NCBI GenBank assembly: GCA_005502775.1
Contig: SCNI01000024.1
Location: 1-55,668, forward strand
DNA from: Microbacteriaceae bacterium 3FA27C10
Lineage (GTDB): Bacteria; Actinomycetota; Actinomycetes; Actinomycetales; Microbacteriaceae
Length of the DNA stretch: 55,668 bases
Direction: 5' to 3'
The notes below the pieces were generated by a model, which was not told the origin of the DNA, did not search any database, and saw nothing but the letters and a program-made list of their open reading frames with translations. Below are positions 1 through 55,668 of the stretch, in pieces (the first letter of the stretch is position 1; every line of letters starts with the position of its first letter). The translations under genes and the position numbers were made by a program.

Positions 1-1353
1 GGGGAAGGTGCCGGTGGGGTCGTAGGCGGTGCGGATGGCGGCGAGGCGGGCGAAGGCCTCCGGGGTCCAGCAGGACTCGCAGGAACCGGGCGTGGAGAGG
101 TCGCCGGCGAAGTTGATGTTGTTGGACGCCGAGATCCAGGGGGCCAGGCGCGCGGTGACGGCGTCGGCCGCCGCGGGCAGCTCGGTGTCGAAGAGCGCCG
201 GATCGGGCGCCCCGATCATGACGAGGGAGCCCGCCGCCGAGCGGCCGCCGACCGCGCTCCCCCCGGCCACGTCACGCGAGGCGGCGCCACCGAGGTGCCG
301 AACCTCCACCGCCACCATCGGCAGCGGGGCGTCAGGCCCCGCCACCTCGAGCAGCGCCTCCGCGAAGCCCGCGTCGATGCGGTCGAGCAGCATCCCTCTG
401 TCCCACATCGGCACCGGGTCGGTGGGGTCGTTGTGGATGAGCGAGACGTCTGCCGCCGGGAGCTCGCCGACGCCCCCGAGGAACGACGGGGCGAGCGCGC
501 GCAGCGGGGCGAACATCCGCTCCCCCTCCTCCGCCGACCCCACGAAGGCGAAGCGCAACGACACCGCCGTCTTGCCCCGGAGCGGCTCGGGAACGACCTC
601 GAGCGGCGGAAAGCGCAGCACCGCCACCGAGGTGGTGACGCTCTCGGGCGCCGTGGCCGTGAACTCCGACCAGCCGCGCAGCACCGCGGCGACGTGCTCG
701 GCGTCGAAGAACAGCGAGCCGGCGTAGAGCGAGCGCACGGGCACGAGCGCGAACTCCATCGAGGTCACGACGCCGAAGCCGCCCTTGCCTCCGCGCAGCG
801 CCCAGAAGAGCTCCGGATGCTCGGTGTCGCTCGCCGTGATCGCCTCGCCCGCCGCCGTCACCAGCCGGAAGGAGCGCGCGTAGTCGGAAGAGAAGCCGAA
901 GGTGCGCGCGAGCGGGCCGAGGCCACCGCCGAGCGTGTAACCGATGGTGCCGACGTGACCGGAGGCGCCCGTCACGGGCGCGAGACCGGACTCCGCCGCC
1001 GCGGCCACGACCGCACTCCACCGATTGCCGGCGCCGATCGCGGCGATCCGTGCATCCGGATCGATCTGCAGTCCCGAGAGCCGCGCGGTGGTGATGAGCA
1101 CACCGCTCGACACCGCCCTCCACCCGCCGTGCCCGGTGGCCAGCACGTGCACGGGCATCCCGGCAGCCGTCGCGAAGCGCACGGCGGCCTCGACATCGGC
1201 CTCCGTCTCGGCGCCCACGGCCACCTCGGGGTCATGCTGCACGAGCGTGTTCTGAGCGGCCACCTCGTCGGCCATCCCCTCGTCACCGCGGCGGAACACC
1301 GGGCCCGTCAGGGCGCGGGCGAGTTCGCTGAAGGCTTCTGCGCTGTAGCTCAT
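1..1353 (-). CDS. FAD-binding (PCMH-type) oxidoreductase, 3' end outside window
   Basis: Reads as a flavin-linked oxidase of the 6-hydroxynicotine oxidase / berberine-bridge family: FAD-dependent oxidation of a small organic substrate, probably cytosolic, substrate unknown. The open frame gives 451 codons and runs off the left edge. A PCMH-type FAD domain is visible: a His in ATGHGG near residue 90, then SGHVGTIGYTLGGGLG, then an RGGKGGFGVVTSMEF stretch. The C-terminal substrate domain ends in the DPTGTFP motif that normally lies about 10-15 residues before the stop, so only a short tail is missing. No twin-arginine or Sec signal is seen. The ATG at 1353-1351 sits 7 nt after a TACAGT hexamer, suggesting a leaderless mRNA. 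It lies 67 bp downstream of the giant surface protein on the same strand. Family is secure; substrate is not. Confidence 0.85.
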   Translation of the reverse strand, partial: MSYSAEAFSELARALTGPVFRRGDEGMADEVAAQNTLVQHDPEVAVGAETEADVEAAVRFATAAGMPVHVLATGHGGWRAVSSGVLITTARLSGLQIDPDARIAAIGAGNRWSAVVAAAAESGLAPVTGASGHVGTIGYTLGGGLGPLARTFGFSSDYARSFRLVTAAGEAITASDTEHPELFWALRGGKGGFGVVTSMEFALVPVRSLYAGSLFFDAEHVAAVLRGWSEFTATAPESVTTSVAVLRFPPLEVVPEPLRGKTAVSLRFAFVGSAEEGERMFAPLRALAPSFLGGVGELPAADVSLIHNDPTDPVPMWDRGMLLDRIDAGFAEALLEVAGPDAPLPMVAVEVRHLGGAASRDVAGGSAVGGRSAAGSLVMIGAPDPALFDTELPAAADAVTARLAPWISASNNINFAGDLSTPGSCESCWTPEAFARLAAIRTAYDPTGTFP

Positions 1354-1360
1354 GCCAGAG

Positions 1361-1366
1361 ACTGTA
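1361..1366 (-). promoter_or_regulatory. -10-like hexamer TACAGT, leaderless start of FAD oxidase
   Basis: TACAGT on the minus strand ends 7 nt before the ATG at 1353, placing the transcription start at or next to the start codon. No Shine-Dalgarno sequence is visible. One of about a dozen such arrangements in the window. Confidence 0.45.
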
Positions 1367-1420
1367 GCGGCGGCCGCCGACAGGGGGTAGACCCCGCCGC
1401 CGGCGACCGCCGCCCGCGCC

Positions 1421-4400
1421 TCAGGCCCGGCGGCGGCGGCGCACGAACACGAACAGGGCGAGACCGAGCGCGATCACCCCGGTGCCGAGCACCAGTCCGG
1501 TCGCGGCTGCGAGTCCGGTGCTCGCGAGTCCACCATCGCCCGGCAGCACCGGCACTGTGGCCACCAGCTGCGCCTGCGACTCGCCGTCGGGAGCGACGTC
1601 GCCCGCGTGGTCGACCTCGCCCCAGGGCCCCACGGGGTTCGTGACGTTCGCCAGGTTCGCGATGGTGCCCGAGGAGTTGACCACCGCGGTCACCGTGAAC
1701 TTCTGCGTCGCGCCGACCGGCAGCGAGGCCACCTGCCAGCTCAGAGTGTTGCCCGTCGTGCTCGTGGCGGCCGGACTGGTCGACACGATCGTGAGCTGCT
1801 TCGGGAACTCGTCGGTCACCGTGATGCCGGTGGCGTCGATCTCGCCGACGTTCTTCAGCGTGATCGTGTACACCACGGTGTCGCCCACCGAGACGGCCTT
1901 CTTGTCGACCGTCTTCTCGAGCGAGAGCTGACCGACGTCGAAGGTGTTGGTCACCGTCACGGTCGCGGGTCCGGCGGGGACGCCGTCGGCCAGGATCGTG
2001 ATGTGGCCGTCGGCGGGGTCGGTGACGGATGCCGTGGCGAGACCGCGGTCGGTCTCGGTCACCGCACAGTCGGCACCCGCGATCAGGCCCTCGACATTCG
2101 CCTTGTACCCGTTGTCGGCCGAGAGCACGAGCGTCGACGCGTCGCCGAGGTCGATCGGGGTGACGACGGCGTCCTTCAGCCAGGTGCACACCACCTGCAC
2201 GGTGAAGGGGCCCGCACCGAACGCATCCACGCCGCTGCCCACCCGCTTCTTGACCACGGCGAGGCTGCCGGTGTCGAAGGTGTTGGTGATGGTGACCTCG
2301 GCCGGGGCGCCCTCAGGCACCGACGCCAGCGCGCCGTCGGCCGGCCCGGCGGGCGAGTACGTGACGCTCGTGGCCCCGCCCTGCTCGGTCTCGACGACCG
2401 CGCAGTCCGCGCCCTGGATGAGCCCGTCGACGGTCGCCTCGTAGGAGTTCGACGAGTCGAGCACCACGATGCCCCCGTTCGGCAGCGGAATGGTGAGCGT
2501 CTGGCCGTCCTTCTGCCAGGTGCAGGTGACCTGGGCCGTGAAGGGGCCTGCACCGTAGACATCCGCACCCGCTCCGTTGCGCACCTTGGTGATGTGCACA
2601 CTGCCCGGGTTGAAGGTGTTGGTCACGTCGACCGTGACGGCTCCCACCGTCGCGGGGCTGACCGCGGCCGGGATGAGCACGGTCGGGAGGTCGACGACGC
2701 TGCTGTTCGCGCCGGCGGTCACCGTCTCCGACACGGCGCACGAGGTACCCACCGGGAACTGCTCGGGCAGGGTCGTGGTCTGGCCGCCGACGAGCTGGAT
2801 GCTGTCGTCGTAGAGCGTCTGGCCGTCGTAGGTGCACGTGATGGCCACCGTGAACGGACCCTGGCCGTAGCCGTCGTCGGGACCGGGGGTGCCGGATCCG
2901 TCGCCCGCCGCACCGCCCGCGAGCGTCTTCGTGACCGCGAGCGTGCCGGCCCCGTAGGTGTTCGTGTAGGCGGCGGTGTTGGCGCCGTCGGCGAGGGTCA
3001 CGTCGGCGGCGGTTCCGCTGGTGGCCGGTCCGCCGTTCACGCTGACCGTCACCGAGTTTCCGGCGTCGGTCGCGTGATCGGTGTCGCTCTCCGTCACCGT
3101 GCAGTCAGCACGCACCGGCAGCGCGCCGATGGTGTGCGAGCCGCCGTCGCTGAGCGTGAAGGTGGCGTCCTCCGGCGCGAGCGCGATCGGGGCACCGAGC
3201 GCCGTGGTGCAGGTGGCGGTGTAGGTGAACGGACCGAAGTCGCCGACGGTCGCGAGCGTCGACACCGTCTTGGTGACGGTGAGCGAGGTGAGCGCGTAGT
3301 CGTTGGTGACGGTCACTTGCTGATCGGCCGGCACCGGCGCGGTGTTCGACGCCGGCGACGCGATCGTCACCGAGGTGGGCGACACCGTGCGGGTGGTCTC
3401 GCCGTAGGAGCCCTCCGTGCCGTCCTCGGTCACCGTGCAGGCCGCGCCGAGCGGGATGCCGTCGATCCGGGCCGTGTAGGAGTTCGCCGCGTCGAGGGTC
3501 ACGTGGCCGGCGCCCTGGAAGTCGACGGGCTGACCGTCGACCGTGCAGGACGCCGTCGCGCCGAAGGAGGTCGGGGCGGTGGCCGCGCCGGCTCCGGTGA
3601 CCGCCTTGGTGATCTGCAGCGGGCCGCCGGTGAGCACCACGCCGGCCTTGATCGGAGCGCGCGAGAGCACTCCGCCGACCGAGAGCACGGCCGAGGCGCC
3701 GAACTGGTTCCAGGCCACCGCATCCGTCACCGGCACCGACACGGGCGCCTGCTCGGGGTTCGCGGTCGTGGCCGGGTGGTTCACCGTGTGGTAGAGCACC
3801 TGCACGCCGCCGCCGGGAGCCAGCAGGTGCGCCGCGGTGGTGGTGAAGTCGAACACGTAGCGGATGCCCGTGACCGCCGCGAAGTCACCCGTGTAGGTGG
3901 CTCCGTCGGACCAGTCGGAGGCCACCGGATGCGTGGAGCAGGTCGGGTCGCTCGGCCACGCGGTCGCCCCCGAGCCCACGCAGACGTCGGCGGCCGTGGT
4001 GACCTGCCAGGTGACGGTGGTCCCCGCCGGAGCCGTGAAGGCCGGCTGGTAGGAGTTGTCGAGCTGCGGACGGAAGGTCGAGCCGCGCGAGCCGCCGGTG
4101 GCGAGCAGGCGGTCGCCCGGGAAGGGCAGCGGGTCGACGAGCGTGAGCTGGGTGTAGGCCACCGTTCCGCTGTTCACCGCCGCGAGCTTCCACTCGTCGA
4201 CGCCGCCCACGACCGTGTTCGCGGCGCAGGGGTAGCGGTAGTAGCCACCGAGCTCCGAGAGGCAGGGGGCGCCGGGAGTGCTGAGGTTCTGGCCGCCGGC
4301 GACGGCGCCCTTCACCGACTTGGTGGTCATGAGCGAGGCGCCCGGGATGGGCTGCACGTAGTTGGTGGTGCCGCACTGGGCCGGCCCGACGCCCGCGAGG

Positions 4401-7400
4401 GTGCCCTGCCCGTTGCCGGAGGTGTTGGTGCAGGCCGAGAGGGTCTGGCCGGTCGTCACTACCATCTGGTTCGTGGCGCGCAGTCCGGCGCCGAGGCCGG
4501 GCTGCAGCACGATGCCGAGCGTGACGGTGAACGTCTCCCCCGGTGCCATCCGCTGGCCCCCGGTGGGCCAGGTGAAGGTCATCGCGCGGGTCGCGGCGTC
4601 GTAGGCCACGGTGACGTCGGTCGACAGCAGGCCGCCGGCGCTCGTGGCGTAGGCGGGGGTGGCGCCGTCCCACTCCAGCGTCGTCGGCAGCTGGTCGACG
4701 AGTTCGGCGATGGTGAGGTACCCGGTGCCGGTGTTCGCAAAGGTCATCGTCCACTCGTTGGGGTCACCGGGGGTGACGGAGTGGATGTTGCCCTGCGGGG
4801 TCTTCGACACGTCCAGCGCGTAGCTGCCCGGCTCGAGGGTCACGGTGTCCTGCGCGTCGGCGTTCGCATCCGCATACACGGCGGGGTCGTCGGTGCGGTG
4901 CGAGTTGCTCGTCACCACGTTGTCGACGCTGCTCGGGAACAGGATGGGGTCGCCCGAGCGCGCCACGTCGAGCAGCGTGACGTGCAGCAGCGCGGTGGCG
5001 GTCCAGTTCTCGGGGAGCATGGTGTGCGAGAACAGCCCACCGTCTGCGCGGGTGAACACGAAGCGGATGCCCGTGATGTCGGCCTCGGTCTTGCCGGAGG
5101 GCAGTGCGGGCAGCGCCGCGGTCGCGGCCGGCGCGCCGGTGGTCCAGCTCGCGCTGCCGTTCAGCTGCACGTCGACCTGCACCCGGTCGGAGCCGGCCGG
5201 GAGCGTCACATCGGCGCCGGTGAGACCGGTCAGACGGAACTCGTTCCAGAACTCCGCATCCGTGTCACTGACGGTCACCTGGTTGGTCGGCACCGTGGCG
5301 TCGCCCTGCGTGGCGGTGAGCGTGGCGGTCACCGGGGTGGTGCGGTCGCGCTCGAGCAGCGAATCGGGCGAGAACACCTTCTGCGCCGTGACGCCGAGCT
5401 TGCCGCCGATGATCGTGACGGCGGCGTTCGCGCTGTCGCTCGGGGTGCTCTGCGGCCCGGAGGGGTAGAGCACCGGGTCGTAGCTCTGGGCGAAGGCGTA
5501 GTTCTCCACCTGGAACGGGGTGACATCCACCGCGGTGTCGCTGCGGAGCGTGATGCGCAGCTTCGTGTGCAGCGTCAGTACCGCCGTCGATCCGGTGGCG
5601 ATCGAGCCGCCGTTCGCCGCGGGATTCGTGCCCTGGTACACCACGCTCACGCCGACGACGTTCCCGAGGTCGGTGAGGGTGGGGGCGGTGGCGAGGGTGG
5701 TCGTGCGGGTCGACAAGGTGCCGTCGGCCGCGCGCTCCCAGAGGAACACGGTCGAGGCGAGCGGGTCGATCTGCGTGGCGTCGTAGCTGAACGCGAGGCC
5801 GGTGAGGTCGAAGCGCTCGAACGGGTTCGTTCCGGGCGTGTAGACCGCGCCGGCGTAGGGGTTCGCAGCCCAGGCGTCCGGGGCGCTCACACAGGAGGCC
5901 ACCGTGCCGTCGGTGCACGGCATCGGGTCGGTGACGCGCAGGTAGGAGGCGCGCGAGGAGGAGTTGTTCTTCGCCGTGATGGTGAAGTCGTTCGTGGGGT
6001 AGCCGGCTGCCGGGACGTCGCCGGGGTTCGGCACCACGATCTCGGCCTTCTGCGACGACTTCGTCACGTCGACCGCCGGGGGCTGGTCGATCAGGGCGAT
6101 GTTGTCCTGCGCCGTCCGGGGCCCGACGGGAGTGCCGTTCTGCACGCCCGAGACGCCGACCGTGTTGATGACGGTTCCGGGCGTCGGGTCGTTGAAGCCC
6201 TGCGTCGCGGTGACCCACGGGTAGGACGGGTTCGCGCTCGGCACGCGGAGGGCGTTGCGCAGCTTCCAGACCAGGCCGAGCGAGCGTGCGGAGCCGTTGG
6301 CGCTCGTCGCGACACCCGAGCCCACCGGAGGAGCGAGGGGATCGCTGGAGCTGGCGCGCGCGGCGTCGTTCGGCGTGACGACGAACCGCACGCCCGTGGC
6401 GTTCTGGGACTCGCTGCCGGTGAGCGTGTAGCCGCGGAACCCGTTCGAGCCCATCCAGCCGCCACTCGGCGGCGTCACGGTCACCCAGTTGCCGCCGATG
6501 TAGAGCTGCACCTGCGAGACGGTGTCCCACTTCAGCAGCGGGTCGGTGCCGTAGCCGACGGGGGCGATCGAGGTCAGGTCGAAGGCCTGGAACACCGACT
6601 GGGCCGGCGTCGCCTCGGTGCCCGAGGGGTCGCTGATCGTCGCCGAGGAGTATCCGGTCGAGGTGACGCCCCAGCCCAGGAGCGTCGCGGCGCTCGCGCC
6701 CGACTGCGAGCTCAGCAGGGAGAGGTCGCCCGAGAAGTCGGGCGTGCGCCAGGCCTTCGAGGCGATCAGGGTGCCGACGCCGCTCTCGGTCTGGATCTTG
6801 GCGTTCGCCACATCCGTGACCACGTCGCTCTGCACCACGGGCTTGCCGTCGACGGAGCCCTGCGCCTGGGCCTGGCCCAGGTTCTCGTACACGGTGGGAG
6901 CAGCGTTCGGCACCGAGGTGGGGGTGCTGGTTCCGCGCAGCGTCGGCAGCGCCTGGAACACGGCGTTGGGGCTCACCGTGGTGCCCTGCGGGAAGCCGTC
7001 CGCGTCGGCGAAGGTGTAGCGCAGCCCCGTGATGTTCGGCACGTCGGCCGACGGCAGGTTGCCGGAGTACACCTGCGTGCCGCCCGTGGCGTCGACCGTG
7101 GTGAAGGTCACCCAGGTGGCGCCGCCGTCGGTGGTGTACTCGATGGTGAGCGTCGAACCGGCCAGAACCTGTGTGGGCGCGATGGCGATGGGCTGGAAGG
7201 CGTTCCAGAAGTCGTTCGCCACGCCCGGGCGCAGCGAGTCCTCCACCACGATGCTGGTGGGGTTCACGTAGGCCGAGTCGGTGCTCGTGGTGGTGGGCAG
7301 CTGGGCCACCACCGTGGCGCCGGGCGACACGGCGCCGGAGGGGGAGATCTTCTTGTCGATGCCGAGCTTGATGTCGGGGTAGAAGACGGCGAGCGGAGCC

Positions 7401-9091
7401 GTGTCGGATGCGGTGGCGCTGCCCTTGGCGTTGGTTCCGGTGACGCCGAGCGTGTTGGTGAGGTCGACCGTGGTCGCCGGGTCGGGCACGAGACCCACGC
7501 CGGCCTTGATGCCGAACTGGCTCGTCGTCTGGGCGCCGGCCGCGACGGCTCCGGTGTACTCGATCGAGAAGCCGGTGAGGTGCTGACCGCCCGGGGCGGC
7601 GGGCGCCGCCGGCGTGGAGCTGTTCGGCACCGCAGAACTCTGGGTGCTGCCGTCGCTGTAGTACCAGGTGATGGTGGCGGCGGTCGCCCCGGTGGGATAG
7701 GAGATCGGTGCGCTGAAGCCGTCGAACACGACGGCGTCGGTGAAGAAGTCCAGGTCGTCCAGCTTCAGCGAGCTGAGCGGGCCGTTGGAGTCGTTCTTGG
7801 CCGTGATGGTGGCCTTGGCGGTCGTGCCGGCGGGGATGCGCGCGGGCGAGATCTGCTTGTCGGCACTGACGGCCACGGTCAGCGGGCCGACCGTGTAGGG
7901 AGCCGAGGCGGTCTTGCTCACCGGGTCCTGGCCGGGAACCGTGACCGTGCCCTGCGCCTGGTTGGTGACCGTGCCGCCGCCGACCAGCGAGGCACCCGTC
8001 TGACGGTTCGTGGTGCGCAGGGTGGCGCCGAGGGCGACCGAGCCGGCAGCACCGGCCGGGGTGATGGCTGCATCCGCGCCTGCGCCGGCGTAGGTGAAGC
8101 GGAGTCCCACGACGTCGGCGTTCGTCACGCCCGTAGGAAGCTGGATGTCCGCCGGCGCGCGCGGCGAACCCGGCTGCCAGAGGTAGGTGCCCGAGACCGT
8201 GTCGAACACATAGGCGTCGACCTGCACGGTGTCGGCGCCCGCCGGCAGTGCGACGGCGCCGAAGCCGGCGAAGTCCACCAGCCGGAAGGGGTTGTCGGCG
8301 CCCAGGGCGGTGGCGCCGTCGACGGCTGACACCGGGTCCTGCACTGTGAGGGTGGAGGCCGGCACGTTCGAGGTGTTCTGCGAGCTGAGCGTGATGGTGG
8401 AGGCGGCACCGGGCAGGTACTGCTGCGTGGCCGGCAGCCAGGTCTTGCCGAGCACCGTGTCGACGGTGACCGGGATGTTCACGGTGACGTCGGCGGAGTC
8501 GGTGACCGTGGCCGCCGTGTCGGCCTGGGCGCTCGCGGTGTTCGTGACGGCGACGCCGTTGGACGGCCAGGTGGCAGGGAGGTTCTGGGGCGCCTTCATC
8601 GCGACGGAGACCTGGTAGGTGTGCCCGGCGATGATGCCGACCCCGCCGCCGAGCAGCCCTTCGAGGAACGTCACCGAGAGTCCGCAGTTCGCCGTGACCG
8701 TGCCGGAGCATCCCGTGTAGGCCACGGTGCTGGGCTGACTGGTGGGCGTCACCGTGGTGCCGAGGATCTGGAAGCCGTCGAAGGCGGCCGGGAGCGCATC
8801 CGTCATGGTGGCGTTGATGCAGTCGTTGTCGTCGCAGCCGACGGTGATCACGTAGTCGAACTCGTCGCCCGGAGCGAGGGTGACCGCGTCCTGCCCGTTG
8901 ACCAGCTTCGTGATCGAGAGGGCGCCCTGCGGCGGGGCGGCCTGCGCCGGCACGGCCACCGCCATCGCGCCCACGAGCGCGATCGAGAGCATGGCGGCGA
9001 CGGCTCCGAGGCGCTGATACCAGCGTCGCCCCGAGCCGGCGCGGCGGCCTCGGCGGTCGGTGGAATTGGTGGTTGAACGGGCAGAGTTCAC
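1421..9091 (-). CDS. giant LASTG-anchored surface protein with DUF11/DUF5979 repeats
   Basis: A 2556-residue secreted, wall-anchored protein, probably an adhesin or surface stalk. An Arg-rich n-region and hydrophobic stretch (about residues 27-50) ending AVPAQAA form a Sec signal peptide. About 1850 residues follow of Thr/Asp/Gly-rich beta-sandwich-like modules with at least seven copies of a motif resembling TGIRFxF/TGLRYTF. Then come five DUF5979-like modules, each starting like LxITKxxxGxG and containing a two-Cys pattern (xCTW...ADCAVxET), and a DUF11 module. The C-terminus is LASTG (about 2522-2526), a hydrophobic helix and RRRRR: an LAxTG signal suited to class E sortase. GTG start at 9091 with an AAAGGGG ribosome site about 8 nt upstream. 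No sortase gene is in the window. Function as adhesin is inference; architecture is directly visible. Confidence 0.88.
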   Translation of the reverse strand: MNSARSTTNSTDRRGRRAGSGRRWYQRLGAVAAMLSIALVGAMAVAVPAQAAPPQGALSITKLVNGQDAVTLAPGDEFDYVITVGCDDNDCINATMTDALPAAFDGFQILGTTVTPTSQPSTVAYTGCSGTVTANCGLSVTFLEGLLGGGVGIIAGHTYQVSVAMKAPQNLPATWPSNGVAVTNTASAQADTAATVTDSADVTVNIPVTVDTVLGKTWLPATQQYLPGAASTITLSSQNTSNVPASTLTVQDPVSAVDGATALGADNPFRLVDFAGFGAVALPAGADTVQVDAYVFDTVSGTYLWQPGSPRAPADIQLPTGVTNADVVGLRFTYAGAGADAAITPAGAAGSVALGATLRTTNRQTGASLVGGGTVTNQAQGTVTVPGQDPVSKTASAPYTVGPLTVAVSADKQISPARIPAGTTAKATITAKNDSNGPLSSLKLDDLDFFTDAVVFDGFSAPISYPTGATAATITWYYSDGSTQSSAVPNSSTPAAPAAPGGQHLTGFSIEYTGAVAAGAQTTSQFGIKAGVGLVPDPATTVDLTNTLGVTGTNAKGSATASDTAPLAVFYPDIKLGIDKKISPSGAVSPGATVVAQLPTTTSTDSAYVNPTSIVVEDSLRPGVANDFWNAFQPIAIAPTQVLAGSTLTIEYTTDGGATWVTFTTVDATGGTQVYSGNLPSADVPNITGLRYTFADADGFPQGTTVSPNAVFQALPTLRGTSTPTSVPNAAPTVYENLGQAQAQGSVDGKPVVQSDVVTDVANAKIQTESGVGTLIASKAWRTPDFSGDLSLLSSQSGASAATLLGWGVTSTGYSSATISDPSGTEATPAQSVFQAFDLTSIAPVGYGTDPLLKWDTVSQVQLYIGGNWVTVTPPSGGWMGSNGFRGYTLTGSESQNATGVRFVVTPNDAARASSSDPLAPPVGSGVATSANGSARSLGLVWKLRNALRVPSANPSYPWVTATQGFNDPTPGTVINTVGVSGVQNGTPVGPRTAQDNIALIDQPPAVDVTKSSQKAEIVVPNPGDVPAAGYPTNDFTITAKNNSSSRASYLRVTDPMPCTDGTVASCVSAPDAWAANPYAGAVYTPGTNPFERFDLTGLAFSYDATQIDPLASTVFLWERAADGTLSTRTTTLATAPTLTDLGNVVGVSVVYQGTNPAANGGSIATGSTAVLTLHTKLRITLRSDTAVDVTPFQVENYAFAQSYDPVLYPSGPQSTPSDSANAAVTIIGGKLGVTAQKVFSPDSLLERDRTTPVTATLTATQGDATVPTNQVTVSDTDAEFWNEFRLTGLTGADVTLPAGSDRVQVDVQLNGSASWTTGAPAATAALPALPSGKTEADITGIRFVFTRADGGLFSHTMLPENWTATALLHVTLLDVARSGDPILFPSSVDNVVTSNSHRTDDPAVYADANADAQDTVTLEPGSYALDVSKTPQGNIHSVTPGDPNEWTMTFANTGTGYLTIAELVDQLPTTLEWDGATPAYATSAGGLLSTDVTVAYDAATRAMTFTWPTGGQRMAPGETFTVTLGIVLQPGLGAGLRATNQMVVTTGQTLSACTNTSGNGQGTLAGVGPAQCGTTNYVQPIPGASLMTTKSVKGAVAGGQNLSTPGAPCLSELGGYYRYPCAANTVVGGVDEWKLAAVNSGTVAYTQLTLVDPLPFPGDRLLATGGSRGSTFRPQLDNSYQPAFTAPAGTTVTWQVTTAADVCVGSGATAWPSDPTCSTHPVASDWSDGATYTGDFAAVTGIRYVFDFTTTAAHLLAPGGGVQVLYHTVNHPATTANPEQAPVSVPVTDAVAWNQFGASAVLSVGGVLSRAPIKAGVVLTGGPLQITKAVTGAGAATAPTSFGATASCTVDGQPVDFQGAGHVTLDAANSYTARIDGIPLGAACTVTEDGTEGSYGETTRTVSPTSVTIASPASNTAPVPADQQVTVTNDYALTSLTVTKTVSTLATVGDFGPFTYTATCTTALGAPIALAPEDATFTLSDGGSHTIGALPVRADCTVTESDTDHATDAGNSVTVSVNGGPATSGTAADVTLADGANTAAYTNTYGAGTLAVTKTLAGGAAGDGSGTPGPDDGYGQGPFTVAITCTYDGQTLYDDSIQLVGGQTTTLPEQFPVGTSCAVSETVTAGANSSVVDLPTVLIPAAVSPATVGAVTVDVTNTFNPGSVHITKVRNGAGADVYGAGPFTAQVTCTWQKDGQTLTIPLPNGGIVVLDSSNSYEATVDGLIQGADCAVVETEQGGATSVTYSPAGPADGALASVPEGAPAEVTITNTFDTGSLAVVKKRVGSGVDAFGAGPFTVQVVCTWLKDAVVTPIDLGDASTLVLSADNGYKANVEGLIAGADCAVTETDRGLATASVTDPADGHITILADGVPAGPATVTVTNTFDVGQLSLEKTVDKKAVSVGDTVVYTITLKNVGEIDATGITVTDEFPKQLTIVSTSPAATSTTGNTLSWQVASLPVGATQKFTVTAVVNSSGTIANLANVTNPVGPWGEVDHAGDVAPDGESQAQLVATVPVLPGDGGLASTGLAAATGLVLGTGVIALGLALFVFVRRRRRA

Positions 9092-9318
9092 GTGCAGGTC
9101 CCCTTTGTCGCGTCGCCTCCCGGTGGGCTTCCGGTGCGCATCGATGCCCCGCGCAGCGCGATGGGTGGTCGCGCCACACTGCGGGCTCGGACCAGCGTAT
9201 GAAAGCCCGCAGGCGAATTCGCGAAGAGGGCGGCGGGTTCACCCGCGGATTCACCCTCTGGTCGGATGCTCCGCCCCGGCGGCGCTGCTCGGCTCTGCCC
9301 TGCCCTGCCTTGCTCAGC

Positions 9319-10722
9319 TCAGTGCAGCTGCGCCGCCAGGATGCCGACCGCCTCGGAGAACCGGCCCGGGTTCGGCCCCGAGTAGTTGAGCCGCACGAAC
9401 TCGCCCACGGCCTCGGCCGGGAACCACTCCTCGCCCGGGGAGATGAGGAGGCCCTCCGCCGCGCAGGCGGCCACCACTCCGGCCGCGGTGATGCCCGGAG
9501 GCAGGCGCAGCCAGAGGTTGAGACCGCCGGCGGGGACGGCGGTGAGGACGCCCGCCGGCAGACCCGCGGAGATCAGCGCGGTGAGCGCATCCCGCCGCTG
9601 GCGAAGCTGGTCGCGCATCCGCCGCAGGTGCGGCTGCCAGCCCGGCGCCGTCACCACGTCGAGCGCGGCCGTCTGCAGCACGCCGCTGACGTAGAGGCCG
9701 TCGACGACCCGGTCGGCCCGGATGCGCGACAGCGCCGGTCCGCGCGCAATCACGCCCGCGATGCGCACCGCCGGGGAGATGCTCTTCGTGAGGGAGCGCA
9801 GATACACCACGTGACCGTCGGTGTCGTTCGCCACGACCGGCCGCACCACGGCGTCGATCGCGAAGTCGTGCGCCCAGTCGTCTTCGACGAGGAAGGCGGA
9901 GTTCTCGCGCACCACGTCGAGCACGGCGGCGGCCTGCTCCGGCGACCAGGTGGATCCGGTGGGGTTCGCGAAGTGCGGCATGGCGTAGAAGAGCCGAGCA
10001 CGGGTGCGCTCGAACACCTCGGTGAGCACGATCGGATCGACCGCGTCGCCGGCGCGCGGCACCGGCACCACCACGAGTCCGGCCTGGCGGGCCGCGGCGA
10101 TCGCCCCCCAGTAGCTGGGTGACTCCATCACGATCGACTCGCCCGGGCGGGCGAGGGCGCGGAAGATCGACGAGAGCGCGCTCTGCCCGCCCGGCATCAC
10201 CACGACGTCGGCGGCCGTCGGAGCCGAGCCTCGGGATGCGGTGGCCTCGGCCACCTCCTGCGCGAACCACGAGCGCAGCTCGGGCAGCCCGGAGGCGTGC
10301 GGGCGGTCGAGCGCTGAGCGCGAGCGGGCCGCGCGCGCGAGCGCGGACTGCACCGCGCGCACCGGTAGGAGGTCGTCGCTCGGGTAGCCGCTGTGCATCG
10401 CGATCACGTCGTCGGCAGGGGTCTGCATGGTCGAGCCGACGAGGGCGCCGTGCGGTCCGACCGCGCCGAGCGCCGCCGTCTGCCAGCCGTAGTCGGCTCG
10501 CGGGGCGGGCTGGGCGTGGCGCACGAAGTTGCCCGCACCCGGACGGGACTCCACGAGCCCCTCCCGCACGAGCGCGCGCACAGCCTGCTGCACCGTCACC
10601 GGGCTCGCGCCGAAGCGCGCGGTGAGCGACCGGGTCGAGGGCAGTCGAGCCCCGGCGCGCAGCCCGGCCACCATGGTGCGGAGCTCGGCGGCGATGAGTG
10701 CAGAACTGCTACTGTTGTTCAT
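9319..10722 (-). CDS. MocR/PdxR-type GntR regulator with aminotransferase domain
   Basis: A 467-residue transcription factor of the MocR subgroup. An N-terminal GntR winged helix (residues about 5-70, LPSTRSLTARFGASPVTVQQ) is joined to a fold-type I aminotransferase-like domain with a probable PLP lysine in SLTKSISP. Such proteins usually sense an amine or vitamin B6-related ligand and control a divergent neighbour. Here the neighbour is a DMT exporter whose ATG overlaps this gene's ATG, so it is the obvious target. The longer open frame to 11226 runs antisense through the exporter and is rejected; the ATG at 10722 directly precedes the helix-turn-helix. A TATCAT hexamer 8 nt upstream suggests a leaderless or nearly leaderless mRNA. 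Ligand unknown. Confidence 0.9.
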   Translation of the reverse strand: MNNSSSSALIAAELRTMVAGLRAGARLPSTRSLTARFGASPVTVQQAVRALVREGLVESRPGAGNFVRHAQPAPRADYGWQTAALGAVGPHGALVGSTMQTPADDVIAMHSGYPSDDLLPVRAVQSALARAARSRSALDRPHASGLPELRSWFAQEVAEATASRGSAPTAADVVVMPGGQSALSSIFRALARPGESIVMESPSYWGAIAAARQAGLVVVPVPRAGDAVDPIVLTEVFERTRARLFYAMPHFANPTGSTWSPEQAAAVLDVVRENSAFLVEDDWAHDFAIDAVVRPVVANDTDGHVVYLRSLTKSISPAVRIAGVIARGPALSRIRADRVVDGLYVSGVLQTAALDVVTAPGWQPHLRRMRDQLRQRRDALTALISAGLPAGVLTAVPAGGLNLWLRLPPGITAAGVVAACAAEGLLISPGEEWFPAEAVGEFVRLNYSGPNPGRFSEAVGILAAQLH

Positions 10723-10745
10723 GAAGCCTGATGATAGCGCTACTG
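10708..10745. promoter_or_regulatory. paired GCTACTG direct repeats at the MocR/exporter divergent start
   Basis: GCTACTG occurs at 10708-10714 and 10739-10745, 31 bp apart (about three helical turns), flanking the overlapping start codons. The minus-strand TATCAT hexamer (10731-10736) lies between them. MocR proteins of known mode (GabR, PdxR) bind direct repeats, so this is a candidate operator; binding is inferred. Confidence 0.4.
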
Positions 10746-11692
10746 CGTCGGTCACCGACCCGCTACCGGTGACGACGCGGACAGGGACCACGCGGGCGGC
10801 GATTCCGGGCACGGCCCGCCTCCTCTCCCCCGGCCTGCTGTGGGGATTCCTCGGCGTGCTGGCCTTCTCGTTCACCCTCCCCCTCACGCGCATCGCGGTG
10901 TCGACGCTCGATCCGCTCTTCGTGGGGGCGGGGCGCGCGCTCGTGGCCGCACTGCTCGCCACGGTGGTGCTGCTCGTCACGCGCACCCGGTTTCCCCCGC
11001 GACGGCTCTGGCCGCGCATCCTGACGGTCGCCGCCGGCGTCGTGGTGGGGTTCCCGTTCCTCACCTCCTTCGCGCTGCAGACGGCGCCGGCGAGCCACGG
11101 CGCCGTGGTGATCGGGCTGCTGCCGGCCGCCACCGCCGCGGTGGCCGTGCTGCGCGCCCGCGAGCGGCCGAGCCGGCTGTTCTGGGCGGCCAGCCTGGCG
11201 GGTGCCGTCGCGGTGATCGGGTTCACCGTGGTCTCTTCCGGCGGCTTCGGCGGGCTGCACGTGTCCGACCTGCTCCTGCTCGGCGCGGTCGTGGCGGCAG
11301 CCGTCGGCTACGCGGAGGGAGGCCTACTCGCGCGGGAGATCGGCTCGTGGCAGGTCATCTGCTGGGCGCTGGTGGCGGCTGCGCCCGCGATGGCCGCGCT
11401 CACCGGCGTCTCCATGGCCGCACATCCGCCCACCGCCGGCATCGACGGCTGGCTGGCCTTCGGCTACGTGTCGGGCGTGAGCATGTTCCTCGGCTTCTTC
11501 GCCTGGTATCGCGGTCTCGCCATCGGGCCCATCGCCTCGGTGAGCCAGATCCAGCTCGTGCAGCCGGTGCTCACCATCGCCTGGGCCGCCCTGCTGCTCG
11601 GCGAGCCCCTCACCCTCGTCACGGCCCTCGGTGCCCTGGCCGTGGTCGCCTGCGCAGCCCTGGCCGTGCGCTCCCGGGTCCGCTCCCGCTGA
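10721..11692 (+). CDS. EamA/DMT-family membrane exporter
   Basis: A 323-residue drug/metabolite transporter with about ten hydrophobic helices arranged as two EamA repeats. The second ends in the typical VSQIQLVQPVLTIAWAALLLGEPLT stretch (here split: QIQLVQPVLT and LLLGEPLT). Members export amino acids, metabolites or toxic analogues. The ATG at 10721 overlaps the divergent MocR start codon by 2 bp (shared CATG). A GTG at 10769 is a plausible alternative start, leaving more room for regulation; neither has a clear ribosome site. A MocR partner suggests export of an amino acid-like or PLP-linked compound, which is inference. The gene ends 32 bp before the convergent DUF1653 gene. Confidence 0.87.
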   Translation: MKPDDSATASVTDPLPVTTRTGTTRAAIPGTARLLSPGLLWGFLGVLAFSFTLPLTRIAVSTLDPLFVGAGRALVAALLATVVLLVTRTRFPPRRLWPRILTVAAGVVVGFPFLTSFALQTAPASHGAVVIGLLPAATAAVAVLRARERPSRLFWAASLAGAVAVIGFTVVSSGGFGGLHVSDLLLLGAVVAAAVGYAEGGLLAREIGSWQVICWALVAAAPAMAALTGVSMAAHPPTAGIDGWLAFGYVSGVSMFLGFFAWYRGLAIGPIASVSQIQLVQPVLTIAWAALLLGEPLTLVTALGALAVVACAALAVRSRVRSR

Positions 11693-11724
11693 CCCTCGAG
11701 GGGAGGCGGGTCAGGGCTGGCGGG

Positions 11725-11967
11725 TCAGGGCAGGCGGGCGAAGCGGGGGACGGAGGTACCCGCGAGCTCCACCGTCTCCGTGAACATCGCCAGCGGGCGC
11801 ACCCAGAGGCCGCCCTCGCCGTAGAGCGGGCGGTAGACGACGAGAGGCTCCTCGGTCTCGCTGTGGCGGGCCACGCCGATCACCTCGTAGTCGTTGCCCT
11901 TGTAGTGGCGGTAGCGGCCCGGCGCGACCTGGGGCGCGACCTGGCGCTCGGCCTCACCGTCAGCCAT
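11725..11967 (-). CDS. DUF1653 protein
   Basis: An 80-residue protein that is almost entirely one DUF1653 domain: GRYRHYKGNDYEVIGVARH, then VVYRPLYGEGGLWVRP and a C-terminal VPRF. Function in this family is unknown; it is a small soluble beta-rich fold found alone or fused to other enzymes. The ATG lies 3 bp after the fprA stop, so it is very probably co-translated with the ferredoxin reductase as the last gene of the menaquinone/redox run. The N-terminal 14 residues are a variable Ala/Glu-rich leader. Confidence 0.85.
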   Translation of the reverse strand: MADGEAERQVAPQVAPGRYRHYKGNDYEVIGVARHSETEEPLVVYRPLYGEGGLWVRPLAMFTETVELAGTSVPRFARLP

Positions 11968-11970
11968 GGC

Positions 11971-13335
11971 TCAGGCCTCCGGCTGCGCCCGCGAGATCTC
12001 GATCATCTCGTCGCGCGGCACGACCTTGACGCGCAAGCGGCCCTCGGCGGCCCCCAGCGCGAGCTCGTGCTCGTCGAGCTTGTGCCAGCCGTCGAGGTCG
12101 GTGTAGAGCACTCCACGCTCCTCGAGCAGGGCAGGGATCGACTCCTCGGCCGGGTCTTCGGGCGACCACCAGTTGGCCTGGTCGCGCTTCAGGTGCTCGA
12201 GCGTCTCCATGGCGTCGGACTTGGTGTGGCCGATGAGGCCCACCGGCCCGCGCTTGATCCAGCCGGTGGCATAGACGCCGGGGATGACGCTGTTCGAGTC
12301 GTCGAGCACCTGGCCCTCGTGGTTCGGGATGACGCCGTGGTGCTCGTCGAAGGGGATGCCGTCCACCGGCGACCCGAAGTAGCCGACCGCGCGGTAGACC
12401 GCCTGGATGGGCAGCTCGCGGATCTCGCCGGTTCCGACCACCCCGCCCGCCGCATCCGGCTTCGTGCGCTCCCAGCGGATGGCCGACACGTGCCCCGCCT
12501 CATCGCCCACGATCTCGAGCGGCTTGGCGTAGAAGTGCAGGTGCAGCCGGCGCGAGGCCTGGCCGACCGGGCGCTCGCGCCACTGGTTCAGCACCTTGTT
12601 GATCACGAAGACCTGCTTGTTCGACTCGATCGCGGCCTTCGAGGCCTCGTCGAGCTCGAAGTCCTCGTCGTGCACGATCATGTCGACGTCGTTCATCTCG
12701 CCGAGCTCGCGGAGCTCCAGCGGCGTGAACTTGACCTGCGCGGGTCCGCGGCGGCCGAACACGTGCACGTCGGTGACGGGCGAGGCCTTCAGCCCCTCGT
12801 AGACGTTCGCGGGGATCTCGGTGACGAGCAGGTCGTCGGCGTGCTTCGCGAGGATGCGCGAGACGTCGAGCGCCACGTTGCCGTTGCCGATCACGGCGAC
12901 CGACTGCGCGTCGAGCGGCCAGGTGCGGGGCACATCCGGGTGCCCGTCGAACCAGCTCACGAAGTCGGCGGCCCCGTAGGAGCCCTCGAGCTCGATGCCG
13001 GGCACCTTCAGCGCGGCGTCGTGGATGGCGCCGGTGGAGAAGATGACGGCGTTGTAGTGCTTCTTCAGGTCGTCGAGCGTGATGTCGACCCCGTAGCGCA
13101 CGTTGCCGAAGAAGCGGATGACACCCGAGTCGAGCACCTCGCGCAGCGCGGTGATGATGCCCTTGATGCGGGGGTGGTCGGGCGCGACGCCGTAGCGCAC
13201 CAGCCCGTAGGGGGCGGGCAGCTGTTCGAACAGGTCGATCGACACGTCGAAGTGGCGCTCGGCCTTGACGAGCAGGTCTGCGGCGTAGATTCCGGCGGGG
13301 CCGGCACCGACGATGGCCAAACGGAGCTTGGTCAC
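11971..13335 (-). CDS. fprA: ferredoxin/flavodoxin--NADP+ reductase, FprA type
   Basis: A 454-residue FAD enzyme moving electrons between NADPH and ferredoxin, in the adrenodoxin reductase-like FprA family. Visible are the FAD-binding GAGPAGIYAA at the N-terminus, LPAPYGLVRYGVAPDHPRIK (the family's diagnostic stretch, here 20 residues), the NADP-site VIGNGNVALDVSRIL near residue 150, FGRRGPAQVKFT, and the C-terminal YATGWIKRGPVGLIGHTK region. Length matches the family. The GTG at 13335 has an AAGGA ribosome site about 8 nt upstream. It lies 59 bp downstream of the polyprenyl diphosphate synthase gene and 3 bp upstream of the DUF1653 gene. Placement beside menaquinone genes suggests a redox link, but the partner ferredoxin is not in the window. 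Confidence 0.93.
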   Translation of the reverse strand: MTKLRLAIVGAGPAGIYAADLLVKAERHFDVSIDLFEQLPAPYGLVRYGVAPDHPRIKGIITALREVLDSGVIRFFGNVRYGVDITLDDLKKHYNAVIFSTGAIHDAALKVPGIELEGSYGAADFVSWFDGHPDVPRTWPLDAQSVAVIGNGNVALDVSRILAKHADDLLVTEIPANVYEGLKASPVTDVHVFGRRGPAQVKFTPLELRELGEMNDVDMIVHDEDFELDEASKAAIESNKQVFVINKVLNQWRERPVGQASRRLHLHFYAKPLEIVGDEAGHVSAIRWERTKPDAAGGVVGTGEIRELPIQAVYRAVGYFGSPVDGIPFDEHHGVIPNHEGQVLDDSNSVIPGVYATGWIKRGPVGLIGHTKSDAMETLEHLKRDQANWWSPEDPAEESIPALLEERGVLYTDLDGWHKLDEHELALGAAEGRLRVKVVPRDEMIEISRAQPEA

Positions 13336-13394
13336 GGTGATTCCTTACGTGGGGTGAGGGGCAGGAGCCCGGGATGCGCGTGCGCGCGGAGGGG

Positions 13395-14447
13395 TCAGCT
13401 GGTGCGTTCGACGACGGTGCCGGCGAAGCGCGCGAGAGTCTTCTTGACGGTGCCCTCGGGCAGCACGCCGATCGCCTCGGTCGCCTCGCGGGCGAAGCGG
13501 CGTGCCTCCTCGACCGTGCGCTGCGTCACCGGGTGCTCGCGGAGCATCCGGATGGCCTCGTCGCCGCCGTCGGAGCTCGCGGCCAGCGCCTCGGGGGTGA
13601 GCCCGGCGAGCAGAGCGGCGGCGGCCGGGTCGGTCTCGGCCTCGCGGCGCAGGAAGAGCACGGGCAGCGTGGCGACGCCGGCCCGGATGTCGGTGCCCGG
13701 CGTCTTGCCGGTGTCGTCGGCGTTCGGCGCGATGTCGAGCACGTCGTCGACGAGCTGGAAGGCGATGCCCACCTTCTCGCCGAACTCGCGCACGGGCTCC
13801 TCGTACGCCGGGTCGCCCCCGCCGAAGATCACGCCGAGCTGCGCCGAGGCCGAGATCAGCGATCCGGTCTTGTCGGCGAGCACGCGGAGGTAGTGCTCCA
13901 CCTCGTCCTCGCCGTCCTGCGGGCCGATGGTCTCGTTCAGCTGGCCGAGGCAGAGCCGCTCGAAGGTGTCGGCCTGCAGGCGGATGGCCCGCTCGCCGAG
14001 CTGGGCGAGCAGGGCGCTGGCGCGCGCGAACAGCAGGTCGCCGGTGAGGATGGCCACCGAGTTGCCCCACACGTACTGGGCGGACGGCACGCCGCGGCGC
14101 TGGTCGGCGTCGTCCATCACGTCGTCGTGGTAGAGCGAGGCGAGGTGGGTGAGCTCGATCGAGGTGGCCGCCGTGATGACCTCGTCGGTGACGCCCTGCC
14201 CGAGCTGCGCGGTGAGGAAGGCCAGGATCGGCCGCACCCGCTTGCCGCCCGCGTCGAGCAGGTAGCGGGACACCACGTCGACGAGGCCGCCGGTGAACTT
14301 GGTCTCGAGCGAGAGGCGCACTTCGAGGGCCCCGATGGAGTCTTCGATGAGGCGCGCGGTGCGCCGGTCCTCTCCGGTGGAGAACAGCCGGTCGGCGAGC
14401 GACAGCGGGGTCGACCGGCCCGTGGCGCGGCGAAGACTGGGGGTCAC
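13395..14447 (-). CDS. long-chain polyprenyl diphosphate synthase (menaquinone side chain)
   Basis: A 350-residue trans-isoprenyl diphosphate synthase that elongates a prenyl diphosphate with isopentenyl diphosphate. The first Asp-rich motif is LYHDDVMDDADQRRG near residue 105 and the second is QLVDDVLDI near residue 230; GGKRVRP binds the homoallylic substrate. Adjacency to menG and menF says the product is the menaquinone tail; chain length cannot be read confidently. GTG codons at 14453 and 14447 both fit. I favour 14447 because a TAGGCT hexamer ends 7 nt before it, and that hexamer would leave no room for a start at 14453. The hexamer uses the menG stop codon TAG as its first bases. Confidence 0.92.
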   Translation of the reverse strand: MTPSLRRATGRSTPLSLADRLFSTGEDRRTARLIEDSIGALEVRLSLETKFTGGLVDVVSRYLLDAGGKRVRPILAFLTAQLGQGVTDEVITAATSIELTHLASLYHDDVMDDADQRRGVPSAQYVWGNSVAILTGDLLFARASALLAQLGERAIRLQADTFERLCLGQLNETIGPQDGEDEVEHYLRVLADKTGSLISASAQLGVIFGGGDPAYEEPVREFGEKVGIAFQLVDDVLDIAPNADDTGKTPGTDIRAGVATLPVLFLRREAETDPAAAALLAGLTPEALAASSDGGDEAIRMLREHPVTQRTVEEARRFAREATEAIGVLPEGTVKKTLARFAGTVVERTS

Positions 14448-14454
14448 GTTCACA

Positions 14455-14460
14455 AGCCTA
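14455..14460 (-). promoter_or_regulatory. -10-like TAGGCT overlapping the menG stop codon
   Basis: Minus-strand TAGGCT begins with the TAG stop codon of menG and ends 7 nt before the GTG at 14447. It could give the prenyl synthase its own leaderless transcript inside the men run. Confidence 0.45.
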
Positions 14461-15186
14461 CTTTTTCTCGGGTTCCGCCGCGGACGGCAGCGGCTTCACT
14501 CCCCGGTGCAGGGCCACGATCCCCGCGCTGAGGTCACGGTGACGCACGTCGCGGAATCCCGCGGCGCGCAGCCATCCGGCGAGGGTCCTCTGGTCGGGCC
14601 AGGACTCGATCGACTCGAAGAGGTAGTCGTAGGCGGGCACGTTGGAACTCACGACCTTGGCCAGCGGCGGCATCACGTGCTTGAGGTACCAGTAGTAGGC
14701 CGCGCGGATGGGCTTCGCCGGCTTGCTGAACTCGCAGATCACGATGCGGCCGCCCGGCGCCGTCACCCGGTAGAGCTCGGCGAGAGCCTTGCGCGGGTCG
14801 ACGATGTTGCGCAGGCCGAAGGAGATGGTGACGGCGTCGAAGGAGTCGTCGTCGAAGGGCAGGTCCATGCCGTCGGCCACGAGGAACTCGATGTTCGGCA
14901 CGCCGGCCTGCTGCCGCCGGCCGACCTCGATCATGCCCGGCGAGAAGTCGGCGGCCACGACGTGGGCGCCGCTGCGGGCGAGCGAGGCGCTCGAGGTGCC
15001 GGTTCCGGCGGCGAGGTCGAGGATCCTCTCGCCCGGCCGCGGGCCGACGGCCCGGGTGGTGGCGATGCGCCACAGGGTCGCGTTGCCCACCGAGAGGACG
15101 GTGTTCGTGCGGTCGTAGCCGGCGGCGACCTGATCGAACATCGCAGACACCTGCTCGGGTCGTTTGCTGAGGTCTGCCTTCGTCAC
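14458..15186 (-). CDS. menG: demethylmenaquinone methyltransferase
   Basis: A 242-residue SAM-dependent C-methyltransferase (UbiE/MenG) that converts demethylmenaquinone to menaquinone, the last step of the pathway. SAM motif I is LDLAAGTGTSS; the family signatures are FDQVAAGYDRTN at the N-terminus, FGLRNIVDPRKAL in the middle and ICEFSKP after it. The start at GTG 15186 gives MTKADLSK, the usual family N-terminus, and lies exactly 6 nt after a TAAACT hexamer; GTG 15192 would add two residues. It is divergent from menF with a 117-bp shared promoter region, and its stop is close to the prenyl synthase start. Confidence 0.94.
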   Translation of the reverse strand: MTKADLSKRPEQVSAMFDQVAAGYDRTNTVLSVGNATLWRIATTRAVGPRPGERILDLAAGTGTSSASLARSGAHVVAADFSPGMIEVGRRQQAGVPNIEFLVADGMDLPFDDDSFDAVTISFGLRNIVDPRKALAELYRVTAPGGRIVICEFSKPAKPIRAAYYWYLKHVMPPLAKVVSSNVPAYDYLFESIESWPDQRTLAGWLRAAGFRDVRHRDLSAGIVALHRGVKPLPSAAEPEKK

Positions 15187-15192
15187 GCTCAC

Positions 15193-15198
15193 AGTTTA
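15193..15198 (-). promoter_or_regulatory. -10-like TAAACT, leaderless menG start
   Basis: Minus-strand TAAACT followed by 6 nt and the GTG at 15186. The spacing selects this start over the GTG at 15192. Confidence 0.5.
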
Positions 15199-15291
15199 CG
15201 TTCCGTTGTCTGGCAGCGGCGTGCGAGCCGAACGAACCCTGTGAGCGCTGTGAGCATCCGGCCCCCGCGACAGCGCGCATCCCGCGCGGCG

Positions 15292-15297
15292 TAGGCT
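15292..15297 (+). promoter_or_regulatory. -10-like TAGGCT, leaderless menF start
   Basis: TAGGCT followed by GATTCT and the GTG at 15304. Same 6-nt geometry as menG on the other strand of this intergenic region; no Shine-Dalgarno is visible. Confidence 0.5.
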
Positions 15298-15303
15298 GAT
15301 TCT

Positions 15304-16554
15304 GTGAGCACAGCACCGCATCCGATCCCTCGCCTTCGCGTCGAGACGAGCCGGGTCGACGACCTGAAGCTGCTCATCCCGTTGATCGACCCGCGGCATC
15401 CGCTGATCTGGATGCGCAAGGGCCAGGGCATCGCCGGCGTCGGCGAGGCGCTGCGGCTCGAGTTCAGCGGAGCCGACCGGATGCTCGACGCCTGCGCCGC
15501 GTGGAAGAGCGTGGCCGACGCCGCCACCGTCACCGACCCGATCGGCGCCCCCGGCACCGGTCTCGTGGCCTTCGGCAGCTTCGCCTTCGCCGACGACTCC
15601 GCGGCCACGAGCGTGCTGATCGTGCCGCGCCTGCTGCTCGGCAAGCGCGACGGGCGCTTCTGGGTGACCCGGGTGACGGTGGAGGGCGAGGACGCCGCCA
15701 CGATCACCGTGCCCGCGCCGCGGGCGCTCGGACCGGAGTTCCGGCTCAGCCTGCTGCCCGGCGCGATGTCGCCCGATGCCTTCCGCGCCTCGGTCGAGAA
15801 GGCCGTGGAGCGCATCGACGACCGCGACCTCTCGAAGGTCGTGCTCGCGCGCGACCTCGTGGGCCACCTGCCGGGCGAGTCCGACCTCCGGCGCCCGCTC
15901 ACCGATCTCGCCCTCGGCTACCCCGACTGCTGGACCTACGCAGTCGACGGCTTCATCGGCTCGAGCCCCGAGACGCTCGTGCGGGTGGACCACGGCGCGG
16001 TGAGCGCCCGCGTGCTCGCCGGCACCACCTCACGCGGAACGGATGCGGAGGCCGACCACGACAAGGCCGTCGCTCTCGCCACCTCGGCGAAGGATCTCGA
16101 CGAACACGGCTACGCGGTGACGAGCGTGGTGGCCGCGCTCGCACCGCACAGCCGCAACCTGATCGCCAGCGACATCCCGTTCACGCTCAAGCTGCCGAAC
16201 CTCTGGCACCTCGCGAGCGACGTCGAGGGAACGCTCAGCGACGGCTCGACCTCGCTCGACCTGATCGCCGCGCTGCACCCCACGGCCGCGGTCGCCGGCA
16301 CCCCGCGCACCGAGGCGCTCGCCCTCATCCGCGAGCTCGAGCCCTTCGACCGCGGGCGCTACGCCGGCCCGGTGGGCTGGGTGGGCGCCGACGGCGACGG
16401 CGAGTGGGCCGTGGCGCTGCGCTCGGCGCAGGTGGATGCCTCCGGAGACATCACGGCATATGCCGGCTGCGGCATCGTGACCGACTCCGACCCCGAGCGC
16501 GAATACCTCGAGACCAAGATGAAGTTCCGCCCGATCGTGGAGGCCTTCGGCTAG
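15304..16554 (+). CDS. menF: isochorismate synthase
   Basis: A 416-residue chorismate-utilising enzyme. It converts chorismate to isochorismate, which enters menaquinone synthesis (or a siderophore pathway in other organisms). The C-terminal chorismate-binding domain shows SKVVLAR with the probable general-base Lys at about 178, then LAGTTSRG, HLASDVEG, LHPTAAVAGTP, and the GRYAGPVGWVGADGDGEW active-site stretch, ending in YAGCGIVTDSDPEREYLET. Length is typical for MenF/DhbC. Since menG and a prenyl synthase are next door and no siderophore genes are, the menaquinone role is strongly preferred. The GTG start follows a leaderless-type hexamer. It converges on the small LAQTG gene, 40 bp apart. 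Confidence 0.93.
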   Translation: MSTAPHPIPRLRVETSRVDDLKLLIPLIDPRHPLIWMRKGQGIAGVGEALRLEFSGADRMLDACAAWKSVADAATVTDPIGAPGTGLVAFGSFAFADDSAATSVLIVPRLLLGKRDGRFWVTRVTVEGEDAATITVPAPRALGPEFRLSLLPGAMSPDAFRASVEKAVERIDDRDLSKVVLARDLVGHLPGESDLRRPLTDLALGYPDCWTYAVDGFIGSSPETLVRVDHGAVSARVLAGTTSRGTDAEADHDKAVALATSAKDLDEHGYAVTSVVAALAPHSRNLIASDIPFTLKLPNLWHLASDVEGTLSDGSTSLDLIAALHPTAAVAGTPRTEALALIRELEPFDRGRYAGPVGWVGADGDGEWAVALRSAQVDASGDITAYAGCGIVTDSDPEREYLETKMKFRPIVEAFG

Positions 16555-16594
16555 GAGCCGGGCCCGACGCTCCCGCGCCCGGAGTGCGCCGCGC

Positions 16595-16777
16595 TCAGCT
16601 GCCGGAGCGGCGGCGGCGCAGGATGAGCAGCACGATGCCACCCACCACGAGTGCTGCCACGGCGATGCCGCCGATGATGAGCGCCAGCTGGCCGCTCGCA
16701 CCCGTCTGGGCGAGGTTCGACGCCGCCAGGCCTGCGTCAGCCGGGGCGGAGGCGAGGAGTGCCGATGTCAACGTCAC
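16595..16777 (-). CDS. 60-residue LAQTG sortase-substrate protein
   Basis: A tiny membrane protein with a complete sorting signal: LAQTG at residues 22-26, a hydrophobic helix at 31-53 and RRRR at 54-57. Only about 21 residues lie before the motif (Ala/Ser-rich, weakly hydrophobic), so there is no usual signal peptide and no ectodomain to display. The gene looks real: AAGGAG sits about 8 nt before the GTG start, and the frame is intact. It could be a wall-attached peptide cap, a decoy or regulator of the class E sortase, a single-pass membrane peptide, or the remnant of a longer substrate. The motif matches the LASTG of the giant protein at 1.4-9.1 kb. Confidence 0.7.
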   Translation of the reverse strand: MTLTSALLASAPADAGLAASNLAQTGASGQLALIIGGIAVAALVVGGIVLLILRRRRSGS

Positions 16778-16859
16778 GATGGGGCTCCTTCTCGAGAACG
16801 GCTCGAATGTGACGACACTCTAGCCGACGGTCACGGGGAAGGCCTGGGGGCGGTCGCGT

Positions 16860-16865
16860 TAGAGT
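16860..16865 (+). promoter_or_regulatory. -10-like TAGAGT, leaderless DUF202 start
   Basis: TAGAGT followed by 6 nt (TCGGGT) and the ATG at 16872. Confidence 0.45.
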
Positions 16866-16871
16866 TCGGGT

Positions 16872-17312
16872 ATGGATGAACGCGGCGAGTCCGTCGAGCG
16901 GCCCGGGCCGGATGCGCCGCCCCCCGACCACCGCCTCCCCCGCTCCGTCTACGGGGTGGGCTCCGAGCCCGACTACCGCTTCAGCCTCGCGAACGAGCGC
17001 ACCGCCCTCGCCTGGGTGCGCACCGGGCTCTCGCTCGTGGCCGGCGGGGTGGCGCTCACGACGCTCGGCACGATCGCCGACCTGCCCTGGGCCGTCGACC
17101 TGCTCGCGCTCGTGGCGTGCCTCGCGGGCGGGGCGCTCGCCGTGTCGGCCCTGTTCTCGTGGCGGCGCGCCGAGCGGGCCATCCGCCTCGGCCGCCCCCT
17201 GCCTGTTCCGGCCGCCCTGCCGTGGCTCGTGGGCGGGGTGCTCGTGCTCGCCCTCGTGCTCGCCGGCTACGCGGTGTTCGAGCTCCTGCGCGCGGCGGGG
17301 GCCACCGGGTGA
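16872..17312 (+). CDS. DUF202 (YidH-type) membrane protein
   Basis: A 146-residue small membrane protein. A roughly 40-residue Pro/Asp-rich cytosolic N-terminus precedes the DUF202 signature ANERTALAWVRTGLSL, followed by three hydrophobic helices with a short RRAERAIR loop. Function in the family is unknown. It is translationally coupled to the next gene, a second DUF202 protein, by a GTGA overlap: the downstream GTG contains this gene's TGA. The pair resembles the YidH/YidG tandem seen in many bacteria and may form a hetero-oligomer, which is inference. Confidence 0.88.
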   Translation: MDERGESVERPGPDAPPPDHRLPRSVYGVGSEPDYRFSLANERTALAWVRTGLSLVAGGVALTTLGTIADLPWAVDLLALVACLAGGALAVSALFSWRRAERAIRLGRPLPVPAALPWLVGGVLVLALVLAGYAVFELLRAAGATG

Positions 17313-17623
17313 GCGAGCCGCCCCCGCGCGACCCGGGCCTCCAGCCCGAGCGCACGGCGCTCGCCTGGCAGCGCACCGCCCTCTCCACCTCGATGATCGC
17401 CGTGGTGCTGGCTTTCGCGTGCCTGCGCGGCGGCTTCCTCCTGGGCACGCTCGTCGCCGCGGGCGTGGCCGTCGCGGCGGGCGTGACCCTCTTCGCCACG
17501 CGCCGGGCGGCGCTGCGTCACCGCCGGATCTCGCCCTGGACGGCACTCGTGCGCATCGCCCTGCTGCTCGGGGTGCTGGCCGTGCTGGCCGGCGTGTTCA
17601 CGGTCTTCGTGATCAGAAGGTGA
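17309..17623 (+). CDS. second DUF202 (YidG-type) membrane protein
   Basis: A 104-residue partner of the preceding gene. The DUF202 motif LQPERTALAWQRTALSTS lies at the very N-terminus, followed by about three hydrophobic helices and a terminal RR. The GTG at 17309 overlaps the upstream TGA, which fixes the start; the open frame extends further upstream but only as a shadow of the first gene. The 3' end overlaps the convergent DUF1345 gene by 11 bp, so both stop regions are shared coding sequence. Role unknown. Confidence 0.87.
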   Translation: MSEPPPRDPGLQPERTALAWQRTALSTSMIAVVLAFACLRGGFLLGTLVAAGVAVAAGVTLFATRRAALRHRRISPWTALVRIALLLGVLAVLAGVFTVFVIRR

Positions 17624-18269
17624 ATCCCGCGATCAGGTTCACCAGGGTGGCGAGGATGACGGCGCCGAAGAGGTACGACAGCAGCGCGTGCCGCAGCACG
17701 GCTCGCCGGATGGGCGTCGAGGTGATGTTCGTGTCGGAGACCTGGAACGTCATGCCGAGGGTGAAGGCCAGATAGGCGAAGTCGCCGTAGGCCGGAGGCT
17801 CATCCTGGTTGAAGCTCACGCCGCCGCGCGTGCCCGAGTAGTAGAGCACCGCATAGCGCAGCGTGAAGAGCGTGTGGATGAGCAGCCACGAGAGCACGAC
17901 GCTCAGGATGGCGACGGCGCTCAGCACGTCGCGCGTGACGCCCGCCGCCCCGTTCGAGAGCACCAGCAGGAACACCACCACCACGAGGCTCGCGGTGCTC
18001 GCGAGCACGAGCAGCACGTCGCTGGTGGTGCGCGTGGGATCTTCGCGGTGGGCGTGCAGGGCTGTGGTGCGCGCATCCATGGGGCCGATGGTCAGCCAGA
18101 TCCACACGAGGTAGACGACGCAGGCGGCGGCCCAGCCGGCGATCGCGCTGATGTCGGCATGGCCGAGCAGGATGAGCACCACGGTGACGGTGACACCCAC
18201 GACACCCATGGCGCCGAAGCGCAGGCGGGCACGGCGCAGGCGGCGCGCACGGATCTCCGGATGCTCCAT
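17613..18269 (-). CDS. DUF1345 membrane protein
   Basis: A 218-residue integral membrane protein of the DUF1345 family. There are two N-terminal helices, a cytosolic loop with MDARTTALHAHREDPTRT, two more helices, then the family signature YYSGTRGGVSFNQDEPPAYG (20 residues) and YLAFTLGMTFQVSDTNI, and a last helix. The signature suggests a conserved extracytoplasmic or pore loop, but no activity is established for the family. It overlaps the DUF202 gene tail to tail by 11 bp. No ribosome site or leaderless hexamer is obvious before the ATG. Confidence 0.87.
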   Translation of the reverse strand: MEHPEIRARRLRRARLRFGAMGVVGVTVTVVLILLGHADISAIAGWAAACVVYLVWIWLTIGPMDARTTALHAHREDPTRTTSDVLLVLASTASLVVVVFLLVLSNGAAGVTRDVLSAVAILSVVLSWLLIHTLFTLRYAVLYYSGTRGGVSFNQDEPPAYGDFAYLAFTLGMTFQVSDTNITSTPIRRAVLRHALLSYLFGAVILATLVNLIAGFTF

Positions 18270-18288
18270 GTTCCGATGCTCGCACGTC

Positions 18289-18684
18289 TCAGCCGATGCG
18301 GGCGACCTCCACCGTCACACGCGCGATCGAGTCGGCGTCGGCGTCGGCGTCGGCACTGGGATCGCCGGCGGAGGGTACGGGGCGCCCGGCTCGTGCGGCC
18401 AGCTCCGCCAGGTGCGCGACCACGGCATCGTGCACGGCACGGCACGTCTCGGCGGCCGGCCGCTGATCGCTCACCGCGATCGTGACCCGCACCGAGACGC
18501 CGTCGGTGTCGTGCGAGACGGCCACGGGTGGTGCGACCGGCGTGCGCAGCACCACCGAGGCGGCCTGCGTGACGGCAGCGAGCAGCGCGGGCCGGGCCGG
18601 GTAGGTCTGCAGCACCCCGGGCACCGCGCGCACCACGGCGTCGAGCTCGGCGGCGAGCTCGGTCTCGGTCTCGAGCTCGCTCAT
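18289..18684 (-). CDS. small Asp23-like protein of the sigma operon
   Basis: A 131-residue protein with no confident family. The central part (VRVTIAVSDQRPAAETCRAV) and C-terminus (ARVTVEVARIG) resemble the alternating beta strands and helix of the Asp23/Gls24 fold, so it may be a diverged second copy of the upstream protein's domain. Between them is an Asp-Ala repeat encoded by a GTCGGC tandem run. The ATG overlaps the TGA of the upstream Asp23/Gls24 gene by 4 bp, so it is the third cistron of the ECF sigma operon. The ORF continues upstream of this ATG only as a shadow. Confidence 0.7.
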   Translation of the reverse strand: MSELETETELAAELDAVVRAVPGVLQTYPARPALLAAVTQAASVVLRTPVAPPVAVSHDTDGVSVRVTIAVSDQRPAAETCRAVHDAVVAHLAELAARAGRPVPSAGDPSADADADADSIARVTVEVARIG

Positions 18685-19352
18685 TCGGCGGTCCCTTCCT
18701 CGTGCGGCGCCACCGGTCTCTCGTCGGCGACGGCGGTCTCGGACTCCGCGGCGGCCGCGGGGGTGTCCGCCGGCGAGCTGCGCCGCAGATGCACGTCGGT
18801 GACGATCACGTCGATCGCTTCCACCGCGAGCTCGGTGTGCTGCAGGAGTGCGGCGCCGATCGCGGCGCGCAGCCGTTCGGCGAGCTCGGGGATGCGCTCC
18901 CCCCAGAACACGCTCGCCTCCACCCGCACCACCACCGGCGCATGCGGGGTCCCGACGTCTCCCTCGATCGAGCAGCGGCCGATCAGCACGCCGTCGACCG
19001 AGTCGCCGGCGGCGCGCACGAGCCCCCGCACAGCGCCCTCGGTGAGGCTGAGTTCGGCCCGCGGCGAGGGGTGGGTGAGCGGAATGGACCGGCCGGAGCG
19101 CACCTCGCGCTGGATGCTCCCGAGGATGTTCTGCACCCATCCGTCGTCCTCCGGCTCACCCGAGCCGTCCGCGTCGATCTCGACGAGCGTGGCCGCGACC
19201 TCGCGCATGCGCACGAGCGCCGCGAAGGCGAGGTCATTCTCCGGCGAGTTCTCGAGCAGCTCGCGCGGCGGCTGCTCCCCGCGGTCGAGATAGTCGCCGA
19301 GCAGGTCGACGATGTCGCCGTGCGGCTCGTCGGCCGGAGTATTCGCGTTCAT
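18681..19352 (-). CDS. Asp23/Gls24 envelope-stress protein with N-terminal extension
   Basis: A 223-residue protein. The C-terminal two thirds look like Asp23/Gls24: LSLTEGAVRGLVRAAGDSVDGV, then VVVRVEASVFWGERIPELAE and VEAIDVIVTDVHL (each quoted in pieces). Such proteins sit at the membrane and are linked to envelope stress and alkaline shock. The N-terminal about 85 residues (DIVDLLGDYLDRGEQPPREL) resemble the start of anti-sigma or sigma-associated regulators, and the gene directly follows the ECF sigma gene with a 4-bp ATGA overlap. An anti-sigma role is therefore possible but unproven; no HxxxCxxC zinc motif is present. The ATG at 19352 has GGAG upstream and is preferred to the GTG at 19358. 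Confidence 0.75.
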   Translation of the reverse strand: MNANTPADEPHGDIVDLLGDYLDRGEQPPRELLENSPENDLAFAALVRMREVAATLVEIDADGSGEPEDDGWVQNILGSIQREVRSGRSIPLTHPSPRAELSLTEGAVRGLVRAAGDSVDGVLIGRCSIEGDVGTPHAPVVVRVEASVFWGERIPELAERLRAAIGAALLQHTELAVEAIDVIVTDVHLRRSSPADTPAAAAESETAVADERPVAPHEEGTAE

Positions 19353-19918
19353 CGCCACTCCTCCATCTCGGTCATCAATCGTCGTCTCGCCCTGGCCAGC
19401 AACCCTCGCACGGTCGACGGCGGAACGCCCAGTTCCTCGGCGATCTCGTCATAGGCGAGCCCGCCCACCTCCTTCATCACCCAGCACTGCCGCTGCGCAT
19501 CCGGCATGCGGTCGAGCGCGGCGATGAGACTCGCGCGGCGCGAGCCGGCCTCGGCCTGGCGGTCGGGGCCCTCCTCGGCGGGCGCCGGGTCGTCCCAGTC
19601 CTCGATGGGCACGTCCGGATGCCGTGACCGGATGCGGTCGAGCGCCTTGCGGTTCGCGATGCGCATGAGCCACGAGCGCACGGCCGAGAGGTCGTCGAGC
19701 CCGGGCAGCTTGTCCCACGCGGTGATGAAGGTCTCCTGCACCACGTCGTCGGCATCGGTCGCGCCGCCGAGGATGCGTGTGGCGTAGGCGCGCACGAGCC
19801 CGCCGTGGCGACGCACGAGCACCTCGAAGGCGCGCGTGTCGCCGTCGGCCGCTCGGCCGGCCAGGATGCGGTCGGGCGCGTCGGCAAGAGGACCGGGCGA
19901 AGGGGGTGGTGCGTACAC
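19349..19918 (-). CDS. ECF-type RNA polymerase sigma factor
   Basis: A 189-residue sigma-70 family, extracytoplasmic-function sigma factor. Region 2 is seen in DADDVVQETFITAWDKL and SWLMRIANRKALDRIR; region 4 in LDRMPDAQRQCWVMKEV and LAYDEIAEELGVPPSTVRG. It directs RNA polymerase to a small regulon. It is the first gene of a tightly overlapping three-gene operon with two Asp23/Gls24-like proteins, pointing to envelope stress. No classic zinc anti-sigma factor follows. The GTG at 19918 is accepted for lack of a better start. Its promoter lies in the 197-bp region shared with ykoE. Confidence 0.9.
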   Translation of the reverse strand: MYAPPPSPGPLADAPDRILAGRAADGDTRAFEVLVRRHGGLVRAYATRILGGATDADDVVQETFITAWDKLPGLDDLSAVRSWLMRIANRKALDRIRSRHPDVPIEDWDDPAPAEEGPDRQAEAGSRRASLIAALDRMPDAQRQCWVMKEVGGLAYDEIAEELGVPPSTVRGLLARARRRLMTEMEEWR

Positions 19919-20093
19919 GGGAACCGTTCTGGGCAGGGCGCCCTGGCGGCGCTTCTCACTAGCGAACCTCCCACAGCTCGGCCCGCTCGGCCACCCGCAT
20001 GGAGGAATTTCCCATCACGAACACGACCGGCCGGGGCGCAGATCCTCGTTCTCCGGAAATCCCGAGCCGGACGGAGGCGTTCCACCGGGCCCG

Positions 20094-20099
20094 TAAGCT
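20094..20099 (+). promoter_or_regulatory. -10-like TAAGCT upstream of ykoE
   Basis: TAAGCT predicts a transcription start near 20106, giving a leader of about 10 nt that begins with the GGAGG ribosome site at 20106-20110. There is no room for a riboswitch between this promoter and the ATG. Confidence 0.4.
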
Positions 20100-20115
20100 T
20101 GTGCCGGAGGCCGCC

Positions 20116-20658
20116 ATGAAGAACACCAGCACGAGACTGCTCCTCAGCTGCGCAGCCATCGGCGTGGCCGGCGGCATCCTGTTCATCGTGAACGCGTACA
20201 TCGGTGGAACCGTCAACGCCGTCATCCCGATGCTCTACGGGCTCACCCTCGGCGTGTACTTCGTGCCGGGCGCGCTGGCGCAGTTCCTGTTCCGGCGAGG
20301 CGGGGTGGCGTTGCTCGTCGCCGTGCTCTCAGGCCTCGTCTCGGCAGCGTTCCAGCCGCTCGGGTTCGGGGCCGCGCTGATCGCCCTGGGCATCGGTGCC
20401 GTGCAGGAGCTGCCGTTCCTGATCGGGCGCTACCGGCACTGGCCGCTCTGGCTGTTCTTCGCCGGGGCGGTGTTCTCGGGCGTCATCCTGGCGATCGGCA
20501 TGTACCGGCTCGTGGGCTCGCGCGACCTCGACGCGGCGGGGGCGGTCGTGCTCGTCGCCGGGTCGGTGCTCTCTCCTGTGATCTTCACCGCTCTGGCGAT
20601 CGTGCTGGGCCGGGCGCTCGAGGCGACCGGCGTCACGCGGGGGCTGCGCAAGGCCTGA
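20116..20658 (+). CDS. ykoE: ECF transporter substrate-binding (S) component, YkoE family
   Basis: A 180-residue membrane protein with about six helices, matching the YkoE S-component that binds a thiamine-related compound (hydroxymethylpyrimidine or thiamine) for uptake. The typical features are ILFIVNAYIGG after the first helix, GLTLGVYFVPGALAQFLFR, and AAFQPLGFGAALIALGIGAVQELPF. The ATG at 20116 has GGAGG exactly 5 nt upstream, so the longer frame from 19999 is rejected. The ATPase (ykoD) and T component (ykoC) that complete the transporter lie 2.2 kb downstream, separated by one gene on the opposite strand. Substrate is inferred from family only. Confidence 0.87.
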   Translation: MKNTSTRLLLSCAAIGVAGGILFIVNAYIGGTVNAVIPMLYGLTLGVYFVPGALAQFLFRRGGVALLVAVLSGLVSAAFQPLGFGAALIALGIGAVQELPFLIGRYRHWPLWLFFAGAVFSGVILAIGMYRLVGSRDLDAAGAVVLVAGSVLSPVIFTALAIVLGRALEATGVTRGLRKA

Positions 20659-20729
20659 GGGCCGGATTGCGCCGGGCGAGGTCCGGATGCGCCGAGCGGG
20701 TGGATCCCGCCCCGCCGGTGTCGCCCGGG

Positions 20730-22619
20730 TCAGCCGGCGGCGAGCAGCGAGGAGTCGCTCAGCAGCAGCGGCGCGTCGGTCACCGGGACGTCGACGTGCA
20801 TGTGCGTGCAGGCGTCGTCGAACTCGGTCCAGTTCGTGAGCTTCACGCTGATGCCGGCCGAGGCGCGGCACTGGGCCTGACCCACGTGCGCGCCGAGCGG
20901 CATCACGGGGTCGAGCAGGCTGATGAGCTTGAGCGTGCCGGCATCGGTGCCGTTGAGGCTCTTGTTGTCGAGCAGGTAGAAGTCGACCGCGTGGCCGCCG
21001 CCGTCGACGTAGTGCGAGGAGCTCGTGCCGGCGCCCTCGATCTGGCCGGTGCACTTGCGGTTGATGTCGCTGACGCCCACCTGGTCGAAGTTGCGCACCG
21101 CGATGGCGATGATCTCGAGCACCCGGTAGTCGACACCGCAGTCGGGCACGGTGACGCCCTGGGCGATCCAGCGGATCTCCTTCATGTGGTCGGGCACCGA
21201 CCCCACGAGCTTGCCGGAGTCCATCGCGTTCACGAGCTCCTGCGCGAGCGAACGGCCCACGAGCAGCTGCGCGGTGGAGTACCCGGCCGCCTGCAGCTGC
21301 CCGGCGCTCGTGACCGCGTAGCCGTCGCGATTGACGGTCGACGAGGAGGAGCCCGCGGTGACGAGCTGCTGGGTCTGCGCCGAGGTGTTGGCGTTGAGGC
21401 TGAGGTTGACCACGTTCGCGTCGATCGGGCTGGCCGAGACGGTCGACGGGATGGCGGTGACCGCGACGATCCCGAGCACGAAGGCCATGGCGACGCCGCT
21501 GAGGCCCGCTTTCGCCCAGCCCCTCCGAAGGGCGCCGCGCGTGCGGGGGGCCTTCGGGGCGCGGACGCGCGGCGCGCGGGGCGCACGCACGGCGACGGTG
21601 CGGGAGGCGGCCGAGCGGCTCGTGCGCTCGACGGCGGTGCTGCGGGCGCCGCGGCGGGTGGCGACGGATGCCGCGGGGGCGCTCTCGGGGCCGGCCGGTT
21701 CGGCGTCGGCCGTCGCATCGGGTGCGGGGCCGGCGGCAGCACCTGCCGAAGTCGAGGTCGAGGCGGCCGCGACCTTGTCGGCGACCACGGCGGCCGAGAC
21801 GAGGGTGGGCTGGAACCCGAGGGCGGCGCCCGCGTCGAGGTCGTCGGTGGCGTCGGTGGCCACGACCTCGGTGAACTCGACCGTGATGGGCTCGGCGGTC
21901 GCGGAGGCGACGGCGCCGACCGGGATGCCGGTCGCGGGGGTCTCGAGCAGCTCCGCCTCGATCACGCCGGTGGCGGTCGTGGCCGGCTGGTGTTCGGCCG
22001 TGGGGAGGAGTGCATCCGGCTGAGCCGAGTCGCCGACGGCAGCTCGCTGCCGGAGTGCCCGGCGCGAGGACGGCACCGATGCCGCCGGCGCCAGGCGAGA
22101 TGCCTCCGCAGCGCGCGGCGGCACGCCTGCGGAGTCGCCCTCTGCGGCGGCGCGCTCGCGCGCCTCGCGGCGGGAGAGCGCGCGAACGGGGGCCGGAGTG
22201 AGGACGAACTCGGCGTTCGCCGGCTCGGGCTGCACGGGGGCGAGTTCGAGTTCGAGGTGCGGCTCGAGCGGGGCGGTGCCGATCTCGGCGACCTCGAGCG
22301 TGGCCAGTTCTTCGCGACGCAGCTCCACCTCACGGCGACGGCGGCTGTCTTCGAGCTCTCGCAGTTCGCGGCGCGACAGCGGTGCAGCGGCGCTCACGAC
22401 GGCGGCGTCTGCGGCACCCCCCGTGGTCGGCGCGACCGGAACGACCTCGATCGCCGCAGTGACGGCGGCGACCGTCTCGGCATCCCGGGCCTCGGCACGG
22501 GCGGCGCGTTCACGACGCTCGCGCCGGGAGAGGGAGCCGTCGTGTGCGACCGGGTTCGGCGCATCCGGGTTCGCGGGCGTCTGCGGCAGGCCGCCAGTGC
22601 GCGATTCCGGATTACTCAA
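20730..22619 (-). CDS. membrane-anchored protein with SRRE repeats and M15-like peptidase domain
   Basis: A 629-residue protein. Residues 1-365 are disordered, Ala/Arg/Glu-rich and cytosolic, with four spaced copies of an S-R-R-E/A-x-R-x-R motif (about 31, 82, 149 and 185). A basic stretch and one helix (373-396) follow, then an extracytoplasmic part. The last 130 residues hold SSSHYVDGGGHAVDFYLL and CTHMHVDV, a His/Asp...His-x-His pattern like the metal site of M15/VanY-type D,D-peptidases, with four Cys that could form disulphides. A role in peptidoglycan trimming is inferred. The frame opens with TTG at 22619; no ATG or GTG lies upstream before a stop, and no good ribosome site is visible. 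It divides ykoE from ykoDC. Confidence 0.75.
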   Translation of the reverse strand: MSNPESRTGGLPQTPANPDAPNPVAHDGSLSRRERRERAARAEARDAETVAAVTAAIEVVPVAPTTGGAADAAVVSAAAPLSRRELRELEDSRRRREVELRREELATLEVAEIGTAPLEPHLELELAPVQPEPANAEFVLTPAPVRALSRREARERAAAEGDSAGVPPRAAEASRLAPAASVPSSRRALRQRAAVGDSAQPDALLPTAEHQPATTATGVIEAELLETPATGIPVGAVASATAEPITVEFTEVVATDATDDLDAGAALGFQPTLVSAAVVADKVAAASTSTSAGAAAGPAPDATADAEPAGPESAPAASVATRRGARSTAVERTSRSAASRTVAVRAPRAPRVRAPKAPRTRGALRRGWAKAGLSGVAMAFVLGIVAVTAIPSTVSASPIDANVVNLSLNANTSAQTQQLVTAGSSSSTVNRDGYAVTSAGQLQAAGYSTAQLLVGRSLAQELVNAMDSGKLVGSVPDHMKEIRWIAQGVTVPDCGVDYRVLEIIAIAVRNFDQVGVSDINRKCTGQIEGAGTSSSHYVDGGGHAVDFYLLDNKSLNGTDAGTLKLISLLDPVMPLGAHVGQAQCRASAGISVKLTNWTEFDDACTHMHVDVPVTDAPLLLSDSSLLAAG

Positions 22620-22773
22620 ACGTGGGTGCTTTCGGGTCTTTCTGAATCGGTTCTTCCGCGGGCAGCGAATTCAGAACCTCGGGCTCCCTCGAGGATAGCG
22701 GGAGGCACCTGAAAAATCCCAGTGTCGCCGGCGAATCCATCGAGATGCATCTTCTTCACAACTCAGGGTTACC

Positions 22774-22779
22774 TAAGCT
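22774..22779 (+). promoter_or_regulatory. -10-like TAAGCT upstream of ykoD
   Basis: TAAGCT about 55 nt before the ykoD ATG gives ykoDC its own promoter, as needed because the opposing gene separates it from ykoE. A GAAAGGA ribosome site precedes the ATG at 22835. Confidence 0.4.
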
Positions 22780-22834
22780 GGGCGATGACCGCCCGCCGCA
22801 GCATCCCGGCGCCGGCCCCGCCGCGAAAGGACCC

Positions 22835-24721
22835 ATGACCGAGCCCACGCCCCTCATCGAGGTGGAGGATGCGCGCATCCGGCACCTCGGGAGCCCCGCG
22901 GCGACGCCGGACGGCGTGACTCTCACCGTTTCGCCGGGCGAGGTGGTTCTCGTTCTCGGGCCCTCGGGCTGCGGCAAGTCGACCCTCGCGCTCGCGCTCA
23001 ACGGGCTCGTGCCGCACGCGGTCGCCGCGACCCTCGAGGGCGAGGTGCGGGTGGCCGGCGTGCCGACCACGGAGACCACCGTGGCGGCGCTGAGTGCGCA
23101 CGTGGCGATGGTGTTCCAAGACCCGGATGCGCAGATCGTCACCGGAACCGTGCTCGACGAGGTGTGCTTCGGCCCCGAGAATCTGCAGCTGCCGGTGGAT
23201 GAGGTGCTGGCCCGGGCCGAGAGGGCACTGCGGCAGGTGGGGCTGTGGGAGCGGCGGGCCGAGAATCCCGACCGCCTCTCGGGCGGCGGCCGCCAGCGCC
23301 TCGCGATCGCCTGCGCGCTCGCCCTCGGCTCTGGGGTGATCGTGCTCGACGAGCCGACGGCGAACCTCGACCCGCGCGGCATCGACGAGGTCTACGCGGT
23401 GCTCTCGGCGCTGGTGCGGGAGCGCGACCACGCGATCGTGCTGGTGGAGCACGACCTCGATGCGGCGATGGGTCTCGTGGATCGCGTGCTGGTGCTCGAC
23501 CGGCACGGGCGGCCCATCGCCGAGGGGCCGGCCGGCACGGTGCTGCGCTCGCGCGCGCAGGAGCTGCTCGAGCTGGGCGTCTGGCTGCCCACCGCGACCC
23601 TCGCCGGTCTCCGGATGCGCGCGGCCGGCATCCCGCTGCCCGAGCTGCCGCTCACCCCGGCCGAGCTCACGGCGGCCCTCGACGCGCTGGACACGGCCGG
23701 CGCCGCCCCGCCGTCGTCGCCCACCTCACGGTCGTCCACCTCGCCGTCGCCCACCTCGCCGTCGCGCCCTGCTCCGACATCCGGCACCACCCCACCGTCG
23801 CGCTCGCCCACGCCGTCCGACGCCCCGCCTCCCACCCTGCCCGAGGCATCCGCGCGCGACGGCGCCGCCCCCGCCGTGCGCGTGCGTGGACTGCGCGTCG
23901 CGAAGTCGCGCACGAGCATCCTGCACGGCATCGACCTCGAGGTCGGGCGCGGCGACTTCCTCGCGGTCGTGGGCACGAACGGCGCCGGCAAGACCACCCT
24001 GCTGCAGGCGATCGCCGGAGTGGTGCCGCCGCCGAAGGGCACCGTCGACGTGCTCGGCCTCGACCCTTCGCGCGCCGACGTGCGCACGCTCGCGCGCACG
24101 GTGGGCTTCGTCTTCCAGAATCCCGAGCACCAGTTCATCCGCGCCACCGTGGCCGAGGAGCTCGCCCACGGACTCGAGCTGCAGAGCGCCGCCGACTCGA
24201 GCCTGAACGCACCGGCCATCGCCGACCGCGTGAACCGGATGCTCGATCGCTTCGGTCTCGCCGGGCTGCGCGACGCGCATCCGTTCCTCCTCTCCGGCGG
24301 GCAGAAGCGGCGCCTCTCGGTGGGCACGGCGCTCATCGCGGGCGCCCCGGTGCTCGTGCTCGACGAGCCCACCTTCGGGCAGGACCGGGCCCGGGCGGCC
24401 GAACTCCTCGGCATCCTGAGCGCGCTGAACGCCGAGGGCACCACCGTGATCGTGGCCACCCACGACCTCCAGCTCGTGGCGGACCACGCCTCGCACGTGC
24501 TCGTGCTCACGGGCGGGGCGGTGGCGGCGCACGGCACGACGGGCGCGATCCTGGGCTCGGATGCGCTCGAGTCGGCCGGCCTGCGCGCTCCGGCGCTCGT
24601 GCGGGCGCTGCGGGCGACCGCCGACCCGCGCTGGCACGGGGTGACGGGTCTCGACGGGCTCGAAGCGGCGGTGCGGATGCCCGGCCCCGCGCATCCGGAG
24701 CCCGGCGGAGCCCGCGGATGA
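22835..24721 (+). CDS. ykoD: ECF transporter double ATPase, YkoD type
   Basis: A 628-residue fusion of two ABC ATPases that powers the YkoE transporter. First domain: Walker A GPSGCGKST at 42-50, FQDPDAQ Q-loop, signature LSGGGRQR at 148-155, Walker B VIVLDEPTANLD. Second domain: Walker A GTNGAGKTT at 380-388, FQNPEHQ Q-loop, LSGGQKRRLS, Walker B VLVLDEPTFGQD. FQDP/FQNPE are typical of energy-coupling-factor ATPases. The domains are joined by a Pro/Ser/Thr-rich linker of about 55 residues (290-345) with SPTS-like repeats, longer than usual. The ATG at 22835 has an AAAGGA site upstream. The stop overlaps the ykoC start by 4 bp. Confidence 0.92.
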   Translation: MTEPTPLIEVEDARIRHLGSPAATPDGVTLTVSPGEVVLVLGPSGCGKSTLALALNGLVPHAVAATLEGEVRVAGVPTTETTVAALSAHVAMVFQDPDAQIVTGTVLDEVCFGPENLQLPVDEVLARAERALRQVGLWERRAENPDRLSGGGRQRLAIACALALGSGVIVLDEPTANLDPRGIDEVYAVLSALVRERDHAIVLVEHDLDAAMGLVDRVLVLDRHGRPIAEGPAGTVLRSRAQELLELGVWLPTATLAGLRMRAAGIPLPELPLTPAELTAALDALDTAGAAPPSSPTSRSSTSPSPTSPSRPAPTSGTTPPSRSPTPSDAPPPTLPEASARDGAAPAVRVRGLRVAKSRTSILHGIDLEVGRGDFLAVVGTNGAGKTTLLQAIAGVVPPPKGTVDVLGLDPSRADVRTLARTVGFVFQNPEHQFIRATVAEELAHGLELQSAADSSLNAPAIADRVNRMLDRFGLAGLRDAHPFLLSGGQKRRLSVGTALIAGAPVLVLDEPTFGQDRARAAELLGILSALNAEGTTVIVATHDLQLVADHASHVLVLTGGAVAAHGTTGAILGSDALESAGLRAPALVRALRATADPRWHGVTGLDGLEAAVRMPGPAHPEPGGARG

Positions 24722-25554
24722 GCGCCGCGGACGCCCGGGCCGAGCGGCGCACCGATCCCTACGCCGACGCGCGCGACTGGGGTCGGGTGCGCTTCCTGCA
24801 CCGCCTGAACCCGCTGGCGAAGATCGCGGGGCCGCTGCCGGCGATGATCGTGCTGATCTTCTCGCACGGCATCCCGGTGCCGTCGAGCTTCCTGCTGCTG
24901 GCGGTCGCGCTCCTGGTGGTGGGCGCGCACCTCGGTGGGCGGGCGCTGCTCGGCCTCTTCGTGCTGCTGCCGGTCGCGATGGCGGTGCTCACGGTGAGCT
25001 TCGCGCTCTGGACGGATGCCTCCCGCGTCTCGGACACCGAGCTGCTCTTCCAGGTCGGCGACTACCGCTTCCACGCCGGCGCGCTCGCGGTGGGCGCGGC
25101 GACCGCGCTGCGGCTCGCGGGCATCCTGACGCTCTCGCTCGTCGCCGGGCTCACCACCACGGGCCCCGACCTCGTGCGCGCGCTCGTGCAGCAGCTGCGC
25201 GTGCCCTACCGGCTGGGGTATACGGCGCTGGCCGCCTACCGCTTCGTGCCGCGGTTCGGGCACGAGCTCGACGTCATCCGGCAGGCGCACCGGGTGCGTG
25301 GGATGGCGCACGGCCGCGGGCCGATCGCCGCCGCGCGCCGTCACCTGGGCTACGTGGTGCCGCTCCTGGCGGGCGGCATCCGCCACGCCGAGCGGGTGTC
25401 GCTCGCGATGGACTCCCGCGCCTTCGGGGCCCACGCCACGCGCACCGAGCGGCACCTGGTGCCGTTCCGGGCGCGGGACTGGGTGTTCGTCGGCGCATTC
25501 TGGGCGGCGAGCGCGGTCATCCTCGTCGTGGCCGCCGCGCTCGGCGGGGCATGA
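24718..25554 (+). CDS. ykoC: ECF transporter transmembrane (T) component, YkoC type
   Basis: A 278-residue EcfT-like protein joining the YkoD ATPases to YkoE. It has four to six helices, FLHRLNPLAKIAGPLP at the N-terminus (the usual HxLxPxxK start), and coupling-helix motifs HRVRGMAHGRG and MDSRAFGA, which correspond to the two Ala-Arg-Gly-type ATPase-contact motifs. The ATG is inside the ykoD TGA (ATGA), so translation is coupled. The much longer open frame upstream is a shadow of ykoD. The last gene of the unit; it is 12 bp from the convergent transporter's stop. Confidence 0.9.
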   Translation: MSAADARAERRTDPYADARDWGRVRFLHRLNPLAKIAGPLPAMIVLIFSHGIPVPSSFLLLAVALLVVGAHLGGRALLGLFVLLPVAMAVLTVSFALWTDASRVSDTELLFQVGDYRFHAGALAVGAATALRLAGILTLSLVAGLTTTGPDLVRALVQQLRVPYRLGYTALAAYRFVPRFGHELDVIRQAHRVRGMAHGRGPIAAARRHLGYVVPLLAGGIRHAERVSLAMDSRAFGAHATRTERHLVPFRARDWVFVGAFWAASAVILVVAAALGGA

Positions 25555-25566
25555 CCCGCAACCCGC

Positions 25567-26538
25567 TCATCTAGAGCGGCGGCGCGGCGGAAGCGACACC
25601 ACGAGCACCGCCACCACCACGAGCACGGCGGCGATCGGGGTGGTCCAGTCGACCGAGTGACCGGAGCCCGGGGCCACGAGGTCGATGACGATCGAGCCGA
25701 CGAGCTGCCCCGTGATGGAGCAGAGCCCGAGCAGGAGCACGCCGGTGACGCGCACCGCGGTGGCGAGCCCGAAGATGAAGGCGACGCCGATCGGGCCACC
25801 CAGGTAGAGCCACCCATCGACGGGATAGGCCGTCGCCGCGGGCAGCCCGCCGGCGAGCGCCGCGTGCACGAGCGCGATCACGACGAGCAGCGCCGTGCCC
25901 GAGACGAAGTTGAACAGCGTCGAGCTCACCGCCGATCCGGCCGCCGCCGCGACCCGCCCGTTCGCCGCCTGTTGCACGGCCTGCACCACGCCGGCGACGA
26001 AGGGCAGCAGGAGCAGCCACAGCGGCACCTGCGGGTCGATGTGGGCCGCCACCGACCACGCCACCACGGCGAACGCGATGCAGGCGCCGAACACCCTCCG
26101 GAAGGTCAGGTACCGCCGCCCGCCGGGCCCGATGCCCACGCGGTCGACGACGAGCCCCGACACGGTCTGCCCGCCGATGAAGGCCACCGTGAACAGCGAC
26201 ACGCCGACGAGAGCGGATGCGAGCCCTTGCGTGAGCACGAACACGGCGCCCCCGAAGCCGGCGAGCAGCATCCAGGCCGGCAGCGTCCCGGTGCGGGCCT
26301 CGGCGATCGCGAGTCCCGCCCCGTGGCGGGCCGAGGGCAGCAGAGCCACGATGACGGCCACGATCACGAGGCCGATCGAGAAGCTGATGGCGGCGGCCGT
26401 GAATCCGTCGCCGAGCCGATGGCCCAGCTCGCCGTTGATGCGCGACTGCGTGGCCATCAGGATGCCGCACCCGACAGCGACGCCGACCGCCACCCCGAGG
26501 GGCAGGCGGCCGGCGCGCGATGGTGCAGTGAGCGACAT
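25567..26538 (-). CDS. DUF606/YdcZ-type DMT membrane protein
   Basis: A 323-residue integral membrane protein with about ten helices in two homologous halves, each beginning with a GxxxAxQxxxNGxL-like pattern (ATQSRINGELG in the first, AVQQAANGRVAA in the second), as expected for a fused pair of YdcZ/DUF606 domains in the DMT superfamily. The substrate is unknown. It follows the helicase gene by 16 bp on the same strand and has no clear ribosome site, so it may be read through from the helicase transcript. Confidence 0.85.
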   Translation of the reverse strand: MSLTAPSRAGRLPLGVAVGVAVGCGILMATQSRINGELGHRLGDGFTAAAISFSIGLVIVAVIVALLPSARHGAGLAIAEARTGTLPAWMLLAGFGGAVFVLTQGLASALVGVSLFTVAFIGGQTVSGLVVDRVGIGPGGRRYLTFRRVFGACIAFAVVAWSVAAHIDPQVPLWLLLLPFVAGVVQAVQQAANGRVAAAAGSAVSSTLFNFVSGTALLVVIALVHAALAGGLPAATAYPVDGWLYLGGPIGVAFIFGLATAVRVTGVLLLGLCSITGQLVGSIVIDLVAPGSGHSVDWTTPIAAVLVVVAVLVVSLPPRRRSR

Positions 26539-26554
26539 CGGTCGGTGCTGAGCC

Positions 26555-28969
26555 CTACTTCGCCGATGCGGCGAGCGGCTGGTCGGCCGAGATCTCGCCG
26601 AGCAGGCGGTCGCCGGGGCCGACGGTGATCATCTCGGCGTCGATCTCGGCACGGCCGAGCAGCTCTTGCATCCGGCGCCCCCGGCTGCGCGGGATGAGGG
26701 TGACGACCGTGCCCTGCTTGCCGGCGCGGCCGGTGCGGCCGGCGCGGTGCAGGTAGGTCTTGTACTCGTCGGGCGCGTCGGCCTGGATCACCAGGTCGAT
26801 GTCGTCGACGTGGATGCCGCGCGCGGCCACATCCGTCGCCACGAGCACGCTCACGCGACCCGAGGTCAGCTGCGCCAGGTTGCGCGTGCGGCGCGCCTGG
26901 TTGAGGTCGCCGTGCAGGCTCGTGGCCGGGAAGCCCGCGTCCTCGAGCTGCTCGGCGAGCATCTCGGCGTAGGCGCGGGTGCGGGCGAAGATGAGCGTCT
27001 TGCCGTCGCGGTCGGCGAGCTGCTTGATGATCTCGCTCTTGTCGCGGCTCTCGACGATCAGCACGCGGTGGTCGATCGTGGAGGAGGCCTGGTCTTCACC
27101 GGCGACCTCGTGCACGCTCGGGTCCACCAGGAACTCGTCGACGAGCTTCGCCACGCCCTTGTCGAGGGTGGCGGAGAAGAGCAGCTTCTGGCCGCCGTTC
27201 TTCGTGTGACGCAGGATGCGCTGCACCGGCTCGAGGAAGCCCAGGTCGCACATGTGGTCGGCCTCGTCGAGCACCGTGATGGTGACCTCGGAGAGGTCGA
27301 GGCGGCGCTGTTCGATCAGGTCCTCGATGCGTCCGGGGGTGCCGACGATGATGTCGACGCCGCGCTGGAGCGCACCCACCTGGCGGCCCTGCGGCACGCC
27401 GCCGTAGATCTGCGTGGTGAACAGGCCCACGGCACGCGCGATGGGCTGCACGGTGCGGTCGATCTGCAGCGCCAGCTCGCGGGTGGGGGCCAGGATGAGC
27501 GCGCGGGGCTTGCGGCCCGGCTTGCGGTTGGCGCCGCCACCGTTCTCCATCAGGCGCTCCACGAGGGGGGCGCCGAAGGCGATGGTCTTGCCGGAGCCGG
27601 TGCGGCCGCGGCCGAGCACGTCGCGGCCCTTCAGCACCTCGGGGATGGTGGCGGACTGGATCGGGAAGGGGCTCGCAGCCCCCAGCTCACCGAGAACGCG
27701 CACGATGTTGCCGCCGAGTCCGAGGCTCGCGAACGTCGCGCCCTCGACCTCTTCGGCCAGCGTGGCCTGGGCCTCGAGGCGCTCGAGCACGACGTCGTCG
27801 TCGCCGTGGCCGGCGTACGAGGGCTTGGAGTCGCGGTTCGGGTAGAAGTCGCTGCCGCGGTCGGTGCGAGCGGTCCGGTCGGCGCCGTAGCCACCGGATG
27901 CACGGCCGCCGCTGCGATCGGACCCGTACGACGGGCGGTCGCCGTGGGCGGGGCGGTCGGTGCGTACGTCGCGATCAGAGGAACGCGCCGGACGGCCGTC
28001 GCGGTCGTTCGAGCGCGCAGGGCGGTCGGTGCGGTCGACGCTGCGGGCGGGGCGATCGGACTTGTAGGACGGACGCTCGCTGCGCTCGGCGCGGTCGCCG
28101 AACGCCGAGCGATCCGACTTGTAGGACGGACGCTCGGCGCGATCGTAGCCGCCGGTGCGCGGAGCGCGGTCGCTGCGGTCGTAGGAGGAGCGATTCGGGC
28201 GATCGGTGCGCTCACCGGGCTGGTAGTCGGCCGTCGGGCGGGCGCTGCGGTTGTAGCCGCGCTCGTCGGTGCGCGGCGGCTTGCCGGTCGAGGGGCGGTC
28301 GCCGCGTTCGGCGGCGGCAGCGGCACGGCGCTCCTCGTTGCGGGCGTCGTTCCACTTCTGACGGTCGGTGCGCTGCGGAGCGCGGCCGTTGCGGTCGGGA
28401 CCCGAACCCTCGGTGCGGTCGCCGTAGGCCGGGCGCTCGGAGCGCTGGTACGACGGGCGGTCGCCGCGGTCGTTGTACGCGGGGCGGTCGCCGCGGTCGT
28501 TGTAGGTGGGGCGGTCGCCGTACGCCGGACGCTCGCTGCGCCCGGTGCCGGTGCCCGACTTGTTGAAGCCGTTCTCGCGGTTCGGGCGCTCGTAGCCACC
28601 GCGGGCCGGACGGTCACCGTAGGCGGGGCGGTCGGAGCGGTCGCCACGGTTGTACCCGCCGCGCTCCCCATCGCGCTCGACCCGGCCACTGCGGTCGTTG
28701 TACGACGCGCGGCCGCCACGGTCCTCGTAGGCCGGGCGTGCCGGACGGTCGCCGTACGAGGGGCGCTCGCCACGGTTGGCGGGAGCGGCTCCGCGCGAAG
28801 CCCGCTCGTCGGCATTCCACCGCTGCTTGCGCGGGGCGCCTTCGTCGACGGCCTTGTAGCCGCGGTGACCGGGGCTGCGGCTGCCGGCCTTCGGACCGCC
28901 CTTGGCGGGGGTGCGGGGCTCGTAGTTCTTGGCGGGCTTGAAGCCGCCGGACTTGTTGGATTTGGGCAT
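26555..28969 (-). CDS. DEAD-box RNA helicase with 389-residue disordered Arg/Tyr N-terminus
   Basis: An 804-residue RNA helicase. The catalytic core occupies about 390-804: FPIQSATIP Q-motif, GRTGSGKT (about 455-462), PTRELALQ, GTPGR, DEAD (568-571), SAT (599-601), and HRAGRTGR (about 741-748). It resembles RhlE-type helicases that remodel rRNA and mRNA. Residues 1-389 are low-complexity, built from repeated RPAYGDR, RPSYxxDR and YNDRGDRP units rich in Arg, Tyr, Asp and Gly, like phase-separating RNA-binding tails, but N-terminal rather than the usual C-terminal. The ATG at 28969 (MPKSNKSGGF) has GGAAAG upstream; the open frame to 29149 is upstream noise. A long AT-richer leader precedes it. 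Confidence 0.93.
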   Translation of the reverse strand: MPKSNKSGGFKPAKNYEPRTPAKGGPKAGSRSPGHRGYKAVDEGAPRKQRWNADERASRGAAPANRGERPSYGDRPARPAYEDRGGRASYNDRSGRVERDGERGGYNRGDRSDRPAYGDRPARGGYERPNRENGFNKSGTGTGRSERPAYGDRPTYNDRGDRPAYNDRGDRPSYQRSERPAYGDRTEGSGPDRNGRAPQRTDRQKWNDARNEERRAAAAAERGDRPSTGKPPRTDERGYNRSARPTADYQPGERTDRPNRSSYDRSDRAPRTGGYDRAERPSYKSDRSAFGDRAERSERPSYKSDRPARSVDRTDRPARSNDRDGRPARSSDRDVRTDRPAHGDRPSYGSDRSGGRASGGYGADRTARTDRGSDFYPNRDSKPSYAGHGDDDVVLERLEAQATLAEEVEGATFASLGLGGNIVRVLGELGAASPFPIQSATIPEVLKGRDVLGRGRTGSGKTIAFGAPLVERLMENGGGANRKPGRKPRALILAPTRELALQIDRTVQPIARAVGLFTTQIYGGVPQGRQVGALQRGVDIIVGTPGRIEDLIEQRRLDLSEVTITVLDEADHMCDLGFLEPVQRILRHTKNGGQKLLFSATLDKGVAKLVDEFLVDPSVHEVAGEDQASSTIDHRVLIVESRDKSEIIKQLADRDGKTLIFARTRAYAEMLAEQLEDAGFPATSLHGDLNQARRTRNLAQLTSGRVSVLVATDVAARGIHVDDIDLVIQADAPDEYKTYLHRAGRTGRAGKQGTVVTLIPRSRGRRMQELLGRAEIDAEMITVGPGDRLLGEISADQPLAASAK

Positions 28970-29365
28970 GATTCTTTCCGGGTTATCTCGAAATGCGCAC
29001 ACCTCAACGCCGAATGCGTTGGAAGTGCTAACTAGATCCCCGGGAGTAGCGGGGGCCGTGTCGTACGCGACATTCACCAGTGACCAGCGCATCCATTGCA
29101 CTGACTGGGAAACCGGCCCACCAGACTTACAAACCCATCCGCGATGCAACTCGCGGTGTCCAGAGCCGACTGACCAACATTACACGACACGCACCCGATT
29201 GTCGACGGGTACGCGCGGCTCGCGGCATCCGTCCACGCGGATCCCGCCGATCGGCGGAACCCCCGGCCCTCATCTCGCGCACCTGGCGGTCGCGAAGCAG
29301 CGCCCCGTCGGCCCACGATGGAGTGCAACGGCCACGACGGAGTGGCCCGACGACTGGAGAAGTTC
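28970..29365. other. 396-bp divergent intergenic region, helicase leader
   Basis: No gene is supported here. The region has lower GC than its surroundings and separates the helicase (minus) from the hydrolase (plus). It contains two short inverted repeats: CCCCG/CGGGG with a 7-nt loop at 29038-29054, and CGCGA/TCGCG with a 6-nt loop near 29140-29155. Minus-strand TAATGT and TAAGTC hexamers further out would give the helicase a 5' leader of about 150-220 nt, the size of post-transcriptionally controlled leaders of cold-induced helicases. This is a suggestion only. Confidence 0.4.
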
Positions 29366-30334
29366 ATGACCACCATCGACTCCCGACCTCCCTACGACGT
29401 GGAGCTGCAGGCCGTGCTCGCCGTCATCGGCGACCAACTGCCCGCGACCATCTCGCCGGAGATGATCGCTCCGATGCGCGCGGCCAGCATCACCGCGCCG
29501 ATCGACGAGCTGCTGGCCGGCCGGCCGATCGAGCATGTCGAACGCGTCATCCCCGGCCCCGCGGGCGCACCCGAGCTCACGGTGTCGATCTTCCGGCGCA
29601 CCGACCACAGCACCGCCGGACCGGGTATCTTCCACACCCACGGCGGCGGGATGATCATCGGAGACCGCTTCACCGGCGCCGACGTCTTCCTCGAGTGGGT
29701 CGAGAGCATGGATGCCGTGGCCGTGTCGGTCGAGTACCGGCTCGCTCCCGAGAACCCCGACCCGGCCCCGGTGGAGGACTGCTACGCCGCCCTCGTCTGG
29801 ACCGCCGAGCACGCCGAGGAGCTCGGCATCGACCCGGCACGCCTGCTCATCGCCGGCGGCAGCGCAGGCGGGGGCCTCGCGGCCGGAACCGCTCTGCTCG
29901 CCCGCGACCGCCGCGGCCCCGAGCTGGTCGGGCAGTGCCTGATGTACCCCATGATCGACGATCGCAACACCACCGTCTCGAGCCGCCAGTACATCGGCAT
30001 CGGCGTGTGGGACCGTGGCAGCAACGACACCGGGTGGGATGCCCTCCTCGGCGAGCGCCGCCACGGCGACGAGGTCTCGATCTACGCGGCGCCGTCGCGC
30101 GCCACCGACCTCTCGGGCCTCCCGCCCGCGTTCATCGACGTCGGATCGGCGGAGGTGTTCCGCGACGAGGACGTGGCCTACGCGAGCGCCATCTGGGCCT
30201 CAGGCGGCCAGGCCGAGCTCCACGTCTGGCCAGGGGCCTTCCACGGTTCCGACCTGATGGCGCCCCAGGCCACGCTCTCGGTGATCGCGCGCGCCACCCG
30301 CACCGCCTGGGTCGCGCGCGTTCTGGGGGTCTGA
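29366..30334 (+). CDS. alpha/beta hydrolase, hormone-sensitive-lipase family esterase
   Basis: A 322-residue carboxylic ester hydrolase. The oxyanion-hole motif HTHGGGMIIGD, the nucleophile elbow GGSAGGGLAAG (Ser in GxSxG), an acid within DVGSAEVFRDED and the catalytic His in AFHGSD identify the HSL-like group. Also typical is SVEYRLAPENP between oxyanion hole and nucleophile. It probably acts on short-chain esters or lactones in the cytosol; no signal peptide is seen. The ATG at 29366 (MTTIDSRPPY) has GGAGAAG just upstream and is preferred to the ATG at 29318. The neighbouring PucR-type gene on the same strand is 122 bp downstream. Confidence 0.9.
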   Translation: MTTIDSRPPYDVELQAVLAVIGDQLPATISPEMIAPMRAASITAPIDELLAGRPIEHVERVIPGPAGAPELTVSIFRRTDHSTAGPGIFHTHGGGMIIGDRFTGADVFLEWVESMDAVAVSVEYRLAPENPDPAPVEDCYAALVWTAEHAEELGIDPARLLIAGGSAGGGLAAGTALLARDRRGPELVGQCLMYPMIDDRNTTVSSRQYIGIGVWDRGSNDTGWDALLGERRHGDEVSIYAAPSRATDLSGLPPAFIDVGSAEVFRDEDVAYASAIWASGGQAELHVWPGAFHGSDLMAPQATLSVIARATRTAWVARVLGV

Positions 30335-30417
30335 CCGGCGCGCGCCCGGATGCTCCGGAACCGGGCGGCCTGCCCCTCGGTTCCCGGGAATCCGGGTGCA
30401 CGACCCCGCCGAAGCCC

Positions 30418-30423
30418 TAAGGT
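30418..30423 (+). promoter_or_regulatory. -10-like TAAGGT upstream of PucR-type gene
   Basis: TAAGGT lies 33 nt before the ATG at 30457, so this gene would have a short leader, unlike the leaderless set. Confidence 0.3.
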
Positions 30424-30456
30424 GGGGCGCAACGATTCGACGGCGAACGGTGGGCG

Positions 30457-31680
30457 ATGCAAGAGCTGGTGGGCCGCCTCACAGCGCTCGACCCCGAGGC
30501 GAGCGAGAACCTGAAGGTGATCGCCTATTTCGACGCCCTCGTCGAGGGGCACGCCGCGCTCGAGGTGCTGCTGCGCGGGGCCGCCGTGCTCACCGGATGC
30601 GCGGCGGGTTTCGCGGCGGGCGGCAAGCGGATGCGCGTGGACGACCGCGGGCTGAGGTCGGCCGGCCCCGGCTCGGGCCGCCCGGTTTCGGCGGGGTGGC
30701 CCGAGGGCCAGGAGCCCACCGCCGGAGCCGTCGCCGCGGGCGGGGCAGAGGTGTCCGGTGGCGGCACCGCCGACTGGCCGCGGCATCCGTTCGGCGACGA
30801 CGACGGTTTCGTGTGGATCGAGCGCGAGGGTGCGGCTCACGCGAACGACGCGATGGTGCTCGAGCGCCTGGCGATCGCCGTCGGCCTCTCGCTCGAGCGC
30901 AGCGACCCCGCGGCGGGTGAGCGGCAGGCACTCGAGGTGCTGCTCGACGGCGCGGAGCCTGTGGAGTCCCGCGCGGTTGCGGCCCGCCGTCTGCAGCTCG
31001 ACGAGCGCAGCCTGCTGCGCATCGTGGCGCGCCCGGCAGGGCGATCCCGGCCCGAGCCGCGGAGCGCCGTGATCCTCACGGCCGCCGGGCGTGTGCGGGC
31101 GACCCTGCGCCGCGACGGCGAGCACACCGGCTCCGATGGCCCGGCGTCGGGCGGCCCGACGTCGGGCGGCAGAGCCGCCGGGGCGGCCTCCGCGTCGCGC
31201 ACGGTGGCGAGCGGCGAGCGCTCCTCCGCGGCCCGCGCGAGTGCTGCGGCGGTCGCCGGCATCGGTGTGGCCGCCCCCGCCGCCGGCCTCGACGAGTCGT
31301 GGCAGACGGCCCTGATCGCTCTCAAGATGACCGGCCCCCTCGAACCCGTCGTGAACGCCGACGAGCTCGGGGTGGTGCTGCTCGCCGCCCGCGTGTCGGA
31401 GGCGGCGGAATCGGGCCGGCCGGCGCATCCGGATGTCGCTGCGATCGGGCGTGCGATCGGCCACGACCCGAAGGCGCTCGACGCCTTCGACGCTCTCGTG
31501 CACAGCGAGAGCGTGCGTTCTGCCGCGGCACTGCTCGGCGTGCACCACTCGACTCTGCAGGCGCGCACGGCCGAGCTGAGCGAGGCGCTGGGTTTCGATC
31601 TGCGCACGCCGGCCGGGAGGGTGCGGCTCAGCGACGCGCTCCGGCTCCACCGCCTCGCGACGGCGCGGTTCGACGACTGA
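30457..31680 (+). CDS. PucR-type helix-turn-helix regulator
   Basis: A 407-residue transcription regulator. The last 75 residues match the PucR C-terminal HTH: ALDAFDALVHSESVRSAAALLGVHHSTLQ (in pieces: ALDAFDALVHSES, AALLGVHHSTLQAR) and RLSDALRLHRLA. The first 170 residues may be a diverged sensor (GAF-like) domain and are interrupted by Gly/Ala/Pro-rich low-complexity runs at about 75-110 and 225-275. Such regulators often control nearby catabolic genes; the hydrolase just upstream is a candidate, though it is upstream rather than divergent. Ligand and targets cannot be read from the sequence. Confidence 0.78.
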   Translation: MQELVGRLTALDPEASENLKVIAYFDALVEGHAALEVLLRGAAVLTGCAAGFAAGGKRMRVDDRGLRSAGPGSGRPVSAGWPEGQEPTAGAVAAGGAEVSGGGTADWPRHPFGDDDGFVWIEREGAAHANDAMVLERLAIAVGLSLERSDPAAGERQALEVLLDGAEPVESRAVAARRLQLDERSLLRIVARPAGRSRPEPRSAVILTAAGRVRATLRRDGEHTGSDGPASGGPTSGGRAAGAASASRTVASGERSSAARASAAAVAGIGVAAPAAGLDESWQTALIALKMTGPLEPVVNADELGVVLLAARVSEAAESGRPAHPDVAAIGRAIGHDPKALDAFDALVHSESVRSAAALLGVHHSTLQARTAELSEALGFDLRTPAGRVRLSDALRLHRLATARFDD

Positions 31681-31793
31681 ACCGGCGTCCACCGCCGCAC
31701 GCCGGCACCGCTACCGCGGCCGCTCTGCCGGCACCGCGCGCACACTGCGCCCGCTCCGCGCACTGCGGGTGTCGCCGGAGCACCGGCATCCGC

Positions 31794-32087
31794 TCAGGCG
31801 TCGACGACCGTGCCGCGCGTGAGTGTGGGCGCCGCCGCCAGGATCGTGCCGAGCGCCGACGCACCCTCGGGCGTGGCCCGCCAGGCGCGATAGGCGTCGT
31901 CGGCCTCGATCGACTCCCACTTCTCGACAGCCACGTAGTGAGCCGGGTCGTCGACGTCGACGATCACGTCGACGCCGAGATTCCCGTCGAAGGCACGGGT
32001 TGCCGAGAGAACCGAGGCGATGAGCGCCGGGGCACCCTCGAGGGCGTCGGCTTTGAGATGCAGGTCGAGCAGCGAGATCACAGTCAT
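31794..32087 (-). CDS. antibiotic biosynthesis monooxygenase-fold (ABM) protein
   Basis: A 97-residue protein of the dimeric alpha-beta barrel (ABM) group. The pattern LLDLHLKADALEGAPALIA, then GVDVIVDVDDPAHYVAVEKW and SIEADDAYRAWRAT is typical: a Trp after a DPxHYxxxExW strand, then a helix ending in YxxW. Members oxidise quinone-like compounds, degrade haem, or have no known activity. It is likely leaderless: TAGCGT lies 6 nt before the ATG. It is 29 bp downstream of the LLM oxidoreductase gene on the same strand and may share its function. Confidence 0.85.
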   Translation of the reverse strand: MTVISLLDLHLKADALEGAPALIASVLSATRAFDGNLGVDVIVDVDDPAHYVAVEKWESIEADDAYRAWRATPEGASALGTILAAAPTLTRGTVVDA

Positions 32088-32093
32088 GACCCC

Positions 32094-32099
32094 ACGCTA
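32094..32099 (-). promoter_or_regulatory. -10-like TAGCGT, leaderless ABM gene
   Basis: Minus-strand TAGCGT followed by GGGGTC and the ATG at 32087. Confidence 0.45.
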
Positions 32100-32116
32100 C
32101 GCCCCGTGGCGGGCGC

Positions 32117-33043
32117 TCACTCAGCCAGGTGCGGCACGACCTCGCGGGCCAGGAAGTCGAGGTGATCGAGATCGCCCAGGTCGAGGATCTGCAGGTAGAC
32201 CCGCTCGATCCCCTGCTCGCGCAGAGCGCCGAGCTTGTCGACGATCTCGGAGGGCGTGCCCGCGAGGCCGTTGGTGCGCAATTCGGCGGGCTCGCGCCCG
32301 ATCGCGGCCGCCCGGCGCGCGAACTCGGCCTCGTCGGCTCCGGCCACCGCGACCAACGCGGCCGAGTAGACCATGGCGTCAGGGTCGCGCCCCAGTTCGA
32401 CGCAGGCGCGGCGAACGTTCTCCACGAGCCCCGGCACGGTTCCCGGGTCGGGGAACGGGATGTTGAACTCGCTCGCGAAGCGGGCCGCCAGCAGCGGGGT
32501 GCGCTTGGCGCCCTTGCCGCCCACGATCACCGGCAGCGGCGACTGCACCGGCTTAGGCAGGGCCGGCGCGTTCTCGAGCGAGTAGTTGTCACTCGAGTAG
32601 GAGTAGGTCTCGCCGGGCTCGGTGGCCCAGAGGCCGGTGACGATCTCGAGCTGCTCCTCGAGCAGGTCGAAGCGCTTCGGCGGGAAGGGGATGCCGTAGG
32701 CCTTGTGCTCCTCCTCGAACCAGCCGGTGCCGAGCCCGAGCTCGACGCGGCCGCCCGACATCTGGTCGACCTGCGCCACCTGGATGGCGAGGATGCCCGG
32801 GTAGCGGTAGGTCACGCTCGACACGAGGGTGCCGAGGCGGATGCGCTCGGTCTCGCGGGCGAGGCCGGCCAGCGTGGTCCAGGCATCCGTGGGCCCGGCG
32901 CCCGGGTCGCCGTCGCCCATGCGCAAGTAGTGGTCGGAGCGGAAGAAGCCGTCGAAACCGAGCCGCTCGGTGGCTTGCGCCACCGCGAGGAGTTCGTCGT
33001 AGCTCGCGCCCTGCTGCGGTTCGGTGAAGATCCTGAAGTCCAT
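32117..33043 (-). CDS. LLM-class F420-dependent oxidoreductase
   Basis: A 308-residue luciferase-like TIM-barrel oxidoreductase using F420 or FMN. Typical stretches are ATERLGFDGFFRSDHYL, ETERIRLGTLVSSVTYRYPG (20 residues), GRVELGLGTGWFEEEH, LPVIVGGKGAKRTPLLAA, and a C-terminal DLDHLDFLAREVVPHL. The DHY motif and GLGTGWFEEEH are the usual cofactor-pocket segments. F420 use is the common annotation for this clade but cannot be proven here. The ATG at 33043 is 7 nt after TAGGCT, indicating a leaderless mRNA; the long frame extending to 35494 runs antisense through two other genes and is rejected. Confidence 0.9.
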   Translation of the reverse strand: MDFRIFTEPQQGASYDELLAVAQATERLGFDGFFRSDHYLRMGDGDPGAGPTDAWTTLAGLARETERIRLGTLVSSVTYRYPGILAIQVAQVDQMSGGRVELGLGTGWFEEEHKAYGIPFPPKRFDLLEEQLEIVTGLWATEPGETYSYSSDNYSLENAPALPKPVQSPLPVIVGGKGAKRTPLLAARFASEFNIPFPDPGTVPGLVENVRRACVELGRDPDAMVYSAALVAVAGADEAEFARRAAAIGREPAELRTNGLAGTPSEIVDKLGALREQGIERVYLQILDLGDLDHLDFLAREVVPHLAE

Positions 33044-33050
33044 AGTGTTC

Positions 33051-33056
33051 AGCCTA
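33051..33056 (-). promoter_or_regulatory. -10-like TAGGCT, leaderless LLM gene
   Basis: Minus-strand TAGGCT, then GAACACT and the ATG at 33043. The left arm of the 15-bp inverted repeat lies 11 bp upstream, where a -35 element or operator would be. Confidence 0.5.
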
Positions 33057-33067
33057 CGTGGGCTTCC

Positions 33068-33134
33068 GAACGGAAGGAGATTCGGGTGTCTCATCGACGA
33101 AAACGGCGATCTGGGCCCAAATCTCCTTCCGTTC
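33068..33134. repeat. perfect 15-bp inverted repeat, 37-bp spacer
   Basis: GAACGGAAGGAGATT at 33068-33082 pairs perfectly with AATCTCCTTCCGTTC at 33120-33134. The right arm overlaps the MFS stop codon and the left arm is just upstream of the LLM promoter hexamer. It could be a terminator-like hairpin, an operator, or part of a dispersed element; there is no T-tract. Confidence 0.6.
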
Positions 33135-34380
33135 AGCGGCGAGTGCGCGGGCCGGTGGCGCGGAGGGCGCCGGCCAGGCCGGCTCCCGTGAAGACGAGGG
33201 TGGAGATGAGCACCACGCCGATGGGGAGCGTCCAGGCGCCGGTGGCGTCGTGCACGGCGCCGATGAGCGTGGGGGCGGTGGCGCCGAGGGCGTAGCCGAC
33301 GCCCTGGATCATGGCCGAGAGCCGGCGCGCGTGGGTGCCGGTGAGCGCGAGCTGCACGATCAGCATGAACACCACGGTGATGCCGCCGCCCTGCGCGACG
33401 CCGCCGAGGAAGCCCCAGGCGAGCCAGGCATCCGGTGCGAGCATCATACCGAGCGGGAAGCTGATCCACAGGGCCGAGACGATGCCGAAGGCCACCGGGA
33501 TGCCGATGCGCTGCGAGAGGAGCGGCACCCCGAGGGCGCCCACCACGGCGGCGATCTGGAAGACCGACGAGCTCGTGCCGGCGGCGGCCGCCGTGTAGCC
33601 GATCTCCTGCTCGAGGATGGTCGGGAACCAGGCCGTGAGCCCGTAGTACGAGAACGCCTGGCCCGCGAACGCGAGCGAGAGCAGCACGGCCGAGAGGTTG
33701 CGCCAGGTGCGCGGCTCGGGCGCGGCGAGTGGGATGCCCCGGGTGTCGATGGCCACCGTGTCGACGGCACCGGTCTCGAACGCGGGCTTCACCGGCCCCC
33801 AGGCGAACGCGCGCCGCGGGCCCACCGCCACGAGCCAGGCCACCGCCGCGAGCACCACGAAGCCGAGCCAGGTGAGCAGCGCGCCGCGCCAGCCGAACAC
33901 CGCGGCGAGCGGCACCGTGGCGAGCGAGGTGATCATCGAGCTCACGTTCATGGCCGAGGTGTACGCGCCGGTGACGATGCCCACCCGGGCGCCCGGCACG
34001 TCCCTCCGGATGATCACCGGGATCACCACGTTGCCGATGGTGATGAACGCCCCCATGATGATGGTTCCCGCGAAGGTGGCCTCGACCCCGCCCGCCGAGC
34101 GCACGATCGAGCCGATGCCCACGCCGATGATGGCGATCGTGGTGGCGAAGTTCGCGCCCGCCCGGCCCACGAACAGCGAGGCGAAGGGGGTGATGAGCGC
34201 GAAGCAGAGCACCGGCAGGCTCGTGAGGAGTCCGGCCTGGGCCGCCGTCACCGAGAGGTCGGCGCTGATGGTCCCGGTGATCGGTGCCACGGCCACGATC
34301 GGCCCGCGCAGGATGAAGCCGATGAACACCACGCCCACCACGAGCATCCAGGGGAAGCCGGCACGAGTGGTGCGGTTCAT
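33133..34380 (-). CDS. CynX/NimT-type MFS exporter
   Basis: A 415-residue major facilitator with 12 hydrophobic helices. The N-terminal RAGFPWMLVVGVVFIGFILRGPIVAVAP start, with the GPIxAVAPI motif, and the overall length match the CynX/NimT (cyanate/nitroimidazole-type) branch, which exports small anionic or drug-like compounds. A loop of about 35 residues containing TRGIPLAAPEPRTWRN lies between the two six-helix halves. It lies upstream of the LLM oxidoreductase gene on the same strand, but the inverted repeat and leaderless promoter in between suggest separate transcription. Substrate unknown. Confidence 0.88.
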   Translation of the reverse strand: MNRTTRAGFPWMLVVGVVFIGFILRGPIVAVAPITGTISADLSVTAAQAGLLTSLPVLCFALITPFASLFVGRAGANFATTIAIIGVGIGSIVRSAGGVEATFAGTIIMGAFITIGNVVIPVIIRRDVPGARVGIVTGAYTSAMNVSSMITSLATVPLAAVFGWRGALLTWLGFVVLAAVAWLVAVGPRRAFAWGPVKPAFETGAVDTVAIDTRGIPLAAPEPRTWRNLSAVLLSLAFAGQAFSYYGLTAWFPTILEQEIGYTAAAAGTSSSVFQIAAVVGALGVPLLSQRIGIPVAFGIVSALWISFPLGMMLAPDAWLAWGFLGGVAQGGGITVVFMLIVQLALTGTHARRLSAMIQGVGYALGATAPTLIGAVHDATGAWTLPIGVVLISTLVFTGAGLAGALRATGPRTRR

Positions 34381-34474
34381 GGGCGAGGGTCCTGGTTCCC
34401 GGTTCGCCGACGACCACCGCAGACGGCGACCGTCTTCGGATTCGTTGCGCGGGGTGAACCACCGATCCTACGCG

Positions 34475-34480
34475 TAGCGT
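34475..34480 (+). promoter_or_regulatory. -10-like TAGCGT, leaderless reductase gene
   Basis: TAGCGT followed by TGGGGC and the ATG at 34487. Confidence 0.45.
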
Positions 34481-34486
34481 TGGGGC

Positions 34487-35476
34487 ATGGACGAAGGCAG
34501 GTCGATGCGCATCCTCGTGGTGGGCGCGGGTGCGGTGGGCGGATGGTTCGGCTCGAGGCTGCTGGCGGCCGGGCGCGACGTGACCTTCCTGGTGCGGCCG
34601 GGGCGAGCGGATGCGCTGGCGCGCGACGGGCTGCGGGTGGCGACGCCCGAGGGGGTCGAGACGTTCGCTCCGGTACGCACGGTCGTGGCGGGCGAGGGCG
34701 GTTTCGGCGGCCCGACCGGCGACGGTGACAGCGACGGCGACGACCGACGCGCTTTCGACGTGGTCGTGCTCGCCGTCAAGGGCTACGCGCTCGACGCCGC
34801 GATGCGCGACCTCGAGCAGTTCGTGGGCCCGGCGACCACGATCGTGCCTCTGCTCAACGGCCTGCGCCACCTCGACCTGCTCGCCGGTCGCTTCGGCGAC
34901 GCCGCCGTGGTGGGCGGCCTCTGCGTCGTGGCCGCGCAGCTCGACGACGACGGCACCGTGCGGCTGCTCGCGCCGGGCTCGAGTCTCAGCTACGGCGAGC
35001 TCGACGGCTCGGTGACCGAGCGCATCCGGATGCTCGACGCGGGCCTGCAGACAGGCTCGCCCGGAGTGCGCGCCCGGCTCTCGGAACACATCCGCGACGA
35101 CCTCTGGGCGAAGTGGGTGTTCCTGTCCTCGGGCGGGGTGCTCACTACGCTGGTGGGCGGCCCGGTGGGTGAGATCGCGGCGGCACCGGGCGGCACCGAG
35201 ACGGCGCTGGCGGTGATCGCGGAGTGCGCGGCGGTCTCGACCGCGGCAGGATTCCCCCCGCAGGCGAAGGCGCTCGAGAACCTGCGGGCGACGCTGACGG
35301 AACCCGGCTCGACCTTCACCACCTCGCTCTACCGCGACCTCGTGCAAGGGCGGCCGCTCGAGCACGAGGCGATCGTGGGCGACCTCGTGTCGCGGGCGCA
35401 CGCCCTCGACGTGCCCGTGCCGCTCCTCACGGCGGCCTACGCCCGCCTCGGCCTGGCCGCCACGGCTCGCCCCTGA
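34487..35476 (+). CDS. ketopantoate reductase-family (ApbA/PanE) dehydrogenase
   Basis: A 329-residue NADP-dependent 2-ketoacid reductase-like protein. The Rossmann motif is VVGAGAVGGWFGSRL; VVVLAVKGYALDAA and IVPLLNGLRH carry the cofactor-contact and Asn region, and KWVFLSSGGVLTT with LVQGRPLEHEAIVGDLV form the C-terminal helical domain with its catalytic Lys/Asn area. PanE makes pantoate for coenzyme A, but many paralogues act on other substrates and no pan genes are adjacent, so the symbol is withheld. The leaderless ATG at 34487 is chosen; an ATG at 34505 with AAGGCAGG upstream would skip six residues. Confidence 0.85.
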   Translation: MDEGRSMRILVVGAGAVGGWFGSRLLAAGRDVTFLVRPGRADALARDGLRVATPEGVETFAPVRTVVAGEGGFGGPTGDGDSDGDDRRAFDVVVLAVKGYALDAAMRDLEQFVGPATTIVPLLNGLRHLDLLAGRFGDAAVVGGLCVVAAQLDDDGTVRLLAPGSSLSYGELDGSVTERIRMLDAGLQTGSPGVRARLSEHIRDDLWAKWVFLSSGGVLTTLVGGPVGEIAAAPGGTETALAVIAECAAVSTAAGFPPQAKALENLRATLTEPGSTFTTSLYRDLVQGRPLEHEAIVGDLVSRAHALDVPVPLLTAAYARLGLAATARP

Positions 35477-35505
35477 CCGCCGCACCACGCGCATCCAGCC
35501 CCCGA

Positions 35506-35555
35506 GGTCGCGCAGAGTGCTCTCGCGGGCTTCCCTGAGAGCACTATGCGCGACC
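35506..35555. repeat. near-perfect 19-bp inverted repeat, 12-nt loop
   Basis: GGTCGCGCA-g-AGTGCTCTC (35506-35524) faces GAGAGCACT-a-TGCGCGACC (35537-35555) with a single mismatch. It lies between the convergent reductase and YhgE genes, so it may act as a bidirectional terminator, though there is no T-run. The length and symmetry also suit a REP-like dispersed palindrome. Confidence 0.65.
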
Positions 35556-35567
35556 CCGCGGGAGAAG

Positions 35568-37592
35568 CTAGGCCGGGGAGGGGCTCGAGCCGGGTCCGGT
35601 GGACGGGAGGGCCGCGGGACCCGCGGCGGGACCTGCGCCGGAGCCCGCCCGCGGGAGCGCGAGGGCCGGCCGGAAGCGCGGGCCCGCCTTGCGGGGCAGG
35701 GCCCAGCCGATCTCGACCGGCCGCCGTCGCCGGGCCAGGGCGACTCCGGCGAGCAGGATGCTCACGAGCAGCATCCCGGCGAGGAAGACCGCCGCGGTCC
35801 ACACCGGTCCGGCGGCTCCGCCGGTGAGGATGTTCTGTATTCCCGTGACGGCATACGCCATCGGACTGATCGAGTTGATGAACTGGAACGGCCCCGAGAG
35901 GATCTCCACCGGGTAGAGCCCGCCCGTCGCGGCGAGCTGCAGGGCGAGCAGCACGAGCGAGACGACGGCGCCCACCCGGCCGAAGGCGGTGGCGAGGAGC
36001 TGGTGGAAGGCGGTGAACGCGAACGCCACGAGCAACGAGAACCCGAGGGTCGCCGGCAGCGAGCTCCAGGCCACCCCGAGCACGAGATGCAGGAAGCCCA
36101 CGAGCAGCAGCACCTGCACGCCCACGACGGCCGCCGCCCGCCCGAAGGTGCGAAGCGTGAGCCGGCCGGTGGTGGCCGAGCTCGCGAGCACCGCGCGGGA
36201 CAACGGGCGCAGCCAGAGGAAGACCGCGAGCGCCCCGAGCCAGAGCGCCACCGGCAGGAGCACGGTGGTCACGATCTGCCCCACACCCGACACCGCGTTC
36301 ACCGTGGTGACGTCGACCTTCACGGGCTGCGCCACCACCTTCGCGGCGGCGGAGGTGTCGCCACCGGAGTTCGCCTGCAGCTGGTCGGCGCCCGACTGCA
36401 GCCCTGAGGCCAGAGTGCGCGCCCCGTCGCCGAGCTGCGTGGCGCCCGTGGCGAGCTGCTGCGCGCCCGGAACGGTCTGCTGCACGCCCGTGGCGAGCTG
36501 GCTGACGCCCGAGGCGACGCCGGAGGCCCCGGAGGCGAGCCCCGGGCCGTTCGCGGCGAGCTGGTCGGCCCCGTTCGCGGCATCGGCGATGCCCGACTCG
36601 AGCTGGCCCAGACCGGCTGCTTGCGCGGCGATGGCTGTCGCGCCGGCCGAAGCCCCGGCGACGCCGGGCGCGAGTTGGGCCAGGCTCGCCTTCACGTATG
36701 CCGGAACAGTCGGGTCCTGCTGCACGGCGGCGTTGAGATCCGTGAGGCCAGAGGCCGCCGGAGCGAGTCCCGTGGAGAGATCGTTGAGGCCCGTGGAGAG
36801 CCCACCGAGCCCGCTCGTCCCCGTGCGCAGCTGATCGAGCCCGCCCGCGAGCCCGGTGACGCCGTTCGTGTAGGCCGCCACCCCGTCCGAGAGCTGCGTG
36901 GCGCCGGAGGCCGCCGAGGCCGCCCCCGAGCCGAGCTGGTCGAGCCCCGAGGCGAGCTGCGAGGCGCCCGAGGCGAGGCCGTCGGCACCGGTGGCGAGCT
37001 GCGTGGCCCCGCCCGAGGCATCCGAGAGGCTCTTGCCGACGCCGCCGAAGCTCGTGTATATGCCGTTCACGACCTGAGCCGTGACCTGCTGCCCGAAGCC
37101 GGACTGCACCGACGAGGCCACGGTGCTCGCGATCAGCCCCGAGAGGTAGCCGTGCGAGGCGTCGGTCTTGATGTCGAGCAGGCCCTGGGTGGGAGTGGTG
37201 CCGGCGAGAGTGTCGAGGCTCGCCGAGAAGTCCGAGGGGATGGTGAGCACGGCGTAGTAGCGGCCGTCAGCGAGGCCGGCGGCTGCGTCGTCGGAGTTCG
37301 TGGCCGTCCAGGCGAAGCCGTTCGAGCCCGGCCCGGTGAGCTGGGTGACGAGCCCGCGTCCGGCGAAGTTGGTGCTCTTCGTGCCGTCGGCGGCCGTCGT
37401 GGTGGTCATCTGGTCGTTGTTCACCACGGCCGCCGGCACCTGCTGGAGGTTGGTGTCGACGTTCGACAGCGCGCCCGTGAAGATGGCGTTGACGGCGAGC
37501 GGCGTGAGCGCCACCCCGAGCGCGGCGAGCACGACGAGGGCGATCTTGGTTCTGCGGCGCGCCCGGGGGGTCGGCGTGGGGGTCGAGCTCAT
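35568..37592 (-). CDS. YhgE/Pip membrane protein (ABC-2-like)
   Basis: A 674-residue membrane protein of the YhgE/Pip family. An N-terminal helix (IALVVLAALGVALTPLAVNA) leads into an extracytoplasmic region: PAAVVNND early, then about 220 residues of heptad-like repeats such as QLATGADGLASGASQLASGL (20) typical of the family. A C-terminal membrane domain of about six helices resembles ABC-2 permeases (SPMAYAVTGIQNILTGG). The C-terminus is Pro/Ala/Gly-rich. Homologues include phage-infection protein and type VII-like secretion accessories. The ATG overlaps the MMPL stop by 4 bp, so the two are co-translated. No separate ABC ATPase is encoded nearby; the MMPL C-terminal domain is the only candidate partner. 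Confidence 0.88.
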   Translation of the reverse strand: MSSTPTPTPRARRRTKIALVVLAALGVALTPLAVNAIFTGALSNVDTNLQQVPAAVVNNDQMTTTTAADGTKSTNFAGRGLVTQLTGPGSNGFAWTATNSDDAAAGLADGRYYAVLTIPSDFSASLDTLAGTTPTQGLLDIKTDASHGYLSGLIASTVASSVQSGFGQQVTAQVVNGIYTSFGGVGKSLSDASGGATQLATGADGLASGASQLASGLDQLGSGAASAASGATQLSDGVAAYTNGVTGLAGGLDQLRTGTSGLGGLSTGLNDLSTGLAPAASGLTDLNAAVQQDPTVPAYVKASLAQLAPGVAGASAGATAIAAQAAGLGQLESGIADAANGADQLAANGPGLASGASGVASGVSQLATGVQQTVPGAQQLATGATQLGDGARTLASGLQSGADQLQANSGGDTSAAAKVVAQPVKVDVTTVNAVSGVGQIVTTVLLPVALWLGALAVFLWLRPLSRAVLASSATTGRLTLRTFGRAAAVVGVQVLLLVGFLHLVLGVAWSSLPATLGFSLLVAFAFTAFHQLLATAFGRVGAVVSLVLLALQLAATGGLYPVEILSGPFQFINSISPMAYAVTGIQNILTGGAAGPVWTAAVFLAGMLLVSILLAGVALARRRRPVEIGWALPRKAGPRFRPALALPRAGSGAGPAAGPAALPSTGPGSSPSPA

Positions 37593-40543
37593 CGGAGGCC
37601 TCCCTTCGGGGCGGAGAGTTCGGTGGAGCCGGGCGCACCGGCGGAATCGGAACGGTGGAGCACGATGCGGGTGAGCGGCCTTCCGCCCAGGGTCGCGGCG
37701 TGACTGGCCGGCTCGGCCTCGACCCCGAGCACCACGGTGGAGCCCGCATCCGGGATGGTGACGACCGCGGCCGCGAACTCCGGCGTCGCCGGCCGGGCGA
37801 AGTCGCCCTCGCCCGCGTCGATCACGAGCAGCGACGACCCGTCGGCCACGCCGAGCGCCACCGCCAGCAGCGCCTGCGCCAGGGGCGAGAGCTCGCCGAT
37901 GGTGCGGTGGATGTCGATGGCCGGCTCCCCGGCGCCGGTGAGCGCCGCGTTGACGCGCGCCACGAGCGTGTCGACCGCATCCCGCGGAATCCGCCGGAGC
38001 GGGGGTGCCGCGAGGCGCAGACGCTCGAGCAGGGCCTCCCCCACCGCGGTGGTGCCGTCGAGCCGGCGCGAGTCGAGATCGACGAGGGTCACGCGCTTGG
38101 CCACCCGGCCGGACTCGGAGGGCAGGCTGTGGCCGAGCACCTGGAGATGCCCCGACGACAGCTCGATTCGCCCGGCGATCGCGGCGCCCACGAGGCGGCG
38201 GGCGGCGGTGTCGCCCGTGAGGACGGCGGTCGATCCGGCGGCCACCGAGAACGACACCGGTTCGCCGGCGCCCTCCACGGCGAGCTCCTCGGCGGTGACG
38301 GCGTCGCCCGGGTGCAGCGCCGCCCACTCGCGCTCCTCGATGTGGCCGCGCAGGCTCTCGCCCTCCACGTCGACGTTCGGCAGGATGCGCGCGAGCCACT
38401 TCGGCAGGTACCAGGCGTGCCGGCCGAGCAGCGTCATGATGGCCGGCACGAGCGTCATGCGCACGAGGAAGGCGTCGACGAACACGCCGACGGCGAGGGC
38501 GAGCGCGATGGCCTTGATGGCCCCCTCCCCCTCGGGCACGAAGGCGAAGAAGACGAAGAACATGATGAGCGCGGCGGCGGTGACGACCCGGGCGCCGTGC
38601 TGGAAGCCCACACGCACGGAGCGGCGGGCGTCGCCCGTCTTCACGTACTCCTCGCGCATGCCCGAGACGAGGAACACCTCGTAGTCCATCGCGAGACCGA
38701 ACAGGATGGCCATCAGCAGGATCGGCAGGAAGCTGATGATCGGCCCCACCGAGTGCACGCCGAGCTGCTCGGCGAACACCCCGTTCTGGAACACCGCCAC
38801 GGTCACGCCGAACGAGGCGCCGACCGAGAGCGCGAAGCCGAGAGCCGCCTTGACGGGCACCGCGATGGAGCGGAACACCATCGCGAGCAGCAGGATGGAC
38901 AGCCCGATCACGAGCACGCCGAACGGGATCAGCGCGTTCGAGAGCTGGTTCGAGACGTCGATGGCCACCGCGGTCTGCCCGCTCACGGTGAACGGCGTGC
39001 CGTACTGCGCCTGCACCTCGCCCTTCATCTCGCGCAGCCGTTCGACGAGCGCCTTCGTCTCGGGCGCGTCGGGCGCGGTGGTCGGCACCACCTGGAAGAT
39101 GGCGGTGTCGAGGGTGGTGTCGGGCAGGCCCGGACCCACGGTGGCCACGCCGTCGACGGCTTCGAGATCGCTCCGGATGCCGGTCAGCACGTTCTGGATG
39201 TCGGTGGTCTGCGTGATGTCGGCCACCACCACGATCGTGCCGTTGTACCCGGGCCCGAACTTGTCGGCGATGGTGTCGTAGGCGATGCGGGCCGAGGTGC
39301 CGGGCGCCTGCGAGGCGGCCGTCGGCAGGTTGAGGTCGAGACCGAACGCCGGGATGGACGCTGCGCCGAGCAGACCGATCACGAGCACGATGAACACGAT
39401 CGGCGCCTTCATCACGATGCGCACCCAGCGCCCGCCGAGCGAGGGCTTGACCGGCTTGCCTCCCGTCGCCGCCTCCCCGTCGTCGTGCGAGGCCGCCGCG
39501 ATGGCCCGCCGGGCCGCACGCGAACCCGGCTTCGGCGCGAGTCGCCCCTTCGCGATGCCCATGATGGCCGGCAGCAGGGTGATGGCGATGCTCACCGCCG
39601 CGAACACCGCGAAGGCGGCCGCGACGCCCATCACCGAGAGGAACGGGATGCCCACCACGAGCAGGCCGAGCAGGGCGATGATGACGGTGAGGCCCGCGAA
39701 CACCACCGCGGCGCCCGCGGTGGCGACCGATTGGGCGGCCGACTCCTCCGCATCCATTCCCTGGGCGAGCTGCGATCGGTGCCTCGAGAGGATGAAGAGG
39801 GCGTAGTCGATGCCCACCGCGAGCCCGATCATGATCGCGAGCATCGGCGCGGTGCTCGACACGGTGGTGAAGGCCGCGACCGTGGTGATGCCGGCGAACG
39901 ACACGCCCACGCCGATCAGCGCGGTGAGCAGCGGCAGGCCGGCGGCGAGCAGGGAGCCGAAGGTGATGAAGAGCACCACACCGGCGAAGAGCACGCCGAC
40001 GCCCTCGGTGATGGTGAGCCCGAAGGTCTGGCTGGTGAACACCTCTCCCCCGTAGGAGACGGCCATGCCGTCGGCCTTCAGGGAGTCGGCGGACGTCTGC
40101 AGCTGCTCGAGCGTCGCATCCGTCACCGAGGTGGCCGGCCCGTCGAACTGCACCTTCACGAGGGCGGTGGTGCCGTCCTTCGAGATCGCGTTCGTGGCGT
40201 ACTGCGAGTAGGGCGAGACGACGGCGGCGACGCCGTCGATCTTTCCGAGGTCGTCGGCCACCGCGCTGATCTTCGACTTGGCCGGGTCGTCGTTCACGTT
40301 CTGGCCGTCGGGCGCCTGCACCACGATCGTGGCGGCGGCGCCGGCCGCCGACGGGAACAGGTTGCTCAGCTTGTCGATCGTCTGCTGCGACTCGGTACCC
40401 GGGATCGTGAAGCTCTCCTGGGTCTGTCCGCCCAGCGCGAGGCCGCCGCCGAGCAGCGCGGCGAGCACGAGCACCCAGGCCGCGACGACGTACCAGGCCT
40501 TGCGGAAGGCGAATCGGCCGATTCGGTAGAGCAGTGTGGCCAC
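37589..40543 (-). CDS. MMPL transporter fused to a degenerate ABC ATPase-like domain
   Basis: A 984-residue proton-driven transporter. Residues 1-735 form an MMPL/RND-like unit with 12 helices in two halves; the proton-relay Asp-Tyr motifs are VGIDYALFILSRHR and LAMDYEVFLVSGMREEY. Residues about 736-984 are extra. They follow the order of an ABC ATPase: FSVAAGSTAVLTG, a phosphate-loop position reading TGDTAARRL (776-784, no GK[ST]), IELSSGHLQVLGHSLP, a signature-like ELSPLAQALLAVALG (885 onward) and a Walker B-like SLLVIDAG with Ala in place of the catalytic Glu. The domain should not hydrolyse ATP. Operon: TetR, this gene, YhgE. Cargo is probably lipid, lipoglycan or a drug; not determinable here. 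Confidence 0.87.
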   Translation of the reverse strand: MATLLYRIGRFAFRKAWYVVAAWVLVLAALLGGGLALGGQTQESFTIPGTESQQTIDKLSNLFPSAAGAAATIVVQAPDGQNVNDDPAKSKISAVADDLGKIDGVAAVVSPYSQYATNAISKDGTTALVKVQFDGPATSVTDATLEQLQTSADSLKADGMAVSYGGEVFTSQTFGLTITEGVGVLFAGVVLFITFGSLLAAGLPLLTALIGVGVSFAGITTVAAFTTVSSTAPMLAIMIGLAVGIDYALFILSRHRSQLAQGMDAEESAAQSVATAGAAVVFAGLTVIIALLGLLVVGIPFLSVMGVAAAFAVFAAVSIAITLLPAIMGIAKGRLAPKPGSRAARRAIAAASHDDGEAATGGKPVKPSLGGRWVRIVMKAPIVFIVLVIGLLGAASIPAFGLDLNLPTAASQAPGTSARIAYDTIADKFGPGYNGTIVVVADITQTTDIQNVLTGIRSDLEAVDGVATVGPGLPDTTLDTAIFQVVPTTAPDAPETKALVERLREMKGEVQAQYGTPFTVSGQTAVAIDVSNQLSNALIPFGVLVIGLSILLLAMVFRSIAVPVKAALGFALSVGASFGVTVAVFQNGVFAEQLGVHSVGPIISFLPILLMAILFGLAMDYEVFLVSGMREEYVKTGDARRSVRVGFQHGARVVTAAALIMFFVFFAFVPEGEGAIKAIALALAVGVFVDAFLVRMTLVPAIMTLLGRHAWYLPKWLARILPNVDVEGESLRGHIEEREWAALHPGDAVTAEELAVEGAGEPVSFSVAAGSTAVLTGDTAARRLVGAAIAGRIELSSGHLQVLGHSLPSESGRVAKRVTLVDLDSRRLDGTTAVGEALLERLRLAAPPLRRIPRDAVDTLVARVNAALTGAGEPAIDIHRTIGELSPLAQALLAVALGVADGSSLLVIDAGEGDFARPATPEFAAAVVTIPDAGSTVVLGVEAEPASHAATLGGRPLTRIVLHRSDSAGAPGSTELSAPKGGLR

Positions 40544-40599
40544 GGGAGGCTCCTCGGGTAGGGCGAGCTGGGGTGAGGGGAGATCAGAGGATCAGGAGA

Positions 40600-41184
40600 T
40601 CAGCGGTTCAGTCCGGCGATGAGTTCGGAGACGACGTCGACGAGGGCTTCCCTGACCTCGTCGACGGATTCGATGTCGGCGACGCTCGGCCGCGAGGCGA
40701 CCAGCACGTAGGCGGCGCCCGCGAGTGCGATTCCGAGGCGGATGCGCTGTTTCGTGGTGGGCAGCTCCGACATGAACGACTCGCCGATGCAGTCGATGTA
40801 GCGGCGCGCCTCGTCCATCATCGGGATGTCGGACAGCGTCTGCCCCTGGTTGATGATGATGTGGGCGGCGAGCCGGTGCTCGAGCAGCAGGTCGACGAAC
40901 TCCACCACGAAGGCGGAGCGCAGTTCGTCGGAGGAGGCACGCGCCACGGTGGAGTCGAGGAAGGCCCCGAGGGTCTGGACAGCCGGGGCGAGCGCCTCTT
41001 CGAGCAGGGCCTCCTTCGAGCGGAAGTGGTACAGCACGCTCGACTTCGAGTAGCCCGCGGCGTCGGCGATCTGCTGCAGCGAGGTGGCGGTGTAGCCGTG
41101 CTCGGCGAACATCTGCAGGGCGATCACGCGCAGCTCAGCGCTGGCATCGGTCTGCACGCGCGGGGCGGGGGGAATGGAAGGCAC
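40600..41184 (-). CDS. TetR-family repressor
   Basis: A 194-residue TetR regulator. The N-terminal HTH is clear: ALQMFAEHGYTATSLQQIAD and AAGYSKSSVLYHFRSKEALL (each 20). The C-terminal ligand domain is generic. It is the first gene of a run with MMPL (56 bp downstream) and YhgE. Two palindromes containing CGATCGGTCAG lie just upstream; the first, perfect over 16 bp, sits in its own promoter, implying autorepression and control of the transporter operon. GTG start at 41184, 6 nt after TAGAGT, indicates a leaderless mRNA. Inducer unknown. Confidence 0.92.
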   Translation of the reverse strand: MPSIPPAPRVQTDASAELRVIALQMFAEHGYTATSLQQIADAAGYSKSSVLYHFRSKEALLEEALAPAVQTLGAFLDSTVARASSDELRSAFVVEFVDLLLEHRLAAHIIINQGQTLSDIPMMDEARRYIDCIGESFMSELPTTKQRIRLGIALAGAAYVLVASRPSVADIESVDEVREALVDVVSELIAGLNR

Positions 41185-41190
41185 GGACAG

Positions 41191-41196
41191 ACTCTA
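41191..41196 (-). promoter_or_regulatory. -10-like TAGAGT, leaderless tetR start
   Basis: Minus-strand TAGAGT followed by CTGTCC and the GTG at 41184. The perfect palindrome begins 3 bp upstream, so repressor binding would block this promoter. Confidence 0.5.
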
Positions 41197-41198
41197 AT

Positions 41199-41214
41199 CT
41201 GACCGATCGGTCAG
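41199..41214. promoter_or_regulatory. perfect 16-bp palindrome, probable TetR operator O1
   Basis: CTGACCGATCGGTCAG reads the same on both strands. It covers the -10/-35 spacer of the tetR promoter, the standard site for autorepression by a TetR dimer. Confidence 0.75.
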
Positions 41215-41216
41215 CG

Positions 41217-41234
41217 ACTGCACGATCGGTCAGT
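41217..41234. promoter_or_regulatory. second, imperfect palindrome, probable TetR operator O2
   Basis: ACTGCACGATCGGTCAGT matches the extended O1 palindrome except for two bases in the left half (CA for AC). Its centre is about 19 bp from that of O1, so two dimers could bind side by side. Confidence 0.6.
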
Positions 41235-41321
41235 TTCCAAGCGAGCTGTCAGGATTGATGCCCCCGAAACACGCGCTGGAGTAACGTCCTTGAGAACGCA
41301 TCGGGCAGAGGAGGGACACGA

Positions 41322-42878
41322 GTGACCGACGACGCTCGCAAGGACGTGGCCGAGGGGATCGAGACGCAGAGGGAGCTCGTGGGAGACCGCGCAGAATCAG
41401 TCCAGGATTTCTCCGACGAGCAGTCGGGCTACCACAAGTCGCTCAAGCCCCGGCAGCTGCAGATGATCGCCATCGGCGGCGCCATCGGCACCGGACTCTT
41501 CCTCGGCGCGGGCGGCCGCCTGCACGAGGCCGGGCCGCTGCTGGTCTTCGACTACGCGGTCTGCGGCTTCTTCGCGTTCCTCATCCTGCGGGCGCTCGGC
41601 GAGCTCGTGCTGCACCGGCCGTCATCCGGTTCCTTCGTCTCCTACGCCCGCGAGTTCTACGGCGAGAAGGCCGCCTACGTCTCGGGCTGGCTCTACTTCC
41701 TCAACTGGGCGATGACCGCCATCGTCGACTCGACCGCCGTGGCCGTCTACGTGCAGTACTGGAGCCTGTTCACCTCGGTGCCGCAGTGGCTCCTCGCCCT
41801 GATCGCGCTCGCGGTGGTGCTCAGCGCCAACATGATCTCGGTCAAGGTGTTCGGCGAGATGGAGTTCTGGTTCGCGCTGATCAAAGTGGTGGCCCTCGTG
41901 GCCTTCCTCCTCATCGGCGTGGTCTTCCTCGCCTTCGCCTTCCCGACGGATGCGGGGATCACCGGCATCCCGATGATCGTCGCCGAGGGGGGCCTGTTCC
42001 CGAACGGCATCAACACGCTCGTGGTGGCCGTGGTGATGATCCAGGGCGTGGTGTTCGCCTACGCAGGAGTGGAGCTGGTCGGCACGGCCGCCGGTGAGAC
42101 CGAGAACCCGGAGAAGATCATGCCGCGCGCCATCAACAGCGTGGTGCTGCGCATCGCGGTGTTCTACTGCGGCTCGGTGCTGCTGCTCGCGCTGCTGCTG
42201 CCGTCATCGGTCTACTCCGCCACCGAGAGCCCCTTCGTGACCTTCTTCTCGCACATCGGCAACCCGACCGTGGCGGCGATCGCCGGCTCGGCCATGAACT
42301 TCGTGGTGCTCACAGCGGCCCTGTCGAGCCTGAACGCCGGGCTGTACTCGACCGGGCGCATCCTGCACTCCCTGTCGGCGGCGGGCGCTGCACCCCGGTT
42401 CACCGGCCGGATCAACAAGCGCGGGGTGCCGTTCGGCGGCATCCTGCTCACCTCGGCGGTGGCGCTGCTCGGCGTGGGGCTCAACTTCGTGGTGCCGGCC
42501 CAGGCCTTCGAGATCGTGTTGAACGTCTCGGCACTCGGCATCATCTCCAGCTGGGGAACCATCATCCTGTGTCAGATGAAGTTCAAGAAGCTCGCCGACC
42601 AGGGGCTCTACGTGCGGCCGAAGTTCCGGCTGTTCGCGGCGCCGTTCACCTCCTACCTCACGCTCGCCTTCCTCGTGTCGGTGCTCGTGCTGATGGCCTT
42701 CGACTATCCGGCCGGCACCTTCACGATCGCCTCGCTCGTGATCATCATCCCGTTGCTGATCGTGGGCTGGTACGTCTACCGCGACCGCATCACGGCCATC
42801 GCGGCGGCGCGCTCGGGGTTCACCGGGGCGTACCCGACCGTGGCGAACCCCACGCCCCTGCCCGAGGGCGACGCCTAG
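41322..42878 (+). CDS. amino acid permease (APC family, probably L-asparagine type)
   Basis: A 518-residue amino acid:proton symporter with 12 helices. [20 protein letters not shown] (20) opens helix 1 with the [10 protein letters not shown] substrate-binding break, and [21 protein letters not shown] and [19 protein letters not shown] are the conserved APC loops. The sequence most resembles AnsP/GabP/CycA-type permeases; L-asparagine is my best guess, without certainty. The GTG at 41322 has AGGAGGG about 8 nt upstream and TAACGT (41282-41287) as a possible -10. It is divergent from tetR, and the second TetR palindrome lies about 50 bp upstream of this possible promoter, so regulation by TetR is conceivable but unsupported. 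Confidence 0.88.
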
Positions 42879-42912
42879 CGCCCGACGCTTGATTTATGGC
42901 GGGCCGGGCCAA

Positions 42913-42918
42913 TAGGGT
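42913..42918 (+). promoter_or_regulatory. -10-like TAGGGT, leaderless secreted-protein gene
   Basis: TAGGGT followed by TCAGCGC (7 nt) and the ATG at 42926. Confidence 0.45.
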
Positions 42919-42925
42919 TCAGCGC

Positions 42926-44497
42926 ATGACATTTCGTGAGTTTTCATCATCTTCGTCGAAGATGCTGCGCCCGGTGACCCTCCTGCTCGCGGGCAGCCTC
43001 GCGGCGGCCTTTCTCGCCGTGGCTCCCCTCGCGGTCGACAATGCGTCGGCCATGGAGATCGATTGCAGCACGATCGGGGGTCCCGGAGCTCTGGGCGGAT
43101 ATGTCGAGAGCCTCGGAGTGCGTTGCGCCGGCGGGTCCGCGGGAGGGAGCGGCAGCACGGGATCCGGCGGTGGGTCGGCGGGCTGCGCCCCGAACACAGA
43201 CCGGGTTCCCATCGGGTTCTTCGACGTGTTCAAGACCGATGTCGAGAGCGTGGAATACGTCACGGTGAACAGTCCCACCAGCGTCAACACCTATCTGAGG
43301 GCCTACCGACGGGATGTCAACGGCAGGCTGTACCTCGGCGGAGAGATGCGAATACGGCACGGCCTGGACCGGTCGTACATCAGCTTCTACAGCTATCTCT
43401 TCTCCCGTGGTGGGGCGGGATCGTTCTACCAGGAGGCCTACTACGACTCCAAGATGCCGTGCTCGGACGGATACACATATCAACTGTCCGAAAGCCTCGT
43501 CCCCGGCGACTCTCCGGCCAATCCGACACCGCTGATGGCGCCCGGAACTGCCGCCGTGGCAGGCGAATCGGTCATGGCGCGAGGGCTCCTGGCCCCGGTG
43601 CCATCGACCGACGAATACATCCTCCGCATCGATGTCACCAACAATGGTGCGGCTCCTGCTCCGGCGTCCGTGAGCCTGCTCATGAACGATTTCGATGTCG
43701 AGAACGTGCTCGCGACCTCGGGCGGCGTGGACTGCCCGCCGGTTGCCAAGAGCCTTCAGAAATGCTCGGTGTACGACATCACGCCGGGGGCGTCGCAGTC
43801 GATGACACTCCTTCTCCGCGCTCACGCGGGGATTCCCGCAGAAGCCGACATCCCGATCATCCTCGCCTACCGAACGACGACCGGGGGCACGGGTCGCCTG
43901 TTCTACTCCGTCTCGCGCCCCGACCCGGTTCCGGCTCCTCCGTCGTGTCCCGCGGCGGCGGGCCGTCAGACCGTGGTGGCCGGGCTCCTCACCCCGCTCA
44001 CGACGTTCTGCCACAGCGAGCGGCCGATGGCGATCACCGCGGCGCACGGCACCGCCAGCATCAGCGCCTACGGAGCGATCAGCTACACCTCGGATCCTGC
44101 CTACCGAGGAACCGACACGCTCACCGTCACGGCCAGCAGCGCTCGCGGACGAGTGAGCACGCCGACCACGATCGACGTGACGGTCGCCGACCCACCCCAT
44201 GCCGAGACCGACAGCTACACCGCCTTCTTCGAGACTCCGCTCACGGCCGGCGCGAGCGTTCTCGAGAACGATTCGATCTTCGGGGCCGCGGCTCTTCCGC
44301 TGCCGGACCGGTGGTACGCCCAGCAGAGCACGACGCCCCCGGCGCACGGCACGGTCGTGCTGCATCGCGACGGCACCTTCGTCTACACCCCGGACGACGG
44401 CTTCTCGGGCACCGACAGCTTCCGCTATCGAGTCGAAGGTCCCGACTCCGCTGCGTCGAACGCGGTGACGGTGAACATCGACGTCGTGGTGCCCTGA
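42926..44497 (+). CDS. secreted protein with C-terminal Ig/cadherin-like repeats
   Basis: A 523-residue exported protein of unknown function. A signal peptide (Met-13 to about 42, ending DNASA) is followed by a Gly/Ser linker with several Cys, a region rich in Tyr (YISFYSYLFSRGG), a DUF11-like stretch (ILRIDVTNNGAAPAPASVSL) and two tandem Ig-like/cadherin-like domains. The last is classic: DSYTAFFETPL, SVLENDS, HGTVVLHRDGTFVYTPDDGF (20) and GTDSFRYRV. No sorting motif or terminal helix is present, so it should be released or bind non-covalently. The leaderless ATG at 42926 is chosen. The coding sequence is visibly less GC-rich than its neighbours and uses A/T third positions more often, a hint of acquisition. 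Confidence 0.78.
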   Translation: MTFREFSSSSSKMLRPVTLLLAGSLAAAFLAVAPLAVDNASAMEIDCSTIGGPGALGGYVESLGVRCAGGSAGGSGSTGSGGGSAGCAPNTDRVPIGFFDVFKTDVESVEYVTVNSPTSVNTYLRAYRRDVNGRLYLGGEMRIRHGLDRSYISFYSYLFSRGGAGSFYQEAYYDSKMPCSDGYTYQLSESLVPGDSPANPTPLMAPGTAAVAGESVMARGLLAPVPSTDEYILRIDVTNNGAAPAPASVSLLMNDFDVENVLATSGGVDCPPVAKSLQKCSVYDITPGASQSMTLLLRAHAGIPAEADIPIILAYRTTTGGTGRLFYSVSRPDPVPAPPSCPAAAGRQTVVAGLLTPLTTFCHSERPMAITAAHGTASISAYGAISYTSDPAYRGTDTLTVTASSARGRVSTPTTIDVTVADPPHAETDSYTAFFETPLTAGASVLENDSIFGAAALPLPDRWYAQQSTTPPAHGTVVLHRDGTFVYTPDDGFSGTDSFRYRVEGPDSAASNAVTVNIDVVVP

Positions 44498-44512
44498 GCG
44501 AGGTCGGACGTG

Positions 44513-44541
44513 GCCGCGCCAGCAAGGACGCCTGGCGCGGC
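44513..44541. terminator. strong hairpin between convergent genes
   Basis: GCCGCGCCAG (44513-44522) and CTGGCGCGGC (44532-44541) form a perfect 10-bp stem with a 9-nt loop, 16 bp after the secreted-protein stop and 27 bp from the convergent reductase stop. There is no T-tract, as is common for high-GC terminators; it could serve both strands. Confidence 0.6.
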
Positions 44542-44567
44542 TGGGCTGACGCCCAGGGGCGCTCCGG

Positions 44568-45542
44568 CTAGAACCCGGCGACCGGATGCGGTCGGTACGG
44601 CGCCGCGAGGCGGGCGAGCTCGTCGGGCGTGAGCTGCAGCTCGAGCGAGGCCACGGCGTCGTCGAGGTGCTGGGGCTTCGACGCGCCCACGATCGGCGCC
44701 GAGACCACCGGGCTCGCCGACACCCAGGCCAGCGCCACCTGGGCGCGCGGCACCCCGCGTTCGGCGGCGATCGCGGCCACCGCATCCACGATCTCGCGGT
44801 CGCCGAGCTCGGCGTCGTAGAGGGTCTTGCCGAACTCGTCGGTCTCGGAGCGGGTCGTCGTCGCGCTCCAGTCGCGGGTGAGGCGCCCTCGGGCGAGCGG
44901 GCTCCACGGGATGACGCCGATGCCGGCGTCGGCGCAGAGCGGATGCATCTCCCGCTCCTCCTCGCGGTTCAGCAGGTTGTAGTGGTCCTGCATGGTCACG
45001 AAGCGCGACCATCCGTTCACCTCCTGCAGGTGGAGGGCCTTGGCGAACTGCCACGCCCACATCGAGGAGGCGCCGAGGTAGCGGGCCTTACCGGCCTTCA
45101 CCACGTCGTGCAGGGCCTCGAGCGTCTCCTCGATCGGGGTCAGCGGGTCCCAGCGGTGGATCTGGTAGAGGTCGACGTAATCGGTTCCGAGGCGGGCGAG
45201 GCTCGCGTCGATCTCGGTCATGATCGCCTTGCGCGAGAGACCGGCACCGTTCGGGCCGGGGCGCATGCGGCCGTGCACCTTGGTGGCGATCACGATCTCG
45301 TCGCGGTCGGCGAACTCGGCGAGCGCGCGGCCCACGATCTCCTCGCTCGACCCGTCGGAGTAGACATTCGCGGTGTCGAAGAAGGTGATGCCGGCCTCGA
45401 CGGCCTGGCGGAGCAGCGGACGGCTGGCCTCCTCGGGGAGCGTCCAGGCGTGGTTGCCGCGGGCCGGGTCGCCGTAGGTCATGCAGCCGAGGGCGAGGGC
45501 CGAGACATCCAGGCCGGTGCTGCCGAGCTTGGTGTATTTCAT
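44568..45542 (-). CDS. aldo/keto reductase
   Basis: A 324-residue NADPH-dependent (beta/alpha)8-barrel oxidoreductase. Present are KLGSTGLDVSALALGCMTYG at the start (20), the catalytic Asp and Tyr in FFDTANVYSDGSSEE, the Lys in IVIATKVHG, the His in YVDLYQIHRWD, and the cofactor segments GVIPWSPLARGRLT and PIVGASKPQHLDDAV. The group is the YhdN/Tas/potassium-channel-beta-subunit-like aldo/keto reductases. The ATG at 45542 overlaps the upstream epimerase stop by 4 bp (ATGA), so they are co-translated and likely act on the same sugar- or carbonyl-type metabolite. Confidence 0.92.
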   Translation of the reverse strand: MKYTKLGSTGLDVSALALGCMTYGDPARGNHAWTLPEEASRPLLRQAVEAGITFFDTANVYSDGSSEEIVGRALAEFADRDEIVIATKVHGRMRPGPNGAGLSRKAIMTEIDASLARLGTDYVDLYQIHRWDPLTPIEETLEALHDVVKAGKARYLGASSMWAWQFAKALHLQEVNGWSRFVTMQDHYNLLNREEEREMHPLCADAGIGVIPWSPLARGRLTRDWSATTTRSETDEFGKTLYDAELGDREIVDAVAAIAAERGVPRAQVALAWVSASPVVSAPIVGASKPQHLDDAVASLELQLTPDELARLAAPYRPHPVAGF

Positions 45543-46474
45543 GCGGAGGCTCCGTCGCCGGTGGGCGTCGATGCCGACTCGGATGGGACGGATGCGGCGG
45601 CCGGGGTCGCGTGGTCGCGCCAGCTGTGCTGGGGGCTGAACCACAGCATCCGCTTCGCCTTGTCGATCGAGAGCAGAGTCTCGACGCCCTCCACCGGGCG
45701 GGTGAACGGCACCTCGGGAAAGTAGCGGGCGGCGAGCTCGGCCGAGGGCGTCGACATCACGGTGTCGGCGGCGGCGATGACGAAGGCCTCGAAGCCCGTG
45801 ATGGTGCTCTCGAGAGCGAGGCGCACCGCCTGGGCGCCGTCGCGGGCGTCGATGTAGCCCCAGGCGTTCCAGGAGCGGCCCTCGGGGTTCTGCTCGAAGG
45901 CGGGGAAGGCGGCGTAGTCCTCGACGTCGAAGACGTTCGAGAAGCGCAGGCCGATGAGCTTGAGGTCGGGGTTCCAGCGGGTGAAGTGGCGGGCCATCTC
46001 CTCCTCGACGGCCTTGCCGAGGGAGTAGGTCGACTGCGGTCGCACCGGGTAGTCCTCGCTCACCGGAAAGAACGGGGGCGGCGAATCGGCGAACGGCAGG
46101 CCGAGCACGGTCTCGCTCGAGGCCCACACCACGTTGTCGATGCCGGCCTTCGCCGCCGCGGCGAAGACGTTGTAGCTGCTCGGCACGTTGTTGGAGAAGG
46201 TTGCCGAGTTGGTGAGGATGCCCGGAGCCGGGATGGCGGCGAGGTGCACCACGGCGTCGATCTGGCTGTAGCGGTCGTCGACGCTCGTGAGCGCTTCGGC
46301 CACCTGGCCGTAGTCGGTGAGGTCGACCCGCACGAACGACGTGCGGGCGGCGGCCTCGGGGTCGGGCGATGGCGCCCGGTCGAGGTTCACCACCTCGTAG
46401 CCGTTCTCGAGCAGTTCGCGCACGACGGCGCGCCCCAGCTTTCCGCTTCCTCCGGTGACCACGACCCGTGTCAT
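45539..46474 (-). CDS. NAD-dependent epimerase/dehydratase (extended SDR)
   Basis: A 311-residue extended short-chain dehydrogenase. The nucleotide motif is VVVTGGSGKLGRAVV, followed by VVHLAAIPAP, a Ser in VWASSETVLG and the catalytic YxxxK as TYSLGKAVEEE. The C-terminal domain is short, and the last 20 residues are an Ala/Ser/Pro tail. It probably acts on a sugar or sugar nucleotide. The ATG at 46474 has AGGAGAA 4-5 nt upstream, so the longer frame from 46564 is rejected. Divergent from the DUF1304 gene; a GATACT hexamer on the minus strand would give a short leader containing the ribosome site. Confidence 0.9.
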   Translation of the reverse strand: MTRVVVTGGSGKLGRAVVRELLENGYEVVNLDRAPSPDPEAAARTSFVRVDLTDYGQVAEALTSVDDRYSQIDAVVHLAAIPAPGILTNSATFSNNVPSSYNVFAAAAKAGIDNVVWASSETVLGLPFADSPPPFFPVSEDYPVRPQSTYSLGKAVEEEMARHFTRWNPDLKLIGLRFSNVFDVEDYAAFPAFEQNPEGRSWNAWGYIDARDGAQAVRLALESTITGFEAFVIAAADTVMSTPSAELAARYFPEVPFTRPVEGVETLLSIDKAKRMLWFSPQHSWRDHATPAAASVPSESASTPTGDGASA

Positions 46475-46536
46475 GCGTTCTCCTGACTTCGTTGTGCTTC
46501 CAGTATCGTGCCGTCCGGGTGAACGGATGCTGTCGC

Positions 46537-46542
46537 TAAGCT
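46537..46542 (+). promoter_or_regulatory. -10-like TAAGCT, leaderless DUF1304 gene
   Basis: TAAGCT followed by GACCGC and the ATG at 46549. Confidence 0.5.
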
Positions 46543-46548
46543 GACCGC

Positions 46549-46938
46549 ATGGCCATCGTCGCATCCGTCCTGGTTGGGCTCGCCGCCCTGCTCCATGTCT
46601 ACATCTGGTACATGGAGAGCGTGCGCTGGCGCACTCCCGTGGTCTGGAAGCGCTTCGGGCTGGCCGACCAGGCGGATGCCGACACCACCGCCCCGCTCGC
46701 CTACAACCAGGGCTTCTACAATCTCTTCCTCGCCGTGGGGGCAGCGCTCGGCGTCATCCTCTACTGGACCGACGCGCACTGGGCCGGCTTCGCTCTCGCG
46801 GTGTTCTCGGCGGGCTCGATGTTCGCGGCGTCACTCGTGCTGCTCTCGACCGGCCGTTCGCGCCTGCGCGCGGCCGCCACGCAGGGCACGCTGCCGCTGT
46901 TGGGCGTGCTCTTCTTCTTGCTCGCGCTGGCCGTCTAG
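46549..46938 (+). CDS. DUF1304 membrane protein
   Basis: A 129-residue four-helix membrane protein of the DUF1304 family. Diagnostic are HVYIWYMESVRWRTP after the first helix and AYNQGFYNLFLAVGAALG in the second. The charged/aromatic residues near the first helix are conserved in the family, but no function is known. Alone on this strand, starting leaderlessly from the 74-bp region shared with the epimerase; the next gene (HNH remnant) is convergent 60 bp away. Confidence 0.87.
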   Translation: MAIVASVLVGLAALLHVYIWYMESVRWRTPVVWKRFGLADQADADTTAPLAYNQGFYNLFLAVGAALGVILYWTDAHWAGFALAVFSAGSMFAASLVLLSTGRSRLRAAATQGTLPLLGVLFFLLALAV

Positions 46939-46998
46939 GCTGTGCGCGCGGTTGAGGACGTGCGCGCGATCGAGGCCGTTCGGGCGGTTGCGCGTGCG

Positions 46999-48579
46999 TC
47001 AGAACGGCGGGGAGTGGCCGTCGAGGTAGGCGGGGCGCGGAACGATCCGTGGTGGAGCGTCGTCACCCCGTGGAGGATCGTCGCCTGGATTCGGCGGACG
47101 TCTTCGTCTGAGTGAGCGGGGAGCGCGGGTGAGGTAGCGGGCGCCGCGCGGACTCGTCCAGAGAAGATCGCGGACTCCGCTCTCGGGCTGTTCGGCACGC
47201 CAACCGCCTTCGTGCTTCAGATGGTGATGGCGAGCACACAGGTGCGCCAGGTTGGACGCCCTCGTCTCGCCGCCCTCCGCCCACGCGGTGGTGTGGTCGA
47301 GTTCGCAGCGGGATGCCCGACGGCCGCACCCGGGGAAGCGGCAGGTCTCGTCGTCGACCAGCAGCACCGTGCGCAGTTCCGTGGTCGGGCGATAGCGGCG
47401 GCGGGTGACGGACAGGATCGCGGCGTTCGTCGGGCGGGCATCCGCGTCGGGTGTTTCGACACTCTCGGCGGGGGTCTGCTCACCCGGCGCGATGAGTGCA
47501 CGTAGGAACGTGGGGGCGGTCGCCGCGATCGCCCGCGCGGTCGCAGGGTCGATCGGCCCGTAGCCGTGCAGATCGCCCGGCTCATCGGAGAGCGCCGCGA
47601 CGGTCGCGGCCGGAACGGTGACGATCACCGTGGGAGTGACCCGCGGCCGCTCACCTCGCCCGAGCACGATGTCGGTGAGCACGTCGCAGCGGCGCTGCCC
47701 GTGCGTGCGATCGTCGCCCTCGGCACCCGCCGCGCCCGCGGTGGATGCGCGAGCGGCGGGCTCACCGCCGGCGTCATCACCCGCGACAGACTCACTCTCG
47801 GCCGAAGCGCTCGTGCCGGGGAGACTCACGCCGGTGGCATCCGTGCGCGAAGCATCCGGCGTCGGGCGGAGAGATCGGGCTACCCGGTCGATCAGGTCGT
47901 CGATCGCCAGCGCGTCGGCCACCGGGAGGTGATGGTGGAGTGTCGCCATGCCGTCGACGCCCACCTCGAACCACACGGAGCGCTCGCGCCGGGCCGCGGT
48001 GGCGCGCGCCACCATGGACTCCGGATGCGCAGCCTCGCGCACCCTCCGCGCCCGCTCGTCGAAGCGTGCCGCGGTCAGCTCCCGCGCCACCGGAAGCAGC
48101 GAGCGCTCGAACGCACCCCGCGGCTCCCGTGGCAGTCACACCGCATGGGAGACCAGGTATCGCGCGTGCAGGTAGGAGATCGAGCCGCGCCCCAGAGCGT
48201 CGAGCGTGGCCGGAAGGCTCTCAACGAGATGCTCGGCCTCGTTCACCAGCCGGGTGACCGTGCCTTCGGAACGCCGCGTCGCGCACCCGATCTCGCCCGC
48301 CAGACGACGCCGTGCCATCTCCTGGCCGGCGAGCGTGGCCGCTGCACCGTCGGCCGTCGCCATCTGGTCAGCCAGAGAGGCTGCCTCGGTGAGCCATCGG
48401 GCGCGCCGGGCTTCAGCCGCCGCGATGACGCGTTCTTCGGCGGCGATCGCCGCCACCGCCGCGTCATAGCGCTCACCGAGCGAGCTCGACGAGCCTGCGG
48501 AGCCCTCCGAGCGCGCCGGCATCCGGGCAGCATCCATCGACTCGGCGGTGGCCGAGGCGAAGACGGAGGAGCTGCTCAT
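46999..48579 (-). pseudogene. DUF222/HNH endonuclease interrupted by an in-frame TGA
   Basis: One reading frame from ATG 48579 to the stop at 46999 would encode about 526 residues, typical of actinobacterial DUF222-HNH proteins, but a TGA at 48138-48136 interrupts it. Before it: DUF222 N-terminal helices ending YLHARYLVSHAV. After it, in the same frame, LPREPRGAFERSLLPVAREL continues the domain without gap. The C-terminal HNH nuclease is intact: CRFPGCGRR, CELDHTTAWAEGG, NLAHLCARHHHLKH. No frameshift is needed, so a single nonsense change is enough; a sequencing error or readthrough is possible. A restart at GTG 48090 could make the nuclease half. These genes are multi-copy and often degraded in Microbacteriaceae. 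Confidence 0.8.
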
Positions 48580-48639
48580 GAGAATAAGTCAACACCGCGC
48601 CACCGACATCGGACTCGCGAACACGCTCCGCCTGCTACT

Positions 48640-51600
48640 TCACGACAAGGTCTCCGCGGCTTCGGCCGAAGCACCCACCCCAGCCCCAGCAGCCTCCCGC
48701 GCATCCAGCGCCCGCTGCTCGCGCCGGTTGCGGCGGCGTTCGCGGCCGCCCTCGTAGAGGTTGTAGAGCACCGGCAACACGATCAGGGTCAGCAGCGTCG
48801 ACGACACGAGGCCGCCGATCACGATGATGGCGAGCGGCTGCGAGATGAAGCCGCCGTGCCCGGTGAGCCCGATGGCCATCGGCAGCAGCGCGAAGATGGT
48901 GGCGAGCGCCGTCATCAGGATGGGCCGCAGACGACGCGAAGCACCCTCGATGAGCGCCTCCCGCACGGTGAGCCCGCGCCCGCGGTACTGGTTCACGAGG
49001 TCGACGAGCACGATCGCGTTCGTCACCACGATGCCCACGAGCATCAGCAGCCCGATGAACGACGGGACGCCGAGCGGGATGCCCGAGATGACCTGCAGCG
49101 CGATGGCGCCGGTGGCCGCGAACGGCACCGAGACCAGCAGCAGGAGCGGCTGGATGAGGCTCTTGAACGTCGCCACCATCACCACGTAGACGATCAGGAT
49201 GGCGATCAGCAGCGCGATGCCGAGCTGCGAGAACGCATCCGACTGGTCGGTCACCACGCCGCCCACCTTCGCGGTGGCGCCGGCCGGCAGCGAGATGCTG
49301 TCGAGCGCGCCCTGCACCTCGGTGCTCGCCGTGCCGAGGTCCGCGCTGTTCGGCGTGACCGACACGGTGGCGGTGCGCACGCCCTTCACCGTGGTGATGG
49401 TCGAGGGGCCGTTCACCACGGCCACCGTCGCGAGGGTGTCGAGCCGCACCGGGCCGACCACCGTCGGGATCTGCAGCGCCGCGAGCTCCGCCTGCGTGGT
49501 GGGCGGGTTCTCGGCGGTGAGGTAGATGGTGTAGTTCTTCTCGTCGATCACGATCGACCCGATGTTCGTGGGCTGCATCGCCTGCGACACGATCCCACCC
49601 ACGGCCACCTCGTTGAGCCCGGCCTCGGCCGCCTTCGTGCGGTCGACCGCCACCTGCACGTAGGGCCGCGAGGCGCTGAGGTTGCTGGTGGCCTGCTTCA
49701 CACCCGAGAGCCCCTGCACCGAGCTGAGCACGGCATCGGATGCGGTCTGCAGGTCGGTCTGGTTGGTGGCCGTCACGTCGATGGCGATGTCGGAGCTGCC
49801 GCCGAAGCCGGCGCCCGACGAGACCGTGATGTCGCCGGCATCCGGCAGCGCCTCGAGCGTGGTGCGCACGGTGTCCTGCAGAGCGGTCTGGTCCGCCCCG
49901 GATGCCGTGGTGATGTTGTAGGTGATGGCCGAGTCGCCGCCGCCCGAGAACGCGTCGCGCAGCGAGCTGCCCGAGGACCCGATGGTGAGCTGCACGGTGT
50001 CGATGCCGTCGATGCCCTTGAGCGCCTTCTCCACCTCGAGCGCCGTGGCCGACTGCGCGTCGAGGCTCGCGCCCACGGGCACGGTCTGCGTGACGGTGAA
50101 GGTGTTCTGGCCGCTGTCACCGAGGAAGTTCGTCTTCATCAGGCCGAGCAGCGGCACGGTGCCGATCAGGATGAACGCGGCGATCACGATGGTGACCACC
50201 GAGTGCTTCAGCGTCCAGCCGATGATCGGCAGGTAGCGGCGCTGCAGCGCGGTGGGCGGCTCGTCCTCGACCTCGACGCGGTGGTTGCGCGCCCGCCGGG
50301 TGGGGGTTTCGGAATCGTCCTCCACCGCGATGACGGGAACCGCACCCTTCTTCGCCTTGGGCGGCCGCACGAACCAGTAGGCCAGCACCGGCACGATGGT
50401 GAGCGCCACGAGCAGCGACGCGAGCAGCGCGATGGTCACGGTGAGCGCGAAGGGCCGGAACAGCTCCCCCGTCGACCCGCCCACGAAGGCGAGCGGCAGG
50501 AAGACCGCGACCGTGGTGATGGTGGAGGCCGTGATGGCGCCCGCGACCTCGCGAACGGCGTCGACGATGAGGGCGGCTCGTGCTTCGCCGGCCTCCTTCG
50601 GCGTGAGGCCCTCGGCCCGCAGCGAGGACAGGTGTCTCTTGATGTTCTCGATCACCACGATGGAGTCGTCGACCACGCGCCCGATCGCGATCGTGAGCGC
50701 GCCGAGCGTGATGATGTTGAGCGTGTAGCCCGAGGCCTGCAGCCCGATGAAGGTGATCAGCACCGAGGTGGGGATCGAGATGGCCGTGACGAGCGTCGAC
50801 CGGATCGACAGCAGGAACACGAACACCACGACCACGGCGAAGAACAGGCCGAGCAGCCCCTCGGTGGCGAGCGACTCGATGGACTGCTGGATGAACGGGG
50901 CCTGGTCGAACACCACGGTGAAGGTGGCTCCGGGCAGCGCGCTCTCGAGCTGCGGCAGCAACTCGCGCACGCCCTTCGAGACCTCGACGGTGTTCGCCGA
51001 CGGGATCTTGGTGATCGAGATGGTGAGCGCATCCTGCCCGTTCACCCGCGAGATGGAGGTGACCGGGTCGTCGACGAGGGCCACCGTGGCGACCTGCCCG
51101 ATGGTGACCGGCGTGCCGTCGGCGTTCAGGGCCGGGAGCGGAATGGCCGCGATGTCGTTCGTGGAGGTGAGCTTCGAGCCGGCCTGCACGGCGTAGCTCT
51201 GGCCGTTCTCGTTCAGGGTGCCGGCGGGGATCAGCTGACCGTTGCCCGCGACGGCGTCGCTGATCTGCTTCGTGGTGACGCCGGTGGTCGCGAGCGACTG
51301 CGGGGAGGGCGTGATGGTGACGCGCTGCCCGATCTGGCCGAGCACCTGGGCGGCGCGCACGCCCTTCACGGCCTCGATGTCGGGCACGGCCGTGGTGGCG
51401 AGCTGCTGCGCGAGGGTCTTCTGGTCGGTGCCCGAGACGGCGATCGAGATGACCGGGAAGTCGCTGATGCTCGCCGAGAGCACTTGGGGGTCGAGGTCGG
51501 CGGGCAGCTGCGACTTGATGCGGTTGATGGCCTGCGTCATCTTCTGCTCGGCCGTGGCGAGGTTGGTGCCGTAGTCGAAGGTGGCGGAGATGAGCGAGAG

Positions 51601-51864
51601 GTTGGTGCTGCTGGTCGCACTCGTGGTCTGGATGCCCTCGACGCCCTGGATGGCCGTCTCGATCGGCGTCGAGACGTCGTCGTTCACCACCTCGGGGCTC
51701 GCCCCGGGGTAGGTCGTGAGCACCGCGAGCTGCGGGAACTCGATCGAGGGGATGAGCTCCTGCTTGAGGCTCGTGAGCGCGAGGCTGCCGAAGACGGCCA
51801 CCACGATCGTGACGAGGGCGATCAGCGCCCGGTTCTTCATGCTGAGAACGGCGAGGAAATGCAC
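48640..51864 (-). CDS. AcrB-type RND efflux transporter
   Basis: A 1074-residue RND pump (HAE/AcrB-like). FLAVLSMKNRALIALVTIVV (20) is the first helix; IAIGRVVDDSIVVIENIKRH (20) holds the paired Asp of the proton relay; the two large periplasm-type loops carry IPSIEFPQLAVLTTYPGASP and the repeated porter pattern. About 12 helices in two halves. It drives export of drugs, lipids or peptides with the proton gradient. In a monoderm actinobacterium no membrane-fusion or outer-membrane partner is expected, and none is encoded. It lies 99 bp downstream of the MacB-like ABC pair on the same strand, suggesting one efflux operon. GTG start at 51864; a Met nine codons in is an alternative. C-terminus is an Ala/Glu-rich tail. 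Confidence 0.92.
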   Translation of the reverse strand: MHFLAVLSMKNRALIALVTIVVAVFGSLALTSLKQELIPSIEFPQLAVLTTYPGASPEVVNDDVSTPIETAIQGVEGIQTTSATSSTNLSLISATFDYGTNLATAEQKMTQAINRIKSQLPADLDPQVLSASISDFPVISIAVSGTDQKTLAQQLATTAVPDIEAVKGVRAAQVLGQIGQRVTITPSPQSLATTGVTTKQISDAVAGNGQLIPAGTLNENGQSYAVQAGSKLTSTNDIAAIPLPALNADGTPVTIGQVATVALVDDPVTSISRVNGQDALTISITKIPSANTVEVSKGVRELLPQLESALPGATFTVVFDQAPFIQQSIESLATEGLLGLFFAVVVVFVFLLSIRSTLVTAISIPTSVLITFIGLQASGYTLNIITLGALTIAIGRVVDDSIVVIENIKRHLSSLRAEGLTPKEAGEARAALIVDAVREVAGAITASTITTVAVFLPLAFVGGSTGELFRPFALTVTIALLASLLVALTIVPVLAYWFVRPPKAKKGAVPVIAVEDDSETPTRRARNHRVEVEDEPPTALQRRYLPIIGWTLKHSVVTIVIAAFILIGTVPLLGLMKTNFLGDSGQNTFTVTQTVPVGASLDAQSATALEVEKALKGIDGIDTVQLTIGSSGSSLRDAFSGGGDSAITYNITTASGADQTALQDTVRTTLEALPDAGDITVSSGAGFGGSSDIAIDVTATNQTDLQTASDAVLSSVQGLSGVKQATSNLSASRPYVQVAVDRTKAAEAGLNEVAVGGIVSQAMQPTNIGSIVIDEKNYTIYLTAENPPTTQAELAALQIPTVVGPVRLDTLATVAVVNGPSTITTVKGVRTATVSVTPNSADLGTASTEVQGALDSISLPAGATAKVGGVVTDQSDAFSQLGIALLIAILIVYVVMVATFKSLIQPLLLLVSVPFAATGAIALQVISGIPLGVPSFIGLLMLVGIVVTNAIVLVDLVNQYRGRGLTVREALIEGASRRLRPILMTALATIFALLPMAIGLTGHGGFISQPLAIIVIGGLVSSTLLTLIVLPVLYNLYEGGRERRRNRREQRALDAREAAGAGVGASAEAAETLS

Positions 51865-51963
51865 GGGGTCGTCTCTCTGTCGATCCGAGGAGGAGCAGGT
51901 CAGATGGAAGCGAAAGCTAACTCGCTCAACTATCTCACCTTTCCCCGCTCCCCCCGGGTGGTG

Positions 51964-53262
51964 CTACTCGTAGCGCAGCGAGGAGATCGGGTCCTGCCGC
52001 GCGGCGCGCAGAGCCGGGATGGTGCCGGCCAGGAAGGCGATGCCCATCACGGTCAGCACGATCGTGAGCAGGGCCACGGGGTCGAAGGCGATCAGCGTCA
52101 GCCCCGGGAGGCCGGACAGCAGCCCGTGCGACAGCACGCGGTTCGCGAGCGAGCCCACGAGCATCCCGACGCCCACCCCGATGGCGGAGCCGAGGAAGCC
52201 GATGAACACGGCCTCGAGGCTGAACAGCCCGAAGACCCTGCCGCCCGACATGCCCATGGCCTTCATCAGGCCGATCTCGCGGGTGCGCTCCTGCACGCTC
52301 ATGAGGAGCGTGTTCACGATGCCGAAGCCGGCGGCGAGCAGCGCGATGATCGCGAAGCCGTTGAGCACCAGGATGATGCCGTCGATCACCGTCTTGAACG
52401 CCCCCAGGGTGTCGTTCACCGTGGTTCCGGTGAAGCCGGCGGTTTTGAGGTCGGCCTTCAGGGTGTCGATCTGGGTCTGTGACGCCGAGGGGTCGAAGCG
52501 CACGGTGGCGGAGGCGTAGCTCGCGGTGCTGGCCGCCGTGAGGCCGGTGCTCTGCGTGTTGTAGAGCGAGCGCATGAGGGCGTCGTTCGGCGTGATCGAG
52601 GTGCCCGCGATGAGACCCGGATGCGCGACGCCCACGATGGTGGCGTCGGCTGTCGACTGCACGCCCTTCGCATCCGTCACCGCGATGGTCAGCGTCTTCC
52701 CCACCGCCGCGGCGTCGTCGGCGAAGCCGAGCGGCGTCACGTAGGACTCGGGGATGGCGACCTGGAAGTCCGTGGCGTCGAACTGCGGCTGCGCGCCGGC
52801 GGCCAGGTCGAGCTTCATGCCCGACACGAAGCTGCCGAGGGTGGCCTGGTACTTCGTGCCGCTGCCGGCCACCACGTAGTCGGGCTTCACCGTCAGCGTG
52901 GGGGTCACGCTCGTGACGCCCGGAACCGCGGCCAGAGTGGTGAGGTCGGCGTCGGTGATGGCGGTCACCTCGGTGCGCGCGGCCGGGCCGATGCCCCCTG
53001 CCCGCACGGTGGTGGAGTTCGGGTCGTAGACCTGAGGCCCGGATGACGCGGCCTCGGCCGGCGTCTTCGTGACGGTCATCACGTCGTTCGCCCCGATCGA
53101 GGCCACCGTGGTGGTGATGTACTGGTTGATTCCGGTGCCGACCGCGCTCGTGAGGGTCAGCGTGAAGGCACCGATGAAGATGGCGATCACCGTGAGGGTG
53201 GTGCGGGTCTTGCTGCGCAGGCTGTTGCTGACGGCCGCGCGGATGAGGTCGAGGCCGTTCAT
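51964..53262 (-). CDS. MacB/FtsX-type ABC transporter permease
   Basis: A 432-residue permease with the FtsX architecture: one N-terminal helix after LRSKTRTTLTVIAIFIGAF, an extracytoplasmic domain of about 240 residues (MacB_PCD-like), then three C-terminal helices with LMSVQERTREIGLMKAMGMS (20), the conserved loop. It ends IPALRAARQDPISSLRYE, the usual PxxALRYE-like tail. Partner of the ATPase that immediately precedes it (4-bp ATGA overlap). Such two-gene transporters expel antimicrobial peptides or lipoproteins, or signal to sensor kinases. Longer open frame upstream is a shadow of the ATPase. Confidence 0.92.
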   Translation of the reverse strand: MNGLDLIRAAVSNSLRSKTRTTLTVIAIFIGAFTLTLTSAVGTGINQYITTTVASIGANDVMTVTKTPAEAASSGPQVYDPNSTTVRAGGIGPAARTEVTAITDADLTTLAAVPGVTSVTPTLTVKPDYVVAGSGTKYQATLGSFVSGMKLDLAAGAQPQFDATDFQVAIPESYVTPLGFADDAAAVGKTLTIAVTDAKGVQSTADATIVGVAHPGLIAGTSITPNDALMRSLYNTQSTGLTAASTASYASATVRFDPSASQTQIDTLKADLKTAGFTGTTVNDTLGAFKTVIDGIILVLNGFAIIALLAAGFGIVNTLLMSVQERTREIGLMKAMGMSGGRVFGLFSLEAVFIGFLGSAIGVGVGMLVGSLANRVLSHGLLSGLPGLTLIAFDPVALLTIVLTVMGIAFLAGTIPALRAARQDPISSLRYE

Positions 53263-54008
53263 GCCGCCACCTCCGTCGTCGAGGCGGCGGGGGCGGTGCC
53301 CTGGGCGGTGCCCGGGGCGGGCGCGGCGAGCGAGTCGACGACGAGGCCGTCGCGGAGGTACACACGGCGATCGCAGCGGGCCGCGAGGTCTTCGTCGTGC
53401 GTCACGATGATGAGCGTGATGCCGGTGCGCCGGTTGAGGTCGAAGAGGATGTCCTCCACCACCGCCCCGGTGGCCGAGTCGAGGTTTCCGGTGGGCTCGT
53501 CGGCGAAGATCACGCTCGGGTTGTTCACGAGCGCCCGGGCGATGACCACGCGCTGCTTCTGGCCGCCCGAGAGGTCGGTGGCCTTGTTCTTGGCCTTGTC
53601 GGCGAGCTCGAGCTGGGCGAGCGCCTCCATCCCGCGCCGCTTGCGCTCGGCTCCGCGCACGCCGGCGATCTTGAGCGGCAGCGTCACGTTGTCGAGCACG
53701 GTGGTGCCCGGCGTGAGGAAGAACTGCTGGAACACGAAGCCGAAGGTGGCGTTGCGCGTCTTGTTGAGGGTGGAGCCCCTGAGCACCGCGGCATCCCGCC
53801 CGCTCAGCTCGATCTCGCCCGTCGTGGGCTTGTCGAGCAGCGCCAGCAGGTGCATCAGCGTCGACTTGCCCGAGCCGCTCTTGCCGACGATCGCGACCGA
53901 CTCGCCCTTGGCGACGTCGAGCGAGACGCCGCGGAGGGCCTCGAACTTGGTGGGGCCGCGGCCGTACGACTTGTGTACGTCTCTCGCGGCCAGAACGGGC
54001 ACGGGCAT
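53259..54008 (-). CDS. MacB-type ABC transporter ATPase
   Basis: A 249-residue ABC ATPase of the LolD/MacB group. Walker A GKSGSGKST, FQQFFLTPG Q-loop region, signature LSGGQKQRVVIARAL, Walker B VIFADEPTGNLD and switch His in IIVTHDEDLA are all intact. LxxLxKPTxGE and the DEPTGNLDS ending define the group. The ATG at 54008 has GAGGAG 6-8 nt upstream; the frame to 54110 is rejected. It overlaps the permease by 4 bp and heads the ABC-RND run, divergent from a histidine kinase gene. C-terminal 25 residues are an Ala/Pro/Thr tail. Confidence 0.93.
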   Translation of the reverse strand: MPVPVLAARDVHKSYGRGPTKFEALRGVSLDVAKGESVAIVGKSGSGKSTLMHLLALLDKPTTGEIELSGRDAAVLRGSTLNKTRNATFGFVFQQFFLTPGTTVLDNVTLPLKIAGVRGAERKRRGMEALAQLELADKAKNKATDLSGGQKQRVVIARALVNNPSVIFADEPTGNLDSATGAVVEDILFDLNRRTGITLIIVTHDEDLAARCDRRVYLRDGLVVDSLAAPAPGTAQGTAPAASTTEVAA

Positions 54009-54164
54009 GGGGTCTCCTCGAGGTGGGATGCAGGGCGGCCGGCTGCAGGGCTCCGGCACGGTTCCATGCTTCCGCCGGAGCGCGCATCCGTCGTCCCGCC
54101 GTCGTGGCAACTTCGCCCGGCCGGTGTCGTCTCGGGGGATGACGACGGGAGGCCCCGGGAGCTG

Positions 54165-54190
54165 CGGCGTACCGCGAACGCGGTATGCCG
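54165..54190. promoter_or_regulatory. 11-bp inverted repeat in the divergent ABC/kinase promoter region
   Basis: CGGCGTACCGC (54165-54175) and GCGGTATGCCG (54180-54190) form an inverted repeat around GAAC, with 10 of 11 positions matching. It lies in the 272-bp region between the divergent ABC ATPase and histidine kinase genes, which is otherwise featureless apart from the ribosome sites. Candidate operator, possibly for the response regulator presumed to lie beyond the window. Confidence 0.5.
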
Positions 54191-54280
54191 GGTCACGGCG
54201 GCGGAGGGATGTGGGCCGCCGGGGGTTGCTGAGAGGATGGCCTGACGTCGTGCACGCCCGACGGCGGAAGGAGGTGCACC

Positions 54281-55668
54281 GTGCCCGGTTCGGCAGACCC
54301 CGGCGGCCTCGTGCGCCGCCGCCGCATCCTGAGCATCGCGGTGACGGTCGTGACCGTCGTGCTCGTGGTGGGCTCGGCTTTCGCCCCCAACGGGCTCGGC
54401 GGCGCGGGCTGGACCAGCGTCCCCTCGGCGCTCGTGATGCTCGCCCTGCTGACCGCGGTGCTGCTGCGCGGCCGCTTGCCGCGCACGACCGCGATCGCGG
54501 CGATCGCGATCGGTGCCGCGGGCTTCATCGTCGACGCCCCGTCGGCCGGGATCATCATCGCCACCCTGGTGGTGCTCTACAGCGCCGCCACCCTCACCGA
54601 CCGGCGCACCACGATCGTGATCGGGCTGGCCGGCGCCGCGGTGCTCGGCACGGCCGCCGGGGTGTTCCTGCCCGACACCTGGCGCGACGTGCGCACCGTG
54701 GTACAGATCGTCGGCTTCGTCGGTCTGGCCTCGACCGCGGGCGACGCCACGCGCTCCCGCCGGGCCTTCATCGAGTCGATCACCGAGCGGGCTCTCCGCG
54801 CCGAGCAGACCAAGGAGGCCGAGGCACAGCGCCGCGTGGCCGAGGAACGGCTGCGCATCGCCCGCGACCTGCACGACGTGATGGCCCACCAGATCGCGGT
54901 CATCAGTCTGCACGCGAACGCGGCCACCGCCTCGCTGCGCACCCGGCCCGACGATGCCGAACGCTCGCTCGGCACCATCCGCGAGGCCGCGCGCACCGTG
55001 CTCGGCGAGATCGGGAGCCTGCTGACGGTGCTGCGCGCCGTCGACGGTCCGGATGCCGGCGCAGGCACGGGCACTGGCACGGGCACGGGCACGGGCGCAG
55101 GCAGCGGAGCGGGCGGGAACCCGGGCTCGACCGGCGGCACCGGGGCACCCGTGGTTCCGGTACCGGGACTCGGCGATCTCGACACGCTGCTCGCCGACTT
55201 CGCGCGCGGCGGCTTCCTCGTCGACGTGCGCACCGCGGGCGAGCGGGTGCCCCTGCCCGCGCCCGTGGACATCGTGGCGTTCCGGGTCATCCAGGAGGCC
55301 CTCACGAACGCCCTCAAACACGGCAGCGACGGCTCGGCCCTGCTGAGCCTCGACTACTCGCCGACCGCGGTGGAGATCATCGTCACGAACGTGGTGGAGA
55401 CCGTGCCCGCAGTGGCCGGCTCCGCCCCGCTGGGCTCCGGCCACGGGCTCATCGGTGTCGCCGAACGCGTGGCCTCGGTGAGCGGAACGCTCGAGACCGG
55501 GGCCGGCCCTGGTCCCGTCTTCCGCTTCACGGCCCGGCTCCCCCTGGACGGCGCAACCGCCGCGGAGCAGGCATCGGCATCCGCATCCGTGTCGGCCCCG
55601 GGCGAGCCGCACACCTCCGGCCACGCGGCCGCGCGACCCCGCACGTGCGCCCCCGCCGATCGCACAGC
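54281..55668 (+). CDS. sensor histidine kinase (HisKA_3, NarL-type), 3' end outside window
   Basis: At least 462 codons and open to the window edge. About four hydrophobic helices in residues 15-155, then the dimerisation/phosphorylation motif RIARDLHDVMAHQ with His at about 198, and a GHKL ATPase domain: QEALTNALKHG (N-box, Asn near 343) and GHGLIGVAERV. This is the DesK/LiaS-like class that pairs with a NarL-type regulator, probably encoded just downstream. Between the two domains (about 256-292) is a Gly/Thr/Ser linker from a GGCACG-type tandem repeat. The C-terminus extends into an Ala/Ser/Pro tail beyond the kinase domain. GTG start at 54281 with AAGGAGG 6 nt upstream. Divergent from the ABC-RND efflux genes, so probably senses an envelope or antimicrobial signal. 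Confidence 0.9.
   Translation, partial: MPGSADPGGLVRRRRILSIAVTVVTVVLVVGSAFAPNGLGGAGWTSVPSALVMLALLTAVLLRGRLPRTTAIAAIAIGAAGFIVDAPSAGIIIATLVVLYSAATLTDRRTTIVIGLAGAAVLGTAAGVFLPDTWRDVRTVVQIVGFVGLASTAGDATRSRRAFIESITERALRAEQTKEAEAQRRVAEERLRIARDLHDVMAHQIAVISLHANAATASLRTRPDDAERSLGTIREAARTVLGEIGSLLTVLRAVDGPDAGAGTGTGTGTGTGAGSGAGGNPGSTGGTGAPVVPVPGLGDLDTLLADFARGGFLVDVRTAGERVPLPAPVDIVAFRVIQEALTNALKHGSDGSALLSLDYSPTAVEIIVTNVVETVPAVAGSAPLGSGHGLIGVAERVASVSGTLETGAGPGPVFRFTARLPLDGATAAEQASASASVSAPGEPHTSGHAAARPRTCAPADRT

Follow-up and report, generated by a model that had tools for sequence, protein, structure and literature searches.

A degenerate ABC nucleotide-binding domain fused to an MMPL transporter and encoded beside YhgE in Microbacteriaceae

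An MMPL (RND-type) transporter of Microbacteriaceae ends in about 250 residues that are, almost certainly, a degenerate nucleotide-binding domain (NBD) of an ABC protein by homology. The fusion is a trait of the family, and elsewhere among actinobacterial families the domain's counterpart is encoded as a gene of its own. The best reading of these arrangements, and in our judgement a probable one, is that the dead NBD serves as an adaptor that docks the proton-driven MMPL pump onto the membrane protein YhgE to form a hybrid complex. The evidence is drawn from the window, a 55,668-nucleotide stretch of DNA from a member of the genus Herbiconiux (Microbacteriaceae, Micrococcales, Actinomycetes), and from its relatives.

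Gene organization of the locus

Three genes, tetR, the MMPL gene and yhgE, follow one another in this order on a single strand (minus), and the order is repeated in most of the window-type relatives fetched. The first gene of the operon (40600..41184, minus strand) starts with GTG and encodes, as read from its translation, a TetR-family regulator of 194 amino acids. The MMPL open reading frame (37592-40543, minus strand), also with a GTG start and with its stop codon at 37589-37591, encodes 984 amino acids, of which residues 1-714 (38402..40543, minus strand) form the MMPL part (PF03176, E 1.3e-84). Behind the last transmembrane helix, a linker (38300..38401, minus strand) with the consensus PNVDIEGExLRxH....WA was recognized by alignment, and its columns E, G, L, H and W are invariant in the 20-row alignment of the fused family (A2). 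It is followed by the pseudo-NBD, residues ~749-960 (37664..38299, minus strand), which was delimited by profile comparisons and a motif alignment, and by a variable C-terminal tail rich in Ser, Pro and Ala (residues 961-984; 37592..37663, minus strand). The whole extension, residues 736-984 (249 residues), corresponds to 37592-38338 of the window (minus strand).

The third gene (35568..37592, minus strand) encodes a YhgE/Pip membrane protein of 674 amino acids with matches to TIGR03061 (121 bits), TIGR03062 (158 bits) and PF12698, the first two of which both exceed their cut-offs. Its ATG overlaps the stop codon of the MMPL gene by 4 nt (ATGA), and the co-translated YhgE/Pip gene described in a first-pass annotation of this DNA is borne out. 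A weak MMPL-like match (34.9 bits) was also seen at 48739-49365 of the window, inside a frame of 1107 codons.

A scan of the locus for a sigma-70-type promoter and a terminator found none. A perfect palindrome, TGACCGATCGGTCA (41200..41213), lies 15 bp ahead of the tetR start and is the probable TetR operator; a sequence scan detected a second copy with two mismatches (41219-41232) in tandem with it. The perfect copy is single in the 4.0-Mb genome, and the palindrome core GACCGNTCGGTC is present in 12 of the 12 Herbiconiux window-type loci fetched with that region (L005-L016).

Homology of the C-terminal domain to ABC ATPases

As a single sequence, the domain scores 15 bits (E 0.038) against Pfam ABC_tran, the cut-off of which is 25, and no Pfam or NCBIfam model exceeds its cut-off on the fused domain of the window protein. 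A phmmer search of PDB with the domain alone found no ABC ATPase, and of 20 fused relatives just 5 reach E ≤1 against ABC_tran, with 0.00081 as the best value. Searched as a profile of 20 fused relatives (A2), the family reaches PDB entries with a best E of 3.2e-7 over profile columns 27-241, and the best 60 of the 224 PDB matches are all ABC proteins. In hhalign, the window group aligns in the correct register with an ABC profile built on 30 ABC genes found in the same genome (97.5% over 181 columns), while the controls, an MMPL segment and three profiles with shuffled columns, give 0.1-0.3%. By the same method the fused domain matches the separate pseudo-NBD genes described below at 99.7%, and a second group of fused paralogues (15 rows), which gives 13% against the ABC profile directly, matches the window group at 97.6%.

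Two AlphaFold models made from three-sequence input are of low confidence (pLDDT 47 and 52), and Foldseek searches with them returned mostly ABC ATPases with non-significant values (best E 0.37 and 0.041), so the homology rests on profiles and not on these models. The similarity at profile level runs along the whole domain, and the hhalign and PDB profile matches rule out a non-ABC origin at that level. Two scans of viral contigs for additional sequences to model found none.

Loss of catalytic motifs and remaining constraint

The order of ABC motifs read in the MMPL C-terminus at first pass is present, with SFSV, G-D-T-A-A-R-R at the place of the P-loop, SGHLQVLG, LSPLAQ and LLVIDAG. The P-loop Lys, the LSGGQ glycines and the Glu adjacent to Walker B are all missing from the window protein, as had also been proposed; the Glu of IDAGEGD sits further along. 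When features of an active ABC ATPase are compared, the window protein is without the Walker A Lys, LSGGQ, the catalytic Glu, the Q-loop Gln and the H-loop His.

Motifs were counted in 57 YhgE-adjacent domains, 29 separate and 28 fused. None of the 57 has the catalytic Glu at the aligned column (a DE string stands elsewhere in four rows), and none has an intact LSGGQ, the window reading LSPLAQ. Walker A GK[S/T] is retained in five (L121, L132, L141, L180 and L165), and the Q-loop Gln and the H-loop His occur at their aligned columns in one domain each (L126, L145), the window domain having neither. Asp replaces Glu in 12 of the 29 separate copies, and Arg replaces the P-loop Lys in the separate copies of family f21. 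Walker A, signature and Walker B are the most conserved segments of ABC proteins (3.18, 2.77 and 2.79 bits in 29 ABC rows), which is not so in the fused family (2.04, 1.81 and 1.97 bits in 19 rows), where conservation peaks at the strands around SGxLQVLG and LPSE (2.73 and 2.65 bits). Judged from its motifs, the domain is catalytically dead and presumably works without ATP use.

A domain of this kind might be a regulatory switch that still binds nucleotide or another ligand, and not a plain scaffold. Walker A is kept in the five domains named above and in two further fused ones (L205 and L206), and 12 of the 29 separate copies have Asp at the place of the Glu; the window-type domain, however, has lost the P-loop Gly and Lys as well as the Q-loop Gln and the H-loop His, and a switch is in our estimate quite improbable. 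ABC heterodimers commonly contain a degenerate site, and the domain might likewise have its partner in a live NBD from another locus, as heterodimers with one such site do. Because LSGGQ is lost too, however, the pseudo-NBD would be unable to complete either composite site. The fetched loci show no live ATPase gene between tetR and yhgE, some ABC genes lying several kb off or on the opposite strand, and a live partner can be given very little credence.

The domain changes faster than the rest of the protein. In 14 orthologue pairs, its dN/dS is 0.28-0.55 against 0.13-0.34 for the MMPL part, figures that have only relative meaning because a simple count method was applied to GC-rich DNA, and its dN is 1.5-4.0 times that of the MMPL part. 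Such faster change, the missing catalytic motifs and, in one branch, a missing subdomain are what a functionless decaying relic would show, but the frame is open in 59 of 59 loci, all 14 pairs have a dN/dS below 1, and core and linker columns are invariant, all of which makes decay extremely unlikely.

Several structural variants of the domain were observed. In L165, L169, L129 and L130, the helical subdomain and the signature are lost, and the Q-loop region runs almost directly into Walker B. The signature column is gapped in the fused domains of L122, L126 and L166-L168. Among the separate pseudo-NBDs, a second class (L118-L120, L123, L124, L127, L133-L135, L138, L139, L143, L182 and L183) has a conserved PDRHGGDPxxWW consensus replacing the Walker B/D-loop region (alignment A4), which might be a new site for a ligand or a contact.

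Distribution of the fusion and its pairing with YhgE

The domain lies within the MMPL frame in all 59 loci fetched (L005-L063; 56 distinct places), 30 of which were fetched with the whole MMPL protein and 29 with the domain. In every one of them yhgE accompanies the fusion, starting between 39 nt inside and 210 nt past the end of the fused MMPL gene. A misassembly, which the first-pass annotation had raised as an objection to its own reading, is thus ruled out, as is a chance open reading frame. Among 199 sampled Microbacteriaceae genomes, 78 match the domain at 1e-5, some of the matches being ordinary ABC proteins of ~230-360 codons. A second MMPL fusion, with a YhgE of its own alongside, is encoded in the window's genome.

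Twelve domain-less MMPLs of Herbiconiux, two of them from the window's genome, were compared. None of the 10 that have at least 3.5 kb of downstream DNA is followed by a YhgE (L196 and L197, with only 107 and 254 nt, were left out); these MMPLs are not independent, because most belong to one orthologous group. Of the 45 rows that the fused-domain profile matched class-wide, 21 were taken up as 20 stretches, and YhgE adjoins the domain in 17 of these; the remaining three (L218, L222 and L223) are ordinary ABC ATPases whose motifs are intact. Two of the 17, the MMPL fusions of L205 and L206 (family f94), from the same class and a different order, carry a GPSGSGKT P-loop and a Walker B ending in VDDAD and are apparently intermediate. 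At L207, two successive pseudo-NBD-YhgE pairs were seen with a TetR gene in between. On plasmids, 71 records match the MMPL part; H1 and H14, two of the 15 listed, encode proteins of 723 and 789 amino acids, too short for the domain, with no YhgE annotated within 4.5 kb, and P0003 has no plasmid relative at 1e-15.

Separate pseudo-NBD genes and descent of the domain

Fifty-one YhgE loci were examined, a non-random set hand-picked for spread that includes one locus from the window's own genome. In 29 of them a separate NBD-like gene precedes yhgE, with an estimated gap of -85 to +31 nt, so that the separate pseudo-ATPase gene envisaged at first pass does exist; such pseudo-NBDs occur in other families of the order, of the class and of the phylum. 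The other 22 comprise two MMPL fusions detected by stricter models, three more detected by the first model (L129, L130 and L142), one locus cut by a contig end (L144) and 16 loci in which the models found no NBD, namely eight yhgE-yhgE tandems and eight single yhgE genes. The earlier premise that a YhgE permease normally needs an ATPase does not hold in view of these 16 loci and of the degeneracy of the adjoining NBD-like partners in 57 of 57 cases.

In a tree of 68 domains, one side is made up of the ten ABC rows (98/96). Of the 29 fused domains, 28 cluster (88/91) among the separate ones; the lone ungrouped fused domain, that of L126, has a long branch and fewer than half of its columns filled. 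Support for placing the fused domains within the separate ones is moderate (88/91 and 81/91) in what is an unrooted tree, rooted for drawing only. With this moderate support, the pseudo-NBD is probably older than the fusion, having been a partner of YhgE first and joined to MMPL later. In the MMPL tree, 23 proteins with the domain and nine without are split by one branch (86/97), the f94 fusions being absent from the trees; the data fit a single fusion event but do not prove it.

A candidate docking loop in YhgE

ABC-2 permeases carry a coupling helix in the loop behind the second hydrophobic segment. In the window YhgE, the loop behind the second hydrophobic segment of the ABC-2 domain consists of residues 462-482 (RPLSRAVLASSATTGRLTLRT; 36147..36209, minus strand), and it is a candidate docking site on the grounds of partner-specific conservation and the tree. 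An Arg is found in this loop in 24 of 32 fused-type and 21 of 29 separate-type YhgEs, that is, in 45 of the 61 with a pseudo-NBD, and in none of 24 partner-less ones, and a Leu earlier in the loop in 30 of 32, 18 of 29 and 0 of 24, respectively. Neither Arg nor Lys is present at the loop column in 12 of the 61 partnered YhgEs; the partner-less YhgE of L128 has Lys there.

Six of the seven fused YhgEs without Arg or Lys (L122, L126 and L166-L169) adjoin an MMPL whose domain is gapped at the signature, a coincidence that fits a changed docking site. Docking would also have to differ in the branch of L165, L169, L129 and L130, because the helical subdomain lost there is half of the usual docking groove. 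The partner-less YhgEs fall at no fewer than three separate places on the YhgE tree, with 17 of the 24 in one clade, and the loop signature may partly reflect shared ancestry.

These patterns bear on the alternative that MMPL and YhgE are separate systems and merely co-regulated, the C-terminal domain serving MMPL in oligomerisation or gating and the link to YhgE being historical. Their co-inheritance would be explained by the shared TetR operon, and YhgE occurs without a recognizable NBD or MMPL in 16 of the 51 loci. On the other hand, the same domain precedes YhgE without any MMPL in 29 of the 51, and the loop residues of YhgE track the presence of the domain, which leaves this alternative unlikely.

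A further observation concerns the yhgE-yhgE tandems (L116, L117, L131, L140 and L185-L188), which are without an NBD. Their partners split into two sister groups of eight in the YhgE tree, as for an obligate heterodimer.

Energy source and proposed mechanism

The window protein has the PF03176 domains and both Asp-Tyr pairs of an MMPL transporter, Asp246-Tyr247 and Asp620-Tyr621, which are the presumed proton-relay pairs. Among the fused MMPLs, DY is found at one pair in 52 of the 52 rows with letters (four of 56 are gapped) and at the other in 56 of 56. Asp-Tyr pairs are assigned to the proton path of MmpL3 (PMC13134001), and by their place in the two repeats the window pairs would be the MmpL3 pairs. 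The window protein itself is excluded as an MmpL3 equivalog (NF052608), scoring 212 bits against a cut-off of 1400. That a single chain combines a relay-bearing pump with a dead ATPase speaks for proton drive, and the fused pump is presumably powered in this way.

In the adaptor mechanism favoured here, a stand-alone pseudo-NBD partner of YhgE would have become fused to an MMPL pump. The dead NBD would sit beneath YhgE at the usual ABC-2 coupling loop as a docking module and hold the proton-driven MMPL pump next to YhgE, and the two would act on one shared substrate, probably hydrophobic, under TetR control. The occurrence of the same module alone before YhgE or fused to MMPL (a Rosetta-stone pattern) implies linked proteins, and the presence of the dead motor as a separate gene beside YhgE elsewhere suggests a plug joining two kinds of transporter; from such genomic patterns, physical docking and joint export are predicted. 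More tentatively, and with some doubt on our part, a YhgE-type ABC-2-like permease may have lost the catalysis of its motor while retaining the dead NBD as a plug, and fusion to MMPL may then have made it proton-powered.

A conserved degenerate NBD partner, separate or fused to a proton pump depending on the lineage, offers a hypothesis for how YhgE is organized and powered. If true, an ATP motor would now be no more than an adaptor connecting two superfamilies of transporters, and an ABC-type permease would have been re-energised by an RND-type motor in a widespread class of actinobacterial transporters. A possible hint at function comes from Saccharopolyspora hirsuta, in which a YhgE and an MMPL with the neighbouring tags F1721_04135 and F1721_04140 have values of 3.82 and 3.33 in what is apparently a table of cholesterol-induced genes (PMC9782250).

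Relation to known systems

Neither an MMPL-pseudo-NBD fusion nor a YhgE pseudo-ATPase was found described in the open-licence literature searched, as far as the sources were accessible, which does not prove absence. The window protein has the MMPL repeats and the two Asp-Tyr pairs in common with other members of the MMPL family (PF03176) such as MmpL3, from which it differs by the added C-terminal pseudo-NBD and by its score of 212 of 1400 bits. The window YhgE is a full member of the YhgE/Pip family (TIGR03061/03062; PIP family, TC 9.B.74), and it is distinguished by a dedicated degenerate NBD partner that is fused to a second transporter. PIP is entered as TC 9.B.74 in PMC3924187, which also mentions ABC-2 homologues. 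In the literature consulted, no assigned transport function or energy source was found for YhgE/Pip, which is placed in TC class 9.B (PMC3924187).

The EsaA proteins of type VII systems are distant relatives of YhgE (TIGR03929, E 3e-9, below its cut-off), and we know of no pseudo-NBD or MMPL link for them. ABC-2 exporters with a separate ATPase (DrrA/DrrB type) likewise have an NBD-like gene beside an ABC-2-like permease, and their NBD is homologous, whereas the NBD described here is devoid of catalytic motifs and, in Microbacteriaceae, belongs to an MMPL pump. An automatic pipeline would in all likelihood name the window protein a plain MMPL transporter, because the fused domain stays below all Pfam and NCBIfam cut-offs.
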